Below, in pieces: positions 1 through 43,842 of a stretch of 43,842 bases of DNA (position 1 is the stretch's first letter; the number at the start of each line of letters is the position of its first letter). Origin of the DNA: an uncultured Clostridia bacterium (GTDB lineage Bacteria; Bacillota; Clostridia; Christensenellales; CAG-314); assembly GCA_947624235.1 (NCBI GenBank), contig CANQJK010000007.1, forward strand, positions 1 to 43,842, in the 5' to 3' direction. The position numbers and the translations under genes were made by a program. Under the pieces are notes generated by a model, which saw nothing but the letters and a program-made list of their open reading frames with translations, searched no databases and was not told the origin of the DNA.

Positions 1-744
1 AATGTTAATGAGAGTGTGTATGTTAATGAGAGAGTGTGTGTAAATGTAAATAACGGTTGTTGCTCTCTCACGCTTTTAAAGCGAAACAAATTGAAAAAAA
101 TAACAGTCAACTTAAAAGCGAAACGCGCAATTCAAAAAGAGCCAATGTGCTTTGATCAAAAAGCGGTGCGCTCAACCTGAAAAGCAGTGCATAAAACGCG
201 AACAAAGCAGACAAATCGTAACGAGCAATAATTTTTCCCGAATTAAACCGAAGTATGTTCCGTTCTCCGCTCGATCGCTTGAAAGCGAATTGTCTTGTTG
301 CGTTTGTTGTCACGCCTAAACATATCTCACAGAGCAGATTTTTACAGTCGCATTTTTGACGGGTAAGTTACGAAAAAGATTTCATCTCGTTTTTACTAAA
401 ACAACGATTTCTACAAACTTTATTTTCATATTCAAACATATCTTACAGGGAAGAATTTATAGCCACATTTCGACGGCAAGACGCACAAAAGATTTTATCT
501 CGTTTTTACTAAAATAACGTTTTCTACAAACTTTCTTTTTACGTCCAAACATATCTCACAGAGTCGAATTTTACAGTCGCATTTTGGACGGGCAATATGT
601 AAAAAACGGTTTGCCTGTTTTTCTACAAAAACAACGATTATTACAAAATTTTAGCTTTTGTAAGCCCAAAATTGACAAAATTCTGCAAAAATATAACAGT
701 AAAAGTGAACCTGACGGCAAAATTATTATTTATCGCTTTTTGTA
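1..744. other. AT-rich intergenic region at left edge, no convincing gene
   Basis: No reading frame here has a ribosome binding site or a recognisable product; the short frames are low-complexity. The first 42 bases contain two near-identical copies of TGTTAATGAGAG followed by a GT-rich tail (from about 3 and 20). Around 75-130 the motif AAAGCGAAAC occurs twice. Positions 320-668 hold the three-copy ~115-bp repeat described separately. The edge may be the 3' flank of a gene outside the window. Confidence 0.6.
320..668. repeat. Three tandem degenerate ~115-bp repeats
   Basis: Three consecutive units begin at 320, 436 and 549, each with ACATATCTYACAG. Each continues with a conserved ACAGTCGCATTTT-like block, then a CTCGTTTTTACTAAAA-like block followed by ACAACGATTTCTACAAA-like sequence, and ends in a CCAAA or CCTAAA boundary. 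Periods are 116 and 113 bases. Copies 1 and 2 share the CTCGTTTTTACTAAAA block exactly; copy 3 is more diverged. The units are non-coding and lie just upstream of the glycerol operon promoter. Function is unknown. Confidence 0.75.
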
Positions 745-774
745 TTGACAAATTGATTTTTTTGCGAGTATATA
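745..774 (+). promoter_or_regulatory. Probable sigma-A promoter of the glycerol operon
   Basis: TTGACA (745-750) is followed 18 bases later by TATATA (769-774; GTATAT at 17 bases is an alternative). The predicted start near 781 gives a leader of about 36 bases before the ATG at 817. No clear catabolite-repression (cre) site was seen. Confidence 0.6.
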
Positions 775-816
775 CTTCTTATACAAACTACTTCGTTGTA
801 AAAAGAGGTGACAAAA

Positions 817-2244
817 ATGTATGATGTATTGATCGTCGGGGCAGGAGTCGTGGGATGTTCTCTCGCACGAGAATTGTCACGATGGAATTTGAGCATCGCC
901 GTCGTCGAAAAGGAAAACGACGTTGCAATGGGCACGAGCAAAGCCAACTCGGGCATTGTTCATGCGGGTTTCGACGCCCACACGGGCACAAACAAAGCGA
1001 TATACAATGTTTTAGGTGCCAGGATGTTTCCTCATTTGGCGGAGGAGTTGGATTTCCCCTACCGCAAAAACGGCGCTTTTGTGTTGTGCTTTGACGAAAA
1101 CGACCGTCCCAAGTTGTCGGAATTGTTGGAGCAGGGCAAACGCAACGGCGTAACGGGACTGTCCATATTGGACGGAGACGCCATTCGCAAAATGGAACCC
1201 AACGTATCCGACAAGGTGGTGGCGGGGCTTTACGCAGAAACAAGCGGTATCGTCAGTCCTTACGAGATGACCATTGCTTATGCCGAAAACGCCTGCGTCA
1301 ACGGCGTGGAATTTTTGTTGGGACGGGAAGTGCTGGGTATCGGCGCGACCAACATGGGCTTTGAAGTCAAGTTGTCCGATCAAACGGTTTGGGCAAAAAT
1401 CGTCGTCAACTGCGCGGGAGTTTTTGCCGACAAAATTTACTCTATGGTATCGGGCGAAAACAACTTCGAGATCGTGGCGCGCAAAGGCGAGTACTGTCTG
1501 TTGGACAAAAAATGCGGAGGGCTCACCGACAAAACGCTGTTCCAACTTCCCACCGCTATGGGCAAGGGCGTGTTGGTAGCGCCCACAACGCACGGCAACA
1601 TCATCGTGGGACCGACTGCTCAGGACGTCGAGGACAAAGAGGACGTGGACACGACTTTTGACGGATTGAACCTTGCTTTCAACACGGCAAGCAAATCTGT
1701 GCCCACCCTTGCGCGTAGAAATATCATCACCCAATTTGCAGGGCTTCGCGCACACAGCACGGAGGGAGACTTTGTTATCGGCGAAAGCGAAATTGCCAAT
1801 TTCTACAACATCGCGGGCATCGAATCGCCGGGACTTTCCTCTGCGCCCGCCATTGCAGTGGACGTTGCCGAGGAGATCGCCAACAAATTGCAGGCGGATA
1901 AAAAGGACAATTTTGTAGCCAAGCGCAAGGGTATCCCCTGTTTTGCCAAAATGAGCGACAGCGAACGCGAACATCTCATTGCATCCGATCCGCTTTACGG
2001 CAAGATCGTGTGCCGTTGCGAAAACGTTACCGAGGGCGAAATAGTGGACAGTATTCGTCGTCCCCTCGGCGCGCGCGATTTGGACGGAGTCAAACGTCGC
2101 ACTCGCGCAGGTATGGGCAGATGTCAAATGGGATTTTGCACACCCCGCGTCATGGAAATTCTCAGTCGCGAACTGGGCGTAGATATGACGGAAATTACCA
2201 AATTCGGAAAAGGTAGCCACGTTGTGGTTGGGAGGACAGAATGA
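817..2244 (+). CDS. glpA: FAD-dependent glycerol-3-phosphate dehydrogenase, GlpA-type, with BFD-like [2Fe-2S] domain
   Basis: Probably oxidises sn-glycerol-3-phosphate to dihydroxyacetone phosphate in anaerobic glycerol catabolism. The 475-residue protein opens with an FAD-binding Rossmann motif GAGVVG (residues 8-13) and a DAO-type oxidoreductase fold. The C-terminus carries a BFD-like iron-sulfur domain with Cys399-x-Cys401 and Cys436-x4-Cys441. I chose ATG 817 because AGAGGTG (804-810) is then a ribosome binding site 6 bases upstream; a GTG at 808 is part of that site and is rejected as the start. It overlaps the next gene by ATGA and is first in an operon that includes glycerol kinase, which fixes the likely substrate. 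A related NAD(P)/FAD 2-hydroxyacid oxidoreductase is the main alternative; without glpK next door the substrate would be uncertain. Confidence 0.88.
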   Translation: MYDVLIVGAGVVGCSLARELSRWNLSIAVVEKENDVAMGTSKANSGIVHAGFDAHTGTNKAIYNVLGARMFPHLAEELDFPYRKNGAFVLCFDENDRPKLSELLEQGKRNGVTGLSILDGDAIRKMEPNVSDKVVAGLYAETSGIVSPYEMTIAYAENACVNGVEFLLGREVLGIGATNMGFEVKLSDQTVWAKIVVNCAGVFADKIYSMVSGENNFEIVARKGEYCLLDKKCGGLTDKTLFQLPTAMGKGVLVAPTTHGNIIVGPTAQDVEDKEDVDTTFDGLNLAFNTASKSVPTLARRNIITQFAGLRAHSTEGDFVIGESEIANFYNIAGIESPGLSSAPAIAVDVAEEIANKLQADKKDNFVAKRKGIPCFAKMSDSEREHLIASDPLYGKIVCRCENVTEGEIVDSIRRPLGARDLDGVKRRTRAGMGRCQMGFCTPRVMEILSRELGVDMTEITKFGKGSHVVVGRTE

Positions 2245-3512
2245 GAAAGTGCGATATAGTCGTGGTGGGCGGAGGTCCTGCCGGTCTTGCCGCCGCGGTG
2301 TCCGCCTTTGAGGCAGGCACAAAGGATATAGTTATTTTGGAAAGAGAGGAGCGCCTCGGCGGTATCCTCAATCAGTGCATACACAACGGTTTTGGGCTAC
2401 ACACCTTCAAGGAGGAGTTGACAGGTCCCGAATATGCCGACAGGTTTGAACAACTTGTGTACCAACGCGGTATCGAGTACAAACTGGGAAGCACCGTTAT
2501 CAACGTGACGGCGGACAAAACCGTCACCTACGTCAGCGAACAGGAAGGTTTGCAAAAAATCAGCGCCAAGGCTATCATACTTACATGCGGTTGTCGCGAG
2601 CGTCCGCGCGGAGGCATCAACATTGCAGGCGCGCGTGCGGCGGGCATCTTTTCGGCAGGCACGGCGCAAAAATTGGTAAATATCGACGGACTTATGCCGG
2701 GCAAAGAGGTCGTCATTCTCGGCTCGGGAGATATAGGTTTGATAATGGCGCGCAGAATGACGTTTGAAGGCGCCAAGGTCAAGGCGGTAGTGGAACTTAT
2801 GCCCTATTCGTCGGGCTTGAACCGCAACATAGTGCAGTGCCTCAACGACTTTGACATTCCCTTGATGTTCAGCCACACCGTGGTGGATATCAAGGCAACG
2901 AACGGACGAGTTTCGTCCGTCGTGATAGCCCAAGTAGACGACAAACTTCAACCCATAATGTCCACCGCGCAGGAGATCGCCTGCGACACGCTGTTGCTTT
3001 CGGTGGGATTGCTTCCCGAGAACGAACTTGCGGGCTATGCTGGCGTGGAACTTTCGCCCGTGACCAACGGTGCGGTAGTGGACGATCAGATGATGACAAG
3101 CGTAGAGGGCATCTTCGAGTGCGGAAACGTGCTCCATGTCCACGATTTGGTGGACTACGTCAGCGAAGAGAGCAGTCACGCGGGCAAATGCGCGGCCAAT
3201 TATGTGCAAAACGGCATGTCTGCCACGCAGTACGTTCCCACATGCGGAACAAACGGGGTGAGATACGTTGTGCCTCAAAAAATACGCAAGGACGCAAACG
3301 TCGAAAAGATCAGTTTGCGCATGCGCGTTGCCAATGCGTTCAAAAACGTGGAACTTGCAGTCCTTTTGGACGGCGAAAAAATATTCTCGCGCAAACGTCC
3401 CATCGTTACCCCGGGCGAAATGGAAACGGTCGTGCTCGGCAGTGAACTTGTCGCACGCATAAAACAAGGTTCCAAACTGGAAGTGACATTGTTGAAGGGA
3501 GAAGAAAAATGA
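2241..3512 (+). CDS. FAD/NAD(P)-dependent oxidoreductase, partner of glycerol-3-phosphate dehydrogenase
   Basis: A 423-residue protein of the pyridine-nucleotide-disulfide oxidoreductase superfamily, probably passing electrons from the preceding dehydrogenase to NAD(P) or a quinone. It starts with the FAD motif GGGPAG (residues 10-15). It has a CGCRERPRG motif near residues 115-123 and a second Rossmann motif (GSGDIG, near residue 162). A late ECGNVLHVHDLVDYV segment matches the FAD-binding end of the family. Its start overlaps the previous stop (ATGA), and its own stop overlaps the DUF1667 gene in the same way, implying translational coupling. In many Firmicutes this three-gene order accompanies glpK; there it functionally replaces GlpB/GlpC, which are absent here. 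The precise electron acceptor is not visible. Confidence 0.82.
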   Translation: MRKCDIVVVGGGPAGLAAAVSAFEAGTKDIVILEREERLGGILNQCIHNGFGLHTFKEELTGPEYADRFEQLVYQRGIEYKLGSTVINVTADKTVTYVSEQEGLQKISAKAIILTCGCRERPRGGINIAGARAAGIFSAGTAQKLVNIDGLMPGKEVVILGSGDIGLIMARRMTFEGAKVKAVVELMPYSSGLNRNIVQCLNDFDIPLMFSHTVVDIKATNGRVSSVVIAQVDDKLQPIMSTAQEIACDTLLLSVGLLPENELAGYAGVELSPVTNGAVVDDQMMTSVEGIFECGNVLHVHDLVDYVSEESSHAGKCAANYVQNGMSATQYVPTCGTNGVRYVVPQKIRKDANVEKISLRMRVANAFKNVELAVLLDGEKIFSRKRPIVTPGEMETVVLGSELVARIKQGSKLEVTLLKGEEK

Positions 3513-3868
3513 AAAAGTTTATCTGCATAAATTGTCCTTTGGGCTGTCATCTCGAAGTGGACGACAGCGATCCTAACGACATCAAGGTCAGCGGAAACAC
3601 CTGCCCTCGCGGAAAAATCTACGCCATTAACGAGATAACCGCGCCCAAGCGCATGGTAACAAGTTCGGTACCCGTTTCGCGGTCGGATCTGTTGCGCGTT
3701 TCCGTCAAGACCTCCCAACCGATACCCAAGGACAAAATTTTCGATTGCCTCAACGAGATAAAGAAAGCGCACGCCGAGGCTCCCGTTGCGATAGGCGACG
3801 TTATTGTGAGCAACGTTTGCGGAACAGGCATAGACGTCGTTGCAACGCGCAACGCGCACAAGATTTAG
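3509..3868 (+). CDS. DUF1667 four-cysteine protein of the glycerol operon
   Basis: A 119-residue protein with CxxCxxxC near the start (Cys6, Cys9, Cys13) and a fourth cysteine in CPRGK (Cys32). These probably bind an iron-sulfur cluster or zinc. The C-terminal half is a compact alpha/beta segment ending in a CGTGIDVVATRN motif. DUF1667 proteins habitually accompany the FAD dehydrogenase pair seen upstream, so an electron-transfer or assembly subunit is inferred. The start overlaps the previous stop by ATGA. The gap to glpK is only 9 bases and contains AGGAG. Its biochemical role is not established from sequence. Confidence 0.82.
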   Translation: MKKFICINCPLGCHLEVDDSDPNDIKVSGNTCPRGKIYAINEITAPKRMVTSSVPVSRSDLLRVSVKTSQPIPKDKIFDCLNEIKKAHAEAPVAIGDVIVSNVCGTGIDVVATRNAHKI

Positions 3869-3877
3869 GAGAACACA

Positions 3878-5359
3878 ATGAAGTACATTCTTGCGTTGGA
3901 TCAGGGAACAACGAGTTCGCGCGCAATTGTTTTTGACCACAGCGGACAGATCGTCGGTAGTGCCCAGCAGGAGTTTAAGCAGGTGTATCCTCAAACGGGT
4001 TGGGTAGAGCACGAACCGTTGGATATTTTGGGTAGCCAAGTTGCCGTTATTTCCGAAGCTTTGGTACGCGCGGGCATTTTTGCCGAAGATATTTCGGCAA
4101 TAGGCATCACCAATCAGCGCGAAACGACGATCGTTTGGGAAAAGAGCACAGGCAAACCCGTCTACAATGCCATTGTGTGGCAATGTCGTCGCACGGCAGA
4201 GTATTGCGAGGAGCTTCGCCGACTCAATTTGGACAAGATGATCTACGACAAAACGGGTTTGGTGTTGGACGCTTACTTTTCGGCAACCAAGATTAAGTGG
4301 ATATTGGATCATGTCGAGGGGGCGCGTGCTCGCGCCGAAAAGGGCGAATTGCTTTTCGGCACGGTGGACACCTACCTCATGTGGCACCTGTCCAAGGGCA
4401 AAATTTTCGCCACGGACTACACCAATGCGTCGCGCACCATGCTGTACAACATTCACACCCTTCGGTGGGATGACGATCTGTTGAGATTGTTCGACATCCC
4501 CAAGTGCATGCTTCCCGAGGTGCGCCCGAGCAGTTATTGTTTCGGTTTTGCCGATCCCTCGGTGGTGGGCGCAAACATTCCCATTTGCGGAGTGGTGGGC
4601 GATCAACAGTCGGCGCTGTTCGGACAACTTTGCGTGGACGTAGGCTCCATGAAAAACACCTACGGAACGGGATGCTTTTTGTTGATGAACACGGGCGACA
4701 AGCCCGTCAGATCCAACGGTTTGGTAACTACGCTTGCCGCGGGCGCTTCGGATAAGCCTCAATATGTGTTGGAGGGAAGCGTGTTTATGGGCGGAGCCAT
4801 CGTGCAATGGTTACGTGACGAAATGCGCATGATCCACACCGCAAGCGAAACGGAACGCTACGCTTTGAGCGTGCCCGACACCAACGGCGTGTACCTCATT
4901 CCTGCGTTTGTGGGCTTGGGAGCGCCTTATTGGGATCCCAACGTTCGAGGCTCTGTGTTCGGTTTGACGCGCGGTGCCCAAAAGGAACATTTTATCCGCG
5001 CGGCGTTGGAGAGCATCGCCTATCAGGTGTACGACGTGGCAAAGGCGATGGAAGCCGATCTCGGCAGTCCCATAACATCTTTGAACGTAGACGGCGGAGC
5101 AAGCGCCAACAACTTTTTGCTTCAATTTCAGGCGGATATCCTCCGCACAGAGGTGGTGCGTCCGCGCGTGATAGAAACCACGGCTCTCGGAGCGTGCTAC
5201 CTGGCGGGACTTGCCGTCGGCTATTGGGAGAACATCGAGGACATCAAGGGCAACAAACAGATCGAGCGCGTTTTCCGTCCGCAAATGGATGAGCAAACAC
5301 GGCTTAAACTTGTCGGCGGTTGGCAAGATTGCATTGCTCGCGCAAGGTATAAAGTTTAA
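3878..5359 (+). CDS. glpK: Glycerol kinase
   Basis: ATP-dependent phosphorylation of glycerol to glycerol-3-phosphate in the cytoplasm, supplying the dehydrogenase encoded upstream. The 493-residue length is standard for the family. The N-terminal phosphate-binding motif [13 protein letters not shown] lies at residues 7-19. Further hallmarks are [17 protein letters not shown], the YGTGCFLL segment and the [12 protein letters not shown] block of the FGGY ATPase fold. It is last in the operon; the ribosome binding site AGGAG overlaps the end of the DUF1667 gene. No glpF facilitator or glpP/GlpR-type regulator is visible within the window, so uptake must be encoded elsewhere or rely on diffusion. 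Confidence 0.97.
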
Positions 5360-5423
5360 CAAGCGACCGTGCACGGTTTGTGCACAAACGACAAAACAAA
5401 ATAGTTAAAAAATTTTCATGGCG

Positions 5424-5537
5424 CTGCCCATGGGCAGTTTTCGTTTTACGGAAACGAAAACGAAAACACGTTGCCTCCTCTGTAATTCCACCGCCAACGC
5501 GGTGGAAAAACGAAAATAAACTTCGGTAAACGAAGTT
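5424..5537 (+). promoter_or_regulatory. Series of hairpins between glpK and the hydrolase gene
   Basis: The 212-base gap has four inverted repeats: CTGCCCATGGGCAG (5424-5437) followed by TTTTCGTTTT, which may terminate the glp operon; a 10-bp stem GTTTTCGTTT/AAACGAAAAC (5437-5461); a 9-bp stem TTCCACCGC/GCGGTGGAA with loop CAAC (5486-5507); and a 7-bp stem AACTTCG/CGAAGTT (5519-5537). The last two would lie in the leader of the hydrolase mRNA. I recognise no known riboswitch fold and no clear promoter. Confidence 0.55.
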
Positions 5538-5571
5538 GAAAATAAAAAAATACAAAAAGGAGAAGAAAACA

Positions 5572-7833
5572 ATGCAAAAAGAAAAAGTCAAAGAAACTTT
5601 GCACGGCTTGTACACCAACAAGCACAAGTGGGCATTTATCATGTTGGCTTGCTGTATCGTACTGATCTTGCTCGCAGTTTTTGTGGGTTCGTGCGTGCAA
5701 ACGGCAGGTTGGTCTGCAACGGTCGAAGACTTGCGCAATGCCCAAAACAGTGGCACGATCACCCTCACGCCGACGGATGATCCCGATCCCGAGGTGGCTA
5801 ACCAATCCAAGACTTACACCGTGAGAGGAAGCGTTACGTCGGGTATTCTGTTTGTGCCCAAAAAGGCTTCCGAGGAGGACAAGCGTCCCGCAGTTGTGTA
5901 CACTCACGGATTGTACAACAACCGCGAAATGCAACTGCAAAACGCCATTGAGCTTGTTCGTCGCGGATATGTGGTACTGGTCATCGACCAAGTCAGCCAT
6001 GGTCACAACACAAGCACAAGTACGGGTAGCGCGTTTTCCAGCACGGAATTTATGAACGCGGCAAAGTACCTGTACAACCTGCCCTATGTCGATCAAACGA
6101 GGATCGGTGTTTCCGGTCACTCCATGGGCGGTAGCGCAACCAACAACGCGCTCAGAGACGACAGTCAGCAAGCGGGAAGCAAAACGGACGCCAACTTCAA
6201 AGCAGGCACCCACATGGGTATAATTTCCGCCTTCCTCACTCAGGCGAACAATGCGCCCTCCAACCAAAATATCGGTAGCAACGTTATCGCAGTGGGCAAC
6301 ATCAAGGCTTCCAGCGACGAGTTCTTTTACAGTAGCACTCTCAAAGAGAACACCTACGTTCCCGTTGCCAAAAACCAAGTAACAGAGGATAACTACTTCA
6401 ATTACTACCTCAAAAAGGGCGACGAGTACGTCAAACAAACCAAGGAAGACAGGTATCGTCCCTCCAAGACATACTACAACTTCACAAACCGTGGCGGTCC
6501 CACATTCTATTTGCAATCCAGTCAGGCATTCACGTTTACGAGAGGAACTGCTCCCACCGAAACGGATGATTGGGCAACGATCAACGGCGGAATTTACGCC
6601 AACGGCAAACTTGTGGCTGAACCTAATGGCAAAAAACTTGCAAGCGTGGCAAGCGAAGGCAAGCAGATAGCGTCGGTGGAGAATTCCATCCGCGTCGTCT
6701 ACGAAGCAAGAGAAACTCACCCCATGAACCACATGTCCACCAAGTCGGCGGCGCACATCATCGACTTCTGGTACAATGCGTTCGGTACGGTTGAAGCAGT
6801 GGGCTACAAGGCTCCCACCAACCAAACCTGGTGGCTCAAAGAAACGTTTGCGATCTTCGGATTTATCGGCATTTTCGGAATGCTCATTCCTTTGACGGAC
6901 ATTTTGTTGGGAACAAGATTGTTTGCTTCTTTGAAGGTCAACGAAGAAGAAGTTCGCGAAGCGCCCGTGCTTCTCACAAAGCCTCGCAAGCATGTGTCCT
7001 ACTGGCTGTCGGGTATCCTCACGGCGTGGTTCTCGGCTTACAGCCTCAAAAATATGACTGCCAATGACGGTTGGTTCAGCAAACTCGGTTTGAGCGGTTT
7101 GCTCAACAACACCACAGAAGGCTTCATCTACGCCAACATCGGCTCTATTGCCGCATGGGGCATGGTGTGCGCAGGCTTCGGCATTGCGGTAACGGCGGTT
7201 ATCTGGCTGATCAATCACTGCATCAACGTGTTTGTCTACAAAGACGACTACATCAACTACGATGAGCATCCGTTTGACGGATTTAAGATCCGCAGTTGGA
7301 AGAACTTGCTCAAAACGCCTCTTCTTGCGGCCATTTTGGTGGGTATTTTCTACACGGTCATCAACCTGATTTGGAGATGGACTGTTGTTGACTTCCGCTT
7401 CTGGACGTTTGACCTGAGAGTATTCGACCTTGTACGCGTACCTTCGATGCTCAAATATGTTCCCTACTTCTTCATCTTCTACATGGTGTTGGGAGTTTTG
7501 GGCAACAATTACAGCGTCAAGGATCTTCCCGAATGGGCTACGATCGCTATCAACGCAGTGTTCAACGTGATAGGCATCACCATCCTCATGTGGCACCAAA
7601 ACGACTACTTCATTCGCGTCGGCGCCGCAGTGGACAGCGGAAACAACCTGTTCTACATTGCTTGCTACCCCATCATCCCGTGCGTTGTTGTTGCAACGAT
7701 AATCGGCAGAAGGTTGTACAAGCGCACAGGCAACGCTTGGCTGGGCGGTCTTGTCAACGCGTTGATAATGACGTTCCTTGCTTGCGCAAATACGTCTGTC
7801 AACGGCACGGTGGCTTGGTTCTACGGAGCATAA
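5572..7833 (+). CDS. Membrane-anchored alpha/beta hydrolase with C-terminal multispanning domain
   Basis: A 753-residue protein. One membrane segment near residues 20-38 is followed by an alpha/beta-hydrolase domain facing outward. It has a THGLYNN oxyanion-type turn near residue 112 and the nucleophile elbow GHSMGG with Ser184. A candidate acid is in VIDQVSHG, and candidate catalytic histidines are His383 or His387. From about residue 420 to the end there are roughly eight hydrophobic helices (for example IFGFIGIFGMLIPLTDILLG). ATG 5572 is chosen for its AAAAGGAGAAG ribosome binding site; an in-frame TTG at 5536 has none. Dienelactone-hydrolase-like enzymes are the closest recognisable fold; substrate unknown. 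The gene stands alone between a structured leader and a terminator. Confidence 0.75.
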   Translation: MQKEKVKETLHGLYTNKHKWAFIMLACCIVLILLAVFVGSCVQTAGWSATVEDLRNAQNSGTITLTPTDDPDPEVANQSKTYTVRGSVTSGILFVPKKASEEDKRPAVVYTHGLYNNREMQLQNAIELVRRGYVVLVIDQVSHGHNTSTSTGSAFSSTEFMNAAKYLYNLPYVDQTRIGVSGHSMGGSATNNALRDDSQQAGSKTDANFKAGTHMGIISAFLTQANNAPSNQNIGSNVIAVGNIKASSDEFFYSSTLKENTYVPVAKNQVTEDNYFNYYLKKGDEYVKQTKEDRYRPSKTYYNFTNRGGPTFYLQSSQAFTFTRGTAPTETDDWATINGGIYANGKLVAEPNGKKLASVASEGKQIASVENSIRVVYEARETHPMNHMSTKSAAHIIDFWYNAFGTVEAVGYKAPTNQTWWLKETFAIFGFIGIFGMLIPLTDILLGTRLFASLKVNEEEVREAPVLLTKPRKHVSYWLSGILTAWFSAYSLKNMTANDGWFSKLGLSGLLNNTTEGFIYANIGSIAAWGMVCAGFGIAVTAVIWLINHCINVFVYKDDYINYDEHPFDGFKIRSWKNLLKTPLLAAILVGIFYTVINLIWRWTVVDFRFWTFDLRVFDLVRVPSMLKYVPYFFIFYMVLGVLGNNYSVKDLPEWATIAINAVFNVIGITILMWHQNDYFIRVGAAVDSGNNLFYIACYPIIPCVVVATIIGRRLYKRTGNAWLGGLVNALIMTFLACANTSVNGTVAWFYGA

Positions 7834-7835
7834 CA

Positions 7836-7843
7836 CCCCCCCC
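7836..7843. repeat. C8 homopolymer tract after the hydrolase stop
   Basis: Eight cytosines follow the hydrolase stop codon directly, then a run of seven A. It is one of six G/C homopolymers of eight or more bases in the window, all in intergenic DNA. Confidence 0.9.
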
Positions 7844-7880
7844 AAAAAAAGCTTGTTTGAGCAAATATTCAAGCAACACA

Positions 7881-7909
7881 AAGGCGAGGCACAACGCTTC
7901 GCCTTTTTT
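7881..7909 (+). terminator. Rho-independent terminator of the hydrolase gene
   Basis: Stem AAGGCGA (7881-7887) pairs with TCGCCTT (7899-7905), and the T-run extends to 7909. It lies 48 bases after the stop codon and just before the next promoter. Confidence 0.75.
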
Positions 7910-7914
7910 GCGTG

Positions 7915-7943
7915 TTGACATTTTCGTTGCAAAATAGTACAAT
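7915..7943 (+). promoter_or_regulatory. Promoter giving a leaderless metallophosphoesterase mRNA
   Basis: TTGACA (7915-7920), 17-base spacer, TACAAT (7938-7943). Only six bases separate the -10 box from the ATG at 7950, so transcription should start at or within a base of the start codon. No Shine-Dalgarno sequence is present. Confidence 0.8.
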
Positions 7944-7949
7944 GTCGGT

Positions 7950-8681
7950 ATGAAAAGGATAGGAGTCATCAGCGACGTACACGGCAATTTGGAGGCGCTC
8001 AAAGCCGTCTTGGCAATGTTGGACGAAATGCACTGCGACGAGATAATTCACACGGGCGACGCGGTAAGCATAGGCCCGAACTCCCGCGAGTGCCTTGACT
8101 TACTGCTTTCACGGCGGGATATCACTTGTTTGTTGGGCAATCACGACAGGGATTTTGTGCTTCGCCATGCCGATGTTAGGATGTTGTCCCATGTGCCTGC
8201 CGAGCACAAGGCGCAAGTGTTTGCCACGCTCACCGAGGAGCAACGAAAAGCGGTTATGGAGTTTCCACTGTTTGTGACGCGTCAATGTGCGGGCGACACG
8301 TTGCTTTTTTGTCACTACGCCCTTGCGCCGAGACCTTTTGATTGGCAAGTTTTCCCCTTTATGCCGTTGCAAAACGAGCCTTCCGTGCAGGCGTTTGACG
8401 AGATTTTTGCAAGCGCCGAGGCGGACGCCGTGTTTTTCGGACACAAGCACGAACCGTGTGATTTTGACGGGCGTATGCTCTATGTGGATGTAGGGAGCGT
8501 AGGCTGTCATCCTGCGCCCTTTGCGCGTGCCGTTGTAATAGACTACGACGCGGAAAAATGGACTTACAAACGGGTACAGACGCCCTACGACATGGACGCT
8601 GTCAAAAAGAAAATGTACGGTACCGTCGCATGCGGTAAACAGTTGTATGATTTTTATTTTTTGAGAAAGAATGTGCAATAG
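7950..8681 (+). CDS. Calcineurin-like metallophosphoesterase
   Basis: A 243-residue cytoplasmic phosphoesterase of the YfcE/MJ0936-like group. The metal-binding motifs appear in order: SDVHGN (Asp9, His11), HTGDAV, LGNHDRD and FFGHKHEP. Such enzymes use two divalent metals to cleave phosphodiesters; the natural substrate is not predictable. The start is secure because the first strand begins four residues in (MKRIGVISDVHGN). There is no ribosome binding site and the promoter abuts the ATG, so the mRNA is probably leaderless. It converges on the DegV gene, sharing a bidirectional terminator. Confidence 0.9.
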   Translation: MKRIGVISDVHGNLEALKAVLAMLDEMHCDEIIHTGDAVSIGPNSRECLDLLLSRRDITCLLGNHDRDFVLRHADVRMLSHVPAEHKAQVFATLTEEQRKAVMEFPLFVTRQCAGDTLLFCHYALAPRPFDWQVFPFMPLQNEPSVQAFDEIFASAEADAVFFGHKHEPCDFDGRMLYVDVGSVGCHPAPFARAVVIDYDAEKWTYKRVQTPYDMDAVKKKMYGTVACGKQLYDFYFLRKNVQ

Positions 8682-8754
8682 CGCCGAACGGACTGTTTTC
8701 GAATAAACGTCGGGGTGAAAAGTAAACTAAATATGGAATTCGCGTTACAAAATC

Positions 8755-8789
8755 AAAACGGCTTGAAACATGTGCTTCAAGTCGTTTTT
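8755..8789. terminator. Bidirectional terminator between convergent genes
   Basis: AAAACGGCTTGAA (8755-8767) pairs with TTCAAGTCGTTTT (8776-8788) with a single G-T pair, flanked by T-runs on both strands. It serves the metallophosphoesterase (plus) and the DegV genes (minus). The stem sequence recurs elsewhere in the window. Confidence 0.75.
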
Positions 8790-8848
8790 ACATATTTACA
8801 TATTGCGGTTCGTGCGACAGTTCCTTTTGCGCAAAGCGTTTTCGCCCG

Positions 8849-9721
8849 TTACTCTTTGCGCGACTTTCCCCAAAAGAAAACGGCAAGCGTTCCCGGTCCG
8901 CAGTGCGTAGCAATAACGGGACCTATGTCAAAGGTGCGAATTTGCGCCCTGGGGTAAAGATTTTTGAGTTGTTCGCCGATTTTTTGCGCCGACGAGATGT
9001 AGTCGGAGTGTCCTATCCACAACTTTCCGTCGTAGTCTTTTCCGTTGTCGATTTTTTGCTCTATCTCTTGTAGCGTTTTTGTTATTGCCTTGCTCTCGCT
9101 CATCACCTTGCTGTATGCGACTATCTTGCCCTGTCCGTCTATGTGCATAATGGGGCACAGTTTCAACAAGTTGCCTATCAGCGCCACAGGACCTGACACG
9201 CGTCCGCTTCTCCTGAAATATGTCAGCGTGGTGGAATAAAACTGGTGTACGAGCCTGTAACGGTTTGTCATTGCCCATTCGTATGCTTTTTCGATATCCG
9301 TTCCCTTGTCGCGCATATCCGCAATCTCGTCAACAAGCAAGCCGTAACCGACGCAAGCGCACAGCGAATCGACCACAAAAATTTTGCGATGGGGAAATTC
9401 CCTTTTTAGCGCTTCTCCCGCGTATATGGCGTTTTGCGCCGATTGTGACAATCCCGAACTGAAAGTTATGTGCAACAGATCGCCTTTTTGCAACAGCGAG
9501 CGAAAGTAGTCGGTGTAGCGTTCTACGTTTATAAGGGATGTTGAGGGCTGTTTGCCCGCGGTTAGTTTTTGATAAAATTGTTCCAGCCCGTCCCCTGCGC
9601 GCATGTCGTCGGTGTATTCCACGCCGTCGAAGGTGTAGGTGTAGGCAATTACGGAAATATCCCGTTTGTTGAGGTGGTCCAATGTGAGGTCCACCGTCGA
9701 TTCACAACTGAGCGTAAACAT
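8849..9721 (-). CDS. DegV family fatty-acid-binding protein (copy 2)
   Basis: A 290-residue EDD-fold protein of the DegV (FakB-like) family. Members bind a fatty acid and present it to the kinase FakA for phosphorylation and phospholipid synthesis. Family hallmarks are the N-terminal SCESTVDLT with the lipid-headgroup-contacting serine and threonine, THITFSSGLSQSAQNA in the middle, VDSLCACVGYGLLV, and the C-terminal IGPVIATHCGPGT. The second DegV gene lies 16 bases upstream and encodes the same length, so the two are tandem paralogues and probably one transcript. The ribosome binding site is weak (AGAAG). No fakA is present in the window. Exact ligand unknown. Confidence 0.9.
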   Translation of the reverse strand: MFTLSCESTVDLTLDHLNKRDISVIAYTYTFDGVEYTDDMRAGDGLEQFYQKLTAGKQPSTSLINVERYTDYFRSLLQKGDLLHITFSSGLSQSAQNAIYAGEALKREFPHRKIFVVDSLCACVGYGLLVDEIADMRDKGTDIEKAYEWAMTNRYRLVHQFYSTTLTYFRRSGRVSGPVALIGNLLKLCPIMHIDGQGKIVAYSKVMSESKAITKTLQEIEQKIDNGKDYDGKLWIGHSDYISSAQKIGEQLKNLYPRAQIRTFDIGPVIATHCGPGTLAVFFWGKSRKE

Positions 9722-9737
9722 TGTTTGCTTCTATATT

Positions 9738-10610
9738 TTATTTGATGCGTTCTTGTCCCCAGTAGCTTACAAACACTGTGCCGGGACCGCAATGCGAAGC
9801 AATGACAGGTCCGATGTCAAACAAGCGTATGTCCGCCTTGGGATAACTGTTTTTGAGTTGGGATATCACTTTGTTTGCGGAACTGATGTAGTCGGAGTGT
9901 CCCAACCAAAGTTTTCCGCTGTACTCTGCGCCGTTGTCGATAGTTTTGGCAACTTGCTCCAACAGGCGCGATACCGCCTTTGTTTCGCTGATAGATTTGG
10001 CAACGGGCACGATTTTTCCCGATTGGTTGGTGTGCATCACGGGACAGATGCGCAAAATGTTGCCTATCAACGCCGTTATCGTGGACACGCGTCCGCTACG
10101 TTTGAAGTAGGTGAGCGTAGTGGAGTAAAAAAGATGTTGCAATTTGGTCTTGTTTTGCTCCGTCCACTGATAAAGTTCGTCGATATCCGCCCCTGCGTCC
10201 CTTTTGTCTGCAAGGGTGTCCACCAACAAGCCCTGCCCTACGCAGGCGCATGTGGAATCCACAACGTAAATTTTTCTGTCGGGAAATTCGCTTTGCAATT
10301 CCGCTCCCGCCTTTTGAGCGTTGAAAACGGAGTTGGACAGCGCCGAACTGAAAGCGATGTGCAACAGATCGCCCTTTTGCAACAGCGGGCGAAAGTACTC
10401 TTTGTATTTTTCCACGTTTATTTGCGACGTGGTGGGGTGTTGACCGGAAATCAGTTTGTTGTAAAATATTGCCAAACCGTTTGTCTGACGCATATCGTCG
10501 TCAAAATCCTCTCCGTCAAAGGTGTAGGTGTAGCATATTGCAGGTATGCCCCGTTTGTCCAGATGTTCTTTTGTCAAATCTACTGTCGATTCTGTGCTGA
10601 GTGTAAACAT
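9738..10610 (-). CDS. DegV family fatty-acid-binding protein (copy 1)
   Basis: A 290-residue paralogue of the downstream DegV protein, with the same order of motifs: STESTVDLT, HIAFSSALSNSVFNA, VDSTCACVGQGLLVD, SGRVSTITALIG and DIGPVIASHCGPGT. A frame extending upstream to 10691 lacks a ribosome binding site. ATG 10610 has GGAGAA seven bases before it and gives the family's normal length. The pair forms a two-gene operon facing away from the XRE regulator gene. Having two paralogues suggests different acyl-chain preferences, as in characterised FakB1/FakB2 pairs; that is inference. Confidence 0.9.
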   Translation of the reverse strand: MFTLSTESTVDLTKEHLDKRGIPAICYTYTFDGEDFDDDMRQTNGLAIFYNKLISGQHPTTSQINVEKYKEYFRPLLQKGDLLHIAFSSALSNSVFNAQKAGAELQSEFPDRKIYVVDSTCACVGQGLLVDTLADKRDAGADIDELYQWTEQNKTKLQHLFYSTTLTYFKRSGRVSTITALIGNILRICPVMHTNQSGKIVPVAKSISETKAVSRLLEQVAKTIDNGAEYSGKLWLGHSDYISSANKVISQLKNSYPKADIRLFDIGPVIASHCGPGTVFVSYWGQERIK

Positions 10611-10639
10611 AATTTTCTCCGATGAATTGCAGTGCGTCA

Positions 10640-10677
10640 TTGCACGTCTATCGTGCAAATCTACCGATTTTATTATA
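10640..10677 (-). promoter_or_regulatory. Probable -10 box and leader hairpin of the DegV operon
   Basis: On the minus strand TATAAT lies at 10677-10672. A good -35 at 17 bases is not evident. The leader then contains a perfect 7-bp hairpin, TTGCACG/CGTGCAA (10640-10658, five-base loop), followed by the GGAGAA ribosome binding site. Confidence 0.45.
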
Positions 10678-10760
10678 CTACAACAAGGCAAAATGTCTCC
10701 CTACTGTTGCTTTCGGCAGTTCTACAATGCGTTTTGGCGCAGTAGAACGACAAATTTTGC

Positions 10761-10779
10761 ACTCTACTCACAGTAGAGT
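10761..10779. promoter_or_regulatory. 19-bp palindrome between DegV operon and XRE gene
   Basis: ACTCTACT-CAC-AGTAGAGT is a perfect 8-3-8 inverted repeat about 25 bases upstream of the XRE promoter's -35 box. It is a candidate operator for the divergent XRE regulator. A looser GTTCTAC/GTAGAAC pair lies just upstream (about 10718-10747). Confidence 0.4.
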
Positions 10780-10803
10780 TGCCCTTAAACCCCCGCAAAG
10801 TGC

Positions 10804-10832
10804 TTGATATTGCACCGAAAACGTGGTATAAT
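10804..10832 (+). promoter_or_regulatory. Promoter giving a leaderless XRE-regulator mRNA
   Basis: TTGATA (10804-10809), 17-base spacer, TATAAT (10827-10832), then six bases to the ATG at 10839. The spacing matches the metallophosphoesterase promoter exactly, and again there is no Shine-Dalgarno sequence. Confidence 0.8.
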
Positions 10833-10838
10833 CAACTT

Positions 10839-11477
10839 ATGGACGAACTCAAAGAAATCATTGCCAAAAATTTGGTCGCCTACCGCAAACAGGCGCACTT
10901 CACTCAACAGGAGTTGGCGGAAAAAATAAACTATTCCGACAAAGCGGTTAGTAAGTGGGAACGCGGTGAAGGCGTGCCCGACGTGTTGGTGCTCAAACAG
11001 CTTGCGGATATTTACGGAATAACGGTCAACGACTTTTTGTCCGAGCACAAACCGATCAAATTGCGCTTCAAAAATTTTTGGGCTAAACGTTGGCTCATCA
11101 CGTTGTTGAGCGCAGGTTTGGTGTTTCTCGTTGCAACGGTGTTGACGGTCATTTGGTGGATGGTCGTGCCCGAAAAGGGTGGCATTGTCGCCAAGTATGC
11201 CTACATCGCGGCGGTGCCCGTGTCGTTGATAGTAGTGCTTGTGTTTGCATGCGTTTGGGGCAAGTTGTGGATGCGTTGCGTGGTGGCTTCGGCGCTTATT
11301 TGGACGCTTTGTTTGCTCATTCACCTCACTCTCAACATCGTGCAACCGCAATACGCCTGGATGATTTATCTTATCGGGGCGGTGTTGCAAGTTTTGGTGG
11401 TGCTGTGGTTTGTGCTTGCCTATCTTGTCAAGCGCGACAAACCTGTCAAATCTACGTCGAAAGATGAAAGCGAGTGA
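10839..11477 (+). CDS. XRE-family regulator with C-terminal membrane helices
   Basis: A 212-residue protein. Residues 1-65 form a Cro/CI-type helix-turn-helix domain (FTQQELAEKINYSDKAVSKW with the conserved ERGEGVPD continuation). About four hydrophobic helices follow, beginning with WLITLLSAGLVFLVATVL and ending near residue 200. This arrangement is common in Firmicutes regulators that sense envelope or membrane state. An in-frame ATG at 10779 would place the promoter inside the gene, so ATG 10839 is chosen. It is divergent from the DegV operon; control of that operon or of itself is inferred from position and from the palindrome at 10761. Target genes are unknown. Confidence 0.85.
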   Translation: MDELKEIIAKNLVAYRKQAHFTQQELAEKINYSDKAVSKWERGEGVPDVLVLKQLADIYGITVNDFLSEHKPIKLRFKNFWAKRWLITLLSAGLVFLVATVLTVIWWMVVPEKGGIVAKYAYIAAVPVSLIVVLVFACVWGKLWMRCVVASALIWTLCLLIHLTLNIVQPQYAWMIYLIGAVLQVLVVLWFVLAYLVKRDKPVKSTSKDESE

Positions 11478-11975
11478 TTTTGGCAACGCGACAATATAAA
11501 TTTTTTCTGTGACGGCGCAACGCAACAAGCAATGGCGCCACGGGCGAAAGAAAGAGCGACAAATATTTTGCGTCCCCCCCCCAATGAGGCTGTAACGCTA
11601 ATAACTTGCAAAACAATATCGAAAGCGTTGTCGCGTCGATAACACAGACAATTAAATACGAATAATTATTCAAAAAAACGGTTTGAGATAGTTTTTTCAA
11701 ACCGTTTTTTGATGTCATTTTGCAAAAACGTTTAACGTGATGTCTCTTTGTTTACGTTGAGGCTTTTGCGTAATGTAAGTAACAAACCTTGGGGTAACGG
11801 CGTTTTGTTGCGTATCGCGCCCGTTGCCGAAATCGTTGGTCGTGGTGAACTTTTGTTGACAAATCGACGGCAGAAACGCTCCAAAATTCGTTCAAATCAC
11901 CGTGCTATCCCAAAAATGAACAATATGCCGTTGCGATTTTTATTTTTGAAAACTGAAAAATTTTTAAATAAAGTA
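11478..11975. other. Intergenic region with C9 tract and terminator
   Basis: About 500 bases without a supportable gene. It contains a C9 run (11574-11582), a terminator hairpin at 11675-11710, and a segment after it (TTTGCAAAAACGTTTAACG) resembling sequence after the terminator at 18013. No ribosome binding site or recognisable product accompanies the short open frame starting at 11748. Confidence 0.6.
11675..11710. terminator. Hairpin terminator downstream of the XRE gene
   Basis: AAAACGGTTTGA (11675-11686) pairs perfectly with TCAAACCGTTTT (11697-11708), followed by further T. It lies about 200 bases after the XRE stop and belongs to the same hairpin family as 8755 and 14211. Confidence 0.65.
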
Positions 11976-12005
11976 TTGACGTTTTTGAACGGGGGGGGGT
12001 ATAAT
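11976..12005 (+). promoter_or_regulatory. Promoter of the DUF975 gene with G9 tract in the spacer
   Basis: TTGACG (11976-11981), 18-base spacer, TATAAT (12000-12005). The last nine spacer bases (11991-11999) are all G. The block GAACGGGGGGGGGTATA is shared with the promoter of the giant gene at 29716. Loss of one G would bring the spacer to the optimal 17. Confidence 0.8.
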
Positions 12006-12037
12006 AAAATCATAACGGACAAGGAGGCATACGTTAT

Positions 12038-12643
12038 ATGATGAATGTTAGATGCAAAGAATTGCGCCAACGTGCTCGCGAACACCTCAAAGGTAATTAT
12101 TGGAAGTCGTTTGGCGCAAGTTTCGTGGGTAGCTTTATCGGTGGACTTGGCATGATATTTACCCTCGGACCTATGGAAGCGGGCGTCAATCGCTACTATG
12201 TGAAGCAACAACGCGAGGAAAACCCCGAATTCGGCGAAATTTTCAGCGGTTTCGAACGCTACGGCAGTACCTTGGGCGGATCGATTTTGAGAGCGTTGTA
12301 CATTTTCCTTTGGAACTTGATCCCCTTCGTCGGGCAAATCATCGGCGGATTGATGAAACCCTTTGCTTACAGTCAAATGTTCTACTTGATGTTGGACAAG
12401 GGCTACGGGGCAAACCAATCCATTACCGAAAGCAAAAAAATGATGAACGGTTACAAATGGAAGTTGTTCAAGTTGGACTTTTCCTTTATCGGTTGGATGT
12501 TCCTTTGCGTGCTGACTTTCGGCATTGGATTTTTGTTCCTTGCGCCCTACATGGACGCAACCATGGCTGAATTCTATGCGGAGTTGCTCAGTTGCCACGG
12601 CGAAGGCACAAGCGTAAGCGACGAATTCGTTGTTATCGAATAA
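12038..12643 (+). CDS. DUF975 family membrane protein
   Basis: A 201-residue integral membrane protein. The charged N-terminus (CKELRQRAREHLKGNYWKSF) is typical of DUF975. Hydrophobic segments follow near residues 28-45 (FVGSFIGGLGMIFTLGPM), 88-110 (LYIFLWNLIPFVGQIIGGL) and 148-170 (FIGWMFLCVLTFGIGFLFLAPYM). AAGGAGG (12021-12027) precedes the ATG by ten bases; a second ATG directly follows and could also serve. Function of the family is unknown. The gene stands alone, transcribed from the G9-spacer promoter, and ends at a hairpin terminator, so its expression may vary with the homopolymer. Confidence 0.88.
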   Translation: MMNVRCKELRQRAREHLKGNYWKSFGASFVGSFIGGLGMIFTLGPMEAGVNRYYVKQQREENPEFGEIFSGFERYGSTLGGSILRALYIFLWNLIPFVGQIIGGLMKPFAYSQMFYLMLDKGYGANQSITESKKMMNGYKWKLFKLDFSFIGWMFLCVLTFGIGFLFLAPYMDATMAEFYAELLSCHGEGTSVSDEFVVIE

Positions 12644-12717
12644 CTTGCAATTTTGCGATAAACATCAACAAAACTCGCCTCGTTTGGCGGGTATCCGTAG
12701 GGATTTTTAGAAATAGG

Positions 12718-12753
12718 CGGTTTGGCGGTTAGTCAAACCGTTTATTTATTGTT
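12718..12753 (+). terminator. Terminator of the DUF975 gene
   Basis: CGGTTTG (12718-12724) pairs with CAAACCG (12734-12740), followed by a T-rich tail with a long T-run. Confidence 0.65.
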
Positions 12754-13359
12754 TTTTTTCAAAGTTTAAGCGATTTTATACTGCGAGAAGAAATTGCTTC
12801 CGCGCAGTCGTAAATGATTTTCACTGCTTGCGTCCGTTTGTTGCTATCGCTTTTTTGCTTTTTGTGCACAATGGCTTTTTTAATAAACTCCCGCACGAAT
12901 TTGTGGCAATACCGAAACGCCTACAATGAAAATTTTTTTAGAACCATGAAAATCTGTGGCGAATTTGCCGAAACGGGGAGGCGGGATAAGAAAATCCCCC
13001 AACGCGCGTTCGTCCCTCAACAAACGAGAAACCGTCTTCTGCCCCCCCCACAAGCGGTAGAGGCAAGCAATAAGCCAAAAAGATTTCGCTTTCCGAAAAA
13101 TTTCCGTAAAATTTCACGACTCCCCATCAAGTCTTTGGGACTTGGTGGGTGCCCCGAAGTTTGCTCTCGTTGCAGATTATTTTACAGGGGATACACTCGC
13201 TCCCACCGTTACAAGGTCGGGACATTTTTGTGCTGTCGGTTTCGGTGTAAATGTCATTCGTTCAAATTTTGCAACATAAATTCAACCCCATATATTCATT
13301 TTTACGCCAAACGTTCATGCAGAACCCCGAAAACTCGCCACGTAACAAGTGTTTTTTGT
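12754..13359. other. Intergenic region with C8 tract and a repeat-element copy
   Basis: About 600 bases with no supportable gene; a 189-codon open frame here lacks a ribosome binding site, is compositionally odd and runs through repeat sequence. There is a C8 run at 13042-13049. Positions 13169-13202 are a 34-base exact copy of 27806-27839, part of a dispersed palindromic repeat family. Confidence 0.6.
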
Positions 13360-13389
13360 TTGACCGCGATGCGTGAGACGTGATATAAT
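13360..13389 (+). promoter_or_regulatory. Promoter of the Nudix gene
   Basis: TTGACC (13360-13365), 18-base spacer, TATAAT (13384-13389). The transcript would start near 13396, with AAAAGGAGA (13416-13424) ahead of the GTG start. Confidence 0.75.
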
Positions 13390-13430
13390 GGCGGTAGAGT
13401 TTTATCGCTGTATGCAAAAGGAGAACGGCT

Positions 13431-13814
13431 GTGTTGGAAGTAGTGGGCGCGCTGATTTGGCGCGACGGAAAATTTTTGATTTGTCAACGTCCCGAGGGTA
13501 AAAAACGTGCCCTGTTGTGGGAATTCGTCGGCGGAAAACAGGAAGCGGGCGAAACTCCTCAACAAGCATTGCGACGCGAGTGCCGTGAGGAGTTGGCGAT
13601 AGACGTGTTTGTGGGTAGTGTGTTTTGCGAGGTAACGCACCGTTATCCCGATGTGACGGTGCACTTTGTGCTGTTCAATGCTCAAACGGACGACGAACCG
13701 CAGATGTTGGAACACCGCGATATGCGTTGGATAACGCCAAATCAGATCGACGAATTCGAGTTCTGCCCCGCCGACGAGGAAATACTGGACCTTATTCGAA
13801 AAAATTTCGGATAG
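13431..13814 (+). CDS. Nudix hydrolase, MutT-like
   Basis: A 127-residue cytoplasmic pyrophosphohydrolase, possibly cleaning 8-oxo-dGTP or related oxidised nucleotides. The Nudix box runs from residue 38 (GGKQEAGETPQQALRRECRE and the following EL), with the metal-binding REcREE glutamates intact. The usual glycine after EE is replaced by alanine. LICQRPEGKKRALLWEFVGG is typical of MutT/CTP-pyrophosphohydrolase proteins. The start is GTG with AAAGGAG eight bases upstream. The last 17 codons and the downstream sequence are duplicated at 14013-14100, leaving a gene fragment there. Substrate cannot be fixed. Confidence 0.92.
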   Translation: MLEVVGALIWRDGKFLICQRPEGKKRALLWEFVGGKQEAGETPQQALRRECREELAIDVFVGSVFCEVTHRYPDVTVHFVLFNAQTDDEPQMLEHRDMRWITPNQIDEFEFCPADEEILDLIRKNFG

Positions 13815-14100
13815 GGCGCAAACAGGGGACGCCCCGTGCGTTCAAATTTCGATTTAATACCGAAGCGTACTTTTTATTTACTGCAAACCCAACATTTTTC
13901 ACAGAACACACGAAAAAGGCGTTGAAAATACACTCAACGTCTTTTTGATTGCCTACAAGCAGTTTCAACTTTTTTGTGCCTCGTCGCAGGTGTCAACAAT
14001 ATGTCTGTCGGTTGCCCCGCCGACGAGGAAATACTGGACCTTATTCGAAAAAATTTCGGATAGGGCGCAAACAGGGGACGCCCCGTGCGTTCAAATTTCG
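13764..14100. repeat. Direct repeat duplicating the Nudix 3' end
   Basis: Positions 13764-13851 and 14013-14100 are identical over 88 bases, offset 249. The first copy holds the Nudix C-terminal codons and stop; the second is a silent fragment. Similarity continues beyond at a lower level: 13950-14012 resembles 14303-14366 (TACAAGCAGTT, CAACTTTTTTGTG, CTGTCGG blocks). The region therefore looks like tandem units of about 250 and 350 bases. Confidence 0.9.
13914..13946 (+). terminator. Terminator downstream of the Nudix gene
   Basis: AAAAGGCGTTGA (13914-13925) pairs with TCAACGTCTTTT (13934-13945) with one G-T pair, followed by T. Confidence 0.7.
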
Positions 14101-14647
14101 TTTTAATGCAGAAGTGTAGCTTCTATTTGTTTACTGCAACACCCAGCATTTCTCACAGAAAACATGAAAATGGACTGTCGCATTAAACATTTTTATACAA
14201 AACGACATCAAAAACGGCTTGAAAACATTGATTTCAAGTCGCTTTTTTGTATAATTATTCATTTTTTATCGTGGATGCGATCAATGCAACAGCCCATTTT
14301 ATTTGCTTACAAGCAGTTGCAACTTTTTTGTGTCTCGTCGAAGGAGCAAACAATATGCCTGTCGGCTTTTCCGTTGTCGTTTGGCAAGATCTTCGCTTGC
14401 GCCTCTAATGTGTCAGTCCCCGCAAACCTGCCGAACGGACTTTCGCTTGGCATGGAACATAAAACGTAAAATAACATCAAAAAACGGCTTGAAAAATTTA
14501 ACAAACCGTTTTTTTGTATGGATATGTGAAAATGTCGGGTATAAGAGCAAACAAGATATTGGGAGTTTACTTCTATCTCAAATCGAATATCGAATGAACG
14601 GTACGCGCGTTGCGCACGAATATAAAAACTCCCGCGGTTTGTCCCGC
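14101..14647. other. Intergenic region with two further hairpins
   Basis: Non-coding. It holds the tail of the duplicated unit and two hairpins of the recurring family. The first is AAAACGGCTTGAAA/TTTCAAGTCGCTTTT (14211-14248). The second is a less perfect ACGGCTTG/CAAACCGT (14484-14509) followed by a T-run. For pyruvate kinase, on the minus strand, only a weak GCGG/CCGC stem followed by GGGAGTTTTTA is seen just past its stop. Confidence 0.55.
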
Positions 14648-16072
14648 TCAGTCGTCATCCTGTATTTTGCCCACCTTGATGAGGTTTGTTCCGCAACGTT
14701 TTCCAAGGGGAACTCCTGCCGTGATGACAATGTTGTCGCCCGGTTCGGCAATGCCCAAACGGCGCACTGTTTCCTCTGCGTTGATGAACATATCGTCGGT
14801 GTTGTCAAAGGTTTGGCAAATTGTGGGCAACACTCCCCAGCTTGTGGAAAGTTGGTGATATACCCTGTCGTTAGACGCCATTGCTACGACTATTGCTTCG
14901 GGGCGGAAACGGCTTACCATTCTTGCCGAAACCCCGCTTTCGGTGTAGACGACGATCGCTTTTGCGTTGATGTCGAACGCCGTGTTGACCGCCGCGTGAC
15001 TGATTGCGTCAGTGTTGTCCATCAAAGTGAAGGGAGAGGAACGGTACATTGCGTTGTAGTCTACGTTGCGTTCCGCTTCCTCGGCAATGCGAGCCATGGT
15101 CGCAATGGTGTTGGGAGGATTTATGCCAACGGCGCTTTCTGCGGACAACATCACGCAACTGCTACCGTCGTAAACGGCGTTTGCCACGTCCACGATCTCC
15201 GCACGGGTGGGGCGAAGTTTCGTGACCATGCTCTCCAACATTTCCGTTGCGGTGATGACGAATTTTCCGCGCATGCGACTTTTTGTTATCAACATTTTTT
15301 GAATGGCGGGAAGTTTTTCGTAGGGCAATTCCACGCCGAGATCTCCGCGCGCAACCATTATGCCGTCCGATTCTTCTATTATCGCGTCAATGTTGTTCAC
15401 TCCGCTTTGACTTTCTATTTTGGCAATTATGCACACGTCCTTTGCGCCGTGAGAAAGCAGGTATTCGCGTATCTCGCGCACGCTTTCGGCGTCTTGAACA
15501 AAGCTTGCCGCGTACAACTCAGCATTGTTTTTGATACCGAAATCCAAGTCGCACTTGTCCTGTTCGGAAAGGAAAGGCATGTTGATCTTGACATTGGGAA
15601 CAAACAGCCCTTTGCGGTTGGACAGCGTTCCGCCGTTTTGCGCAACGGCTTTTATTGTTTCTCCGTCTATTTCCGTCACCTTGAAGGCAAGCAGTCCGTC
15701 GTTCAGCAAAATTTGACAACCCACATGTATGTCTTTGTACAGATCCTTGTAGGTTATCGATACCTTTGTTTCGTCCCCTTCCTCGTCGGTATTGACAAAA
15801 CTGAAAGGCATTCCTTCCCGTACCTCGATTTGCCCGTCCTTAAAGGTGCCGATACGAATTTCGGGACCTTTTGTGTCGATCATGATGGGGATGGGCAATC
15901 CAAGCGAACGGCGCACCTTTTTGACCGTGTCGATTTTTGCTTGGTGCTCTTCGTATAGCCCGTGACTCATGTTGATGCGGGCTACGTTCATGCCGGCAAG
16001 CGCCATTTTCTTTATTTGATCGTAGGTGGAGCTTGCGGGGCCCAAAGTACATATAATTTTCGTTTTTCTCAT
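14648..16072 (-). CDS. pyk: Pyruvate kinase
   Basis: Converts phosphoenolpyruvate and ADP to pyruvate and ATP, the last step of glycolysis. The 475-residue length is the core enzyme without the extra C-terminal PEP-utiliser domain found in many Bacilli. Visible motifs are TKIICTLGPASS at the start, ARINMSHG, the IAKIESQSGV lysine region, the metal-binding MVARGDLGVELP segment, FVITATEMLESM, and the C-terminal allosteric domain (VVYTESGVSARMVSRFRPEA). I chose ATG 16072, with GGAGG seven bases ahead, over an in-frame TTG at 16084 that overlaps that site. The gene is monocistronic with its own promoter and a hairpin-containing leader. Confidence 0.97.
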   Translation of the reverse strand: MRKTKIICTLGPASSTYDQIKKMALAGMNVARINMSHGLYEEHQAKIDTVKKVRRSLGLPIPIMIDTKGPEIRIGTFKDGQIEVREGMPFSFVNTDEEGDETKVSITYKDLYKDIHVGCQILLNDGLLAFKVTEIDGETIKAVAQNGGTLSNRKGLFVPNVKINMPFLSEQDKCDLDFGIKNNAELYAASFVQDAESVREIREYLLSHGAKDVCIIAKIESQSGVNNIDAIIEESDGIMVARGDLGVELPYEKLPAIQKMLITKSRMRGKFVITATEMLESMVTKLRPTRAEIVDVANAVYDGSSCVMLSAESAVGINPPNTIATMARIAEEAERNVDYNAMYRSSPFTLMDNTDAISHAAVNTAFDINAKAIVVYTESGVSARMVSRFRPEAIVVAMASNDRVYHQLSTSWGVLPTICQTFDNTDDMFINAEETVRRLGIAEPGDNIVITAGVPLGKRCGTNLIKVGKIQDDD

Positions 16073-16122
16073 ATATACCTCCAATACAATATGCCACTGT
16101 TCTCAGAGTGGACAAATTTTGC

Positions 16123-16150
16123 ATTGTAATTATTATATAATGTTTGTCAA
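16123..16150 (-). promoter_or_regulatory. Promoter of pyk
   Basis: On the minus strand TTGACA (16150-16145), 16-base spacer, TACAAT (16128-16123). The leader contains an inverted repeat CCACT/AGTGG (about 16094-16111) before the ribosome binding site. Confidence 0.7.
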
Positions 16151-16220
16151 ATTTTGTAAATACACTTTTCGGAGTTTTATTTATTTCTTTGCTTTTTTGT
16201 TGTCCCGAGTTTATTTGCAA

Positions 16221-16250
16221 TTGACAACCACCGCGTTAAAGTGCGATAAT
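16221..16250 (+). promoter_or_regulatory. Promoter of the psuG operon
   Basis: TTGACA (16221-16226), 18-base spacer, GATAAT (16245-16250), followed by a very AT-rich stretch. The psuG ribosome binding site AAAGGAG is at 16299-16305. Confidence 0.6.
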
Positions 16251-16310
16251 ATAATATATGGGATAAGGTCGTGACAGGTTGCATATTGCCGTTGTCCCAA
16301 AGGAGCCGTT

Positions 16311-17237
16311 ATGAAACAGAGTTTTTATATTTCTTCGGAAGTGAAAGAGGCTATCGATAACAATCGTCCCGTAGTCGCGTTGGAATCGACGATAATTTCG
16401 CACGGCATGCCGTATCCTCAAAATGTCGAAACGGCGCTTGCCGTGGAAAACTATGCGCGTTCCAACGGCTGTGTGCCCGCAACGGTTGCGATAATAGACG
16501 GCGTGCTCACGGTCGGTTGCACAAAGGAACAAATCGAGCTTTTGGGAAAACTTGGCACGTCTGTGACCAAAACGTCGCGCAGAGACCTGCCCATTGTGAT
16601 CGCCGAGGGCAAAAACGGCGCAACTACCGTTGCGGGGACTATGTACGCTTGCAAACTGGCAGGGATAGACATTTTTGCGACGGGCGGTATCGGCGGAGCG
16701 CACCGACATTCGGAAATTACGATGGATATCTCTGCCGACTTGGACGAACTTCAACAGACGGACGTGACGGTGGTGTGCGCGGGAGCCAAGTCCATTTTGG
16801 ATATCGGCTTGACGTTGGAGTGCTTGGAAACGCGAGGAGTTCCCGTTATCGGCTACCGAACGGAAGATATGCCCGCATTTTACACTCAAAAGAGCGGATA
16901 CAAGGTAGATTACCGTTTGGATACGCCCGAACAGATAGCAAAAGCGATATGGGCGAAGAAACAACTTGGCTTGTCGGGCGGAATGATAGTGGCAAATGCA
17001 ATTGCGGACGAATACGCGTTGGACGAAGATTTTGTCAACGGCGCTATACAAACCGCGCTTGAACGAGCGGACGAACTGGGTATCAAGGGCAAAAAGATCA
17101 CTCCCTTTTTGCTGAACGAAGTTCAACTTATGACGGGAGGAGCCAGTTTGAAGGCAAACATACAGCTTGTGATGGGAAATGTGCGTCTTGCGTGCGAGAT
17201 CGCAAGGGCGCTCTGCAAATTGAGAGGACAGCAATGA
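16311..17237 (+). CDS. psuG: Pseudouridine-5'-phosphate glycosidase
   Basis: Splits pseudouridine 5'-phosphate into uracil and ribose 5-phosphate, salvaging the modified nucleoside from RNA turnover. The 308-residue length is normal. Family blocks include VALESTIISHGMPYPQN near the start, the VPATVAIIDGVLTVG strand, the SRRDLP segment with the active-site region, FATGGIGGAHR, and MIVANAIADEYAL near the end. AAAGGAG precedes the ATG by five bases. The stop overlaps the start of the next gene by ATGA. The usual partner kinase PsuK is absent here, so the phosphate substrate must come from a kinase elsewhere. Confidence 0.96.
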   Translation: MKQSFYISSEVKEAIDNNRPVVALESTIISHGMPYPQNVETALAVENYARSNGCVPATVAIIDGVLTVGCTKEQIELLGKLGTSVTKTSRRDLPIVIAEGKNGATTVAGTMYACKLAGIDIFATGGIGGAHRHSEITMDISADLDELQQTDVTVVCAGAKSILDIGLTLECLETRGVPVIGYRTEDMPAFYTQKSGYKVDYRLDTPEQIAKAIWAKKQLGLSGGMIVANAIADEYALDEDFVNGAIQTALERADELGIKGKKITPFLLNEVQLMTGGASLKANIQLVMGNVRLACEIARALCKLRGQQ

Positions 17238-17914
17238 AATTCGGCGGATTGCAAAAGCTCACTTTATTGGACTACCCCGGCAAAGTGGCGTGTACGGTAT
17301 TTACATGCGGATGCAATTTCCGTTGTCCCTTTTGTCACAACGCCTCTTTGGTGGAGAGCAAATCGGATCTGTCGGAGGAGGCGGTGCTCGATTTTCTTGT
17401 CAAACGTCGCAATGTGTTGGAAGGCGTGTGTATTACTGGCGGAGAACCGCTGTTGCAGTCGGACACAGAGAACTTTTTGCGCAAAGTGAAGGATTTGGGC
17501 TACAAGGTCAAGTTGGACACCAACGGCGCATTTCCCGACAGATTGCAAAACATCGTGCAACGGGGCTTGGTCGATTACGTTGCCATGGACGTGAAAAATT
17601 GTCCGAGCATGTATTGTGCAACTGCGGGCAGACAAACGGATGTGCGCGATATCGAGCGGTCGGTGGACTTTCTCAAAAATTGCGGAGCGGACTACGAATT
17701 CAGAACGACGGTGACCAAAACTTTTCACAGCGAGCAGTGCGTAGAGGAACTTGCAAGGTGGCTTTGCGATGCAAAAAGGTGGTATCTGCAACAGTTTGTG
17801 CACGGTCAGGACTTGATAGACGGCACGGTTGAGGGTTATTCGGACGCCGAATTGCGAAAACTGTGCGAAAGGGTGCAAAAATATTGTCCGACAGCGCAAA
17901 CGAGAGGAATTTGA
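17234..17914 (+). CDS. Radical SAM activase, NrdG-like (anaerobic ribonucleotide reductase activating type)
   Basis: A 226-residue radical SAM protein related to glycyl-radical-enzyme activases. The [4Fe-4S] motif is Cys27-x3-Cys31-x2-Cys34 (CNFRCPFC). A GGEPLL segment for SAM binding lies near residue 74, followed by LDTNGAFPD and DYVAMDVKN. N-terminal GLQKLTLLDYPGKVACTVF is typical of TIGR02495-like NrdG-type proteins. ATG 17234 overlaps the psuG stop (ATGA); an upstream frame start at 17192 lies inside psuG and lacks a ribosome binding site. No nrdD or other glycyl-radical enzyme is adjacent, so the partner is unknown. Confidence 0.88.
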   Translation: MKFGGLQKLTLLDYPGKVACTVFTCGCNFRCPFCHNASLVESKSDLSEEAVLDFLVKRRNVLEGVCITGGEPLLQSDTENFLRKVKDLGYKVKLDTNGAFPDRLQNIVQRGLVDYVAMDVKNCPSMYCATAGRQTDVRDIERSVDFLKNCGADYEFRTTVTKTFHSEQCVEELARWLCDAKRWYLQQFVHGQDLIDGTVEGYSDAELRKLCERVQKYCPTAQTRGI

Positions 17915-18012
17915 AAAAGCGGTGCAAAACGCGCTCAGAGGAAAAACTTTGGTAAAAAGATAAATAGGAACTGTGTTGATTGCATGATCGGCAAAACAAA
18001 CAAATAAAAAAT

Positions 18013-18049
18013 ACGACTTGAAGTTAAAATTTTTCAAGTCGTTTTTTTT
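18013..18049. terminator. Bidirectional terminator between the activase and HAD genes
   Basis: ACGACTTGAA (18013-18022) pairs perfectly with TTCAAGTCGT (18033-18042), followed by T8 on the plus strand and ATTTTTTATTTG on the minus strand. It sits between convergent genes. Confidence 0.75.
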
Positions 18050-18292
18050 GATACTGTTTTGCATAAAAATGTTTAACGCGTCAGCCCTTTGCGCAAAGGC
18101 GTTTTGGTTAATTGGGTGATTTTCGATTCGTACAACCGAAACAGCGGTGTGTTGTGGGGGTATTCTTTACGTTTACGCCGTTTCATCAACATTACGAGTT
18201 GCAATTTGCATTGAGTCGGTATGTAACTTTTCGTGTTTAGCGGAGTTTCTTTTGCGGTAAACGATCAAACAGATTTGTGTATGCTGTCGCGA
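18050..18292. other. Intergenic DNA, nothing recognised
   Basis: The space from 17915 to 18292 holds the terminator above. Beyond it, only a short motif (AAAAATGTTTAACG) resembles the sequence following the terminator at 11675. Confidence 0.5.
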
Positions 18293-19039
18293 TCAGTTTC
18301 CGCTACCCGTCGGACGTCTTGTTTTGAGCAGTAAGCGCGAAACTTCCGTTATGTCGCCGTTTTGCACGACATATTTGGGCGTAAAACGTGGTTGAGCGTC
18401 GCCTGTGTGACTGGTTTTCAACCAAAGGCAATCGATCTTGGCATTGCGCGCGCCGTTCACATCCGTCAAGGCGTCGTTTCCGATGTACACGCATTCCGAC
18501 CTGTCCAGACCGTATTTTTCCAACATCTGTTTGAAAATTTTCGGATCGGGCTTTGCGCAACCTATATCCGAAGAATACACTATGCCGTTGAAGTATTTTA
18601 TCAGTCCGAGTTTGGACAGTTCGGGTTTGGTAAAGCAAGCCTGCGCATTGGAAAGAATGTACAACTTTTTCCCTGCACGTTTCAGCTCTTTCAGCGTTTC
18701 GATAACTCCGTCAAACACCAACAAACGCTCGGTGCTGAACGCTCTGAACTGTTGCGCAAGGTGCGTGGCAAGGGAAATGCTCGCCTTTTTGTTTTTGTTT
18801 TCGAATATATGGCGGAACACCTCCACAACGTCCACCTCGGGGTAGGAATACTTCTTTTTGCCGAGAGTGATCTGCAATTCGCAACTGGAAAAGTACATCG
18901 TTCGCAGTTCTTCGGGAGTGTACTCGACTCCGTAAAACTTCAAAGTATCTGCAAGCTTGTGCCAAGTCGCCTCTTCGTATTCGTTTGTGTGTATGTCTAT
19001 CAGCGTGCCATAGACGTCAAATATAAAATTTTTGTACAT
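18293..19039 (-). CDS. HAD-superfamily hydrolase with DxYGT motif
   Basis: A 248-residue HAD hydrolase with an alpha-helical cap (subclass IA). Motif I is FDVYGTL: nucleophile Asp8 is present, but the usual second aspartate two residues on is Tyr10. That pattern is seen in haloacid-dehalogenase-type members and in a group of uncharacterised Firmicutes HAD proteins. Motif II is LYILSNAQ, motif III a lysine around CAKPDPKIF, and motif IV IGNDALTDVNGARN. AGGAAG precedes the ATG. It is monocistronic with its own promoter. The substrate could be a phosphomonoester or a non-phosphate compound. Confidence 0.88.
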   Translation of the reverse strand: MYKNFIFDVYGTLIDIHTNEYEEATWHKLADTLKFYGVEYTPEELRTMYFSSCELQITLGKKKYSYPEVDVVEVFRHIFENKNKKASISLATHLAQQFRAFSTERLLVFDGVIETLKELKRAGKKLYILSNAQACFTKPELSKLGLIKYFNGIVYSSDIGCAKPDPKIFKQMLEKYGLDRSECVYIGNDALTDVNGARNAKIDCLWLKTSHTGDAQPRFTPKYVVQNGDITEVSRLLLKTRRPTGSGN

Positions 19040-19069
19040 TGCAAGTTCTTCCTTGTAGCGGATAATTAT

Positions 19070-19098
19070 ATTATAGTATTAGTTTCGCCGTAAATCAA
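19070..19098 (-). promoter_or_regulatory. Promoter of the HAD gene
   Basis: Minus strand: TTGATT (19098-19093), 17-base spacer, TATAAT (19075-19070). Start of transcription is predicted near 19063. Confidence 0.65.
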
Positions 19099-19124
19099 GC
19101 GTTTGAAAATAAATTTTGTAAACG

Positions 19125-19142
19125 TTTTGAGGGCTCTCAAAA
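19125..19142 (-). terminator. Weak hairpin after the ArsR gene
   Basis: TTTTGAG/CTCAAAA with a four-base loop, 35 bases past the ArsR stop. The downstream minus-strand tail (CGTTTACAAAATTT) is only moderately T-rich. Confidence 0.4.
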
Positions 19143-19176
19143 TGCCAAAATAGAAACATGGGGTGCAAAATATGCG

Positions 19177-19506
19177 TCAAAATCCCAAATATTCCACGCC
19201 CACAAGCAAAATTTCGTTTATTTTTGGGTTGGCTATTTTGTATTTCAGTATCTTGCCCTGACGTTCGCAAGTGACGATGTCCATGTCGCGCAACATTCTC
19301 AACTGGTGCGACACGGTGGTCTGGTTCATTTTGAGAATATCGGCAATATCCGTAACGCACAGCGGAGATATGGTAAGCGCCGACAGAAGTTTCACGCGCG
19401 ACGGATCGGACAGCAACGCAAAAAAACGCGCTATGCGCTTTACGCTGACGTCGTCGGGAAGATAGCAGTCCATGTCGTCCAATACTTTTGCCGTTGCTTT
19501 TAGCAT
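19177..19506 (-). CDS. ArsR-family winged-helix regulator
   Basis: A 109-residue ArsR/SmtB-type repressor. SDPSRVKLLSAL (residues 33-44) is the family signature, and the DNA-recognition helix is near MNQTTVSHQLRMLRDM. The metal-site region reads PLCVTDIAD, with Cys50 and Asp53 but without a second cysteine, and no histidine-rich C-terminus is seen, so metal sensing is uncertain. ATG 19506 has GGAGG at 19514-19518 with good spacing; a longer frame to 19656 runs back through the operator region and is rejected. It diverges from a small membrane protein gene across a 30-bp inverted repeat that is probably its operator. Confidence 0.9.
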   Translation of the reverse strand: MLKATAKVLDDMDCYLPDDVSVKRIARFFALLSDPSRVKLLSALTISPLCVTDIADILKMNQTTVSHQLRMLRDMDIVTCERQGKILKYKIANPKINEILLVGVEYLGF

Positions 19507-19540
19507 TTGCCCGCCTCCTGTCGTACAAACCGCTATGAGC

Positions 19541-19570
19541 TTGTACGCTTTTTGTGAAAAAATTGTACAA
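19541..19570. promoter_or_regulatory. 30-bp inverted repeat, probable ArsR operator
   Basis: Left arm TTGTACGCTTTTT (19541-19553), centre GTG, right half ending in TTGTACAA. The outer TTGTAC/GTACAA hexamers and inner T/A runs match, with a two-base GC/AA mismatch. A further GTACAA half-site lies at 19523-19528. The location between divergent genes, directly upstream of the ArsR ribosome binding site, fits autoregulation. Confidence 0.6.
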
Positions 19571-19642
19571 TAGGAACATTGAAATATTTTAGCGCATATT
19601 GTAGTAAAAAAAGAATGTTTGACAAAACAAAGGGGATTTTCT

Positions 19643-19861
19643 ATGAACATAACCACGAGTTTGCTGTATCTGTTGCTTCTCTATGCCGTTTTGGATAAGG
19701 ACGGAAAGCTTTCCCTCACAACGGGCTTGATCATCGCCTTTGTGATATTGCTGTTGAACTGCTATTTCGGGAACCGTTGTTGTGACAACAACAATATGAC
19801 GACCACAACGACGACAACAACTACCAACAACGGTGTTTTCGGCACGATAAACGGATTTTGA
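19643..19861 (+). CDS. Small membrane protein with poly-threonine tail region
   Basis: A 72-residue protein I cannot assign to a family. Two hydrophobic segments (about residues 5-17, TSLLYLLLLYAVL, and 28-43, GLIIAFVILLLNCYFG) flank a short charged loop DKDGKLS. A Cys-Cys pair (NRCCDNNN) and nine consecutive threonines follow, encoded by mixed ACG/ACC/ACA codons, then an NNGVFGTINGF end. ATG 19643 has AAAGGGG upstream; an earlier in-frame ATG at 19619 lacks a site. It diverges from ArsR across the palindrome and ends in a strong terminator, which supports a real gene and makes it a likely ArsR target. Confidence 0.7.
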   Translation: MNITTSLLYLLLLYAVLDKDGKLSLTTGLIIAFVILLLNCYFGNRCCDNNNMTTTTTTTTTNNGVFGTINGF

Positions 19862-19863
19862 CG

Positions 19864-19898
19864 GCAAAATGACCTCGCAAGTTGCGAGGTCGTTTTGC
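19864..19898 (+). terminator. Strong terminator of the small membrane protein gene
   Basis: GCAAAATGACCTCGCAA (19864-19880) pairs with TTGCGAGGTCGTTTTGC (19882-19898) over 17 positions with one T-G pair and a one-base centre, followed by AATTG. The stem's own T-run gives termination. Confidence 0.75.
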
Positions 19899-20067
19899 AA
19901 TTGTGGCGATTTGCCTCAAAATATAGCGTTTGAAACGGTGAATTAAAACCAGGTGCAACGCGTTGCGATCTGTTCGCGTGTAAATCTTGTTTCAACTGCA
20001 ATTGTGCAATAGACCGATTGGTATTTTCTCTTTCGACGTTGCACTCGGCAGTGTCATTATTTTTGTC

Positions 20068-20092
20068 AAAAAAGCCTGTTTTGTCAACAGGC
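20068..20092 (-). terminator. Terminator of recF
   Basis: Minus strand: GCCTGTT (20092-20086), five-base loop, AACAGGC (20080-20074), then TTTTTT. It lies nine bases past the recF stop codon. Confidence 0.8.
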
Positions 20093-20100
20093 ATTTTGGG

Positions 20101-21198
20101 CTATTTCGGCGTGCATACGCCCTTTTTGATATAAAATTTGCAACTGTTGCCCGCAATTTCATTTGACACGTCGGCGGTGGCTGTGAGCAGTATTTGCAGT
20201 TCGTCATCGAAGTTGAGCAGTCTTTTTTGTCTGTCGGGATCCAGTTCCGAAAGAACATCGTCCAGTATTAGCACGGGGTATTCTCCGATGATATCTTTGA
20301 ATATCTTCAACTCGGCAAGTTTAAGCGACAACGCGGTGGTGCGCAACTGACCTTGACTGCCGAATGTGCGCACGTCTATACCGTTCAATTTCAACGACAC
20401 GTCGTCTCGTTGACAGCCCGCCGAAGTGTAACGCAACCCCAAGTCCTTTTCCAGATTGTTTGCAAGTATTTCCCTGTAATTTTGCGCTATATCTCTGTTG
20501 CTTTCCCCCTTTATTTGCGACACGTATTCCAGTTCCAGCAATTCCTTGTTGTCTGTAAGCGTGCCGTGAGTGCTTGTCGCTATGGGTTTGAGTTTTTGAC
20601 AAAACGCTCTGCGTTTGGCAATGACCTTTGCGCCCTCTTCGGCTATCTGTTCGTCCCAAACAAACACCGTTTCTTTCAACTCGTCCATGCTTTTTGCAAA
20701 TTTCAGCAGGTTGTTTCGTTGGGCGAGCGCCTTGTTGAAACGGGACAGGCTGTAAAAGTAATTTTTGTCCGTTTGGCAAAGGTCTATGTCGAGAAAACGC
20801 CGTCTTTCCGCAGGCGATTGGCTTATTATTTTTATTTCGTCGGGAGAAAAATATATGCAATTGAGATACCCCATCAGCTCTCCCATTCGCGAGATGGGCA
20901 CGCTGTTTACGGCTATCTGTTTTTTCGAACCGTTTGCAAGGGTAACGCAAATTTCTCCCTCGCCGAAGCGAGAAGTGTAGCGCACGCGCACGAACGCCTT
21001 GTCTTTGCCCCAACAAATGAGGTCTTTGTCCCTGTCGGTCCGCGGACTTTTGCCTATGCAACACAAATAGACGCTCTCCACAAGGTTGGTTTTTCCCTGA
21101 GCGTTATCACCGTAAAAGATATTCAATTGTTCTCCCAAAGCAACTTTTTGCCTTTCAAGGTTGCGCCAGTTGCTGAGGGAAATTTCCGTAACTCTCAA
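20101..21198 (-). CDS. recF: DNA replication and repair protein RecF
   Basis: A 365-residue SMC-like ATPase that loads RecA at gapped DNA with RecO and RecR. Walker A is GDNAQGKTN (residues 30-38). The signature and Walker B region near the C-terminus is FGSQGQLRTTALSLKLAEL followed by PVLILDDVLSELD. Start is TTG at 21198, with CGGAG seven bases ahead; the next methionines lie within the conserved fold. It is monocistronic with its own terminator and is transcribed away from gyrB. That is unusual, because recF commonly runs co-directionally in a dnaA-dnaN-recF-gyrB-gyrA block. dnaA and dnaN are not in the window. Confidence 0.96.
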   Translation of the reverse strand: MRVTEISLSNWRNLERQKVALGEQLNIFYGDNAQGKTNLVESVYLCCIGKSPRTDRDKDLICWGKDKAFVRVRYTSRFGEGEICVTLANGSKKQIAVNSVPISRMGELMGYLNCIYFSPDEIKIISQSPAERRRFLDIDLCQTDKNYFYSLSRFNKALAQRNNLLKFAKSMDELKETVFVWDEQIAEEGAKVIAKRRAFCQKLKPIATSTHGTLTDNKELLELEYVSQIKGESNRDIAQNYREILANNLEKDLGLRYTSAGCQRDDVSLKLNGIDVRTFGSQGQLRTTALSLKLAELKIFKDIIGEYPVLILDDVLSELDPDRQKRLLNFDDELQILLTATADVSNEIAGNSCKFYIKKGVCTPK

Positions 21199-21227
21199 TT
21201 TGCACTCCGTTCAGCGTGTACTATATT

Positions 21228-21256
21228 ATTTTATCACAAAATTTACAATTACACAA
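21228..21256 (-). promoter_or_regulatory. Probable recF promoter
   Basis: Minus strand TTGTGT (21256-21251), 17-base spacer, TAAAAT (21233-21228). Both hexamers are near consensus. Confidence 0.5.
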
Positions 21257-21405
21257 CAGCTTGTGCAATATCGTCAAAACAAACCAAAACGGGCGTTTGT
21301 TTTGTTCGACCACCTCCACGCAACAGCCGTATTTGCCGAAATTGAGCGCTTTGCGCGCCTCACAACGCAAATAAGGCAAAAAACATGTCACAATTCTTTT
21401 GTAAA

Positions 21406-21437
21406 TTGTGTACAAATTATATTTTTTATGATACAAT
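21406..21437 (+). promoter_or_regulatory. Possible gyrB promoter
   Basis: A good -10 (TACAAT, 21432-21437) lies 40 bases before the gyrB ATG. The best -35 candidate, TTGTGT (21406-21411), is 20 bases away, which is long. AAAGGAG follows ahead of the start. Confidence 0.35.
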
Positions 21438-21473
21438 ATATCTAATAAATTTACTATATAAGTAAAGGAGTGA

Positions 21474-23378
<1,905 letters not shown>

Positions 23379-23388
23379 GGAGGACACA

Positions 23389-25893
23389 ATGGCAAACAAG
23401 CAGATAGATCAACATTTTGATTACGTCGAGGCGCTGAACAAGACCACCGTACGCGTTGTAAAGATGGAAGAGGAAATGAAGAAGTCTTTCATCGCATACG
23501 CAATGGCGGTAAACGTTTCCCGTGCCATTCCCGATGTTCGCGACGGTTTGAAGCCCGTTCACAGACGTATTTTGTACGCCATGGGAGAGCTAAACCTGTT
23601 CAACGACAAGCCCTACCGCAAATGCGCCCGTATCGTCGGCGACGTGCTCGGTAAATATCACCCTCACGGCGACATCGCCGTTTACGAGGCGTTGGTGCGT
23701 CTTGCGCAGGATTTCAGCATACGTTGTCCGTTGGTAGACGGGCAGGGCAATTTCGGCAGTGTAGACGGCGATCCACCGGCCGCACAGCGTTACACCGAGG
23801 CGCGTTTGTCCAAGATCGCGGCGGAAATGCTCCGCGAAATAGACAAAAACACCGTCGATTTTTATCCCAACTTCGATAACACTCTTATGCAACCCACCGT
23901 GTTGCCCAGTCGGTTTCCCAATTTGTTGGTAAACGGTGCGGACGGAATAGCCGTCGGTATGGCGACAAACATACCCCCTCACAACCTCGGCGAGGTCATC
24001 AACGGCGCCATTGCCGTGCTCAAAAACCCCGATATCGCCGTGGAAGAGCTGATGAAGATCATTCCTTCGCCCGATTTTCCCACAGGCGGTATCATAATGG
24101 GGCGCGCGGGCATACGCAACGCGTACAAAACGGGCAAGGGCACCATATTGGTGCGTGCCAAGACGGAGATAGAAGATCACAACGGACGTCAGCGCATAAT
24201 CGTAACGGAACTTCCCTACCAAGTAAACAAAGCCAAACTGGTAGAGACTATCGCGGGAATGGTCAAGGACAAAAGGTTGGAGGGCATTGCGGATATACGC
24301 GAGGAAAGCGACCGTCACGGCATGCGGATAGTATTCGACCTCAAACGTGACGCCAACGCGCAAGTTGTGCTCAACATGATGTTCAAGCACACGCAGTTGC
24401 AGGTTTCCGACGGCATAATTTTGCTTGCGCTTGCCGACGGAGAGCCGAAGATACTCAACCTCAAAGAAATTTTAAGTTACTACATTGCGCACCAACGCGA
24501 TGTCGTCACGCGCAGGACCAAGTTCGATCTGGAAAAGGCGGAGGACCGCCACCACATCATACTCGGATTGGTAATTGCCTTGGACAACATCGACCGCGTG
24601 GTGGAGATAATCAAGCAAAGTCGAGATCGCCAAGCGGCGGCGCAACAGTTGATGTCGGAGTTCGATCTGTCCGAGCGTCAGACCAACGCCATTTTGGAAA
24701 TGCGTCTCAGCCGTCTCACCCAGTTGGAAGTGGAAAGTCTGCGCGAAGAGTTGCGCGAACTGGAAGAGCTTATCGCCGACCTCAAAGATATCCTTGCCAA
24801 GCCCGAGCGCGTTTCGCAGATCATCGAAACGGAGTTGGGCGAGATACGCGACAAGTACGACGAACCGCGCAAAACGGAAATTTGCACCGACTACTCCGAG
24901 ATAGACATAGGCGACCTTATCGAAAAGGAGGACGTCGTCATATCCATGACTCACCTCGGCTACGTCAAGCGTTTGCCCGTTGCGGAATATCGCACGCAAA
25001 AACGCGGAGGCAAGGGCGTCACGGCGCACAAACCGCGCGAAGAGGACTTTGTCGAGAAGATGTTCATCACCAACACGCACGACGACATTTTGTTCTTTAC
25101 CAACAAGGGCAAGGTGTATTGTATCAAGGGATACGAAGTTCCCGAAGCGGAGCGTACCGCGCGCGGAAGAGCCATTGTCAACATTTTGCAACTGGATCAG
25201 GACGAAAAGGTCACCGCCGTCATTCCCCGCAAAGAGGATAGCAGTGGCAACCTCATCATGGCAACGCGCAACGGCCTCATCAAAAAGACCGCGCTCGAAG
25301 AGTTCGAATCCATTCGCAAAACGGGCAAGATAGCCATAACCCTGTTGGAGGGCGACGAACTTATCGGCGTAGACATGACAACGGGCGAGGACGAAGTGCT
25401 CATGGCAAGCCACGAAGGCAAGTGTATTCGCTTTGCCGAAAAGGACGTTCGCACAATGGGGCGCGAAGCGCAGGGCGTGCGTTCGATGAACTTGGAAAAG
25501 GGCGACTACGTTGTGGACATGGCAATTGCGCGTGAGGGCGTAGAAGTGCTCACGATATCCGAAAACGGCTTTGGCAAGCGTAGCGACCTGGACGATTACC
25601 GTTTGCAATCTCGCGCGGGCAAAGGCATCAAGGCGGGCGTATTCAACGAAAAGACGGGCAAACTTGTCAACCTCAAATTGATAGATCCCCAAAACGACGT
25701 CATGCTCATTGCGGATAACGGCATAGTTATACGCATACGCGCCAACGACATCAGCAAGATAGGGCGCGACACAATGGGCGTGCGCGTCATGAAGTTCAAA
25801 GGCGACGCTCATGTGGTGTGCGTGTCCGAAAGTCCCGTTTCGGAGGACGCGGACGGCGAAGAAGGCGACGGCGACGGCACGGCGGAAGGATAA
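23389..25893 (+). CDS. gyrA: DNA gyrase subunit A, with Ile and Glu at quinolone-resistance positions
   Basis: DNA cleavage and religation subunit of gyrase, 834 residues. The catalytic tyrosine is Tyr135 in [10 protein letters not shown]. The gyrase-specific GyrA box is present as QKRGGKG and distinguishes it from ParC. The C-terminal half is the six-bladed DNA-wrapping pinwheel, ending in an acidic tail ([16 protein letters not shown]). In the quinolone-resistance region the sequence reads [13 protein letters not shown]: Ile96 stands where E. coli has Ser83 and Glu100 where it has Asp87. AAGGAGG overlaps the gyrB stop codon, so translation is probably coupled. Confidence 0.98.
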
Positions 25894-25896
25894 CAG

Positions 25897-27597
25897 ATGT
25901 TGAACGATTACAAGCAAATAATAGCGTCCAAAATTTCCGTACCGCTTCCACAGTCGGAAGTGGAGGACATGATCGTGGCGGTCTCCGATGACAGCTTGGG
26001 CGATTTTGCCTTTCCCTGTTTCAAATTGGCGCGACTTATGCACATGTCGCCCGTTGCCATTGCCGAAAAGTTGGCAAACGAGGTGCAAACGGACGAGCAC
26101 ATTGTCAAGGTGCAGGCTGTCAACGGATATCTCAACTTTTTTGTAAACCGCGTCGAGTTGATGTGGGACGTCATATCCGACGTGTTTGCGTCTCGCGGAT
26201 CGTACGGAAACAGCGACATGGGGGCGGGAAAAACGATATGTATCGATTACAGTTCCGTCAACATATGCAAATCTTTTCACATAGGGCACCTTTCCACCAC
26301 GGCAATAGGAAGCGCGCTTTACAAAATATACACTGCGTTGGGCTACAACGTTGTCGGGATAAACCACTTGGGCGACTACGGCACGCAATTCGGCAAAATG
26401 ATAACCGCTTTCAAGTTGTGGGGCGATCGCGAACTCGCCGAGCGAGAGGGCGTCAAGGAACTTCAACGTTTGTACGTCAAGTTTCATCAGGAGGAGCCGA
26501 ACCACCCCGAACTTACCGAGCAGGCGCGCGCCTGGTTTGTCAAGATAGAGCGTGGCGATCCCGAAGCGCAGGAACTTTTTGAGTTTTTCAAGCGCGTCAC
26601 GCTTGCCGAAGTTATGCAGATATACGCGCGTCTCAACGTCAAATTCGACAGTTGGAACGGCGAAAGTTTTTTCAACGACAAAATGGACGCTCCGCTCGCT
26701 CTGTTGCGCAAAAAGGGGCTTATTGTCGAAAGTCAGGGGGCGCAAGTGGTCGATCTTCAACCGTACGGCATGCCCCCGTGCCTGCTTGTCAAGTCGGACG
26801 GTAGCAGTCTCTACGCCACGCGCGATATCGCCGCCGCCATTTGGCGCAAAAACGAGTACAACTTTGATAAGTGCCTGTACGTTGTGGCATATCAGCAAAA
26901 TTTGCACTTCAAGCAGTTTTTCAAAGTGTTGGAATTGGCAGGGTTCGATTGGGCAAAAGATTTGGTGCACGTTGCGTTTGGCATGGTAAGTTTGGAGGAC
27001 GGATCCATGTCTACGCGCAAAGGCAACGTTGTTTTGCTCAAAGACGTAATAGACAAAGCCGTCAGCAAGGCGCGCGAGATAATCTCTGCCAAAAACCCCG
27101 ACTTGAAGGATAAGGACGAAGTTGCCGAGCAGGTGGGCGTGGGCGCGGTGCTGTTTTCCGCTCTCGAAAACAGCCGTATCAAAGATATCGTGTTCAGTTA
27201 CGATCGCGTTTTGAACTTTGACGGAGAAACATCCCCCTACATTCAGTACACATGCGCGCGGTGCAACTCCATATTGGACAAAGCGGGCGATTACAAGTCG
27301 AGTGCGGTCAGCGGAGACTACCGTGCCTTGGATAACCCCGAAACGTTGCGCCTTGTCAAACTTATCGGCGCGTTTCCGCAGGCGGTCAAGGACGCCGCGT
27401 CCAAGTACGAGCCGAGCATAATATCGGCGCTTTTGATAGACATCGCCCAGGCGTTCAACCGTTTTTACATTGCGCACCGCGTAATTTCCGACAACATTGC
27501 CGAGCAAAACGCGCGTTTGCAGGTAGTGGAGGCGACTGCCACGGTGTTGAAGCGCGGTTTAGAATTGCTGGGCATAGAAGCACCATACAAGATGTAA
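25897..27597 (+). CDS. argS: Arginyl-tRNA synthetase
   Basis: Class I aminoacyl-tRNA synthetase charging tRNA-Arg, 566 residues. The N-terminal additional domain is present. The HIGH motif appears in CKSFHIGHLSTTAIG (near residue 128), and the KMSKS-equivalent is MSTRKGNVV near residue 370, degenerate as usual for ArgRS. The C-terminal DALR anticodon-binding domain ends in AFNRFYIAHRVI. The gene starts three bases after the gyrA stop, with an AAGGA site inside the end of gyrA, so it is the third gene of the gyrase operon. No hairpin terminator follows; instead a palindromic repeat begins directly at the stop. Confidence 0.98.
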   Translation: MLNDYKQIIASKISVPLPQSEVEDMIVAVSDDSLGDFAFPCFKLARLMHMSPVAIAEKLANEVQTDEHIVKVQAVNGYLNFFVNRVELMWDVISDVFASRGSYGNSDMGAGKTICIDYSSVNICKSFHIGHLSTTAIGSALYKIYTALGYNVVGINHLGDYGTQFGKMITAFKLWGDRELAEREGVKELQRLYVKFHQEEPNHPELTEQARAWFVKIERGDPEAQELFEFFKRVTLAEVMQIYARLNVKFDSWNGESFFNDKMDAPLALLRKKGLIVESQGAQVVDLQPYGMPPCLLVKSDGSSLYATRDIAAAIWRKNEYNFDKCLYVVAYQQNLHFKQFFKVLELAGFDWAKDLVHVAFGMVSLEDGSMSTRKGNVVLLKDVIDKAVSKAREIISAKNPDLKDKDEVAEQVGVGAVLFSALENSRIKDIVFSYDRVLNFDGETSPYIQYTCARCNSILDKAGDYKSSAVSGDYRALDNPETLRLVKLIGAFPQAVKDAASKYEPSIISALLIDIAQAFNRFYIAHRVISDNIAEQNARLQVVEATATVLKRGLELLGIEAPYKM

Positions 27598-27603
27598 GTG
27601 TCG

Positions 27604-27836
27604 CTCGTATATCCCCTGTAAAAAGGCTTCACGGCGGGCTACGCGCTTTGTAATTTGATTTAGAAACATATAATGCTCGCATATCCACTGCAAAAATGGC
27701 TTCACGGCGGACTACGTCCTTGTTGCAGATTATTTTGCAGTAGACATGCGAGCCTTTTGTATTACAAAGTCATTTTTTAATTTATTGATTACGCGCTATG
27801 CCCTTGTTGCAGATTATTTTACAGGGGATACACTCG
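27604..27836. repeat. Inverted repeat enclosing the 79-bp element
   Basis: TATCCCCTGTAAAA at 27610-27623 is the perfect inverse of TTTTACAGGGGATA at 27817-27830, with weaker pairing outside. Its right half (27806-27839) is identical over 34 bases to 13169-13202. Confidence 0.7.
27675..27753. repeat. 79-bp palindromic element
   Basis: The left 21-base arm begins GCTCGCATATCCACTGC (27675-27695). The right arm (27733-27753) is its reverse complement with two mismatches. The 37-base centre contains GGCTTCACGGCGG and GTTGCAGATTA. A TTTTG follows the right arm, so it may also act as a transcription terminator after argS. No coding capacity; MITE- or REP-like. Confidence 0.75.
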
Positions 27837-28123
27837 CTCTATCTATTACAAGGGCCCCGACCGCCCACCCCTATTCGCGGGTACATATTTTTTTTGCTAC
27901 AATGGCATTGGTTTAGATACAGACATTTTGGGACTACTGGTTTCGGAAAAGTGGCGCCCTCGTTGCAGATTATGGTGTCGCTCGTATATCCCCATCAAAA
28001 CGGCTTCGCGCGTCGCAAATCGCCTTTGACATCATCGCCCACACGAACAGTGCGGCGGTATTGCTGTCGGGCGGTGGTGCGCGTCAAAATTCAATTGCGC
28101 GGTGCAAATGGTCAAAATATCAG

Positions 28124-28151
28124 TTGACACAAAAAAAATTTGTTATATAAT
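28124..28151 (+). promoter_or_regulatory. Promoter of cvpA
   Basis: TTGACA (28124-28129), 16-base spacer, TATAAT (28146-28151). The leader is about 45 bases, with AAGGAG shortly before the ATG. Confidence 0.75.
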
Positions 28152-28202
28152 ATAAAATGAAAATATCGACAGCAAATTGTCAACTATTTACAAGGAGACA
28201 GC

Positions 28203-28733
28203 ATGAACATAATCGACATAATTTTTTTGGTACTACTGGCAGGCTCTGTTGTGCTGGGCGTATTCAAAGGCGTTGTTAAGCAAGCGCTCACAATTGTGGG
28301 CATAATAGTGGTGGCAACGCTCACGGCAACGGTGGCGCCCTATGTGCAGGGGTGGTTTACCAACGTTATCGAAAACGAAAACACGCGCAACGTCATTGCA
28401 ATGGTCGTGGCGGCGGTGTTGCTCGCCGTGGTCTACGGCATACTTGCCGTGCTTGTTCGCAAGTTACTCACGCGGTTTACCATTCTCAAAATTTTGGACA
28501 AATTGTTGGGCGGACTGCTCGGCTTGGTGACCGTTTACCTTGTGTTTGCGGTGATATTTGCCCTGTTTTTGGATACGGGCGAGGACTTTATGCCGTTGCT
28601 CAAAGGTTTGGTCGGCGACAAGTTTGCCGAAAGTTGGGTAGGTCAGCACATCTATGCAAACAACTTCTTTGGCAAATGGATAATCGTTGACATTGCCGAA
28701 AAGATCCTTCAAGGCATTCAACCTCAATCGTGA
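28203..28733 (+). CDS. CvpA family membrane protein
   Basis: A 176-residue integral membrane protein of the CvpA (colicin V production) family. Four hydrophobic helices are visible: IIDIIFLVLLAGSVVLGVFKG at the start with the family's conserved GVFKG turn, LTIVGIIVVATLTATVAPYV, NVIAMVVAAVLLAVVYGILAVLV, and LLGGLLGLVTVYLVFAVIFALFL. In other bacteria family members affect envelope homeostasis and purF-linked phenotypes; the molecular role is unsettled. The gene is monocistronic, with its own promoter and a strong terminator 33 bases after the stop. Confidence 0.88.
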   Translation: MNIIDIIFLVLLAGSVVLGVFKGVVKQALTIVGIIVVATLTATVAPYVQGWFTNVIENENTRNVIAMVVAAVLLAVVYGILAVLVRKLLTRFTILKILDKLLGGLLGLVTVYLVFAVIFALFLDTGEDFMPLLKGLVGDKFAESWVGQHIYANNFFGKWIIVDIAEKILQGIQPQS

Positions 28734-28766
28734 TTTGCCTTAAACAACCAAATTTATCGCTATTTG

Positions 28767-28802
28767 CCTCTCTTGCGCGTTGCAACAAGAGAGGTTTTTT
28801 TT
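28767..28802 (+). terminator. Terminator of cvpA
   Basis: CCTCTCTTG (28767-28775) pairs perfectly with CAAGAGAGG (28786-28794), followed by eight T. Confidence 0.9.
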
Positions 28803-29715
28803 GTGCTTGTTTGTGTTTCTGCCCATATTTTTGCTCTCGAAAGGGCAAAGCGCACAAGCGCAAAAGGGCTATTGCAAAGCAACAAAATCGGGGCAAAATG
28901 AGGACATGGGGTAGGTTTTTTTGATTTGCAATTGTCGTTTGGACGACATGCGGTGGAAAAAAACAGCCTTTTGTTACCAAGCGGACAGGTCGGGCGCCGA
29001 TCTGCACGCCTTTTGCAAAACTTGTGCTCCCGCGTGGCTTTTGCCCTCACAAGGCGCACGACAAAGCACCTTTAGTGAATATATGTAATATATTACATTG
29101 CTCAAACCTTATAAAACGGACGTTTTGGGGCGTCGTCGGCGCGACGTCTTTTGGCGTGAAACTTAAAACAAAGCGTAAAATAACGTGAAAACACAGTGTT
29201 CAATCACCCACTGCAAAGTAACGGGCAAATCGGCGTTTCAATGCTACGGTTCTGCGCCAAATGACGGGTTGGGGCGCTTTTGGCGAATATATATAATATA
29301 CTACAATGTCCCAAACCATATAAAAAACGGTTTTTTTCGACGTTGTTGCGCCAAGGATTCGACAAGGAGACTTAAAACAAAGCGTAAAATAACGTGAAAA
29401 CACAGCGTGCAGTCACCCACTGCAAAGTAACGGGCAAAACGGGGGCAAAACAGGTGGCGCAGGGCGGTCGCGACCTCTCGTTTTTGCTCAAACGGGGTAG
29501 GTTTTGCAACGGGGGGGGGCAAGCGGGGGAAGCCTTGTTTCGCATTGCCCGAGTCGTTGCTCCGCGCTGTGGAAAACAAGGCGGGGCAAAAATGAACAAA
29601 ATCGTTTTTGCGGACATGTGGGTGGAAAACTCGCTTGTGACAGCTAAAATTAGGTATAAAATGACTATTTTTTCAAAAAAATACCCCCATTTGCCAAAAA
29701 ATTTTCAAAAAACAC
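28803..29715. other. Long repeat-rich spacer before the giant gene
   Basis: Over 900 bases with no supportable gene. It contains a two-copy ~209-bp tandem repeat, a G9 run at 29511-29519, and short GC-rich hairpins (for example CGTCG/CGACG followed by TCTTTT near 29131-29150). Short open frames here cross the repeats and lack ribosome binding sites. Confidence 0.65.
29074..29490. repeat. Tandem direct repeat of about 209 bp
   Basis: A 36-base block starting ACTTAAAACAAAGCG is identical at 29161-29196 and 29370-29405. A following block TCACCCACTGCAAAGTAACG is also exact. Upstream, GAATATATGTAATATATTAC (from 29075) matches GAATATATATAATATACTAC (from 29284), followed in both by TCAAACC/CCAAACC and ATAAAAACGG-like sequence. 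Two units, period 209. Copy boundaries at the right are diffuse. Confidence 0.8.
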
Positions 29716-29744
29716 TTGACATGTCGAACGGGGGGGGGTATATT
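29716..29744 (+). promoter_or_regulatory. Promoter of the giant MBG gene with G9 tract in the spacer
   Basis: TTGACA (29716-29721), 17-base spacer, TATATT (29739-29744). Spacer positions 29730-29738 are nine G, abutting the -10 box. The preceding AAAAATTTT-rich stretch resembles that upstream of the DUF975 promoter. The predicted start near 29751 gives a leader of about 170 bases. Confidence 0.8.
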
Positions 29745-29755
29745 ATGTTAGTATA

Positions 29756-29887
29756 ATGTCGAAATATATCTTTTTGCATATTTTACGCGCGAGCGCGCAT
29801 CGTGCGCGAAGCGTGTGCGAAGGCGACATTGTACAACTCTGCGTACGCAAACGCTTTTTCCAAAATCGTAATCGCGCTTTTGCGTAA
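29756..29887 (+). CDS. Possible 43-codon leader ORF ahead of the giant gene
   Basis: An ATG only about five bases after the predicted transcription start opens a 43-codon frame ending TAA at 29887, 34 bases before the giant gene's ATG. The peptide is basic (MSKYIFLHILRASAHRARS at the start, VRKRFFQNRNRAFA at the end). It spans GC-rich self-complementary stretches (around 29786-29815). There is no ribosome binding site, so it would have to be read from a near-leaderless message. It resembles no family I know and may be chance. Confidence 0.25.
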   Translation: MSKYIFLHILRASAHRARSVCEGDIVQLCVRKRFFQNRNRAFA

Positions 29888-29921
29888 TGCAACAAATTCT
29901 TGTTTTTTGGGAGAACTGAAA

Positions 29922-32900
29922 ATGAGAGAAACAAACAAAAAGAAAAACACACGTTCGTATCAACGTAATGTGCAAACAAATAAGCGTGGGGGTGCGGCAG
30001 CGATAACTCCGCAGAGGCGCAAACAACTTGTCACTTTTGCTGCGCTGACGATGGTCGTGGCATTACTTTTGGCAAGCCTTATCGGAGCTATGACTTCCGT
30101 CGTGAGCCCCGATTTCGCTTTGGCTGCCACTAATTCGCCCTATGCGGAAACGGCTCACGTTGGTGAGGGCATTGGTGAAGAAAACGGTGAACAATACAAG
30201 TATAGTGGCGTCAACTCCATGGTTGGCACGCTCATCAGTTGGAAAAATTATACCTCGCACACCGAGTCGTTGGGAAATTGGTTTATAGACGATACAGGCT
30301 TTATCGTTTGGGGATCAAGCGGCGGTTCTCGTAACCCAACACTCACATATGCAGTACCTCAAAACAACTCTTTGTCCAGTATCAAGTTAATCAAAGCAAA
30401 CAATGGTGCAAACGGGCTCAGTGCGTCATCAACAATCAAGCCCGCAAAAGCAGGCTCCGAAAACGTCACTTTGTCTAATTGGCATAGTCAAGACAATGAG
30501 TTGGGTGCATATTTCACAATCGGACACGCAGGTGCGTCTCCTTCGGAAATGGCTGCCGACTGGAATCGCGCTATACTTGCAGCTTCGCACTATTCTAAAA
30601 GCGGATTGCTTCAAAATGAAGAATTCGGTTCACTCAATCCGGCAACTGCGGAGCAAGACAACAAAAACCTCTGGACAGATACTTGGTCTGACAATTTTGC
30701 TGTTAACGATCAACTTAAAGGGTTTGGTGCTCAACAAAACGCCACAATTGCCAATAATACGTATGTTTATATCAAATTGATGGAGGACTGGGTTGCTCCT
30801 ATTGTCAACGATGCCCAAACACGGTATGTTGAAGAGGCGGCAACGGCGGGTGCGTTTAATTTCGGATCAAACGACAAAGCAAATTCGGTTCAAAAACCTG
30901 GTACTAAATACGACTTCCCCGAAAACGAAGGTGCAAGTTCAACAAGTGGCCCGAGATTCTCGTTGGGCACGAGTTTTTCCGGTAAAAACTCCATTTCGAA
31001 TATTAACCATGGATCAATGACATACAATCAATTTACGATTGGTTTGTCAGAAGAGCCGTTTTCTTTTGGTCGACTTTCAATTCCTGATAACTGTTATGTA
31101 ATTCTTGACCTTAATGGTCACACATTGGATAGAAATCTTGATAGCTTTGATCTTGCTGAGAATCAAGATATTCACCTCAATGTTATATGTCCGTCAATAT
31201 TTCTCGTTGGCAACGCTGCTCGTCTCGAGGTATTCGATAGTTCTGCAACTAAAGACAACCCTGCGGGCGAAGGAAAAATTACCGGCGGAGTAGGCATAAA
31301 TGGTGACGGCATTATTGAAGGATGTCCTCCCGACTATGTTACGAGAGCGGGCAAACCCGCATATGACGTTAACGCTTGGGGCAATAGTCTAAAGGGCGGT
31401 GGTATAAAACTTGCACCGCGCGCCGAATTTACGTTGCACTCGGGTACAATATGCGGTAACTCTGCAATCTACGGTGGCGCAATTTACGGCACGGGAAATA
31501 ACTATATTTATATTTACGATGGTGTCATGACCGGTAACACAGCGGCCAAAGGAGGAGCCACCTATCTTTCGCAAGCAAGTTACATGGTTCTTAATATGTT
31601 TGGTGGCTCAATTTCGGGTAATGGTACTGATTGGACCAGATTCTCACACTATATTCATGTTTTTGAGAAAAACCAAGTGACCGATTTCGGCATAGCCGTT
31701 CCGTCCGAGTGGCAACAAGCAGGTGCTGGTAATGGTCAACGCCTTTTTGAATTAAACAAACAAGCGTTCATCAATGTAATTGCATATGCCAGAGGCACTT
31801 CCGGCAAGACGGGACACAATGTAAAAAGTGGAGAAGTAAACTCAGAAGGTGGTGGCGTCTGCGTATTTGAAAATGCATTTTTCAACATGTATGGCGGTTC
31901 TATATTCGGTAACTATAGTTTGGAATATGCCGGAGGTGTTAATGTAAACAAAAACAGCTTTTTCAAACTTTACGGCGGTGAAATCACAAATAACGTTGTT
32001 ACGGGCGAAGAAAGACTGATTACTGGCGCACAGATTGTAGAACCGGGAGCGAAAGAGCCATCAACACCCACTGCCAATGTTGGCGGCGGTGGCGTAAATA
32101 TGTTTCAGGATAGCGCAGGAATTTACCTAAACGGTCCCGGCAAAATAACGGATAACTACACGTGCAACAACAAATTTGACCGTTCGGTTCCTTTTACTGT
32201 TGAATCAATTGCGGAGTATATTTCCACAAATAAGGAAATTCTGGCAGATTCCAACCTCTATTTGTCACTTACTACTCAATCACACGATCAAACCCCATTT
32301 AGCGCGTCGCAGCACCTTTACCCCGAAATCAAGGTACAAGGACCTTTGTACAAAAACGCGCAATGCGTTGCGCAAATTTCCATTACTCCTGCGGCCGGTA
32401 TTGAAGCCGGCGGCTACATCATGCGTCAGTTTTATCCGTTTGGTTGGCAAGACAATCCCAACGAGCAGGTAAAGGGAAATGACGGCACAACAAACGGTCC
32501 GCGTCCGTTAATAAGCAATGGCGTGGACGAATCTTCTCACGCCAAAAACCAATTCGGCGAAGACAACACAACGGCATTTAACCTACGTAAGTACCTCACA
32601 ACGGGCGCGACGTCCGGTTATGTTGATGGTTTCTTGTTTACCGACGGCGGAACTTCAATTGTTGCCGGTACCGGCAGTGACGAAGGTTGGTACATGGCTC
32701 TCGGTACAAAGCAACAGAGCAACCTGCCCGCCGAATGGCAGTACTACGACAGCACAATAGATTTGAGCACAAACTCGCCCAAAGGTTGGACTAAAGCGGA
32801 AACAAGCGCAGGAACAGGTACCGGGTTTACGCTTGTCTACAACGGAAAGGACAGAAAGTACGATATTCGTGTTTTAATTGACCGTGATCAACTCACCCAA

Positions 32901-35900
32901 GACTCGAGTGGCGGCTTGAGCGGTAAATATTATCTTTATTACGACTATTATACAATAATAGATCCGATTACGGGAAAAGAAACAGTCGATGGATCCAATC
33001 AGGTAATAAAGTACTACTACTACGAAAACAAAGATGCGGTTAGTCGTGGAGATTACACCAATATCCTTCATATTACTTCGGGCTACGACAGCGATTATAA
33101 TGAGATAGAACACAAGAACGTAATTTACGCATCCGAACGGTACGACCGTCTTGGCTATCGCTTTACAATAAGGGACGATATCAAAAAATTGGTCGGCGGC
33201 AGTGGTGTGGCAACGCCATTCAATGAAACAGATAAGTCCATTGCCAACCCCAACTACGCAACGATGAAGCTTGACCGCGCAACTTTGATGATTTCACAGT
33301 TGCAACTTGCGGCTATTGAGCGTTTTTACGACGGAACAGATGATTTTTACATTCCGACAGATACCATCCGTGAAGGCGTCCTTACAGGTAAAGCTCCCGA
33401 TGACCAAGAAAACCTCGTTTTGAGATTTTCTGCGGAGAAAAACGGGTATGTGGCCGGTCAACTGAAAAGCCCCGATGTCGGTATCAACTCTGTTTCGCTC
33501 GGCATTATCATTGACGAAATCGGACGCCAAGAGAATCACGAAGACCACGACGGCAACACCTTCCCCGACAAGTGCTTGCTTGCCAACTACATGTTGTACG
33601 ACCTTAACACGGGCACTATGTATCCGGCAGAAGACAGAGGGGAAATGTCCGTAACGTTGCAAGTTACCGTTACGCCCAAGCCGATAACTATCAAGTTTGA
33701 TCCTCAAACGGTAGAATACGGTAGCGTCCCCGTATTTGGCGACGAGTGGAGCACTGTGGCAGGACAGCCGAGCGTATCTAATGCCTACAAAGATAATATC
33801 AACGATTTGTTTAACCCCGCGGAGCAAAAGTACCCCGAGGATGAGGGGTTTGACCCGAACGCTTTGGGCACAGATGGCAAATTTGCCGCTGTCGATATCA
33901 CGGCGCACACACACAACCCCGAAAATAAAGCATTGACGGTGTACGAGATACTCGGATGGAACTTTACGTCCTTGTTTGCGGAAAACTCCAGCATTGGTTC
34001 TTACGCTTACAACTTCTTGTATAGCAACAACAACTATGCGGTAACATATAGTTTCAACGGAACACTAACATCGGCTATTCCTTCGGGAACCACAGTAAAC
34101 GGCGTTATCTTGAACGACCTGTTCACCGTAACTCCGCGCAACATACAGTTGACGGTGCCGAACCAAACGTCGATCTACGGCGAGGCGCTTGCCGAATTGC
34201 AAATAACAGAGTACAAGCATTTGTCCGCAAAGGGCAGTGATTGGACGGAAGATGAGGAGACTGCTGTGATCAGTGGCGACAGCCTCAACACCAACTTGCG
34301 CATTGTTGCCACAAACGACGATTACAACACGGGCAACCCCAACGGCGCGTTGATGGTGAACACGTATGCTATTGCCCTCACGGCTGACGGCGTAAATCTC
34401 AACCCCAACTACAATGTGGTGCAGATAAAGGACGCCGAAGGCAAAATCAAGCCGATGGAAGACCGATTTAACGTCGCCACCTACACGGTTACGGTGCGCA
34501 AAATCACCATTTCACCTGTCAACTTAACGCAGGTGTACGGCGACAGTCCTGCCTCTTGGAACTACAAGGTAACCGCGACAGACGTGGCCGGCAACAACAT
34601 CACGGGAGATGTGATCCTCAACGCCGACAAAGACAAACTGATAAAGTTTACGACCAACGGCGCGTCAACGGATACTATCAGTTACAGTCGTGCCGATAGC
34701 ACCAACAACAACGCCGGTAGTTATCAAATTACGCTTACATACTATCCTGAGAGAACCGGCACGGCTACAAACGGCAAAACGCAGATGAGTAGCAACTACG
34801 AAGTGCAGGTCGTCAATGACGACGATGGCGACGACTCACACTGTACGGAGCGCCAAATGGTCGGCGTTTATAAAATTGATAAACGTATTGTAAACATCAA
34901 TATAGTAAGTTCTCAATCGAGCGTATATGGAGAGAATTTCAATCTCCAATCGACCAACACTTATTGGCAAGCCATCACCACCACAAATGGCGACAGAAGT
35001 AAAGGAATAATTATATCCGGAGACGAAGGTATATTTAATGACGGTATAACCATTTCCTTTGCGGAAGAGGGTTGGGGCAACACAGCCTCCACTCAGTTGC
35101 TTGCGGGCAACAAGTATCTGCCCGTCGGTCAATACGCCATCAAAGGCACAGCAAGCGCGGATATAAACAAAAACTACGAAGTGGTGTTCACTGGAGAGTG
35201 GAACTCCTCTATGAACGCAACATATCCGCACGAAGAGGGCAACAACATCTATGCCTACTATTCTATTACAAAGCGCCCGATAATCATTGCCCCGTCCACT
35301 TTGAGCAGTGAATACGGCGACGATCTGGTGGACTACACCAAGATCGTTTTGGACGGCTTTGTTCCCCAAACATATAAGAGTGTTCCCATCTGGACGGCAA
35401 GTTGCACGTTTGACTCCGTCGTTAGGGATGGCATGGATGAGATCAAGATCAAACCTGACGCTTTCAAGCTGATGAAAGACGGCAGTCACTCGCTTACATC
35501 TACGGATAACGTAAGCTCGGCTTACATCATCCAAATGAGCGCCTACGCATCTTTGGTTGAAGATAACCCCAACTACAACATTTCGTTTACCAACGGGCAG
35601 TACAGCATCACTGCACGTCAGGTCAAGTTGAGTTCGCAAAACGGCCACACGATTTACGGTTTGCAAAAAGGCGACGAGGTTGTTGGCTTTACAGCAAAAC
35701 GCCTTAGAACAACAGATATATTTGGTGAAGAATTAACCAAAACCGCCCCGTTTGTGAGCGCGGAAGGTACGCGTTTCAGTGGCACCATATCCAAAGATAG
35801 TAGTGGCAGTGTTACCGTCACGATTGAAGACGGCGTTACCGTTGTTGTTACCATTGTGGGTTACACGGGCAACCGCACTAACCAATATCTCAATGCAGGC

Positions 35901-38900
35901 ACGTACACCGTCATCTACAACTACTCGGGTAGCTCCAACTACAACGTTACTACCGAGGGTAATGGCAACTACACGGTACTCAAACGCGCAATAACGATAG
36001 AGTTGAAAGCCCAAACTGCTTCCTACACGGGTAGCGAACCGCTGGTAAATCAAACCAAATGGAGCGCGATCGCTTTCGATACTGAATATTCGGAATACGC
36101 CTCTTACGCTGAACTTGTGTCTGAATTGAAAGAACAATCAGACTTCATTCTTGCAAGCGACAACGTTTCGTTTGCCACCAAACTGACAATTTCGAAGGTC
36201 AGTGGCGAAAATGCGGGAGAATACGATCTTGCCGCAAATTGCACCGACAACAACTATAACATCAAGTGGGTAAAAGCCAAGTTTACCATTACCGCTATCA
36301 CGTTGAAGGCTTATTTTGCCGGATACGAATCATTAACAGGCGAACCGTCGTGGCCGAGTTTTGTTTACGACAGAAACTCTCACGAACTGTCCGTCGTTTT
36401 GGCATACATTTCGGGCAGTGGCGTTTTGCCGTCACTGGGTGATAAAAACGGTTACACGGTCAGCAATGAATATACCCCCGTAAAAGCGGGAATTGACAGT
36501 CACGCATCATTTACAAACGCAGGTCAATACACCGTCACAGTCGATCTTGTAGGCGACGCAAAAACCAACTACAACTTTGGCGAGGGAACGACGCAAGTAG
36601 TGCTTCAATTTACAATAAAGCGTTCCGTGCAAAAAATTCTCGGTATTGATGACGTCACATTCAATCGTAGCGTTCAGCTACCCATCATCACATTTAATAG
36701 CGACAATGGTGGCGCCACTCTTGTCGAAAACGAGTGGGGCGTGTACTACGTTGCAACAAATGCGTTCCAAACGTTCGATATGCCGAGCGCAACGACAACG
36801 TTCTTTGGCGTACCCAGCTATGCGGATGTCTACACCGCGTATGTGATGTTGCTTGGCAACGCTCAAAACAACTTTGAAATAAAGTACGCAAACGAGTCGG
36901 ATAGAACGCTTTCGGGTGACAAAGAGGTAAAGGACACCGCGAGCAACTCTGTTGACGTGATAACGCACATCGACAGTGCAGACGATTCCTCGCCCACAAC
37001 AAAAATTCTGACAGGCGACGAACTCACCTTTGGCGCGGGTTGTTTGTGGCAAGGAACATACACCATCAACAGATTGAAGATAAGCGTTCGCCAAGTTACC
37101 AATACGGTGGTGTACGACTACGCGCCCAATCAAGGTAGCGACGTCGACACAACAGCCAACAACGGCAGACACCTCAACACCGCGTTGGAAATTGACTTCT
37201 TCAACGTGGGTGGCGCCGAGGCGGAAGTAGATGACGTTCCGTATCAAATTTACATCCTCAATGACGATGGCTCCATATACGCCGTGTTCCACTACACGTT
37301 GCACACGTGGGAGGGCAACTATGCCCACCTTGGACCGTGCACCGCCGAAAACCACAGTTTGTCAGGAAATCACAAACACATGCACTTCACCTACGAAGCA
37401 AGCGGTATCATCAAATGGGGCTGGGACAACAAAAACGTTGTGGCAGTGGGCGGCAAAACCGTTGGAGCTTGCATACAAGAACTGCGCGACGCATTTACAA
37501 ACGTAGGAAAGCACTCTTTGGTGCTTGTGCTGGATAACGCCAACTACATCATCGACGGCACGGACAATGCCTTTACCGAAAATGTTACACAGCCCGATTG
37601 GTACACAGGCTCCGAAAAAATAAGCCAAAACTTCACTTTCGAAATAACCAAGGCAACCATCAATCCCTTCTTGTTTGACAGCGCCGATGGCAAAAAGGCG
37701 CCTCTCAGTGGCGACAACTTGCAATTTACTTACGACGGAAAGTCGCACAAGCTGTGGGTGTGGTTTACCAACAACGACAACAACACGTCCGTTTTGCCCG
37801 ATAGCGAAACGCCCGTAAGCGACAAGGGCGGTCTTACTGCCACCAACTACTATGCTCAATTTGAGTACTCCGGTTGGAGTGGCAGTGCTACAACAAGCGA
37901 TGAAGTTAAAACAAAATCCGACGATTACAAGAACGTCGGCACCTACACGGTGAACATCGCCCTCAAAGAGGACGGCAACTTCCAATTTGTCGGCGGAGCA
38001 ACCTCTATGACGTTGACCTACAACATCAACGCCAAAGAGTTGGTGTTGACAGACAAACAACTCACATTTGAGTTTTATGCCGACTCTACGGGCAGTGACA
38101 AGAATGTCACGCTTGACCGCGAAAACGCAAGTATCATAGGTGTTTACAGATACATTGCGTCCAACTGGGAGCCTATCGAAAACGTATTGTACGGTGGCAA
38201 GGCGCTCACAAGAGTTGCAGACCTCAAAGGCGACTACTCATTGGCATACAGGGACAACCTCAACGCCTCCGACGAAAAAACCACGGCAACCGTGACCATC
38301 ACATTTGCCAACAACTACAATGGCGCGGTAACGCTTAAATTTACCATTTCGCCCAAGTCTCTCGGTACGGCTAAATATAACGACGAAACGATCGACGGCA
38401 ACGACGAACAAATTTCCGAAAGCCAGTTGACAGAGGCGAGCAAGAGTTTCGTCTACACGGGCATTCCTTTGTCCTATGCGACGAGCTTCAACTATACGCC
38501 GAGTGAAGATCGCGTTGTTGCTATGCGTCAGGGTAGCGACTACGACATAGAAGTGTATTTCAAGGGCGCTGATGGCAGTTGGAGTGATGTCAAAGACGTT
38601 ACTAATGCGGGTACATATCGCCTTGTTGCAACAGGTAGAGTCAACTATGTTGATACCTACGTTGTGGAGTTCACCGTGGGCAAAGCCACCGTTGAACTGG
38701 TAACGCCTGCCCACAAGACCTTTAACCGCGAGGAACAAAATGCGGATATCGCATTTACCAACGTTAACGACGGTAACAGCGTCGTTCCGTCGAAAGAGAA
38801 AAAAGAGTATGACGCACCTGTTTACTCGATCGTTGAGGGCACCAACGCCAAGTTGGGTAGTGCAAAGCTCCCGTTCAACGCAGGTACATACAATGTCTCT

Positions 38901-41900
38901 GTGACGCTCACCTCGTCCAACTTCCAGTTTGAGGGTGGTAGCAACACGGGCACGGTACAATTTGTCATCGATCCGTTGGAAGTATATGCAGGACAAGTGT
39001 TGACAGACGCCTACTACGACGGCACCTCTCATTTCTGGGGCGACCTTGTAGGCGCACCGACGTCGAGATACGGCGGTAACGGCGCTTGGACATTCAACTT
39101 CCGTTCGCTCACAGGCACCGATGTTTCGGGCATGGGCTACACAATAACCTTCGATAAGGTTGTCGTCACGTTAGGTGGCTATGCAGACGGCGCATTGCTT
39201 GACGACAGCTTCACGTTGGACGGCAAAGAGAGCGATTGGGACGCAGTCAAAGCGCTCCGTCTGTTTACTAACGTCAACTGGGCCGAAGGCGTCAAACCCT
39301 ACAAATTCACATTGGGTATTGCCGACGGCAACTACAAACTTGCCGACTCTCAACCGACCGAATTCGAATTTACCGTCGTTCCGTCGGTCATAGTCGTTGA
39401 CAGTATTCCGAGCGAAACCTACAACGCACTTCCTCACACGCCCAAAGTGACCTTCTCACTGCTCAACACAAGCACTTTGACGCATGAACAAGTCAACGAT
39501 GAGTTGGAAGGGCAGTTCACGCTCAAATACAGGGTAGGCACTAGTGACGCATTCGGCGACAATGCTCCCGTGGACGTTAACAGATATCAGGTAGAAGTAA
39601 CCGTCAACAACCACAACTACGCATTTGACCGTAGCGGTGCGTCCGTCAACGCGCAAAACTTCTTCGATATCAACCCGTTGAATATCGACAGTGAAGATAT
39701 CGACAAGCTTGTGTTCACTTTGCAAGACAAGGTGTACACAGGTACCGCCGTCGAATCGAAGATAATCAAAGTTAAAGTTACCATTGGCGAAAAGACCATT
39801 ACCTTCAAACAGGGCGCAACCGACGAAAACGAAGTTGAGTTGAACGAGAACCTGTTTAAGATAACAGGTTACAACAACAATACTCACGCAGGCGAAGCCA
39901 ACGCAACCATACAGGCGGGTGGCAACTTTACGGGCAGTATAACGGTGAAAAACGCATTTACAATTGCACCGCGTAACATTATCGTCCGTATCGAGAACCG
40001 CACGTCCGTTTATGGAGAAAACCTCACTCTGAGCGATGTTGAGACCGTCGGCTGGTCGCTCGTCGATCCGTCGCAATATGCCACTTACAAAGATAAGTGC
40101 CCCGATTTCGTTTGGAACTGGGAGGAAGATTGGAGCGACGTATCTGGCAATCGCAAAAACTATATCGTTTACAGAACAGATAGCCTTGGTATTTCTCTCG
40201 ATATCAATGGCGGTAAATACAACGCGAAAAAGGACGGCAAGTTGCTCGTCGGTACTTATTCGATAACCGACCACAGCATTTCGCTTGCTTCGACATCCGA
40301 CTACAACATCACCTTTGTGGGCGATTGGGCAGGAGAGGACGACTACAACGGCAAAGCGGGTACCTACACCGTAACACAGCGCGAGATCGTTCTTACTATC
40401 GGCGACAAGTCGTTTGAATACGGCGACTACGATAAAGACGCTATAACAAATGGCAAGATGCTCGACTTGAACGAATTGCTCACGGACAGCTACAACAACC
40501 TTGGTTATACAGGTGTTGCAATTCTCTCCACCGACAAGGATACATTGTTCAAAGGCATCACCCTTTCCATTGTTCACAACGACAATTGGAGCAAGGGCAC
40601 AAAACCGTGGCTCAATGCAGGTAGCTATGCTATCATTGCCAAATTCGATAATTCCGAAACATCAGCCACTTGCTACATCGACGGCAAAGCGGGCGAAAGC
40701 TACCGTGTGGGCGATCAATACAAGATAACGCTTGCAGGTAACTTTGACGGCACAGGCAATTACGGTTCGGACAGCGGTTTCGATATCGACGCCGACACCC
40801 CGTACAGCGGACACGCAGGTGTCTTTACGGTGACGTCGCGCCAGATCACTATCACGGTAAATCACATTCAGCACGAGTACAACGGCGAAGAACCTACCAC
40901 GGACGAAATGACGTGGCAGTTGAAAGCGGGCAGTAACCTTGCCGAGGGCGACGAGAAATCCATTCTCGGCGTCAAATTGTCAAAAGCCTCGGGCGTGAAC
41001 GTTGGTTTCTACTCCGTCACAGGCGCTTATACGACAACCGGTAGCTACATCGTCACCTTTGAGGAATACGAAAACGCCGTGGAGATCACCAAACGTCAAA
41101 TAATCGTGACGTTGAACAAGCAAACTTCCGTCTACGGCGAAGTAGAGGCTGTCGGTAACGTTGAGGGCGACAACTGGACTGCAAAATTAAGTCCCGATAG
41201 TAGCTACAAGGATGGCGACGCTATCGTCACGCCGTCAGGAACGAAGACACGCGACGATCTTCAAATCAAAATCACAAAAGAACTGGGAGCGAATGTCGGC
41301 TTCTACGACCTTGAACCCTCCTATACCAACAACAACTACGCAGTGACCTTTGAGGGAACGGCGAAAAACTACGAGATCATAAAGCGTCACATCATCATCA
41401 AAATTAGCGACAAACAGTCCTACTACGGCGTAGCGCTCGACATCAGCGACGTGATCGACCACGTTTGGAGCGTGGTGGAGGACGAGTCCGCCTATACAAG
41501 CGAAACGTTGGAGAAGAACTGGACGGGAACAGCTCACTACAACAAAGAGAACCTCGGCGTAAAACTCAAAATCGCTTCGGCGGATTACACGGACGCAAAC
41601 AGCGTGCTCAAAGTTAAGGCTGGCGGTTACGCAATTATTGTGGACGGTAGCGAGCTTAACCCCAACTACGAGTTCTACTTCAAGGGCGCGTGGTCGGGCG
41701 AAGGCGAGTACGATGCCGACCATCAATATGCAAGTCACGCAGGCATTTACACAGTCAAGAAGCGCGAGATCACCATCACGCCCATTGACGCAAACAGTAT
41801 CTACGGCGAAAAGTCAGCGTCCGCTATCAACGAAGAGTTGAGCGGGCAAAGCGCTTGGACCGCAACTTCTGTCTACGCAGGCGACGCAATTTTGTCCGCC

Positions 41901-43842
41901 GACCTCGAAGCCCTTGCAAAGTGCATAAGCTTTGCGGTGCAGTACGTCGACACGTTGGATATCGCCACAAGCGGTTACTTGCACGCCAAAACTTACAAAG
42001 TGGTGGGCACCTTTGCTGAACACGACAATGACGTTTGCAACAACTACTCTGTCAAGTTTAGCGGTAGTTGGGCAGGCGGAACAGACGGCACCTACACCGT
42101 CAACAAGAGAGCTGTCACGCTTACGATCCTTCCGGACGTGATGACCTACGAATACGACGGAGAGGAACACATCGACATACTTGACTTTGGCGAAGAGTAC
42201 GTTGGCAAACAGTGGACTTTGAAAGACGTGTTTGGCACGGTCGCATTAGCCACAAAGTTGCCCGATAGCGATAGTAAATATGTGGACGACACGCTTGAAA
42301 CGCTCGGCATCAATCTCACCAAGGACGCGGGCGCAACAGTTGCTCCGTATTCCGTATTGGCAAGCGCTACAAACCGCGACTACGATGTCACTTTCGTAGG
42401 CACATCCAACTGCGTACATATCACTCCGCGCAAGGTAGTTGTCACTATCAACGACCAATACGCCATTTACGGCGAAAGTGAGGACATCGACAAAGAGCGT
42501 GGCGACGAACACGGCTGGACAATGAGTCTTGCCGAGGACAGCGTATATTACGGCAAGGGCATTGACGCTCTTGTCGGAGACGTGAGCACGCTCAACATCA
42601 ATCTGTTCAAAGATTTGGGCAGAGATGTCGGCACATACGCAATTTACATAACGTATAGCAACAGCAACTACGGCTTCACGCTCAAAGGATCCTGGACGGG
42701 CAGTGGCTCTTACAGCGACGGTTCGCTTTACAGGGAGCGTGCAGGCACATACAACATTGTCAAACGCAAGATCGAGGTGGAAATTCTCGGTCAAAGTAGC
42801 GTATATGGCGAAAAGCCCAACCTTTCCACTGCACGCAACACGGCTTGGCGACTTAAAGAAGGCGCATACACACCCGATTACGGCGAATTAAACGACAAAC
42901 TTGTTGGTAGACTCAATCCCAACACAATTCTCAGTAGCGACTTGTTGAATATCCAATTTAACACGTCGGCAGACAACGCAACACACGTTGGCGAGTACGG
43001 CAAGATCACCGCATCGTGCAAAAACGACAACTACGAAGTTACGTTCTTGTGGGATAGCGGTTATTGGACGGAAAACGATGGCAAGATCGTCACGTCTACA
43101 AAACTCTCTCCCGACGGAGAAGGCGTTGTTACGGCGGAAAAAGCCGTCAAAATAGAAAAACGTATCATTTCTATCAACCTGTACAGCATAACGCTCAAAT
43201 ACGGCGAATTGCCCGATGACTCAAAGCTCGTAGATGTAGGCGGTCACCAAGAGTTGGTGTTGGATAACACCCAAGGCACACACTGGCAGGTTCGCAGTGC
43301 TATCAACGGCACAGGCAGTGCGCTTGTAAACGGCGACACGATTTCGCTTGTGATTGGCATTTGGATGTACAAGGACGGCGAGGGTAGCCCCTTCAAAGCA
43401 GGCGTATATGTGGCTGACGCACAGTACTGCTATGTTTACGCACGCGTAATGACCACAGAAGATGTTAGTAGTGGTGCTTTCAAAGGTCGCGACGCGACAA
43501 CCGACAACTACGAAGTTGTGGTAATGGGCGACACTCAATTTGCAGGAGTTCGTGATCCCAGTGGCGAATACACCATTGATGTTGGCGAAGAAGAATACAT
43601 AAGTCAAGCCGCAGCCTTGAATTTGCAAAAACGCGTCGTTACCTTCACTCCCAACAGCACGTCGGTAGAATACGGCACGCCTTATGCGGAAAAATCGATC
43701 GAGTGGACGGCAGGCGGAGACGGTTACTACGAAGCCGACCGCGAGTTGTTCTTGTCCCTCGGCGAGGTCAGGTTCAAGACAGAACCGCCCAAGAGCACTT
43801 CGGGCTTCATCAAGGTGGGCGTATATACGCTTGAATTGAAAC
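29922..43842 (+). CDS. Giant exported MBG-repeat protein (partial, open at right edge)
   Basis: At least 4,640 residues with no stop in frame to the end of the window. ATG 29922 has GGGAG eight bases upstream. Residues 1-68 are a long signal peptide: a basic N-terminus, a hydrophobic core around 38-58 and a probable cleavage after FALA (68). Residues about 480-745 show right-handed beta-helix repeats (GGSIFGN, GGEITNN, GKITDN, GGAIYG). From about residue 1,245 onward there are MBG/YDG-like repeats of roughly 85-155 residues. Each opens with a strand plus [I/V/E]YG[E/D] and often ends AGxYTV with an NNYxVTF core; at least 17 such YG motifs are visible (for example near 33711, 34171, 34532, 34921, 40006, 41131, 42801, 43668). 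It is probably a surface-exposed adhesin or stalk. The anchor (LPXTG, SLH or other) lies beyond the window. Confidence 0.88.
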   Translation, partial: MRETNKKKNTRSYQRNVQTNKRGGAAAITPQRRKQLVTFAALTMVVALLLASLIGAMTSVVSPDFALAATNSPYAETAHVGEGIGEENGEQYKYSGVNSMVGTLISWKNYTSHTESLGNWFIDDTGFIVWGSSGGSRNPTLTYAVPQNNSLSSIKLIKANNGANGLSASSTIKPAKAGSENVTLSNWHSQDNELGAYFTIGHAGASPSEMAADWNRAILAASHYSKSGLLQNEEFGSLNPATAEQDNKNLWTDTWSDNFAVNDQLKGFGAQQNATIANNTYVYIKLMEDWVAPIVNDAQTRYVEEAATAGAFNFGSNDKANSVQKPGTKYDFPENEGASSTSGPRFSLGTSFSGKNSISNINHGSMTYNQFTIGLSEEPFSFGRLSIPDNCYVILDLNGHTLDRNLDSFDLAENQDIHLNVICPSIFLVGNAARLEVFDSSATKDNPAGEGKITGGVGINGDGIIEGCPPDYVTRAGKPAYDVNAWGNSLKGGGIKLAPRAEFTLHSGTICGNSAIYGGAIYGTGNNYIYIYDGVMTGNTAAKGGATYLSQASYMVLNMFGGSISGNGTDWTRFSHYIHVFEKNQVTDFGIAVPSEWQQAGAGNGQRLFELNKQAFINVIAYARGTSGKTGHNVKSGEVNSEGGGVCVFENAFFNMYGGSIFGNYSLEYAGGVNVNKNSFFKLYGGEITNNVVTGEERLITGAQIVEPGAKEPSTPTANVGGGGVNMFQDSAGIYLNGPGKITDNYTCNNKFDRSVPFTVESIAEYISTNKEILADSNLYLSLTTQSHDQTPFSASQHLYPEIKVQGPLYKNAQCVAQISITPAAGIEAGGYIMRQFYPFGWQDNPNEQVKGNDGTTNGPRPLISNGVDESSHAKNQFGEDNTTAFNLRKYLTTGATSGYVDGFLFTDGGTSIVAGTGSDEGWYMALGTKQQSNLPAEWQYYDSTIDLSTNSPKGWTKAETSAGTGTGFTLVYNGKDRKYDIRVLIDRDQLTQDSSGGLSGKYYLYYDYYTIIDPITGKETVDGSNQVIKYYYYENKDAVSRGDYTNILHITSGYDSDYNEIEHKNVIYASERYDRLGYRFTIRDDIKKLVGGSGVATPFNETDKSIANPNYATMKLDRATLMISQLQLAAIERFYDGTDDFYIPTDTIREGVLTGKAPDDQENLVLRFSAEKNGYVAGQLKSPDVGINSVSLGIIIDEIGRQENHEDHDGNTFPDKCLLANYMLYDLNTGTMYPAEDRGEMSVTLQVTVTPKPITIKFDPQTVEYGSVPVFGDEWSTVAGQPSVSNAYKDNINDLFNPAEQKYPEDEGFDPNALGTDGKFAAVDITAHTHNPENKALTVYEILGWNFTSLFAENSSIGSYAYNFLYSNNNYAVTYSFNGTLTSAIPSGTTVNGVILNDLFTVTPRNIQLTVPNQTSIYGEALAELQITEYKHLSAKGSDWTEDEETAVISGDSLNTNLRIVATNDDYNTGNPNGALMVNTYAIALTADGVNLNPNYNVVQIKDAEGKIKPMEDRFNVATYTVTVRKITISPVNLTQVYGDSPASWNYKVTATDVAGNNITGDVILNADKDKLIKFTTNGASTDTISYSRADSTNNNAGSYQITLTYYPERTGTATNGKTQMSSNYEVQVVNDDDGDDSHCTERQMVGVYKIDKRIVNINIVSSQSSVYGENFNLQSTNTYWQAITTTNGDRSKGIIISGDEGIFNDGITISFAEEGWGNTASTQLLAGNKYLPVGQYAIKGTASADINKNYEVVFTGEWNSSMNATYPHEEGNNIYAYYSITKRPIIIAPSTLSSEYGDDLVDYTKIVLDGFVPQTYKSVPIWTASCTFDSVVRDGMDEIKIKPDAFKLMKDGSHSLTSTDNVSSAYIIQMSAYASLVEDNPNYNISFTNGQYSITARQVKLSSQNGHTIYGLQKGDEVVGFTAKRLRTTDIFGEELTKTAPFVSAEGTRFSGTISKDSSGSVTVTIEDGVTVVVTIVGYTGNRTNQYLNAGTYTVIYNYSGSSNYNVTTEGNGNYTVLKRAITIELKAQTASYTGSEPLVNQTKWSAIAFDTEYSEYASYAELVSELKEQSDFILASDNVSFATKLTISKVSGENAGEYDLAANCTDNNYNIKWVKAKFTITAITLKAYFAGYESLTGEPSWPSFVYDRNSHELSVVLAYISGSGVLPSLGDKNGYTVSNEYTPVKAGIDSHASFTNAGQYTVTVDLVGDAKTNYNFGEGTTQVVLQFTIKRSVQKILGIDDVTFNRSVQLPIITFNSDNGGATLVENEWGVYYVATNAFQTFDMPSATTTFFGVPSYADVYTAYVMLLGNAQNNFEIKYANESDRTLSGDKEVKDTASNSVDVITHIDSADDSSPTTKILTGDELTFGAGCLWQGTYTINRLKISVRQVTNTVVYDYAPNQGSDVDTTANNGRHLNTALEIDFFNVGGAEAEVDDVPYQIYILNDDGSIYAVFHYTLHTWEGNYAHLGPCTAENHSLSGNHKHMHFTYEASGIIKWGWDNKNVVAVGGKTVGACIQELRDAFTNVGKHSLVLVLDNANYIIDGTDNAFTENVTQPDWYTGSEKISQNFTFEITKATINPFLFDSADGKKAPLSGDNLQFTYDGKSHKLWVWFTNNDNNTSVLPDSETPVSDKGGLTATNYYAQFEYSGWSGSATTSDEVKTKSDDYKNVGTYTVNIALKEDGNFQFVGGATSMTLTYNINAKELVLTDKQLTFEFYADSTGSDKNVTLDRENASIIGVYRYIASNWEPIENVLYGGKALTRVADLKGDYSLAYRDNLNASDEKTTATVTITFANNYNGAVTLKFTISPKSLGTAKYNDETIDGNDEQISESQLTEASKSFVYTGIPLSYATSFNYTPSEDRVVAMRQGSDYDIEVYFKGADGSWSDVKDVTNAGTYRLVATGRVNYVDTYVVEFTVGKATVELVTPAHKTFNREEQNADIAFTNVNDGNSVVPSKEKKEYDAPVYSIVEGTNAKLGSAKLPFNAGTYNVSVTLTSSNFQFEGGSNTGTVQFVIDPLEVYAGQVLTDAYYDGTSHFWGDLVGAPTSRYGGNGAWTFNFRSLTGTDVSGMGYTITFDKVVVTLGGYADGALLDDSFTLDGKESDWDAVKALRLFTNVNWAEGVKPYKFTLGIADGNYKLADSQPTEFEFTVVPSVIVVDSIPSETYNALPHTPKVTFSLLNTSTLTHEQVNDELEGQFTLKYRVGTSDAFGDNAPVDVNRYQVEVTVNNHNYAFDRSGASVNAQNFFDINPLNIDSEDIDKLVFTLQDKVYTGTAVESKIIKVKVTIGEKTITFKQGATDENEVELNENLFKITGYNNNTHAGEANATIQAGGNFTGSITVKNAFTIAPRNIIVRIENRTSVYGENLTLSDVETVGWSLVDPSQYATYKDKCPDFVWNWEEDWSDVSGNRKNYIVYRTDSLGISLDINGGKYNAKKDGKLLVGTYSITDHSISLASTSDYNITFVGDWAGEDDYNGKAGTYTVTQREIVLTIGDKSFEYGDYDKDAITNGKMLDLNELLTDSYNNLGYTGVAILSTDKDTLFKGITLSIVHNDNWSKGTKPWLNAGSYAIIAKFDNSETSATCYIDGKAGESYRVGDQYKITLAGNFDGTGNYGSDSGFDIDADTPYSGHAGVFTVTSRQITITVNHIQHEYNGEEPTTDEMTWQLKAGSNLAEGDEKSILGVKLSKASGVNVGFYSVTGAYTTTGSYIVTFEEYENAVEITKRQIIVTLNKQTSVYGEVEAVGNVEGDNWTAKLSPDSSYKDGDAIVTPSGTKTRDDLQIKITKELGANVGFYDLEPSYTNNNYAVTFEGTAKNYEIIKRHIIIKISDKQSYYGVALDISDVIDHVWSVVEDESAYTSETLEKNWTGTAHYNKENLGVKLKIASADYTDANSVLKVKAGGYAIIVDGSELNPNYEFYFKGAWSGEGEYDADHQYASHAGIYTVKKREITITPIDANSIYGEKSASAINEELSGQSAWTATSVYAGDAILSADLEALAKCISFAVQYVDTLDIATSGYLHAKTYKVVGTFAEHDNDVCNNYSVKFSGSWAGGTDGTYTVNKRAVTLTILPDVMTYEYDGEEHIDILDFGEEYVGKQWTLKDVFGTVALATKLPDSDSKYVDDTLETLGINLTKDAGATVAPYSVLASATNRDYDVTFVGTSNCVHITPRKVVVTINDQYAIYGESEDIDKERGDEHGWTMSLAEDSVYYGKGIDALVGDVSTLNINLFKDLGRDVGTYAIYITYSNSNYGFTLKGSWTGSGSYSDGSLYRERAGTYNIVKRKIEVEILGQSSVYGEKPNLSTARNTAWRLKEGAYTPDYGELNDKLVGRLNPNTILSSDLLNIQFNTSADNATHVGEYGKITASCKNDNYEVTFLWDSGYWTENDGKIVTSTKLSPDGEGVVTAEKAVKIEKRIISINLYSITLKYGELPDDSKLVDVGGHQELVLDNTQGTHWQVRSAINGTGSALVNGDTISLVIGIWMYKDGEGSPFKAGVYVADAQYCYVYARVMTTEDVSSGAFKGRDATTDNYEVVVMGDTQFAGVRDPSGEYTIDVGEEEYISQAAALNLQKRVVTFTPNSTSVEYGTPYAEKSIEWTAGGDGYYEADRELFLSLGEVRFKTEPPKSTSGFIKVGVYTLELK

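Follow-up and report, generated by a model that had tools for sequence, protein, structure and literature searches.

A G9 tract in the promoter spacer of a giant exported-protein gene from an uncultured Clostridia bacterium represents a recurrent and probably phase-variable promoter class

The gene for a giant exported repeat protein in an uncultured Clostridia bacterium is preceded by a promoter whose spacer ends in nine guanines. This promoter belongs to a recurrent type with the layout TTGACA, about 9 nt, G9 or G10, and a TATAAT-like box. The G9 tract is probably a phase-variable contingency element within a sigma-A-type promoter spacer, and the set of such promoters would then form a stochastic surface phasome. 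The DNA analysed here, called the window below, is the whole stretch of 43,842 nucleotides (contig CANQJK010000007.1).

The promoter of the giant gene lies on the forward strand. Its -35 box, TTGACA, occupies positions 29716-29721, the 17-nt spacer positions 29722-29738 and the -10 box, TATATT, positions 29739-29744. The G9 tract (29730-29738) makes up the last nine bases of the spacer and adjoins the -10 box. These elements had been proposed in a first-pass annotation of the window, and the two boxes, the tract, their coordinates and the spacer length all agree exactly with the sequence. The site is the top sigma-70-like site between 28700 and 30000, with 11 of 12 matches. The ATG of the giant gene at 29922 is located 177 nt downstream of the -10 box, and a ribosome-binding-like GGGAGAA (29909-29915, forward strand) lies in a surrounding sequence, TTTTTTGGGAGAAC, that is kept in the orthologues. 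The reading frame (29922-43841, forward strand) is open at the contig end, codes for at least 4640 amino acids, and has orthologues in two other genomes (G021 and G019). The earlier description of its product as a giant exported protein is borne out by an N-terminus in which a charged part is followed by a hydrophobic export-like segment, by the length of at least 4640 codons, and by YGE/MBG-like repeat motifs that can be seen by eye. The protein matches no Pfam family at E ≤ 0.01, nucleotide tandem arrays were sought in its gene and not found, and the Rfam and tRNA scans gave no matches. On the 5' side of the gene, at 29050-29440, two stretches that resemble each other, both about 200 bp long, lie in tandem (TATAT.TAATATA.TACA ... 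AAGCGTAAAATAACGTGAAAACACAG).

Long G-tracts form a class apart from the background of G-runs, and their length exceeds the chance expectation. The window contains 118 G/C runs of four, 15 of five, none of six or seven, two of eight and four of nine, and G8 occurs in it 10 times as against 0.44 times expected from shuffles. A similar gap is found outside the promoter sites in family loci totalling 527 kb, which have 185 runs of five, eight of six, none of seven, two of eight, seven of nine and one of 11. A G9 placed at random would have TTGAC at the appropriate distance, and TAnnnT immediately following, with a probability of 7e-5. Such boxes flank two of the six long tracts in the window and five of the 20 in the genome, and for the window alone the placement probability is about 7e-8. 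The second of the two promoters in the window reads TTGACG - N9 - G9 - TATAAT (11976-12005, forward strand; tract at 11991-11999; spacer of 18 nt), and on its 3' side lies the gene for a DUF975 membrane protein of 201 amino acids (12038-12643, forward strand; PF06161, E 1.8e-31). Further G8-G9 tracts, at 7836-7843, 11574-11582 and 13042-13049 on the reverse strand and at 29511-29519 on the forward strand, have no -35 and -10 boxes around them; because of the gap in run length at six to seven, these four are assigned to the same long-tract class. Elsewhere in the genome, at three loci (L022, L024 and L025, on C30, C36 and C46), G9 tracts apparently lie inside the reading frames of repeat proteins as Gly runs, and these are possible translational contingency loci.

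The site at 29716-29744 had been pictured as a single locus. The site itself stands, but it is not a one-off, since pattern searches give at least six G-tract promoters in the genome (1.66 Mb in 94 contigs), including that at 11976-12005. The sites are found on C7 (two), C9, C33 and C53, and also on C4, where the tract is in the middle of the spacer. Among their products are the giant protein, the DUF975 protein, a PD-(D/E)XK nuclease-like protein and two lipoproteins. A search of 41 genomes of the family gave 125 pattern matches spread over 24 genomes, as against one match for the reversed pattern and one for a pattern in which C replaces G. Among 118 distinct sites the tract is G9 in 66 and G10 in 36, so that 102 have nine or ten guanines. 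In an additional 37 sites the tract lies within the spacer without contact to the -10 box; these are in part short-spacer matches that were read anew. The short-spacer matches (8-13 nt) were dropped as a separate class, many of them being mid-spacer tracts with the true -10 box further downstream.

The spacers of the 118 sites have peaks at 18 nt (45 sites) and 19 nt (22 sites), whereas for ordinary TTGACA-TATAAT promoters in this genus 17 nt is the commonest length (44 of 60), a shift with P = 2e-9. It had been supposed that a spacer of 17 nt represents the ON state and that 16 or 18 nt would weaken the promoter. This supposition is not favoured, as 17 nt is the peak of the ordinary promoters, the G-tract class peaks at 18 and 19 nt, and the two orthologues of the giant gene have spacers of 18 and 19 nt.

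As far as their predicted products tell, the genes controlled by G-tract promoters are mostly of the surface type, and in the relatives they code chiefly for lipoproteins and large repeat proteins. Of 110 products, 69 were called exported (47 lipoproteins, 18 with other signal peptides and four probable) and 14 cytosolic, as against seven exported and 42 cytosolic among 60 products of ordinary promoters (P = 3.7e-11 for export); the calls come from a simple classifier using N-terminal sequence rules, not from SignalP, and the two sets are imperfectly matched in design, as three genomes supplied the controls and many supplied the G-tract promoters. A domain scan of 58 products, nearly all of them called exported, gave 15 with Listeria-Bacteroides repeats, 14 with BspA-type LRRs (LRR_5), 11 with divergent InlB repeats and six with Big_2. 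Further targets are an EAL/HD-domain protein, a class II fructose-bisphosphate aldolase and a TIM-barrel protein.

The promoter type is not confined to this family. A strict form of the pattern was found in at least 119 stretches among 84,980 species genomes, and the matches listed include Clostridia, Bacilli, Selenomonadaceae, Streptobacillus, Streptococcus, Spirochaetes, Saccharibacteria and others. Hydrogenoanaerobacterium saccharovorans is a carrier that can be cultured. In fifty of the matching genomes the number of sites ranges from 1 to 23, and the reversed pattern has no match. The pattern occurs in 46 of 248 genomes from the window's own order and in three of 299 from across the phylum, the genome of the window being one of the three. 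The products in other taxa are again mostly exported. The strict pattern has no match in the IMG/VR viral contigs, and therefore no phage link is seen.

Comparison of homologous promoters shows that the tract length is variable, this variation being one between lineages (species and paralogues) only. The promoters of the giant gene in three species have TTGACA and TATATT in common and differ in the spacer, which contains G9 (17 nt), G10 (19 nt) or no tract (18 nt). The promoter without a tract is that of G021, in which both boxes are kept. Other homologue groups contain G8/G9 and G9/G10 pairs, and in some orthologues G9 is constant. In five Streptococcus genomes (L106, L124, L380-L384) a promoter with a G9 or G10 spacer tract and nearly identical flanks precedes the gene for a PspA-like surface protein, and the sole difference between the -35 and -10 boxes is G10 in one genome versus G9 in four. 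In one MAG, two overlapping contig ends have identical available flanks (21 nt upstream and 59 nt downstream) with G12 in one and G11 in the other; they may represent two alleles or an effect of assembly, and may hint at a reversible change of length. Pairs of promoters in G012 and G074 were considered as alleles of one locus and rejected; their upstream DNA differs, and they are probably paralogues. G021 has four near-identical copies of a promoter, all with G10. Three of its loci (L248, L254 and L256) have copies of promoter and signal peptide that are identical over 240-273 bp past the tract, and because of this identity the promoter and the N-terminus look like a duplicated cassette.

By combining these observations, the following process can be proposed. 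Slippage at the G tract would alter the length of the spacer, and the altered spacer length would change the promoter strength, as in porA. The promoters of this kind in the genome, at least six, would together constitute a multi-gene stochastic surface phasome. Phase variation had been suggested from the giant-gene promoter, and it gains strong comparative support from the recurrent layout, from the marked enrichment of exported products, and from tract lengths that differ at orthologous or near-identical promoters. For the switching itself, we infer slippage as its cause, along with the rate and reversibility of slippage, a mixture of tract lengths in the population and an effect on transcription. 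A lost mismatch-repair system was rejected as the cause, as MutS1 is above the cut-off in 23 of 25 genomes of the genus; because MutS1 is present, slippage would be partly repaired. MutS N-terminal-domain matches were also observed within open frames of 3000-4100 codons (G007:C1:14775, G023:C1:91067 and G023:C18:5154).

Several observations speak against a switch or in favour of a static structural element. In such an element, the coding-strand G-tract would give the spacer a special geometry (A-form-like and shorter per base) or would bind a factor, thus setting how strong the promoter is or how it responds to supercoiling, and the length would be held by selection. The tract lengths lie within a narrow range, mostly 9-10, the four copies in G021 are equal in length, and several orthologues share G9. 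The strand preference, 125 matches with G versus one with C, is strict and exceeds what slippage alone demands, and the optimum spacing is moved to 18-19 nt. A few of the targets are housekeeping enzymes, such as the aldolase, and these also count against switching. A static element is nevertheless unlikely, because the distance from the tract to the -10 box is not fixed, the giant-gene promoter of G021 keeps both boxes without any tract, promoters that are otherwise nearly identical differ by one base in length, and contingency loci typically show such a preference for surface genes. A chance or sequencing-made poly-G in a promoter-like position is very improbable: the assembly is fragmented, several tract promoters of relatives lie near contig ends, and the G11/G12 overlap could reflect assembly, but hundreds of promoters recur with reversed and C-tract controls near zero, the pattern is present in records named as cultured strains (e.g. 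Streptobacillus notomytis AHL 370-1 and Streptococcus), and neither the placement in the window nor the functional bias of the targets fits an artefact.

As the preference for coding-strand G is not accounted for by the phase-variable reading, the tract might itself take part in spacer geometry. A wider proposal, which we put forward tentatively, is that the G-tract cassette might be a genome-wide system of stochastic surface display in many gut Clostridia and Bacilli and in distant phyla, in which the coding-strand guanines contribute to the promoter geometry, the best spacing is 18-19 nt, and single-base slips tune many surface genes independently.

Homopolymer phase variation has been studied mostly in host-adapted pathogens. 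In Neisseria meningitidis, porA has a poly-G between the -35 and -10 boxes, and its transcript level tracks the G count (PMC3899988). In both cases a surface-protein gene has a poly-G in its promoter spacer; the present promoters differ in their number, at least six per genome, and their shared layout, in belonging to an uncultured Clostridia MAG lineage, in a tract that usually adjoins the -10 box, and in that their switching and its effect on expression are predicted. Bifidobacterium breve, a gut commensal, has G-tract length variants that control surface structures, but its studied pilus switches are intragenic and act by frameshift in the coding sequence, G-tracts in promoter spacers being mentioned without detail (PMC9187656). 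Gut bacteria also have invertible promoters (Jiang et al. 2019, cited in PMC11868660), which likewise exert stochastic promoter-level control of surface genes, but by DNA inversion between repeats and not by homopolymer length. A contingency locus formed by a promoter-spacer homopolymer is of a known kind; what is new, as far as the open-access literature shows, is the lineage that carries it, how many loci a genome has and the standard form in which they are laid out. No earlier report of the class was found in that literature, and earlier ones may exist outside it.

With their common layout the promoters can be searched for by a simple pattern, and the relation of spacer length to expression can be tested as a rule in many lineages. 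The strict preference for the coding strand, together with the spacing of 18-19 nt, poses the question of how RNA polymerase deals with spacers that contain a G-tract. The placement of the tracts mostly before surface genes suggests that their carriers randomly vary the proteins that they display. If the promoters switch, an uncultured gut Clostridia genome would possess several such surface switches, or up to about a dozen, each independent of the others; they would escape a comparison of gene content and yet could be counted in existing metagenomic reads.
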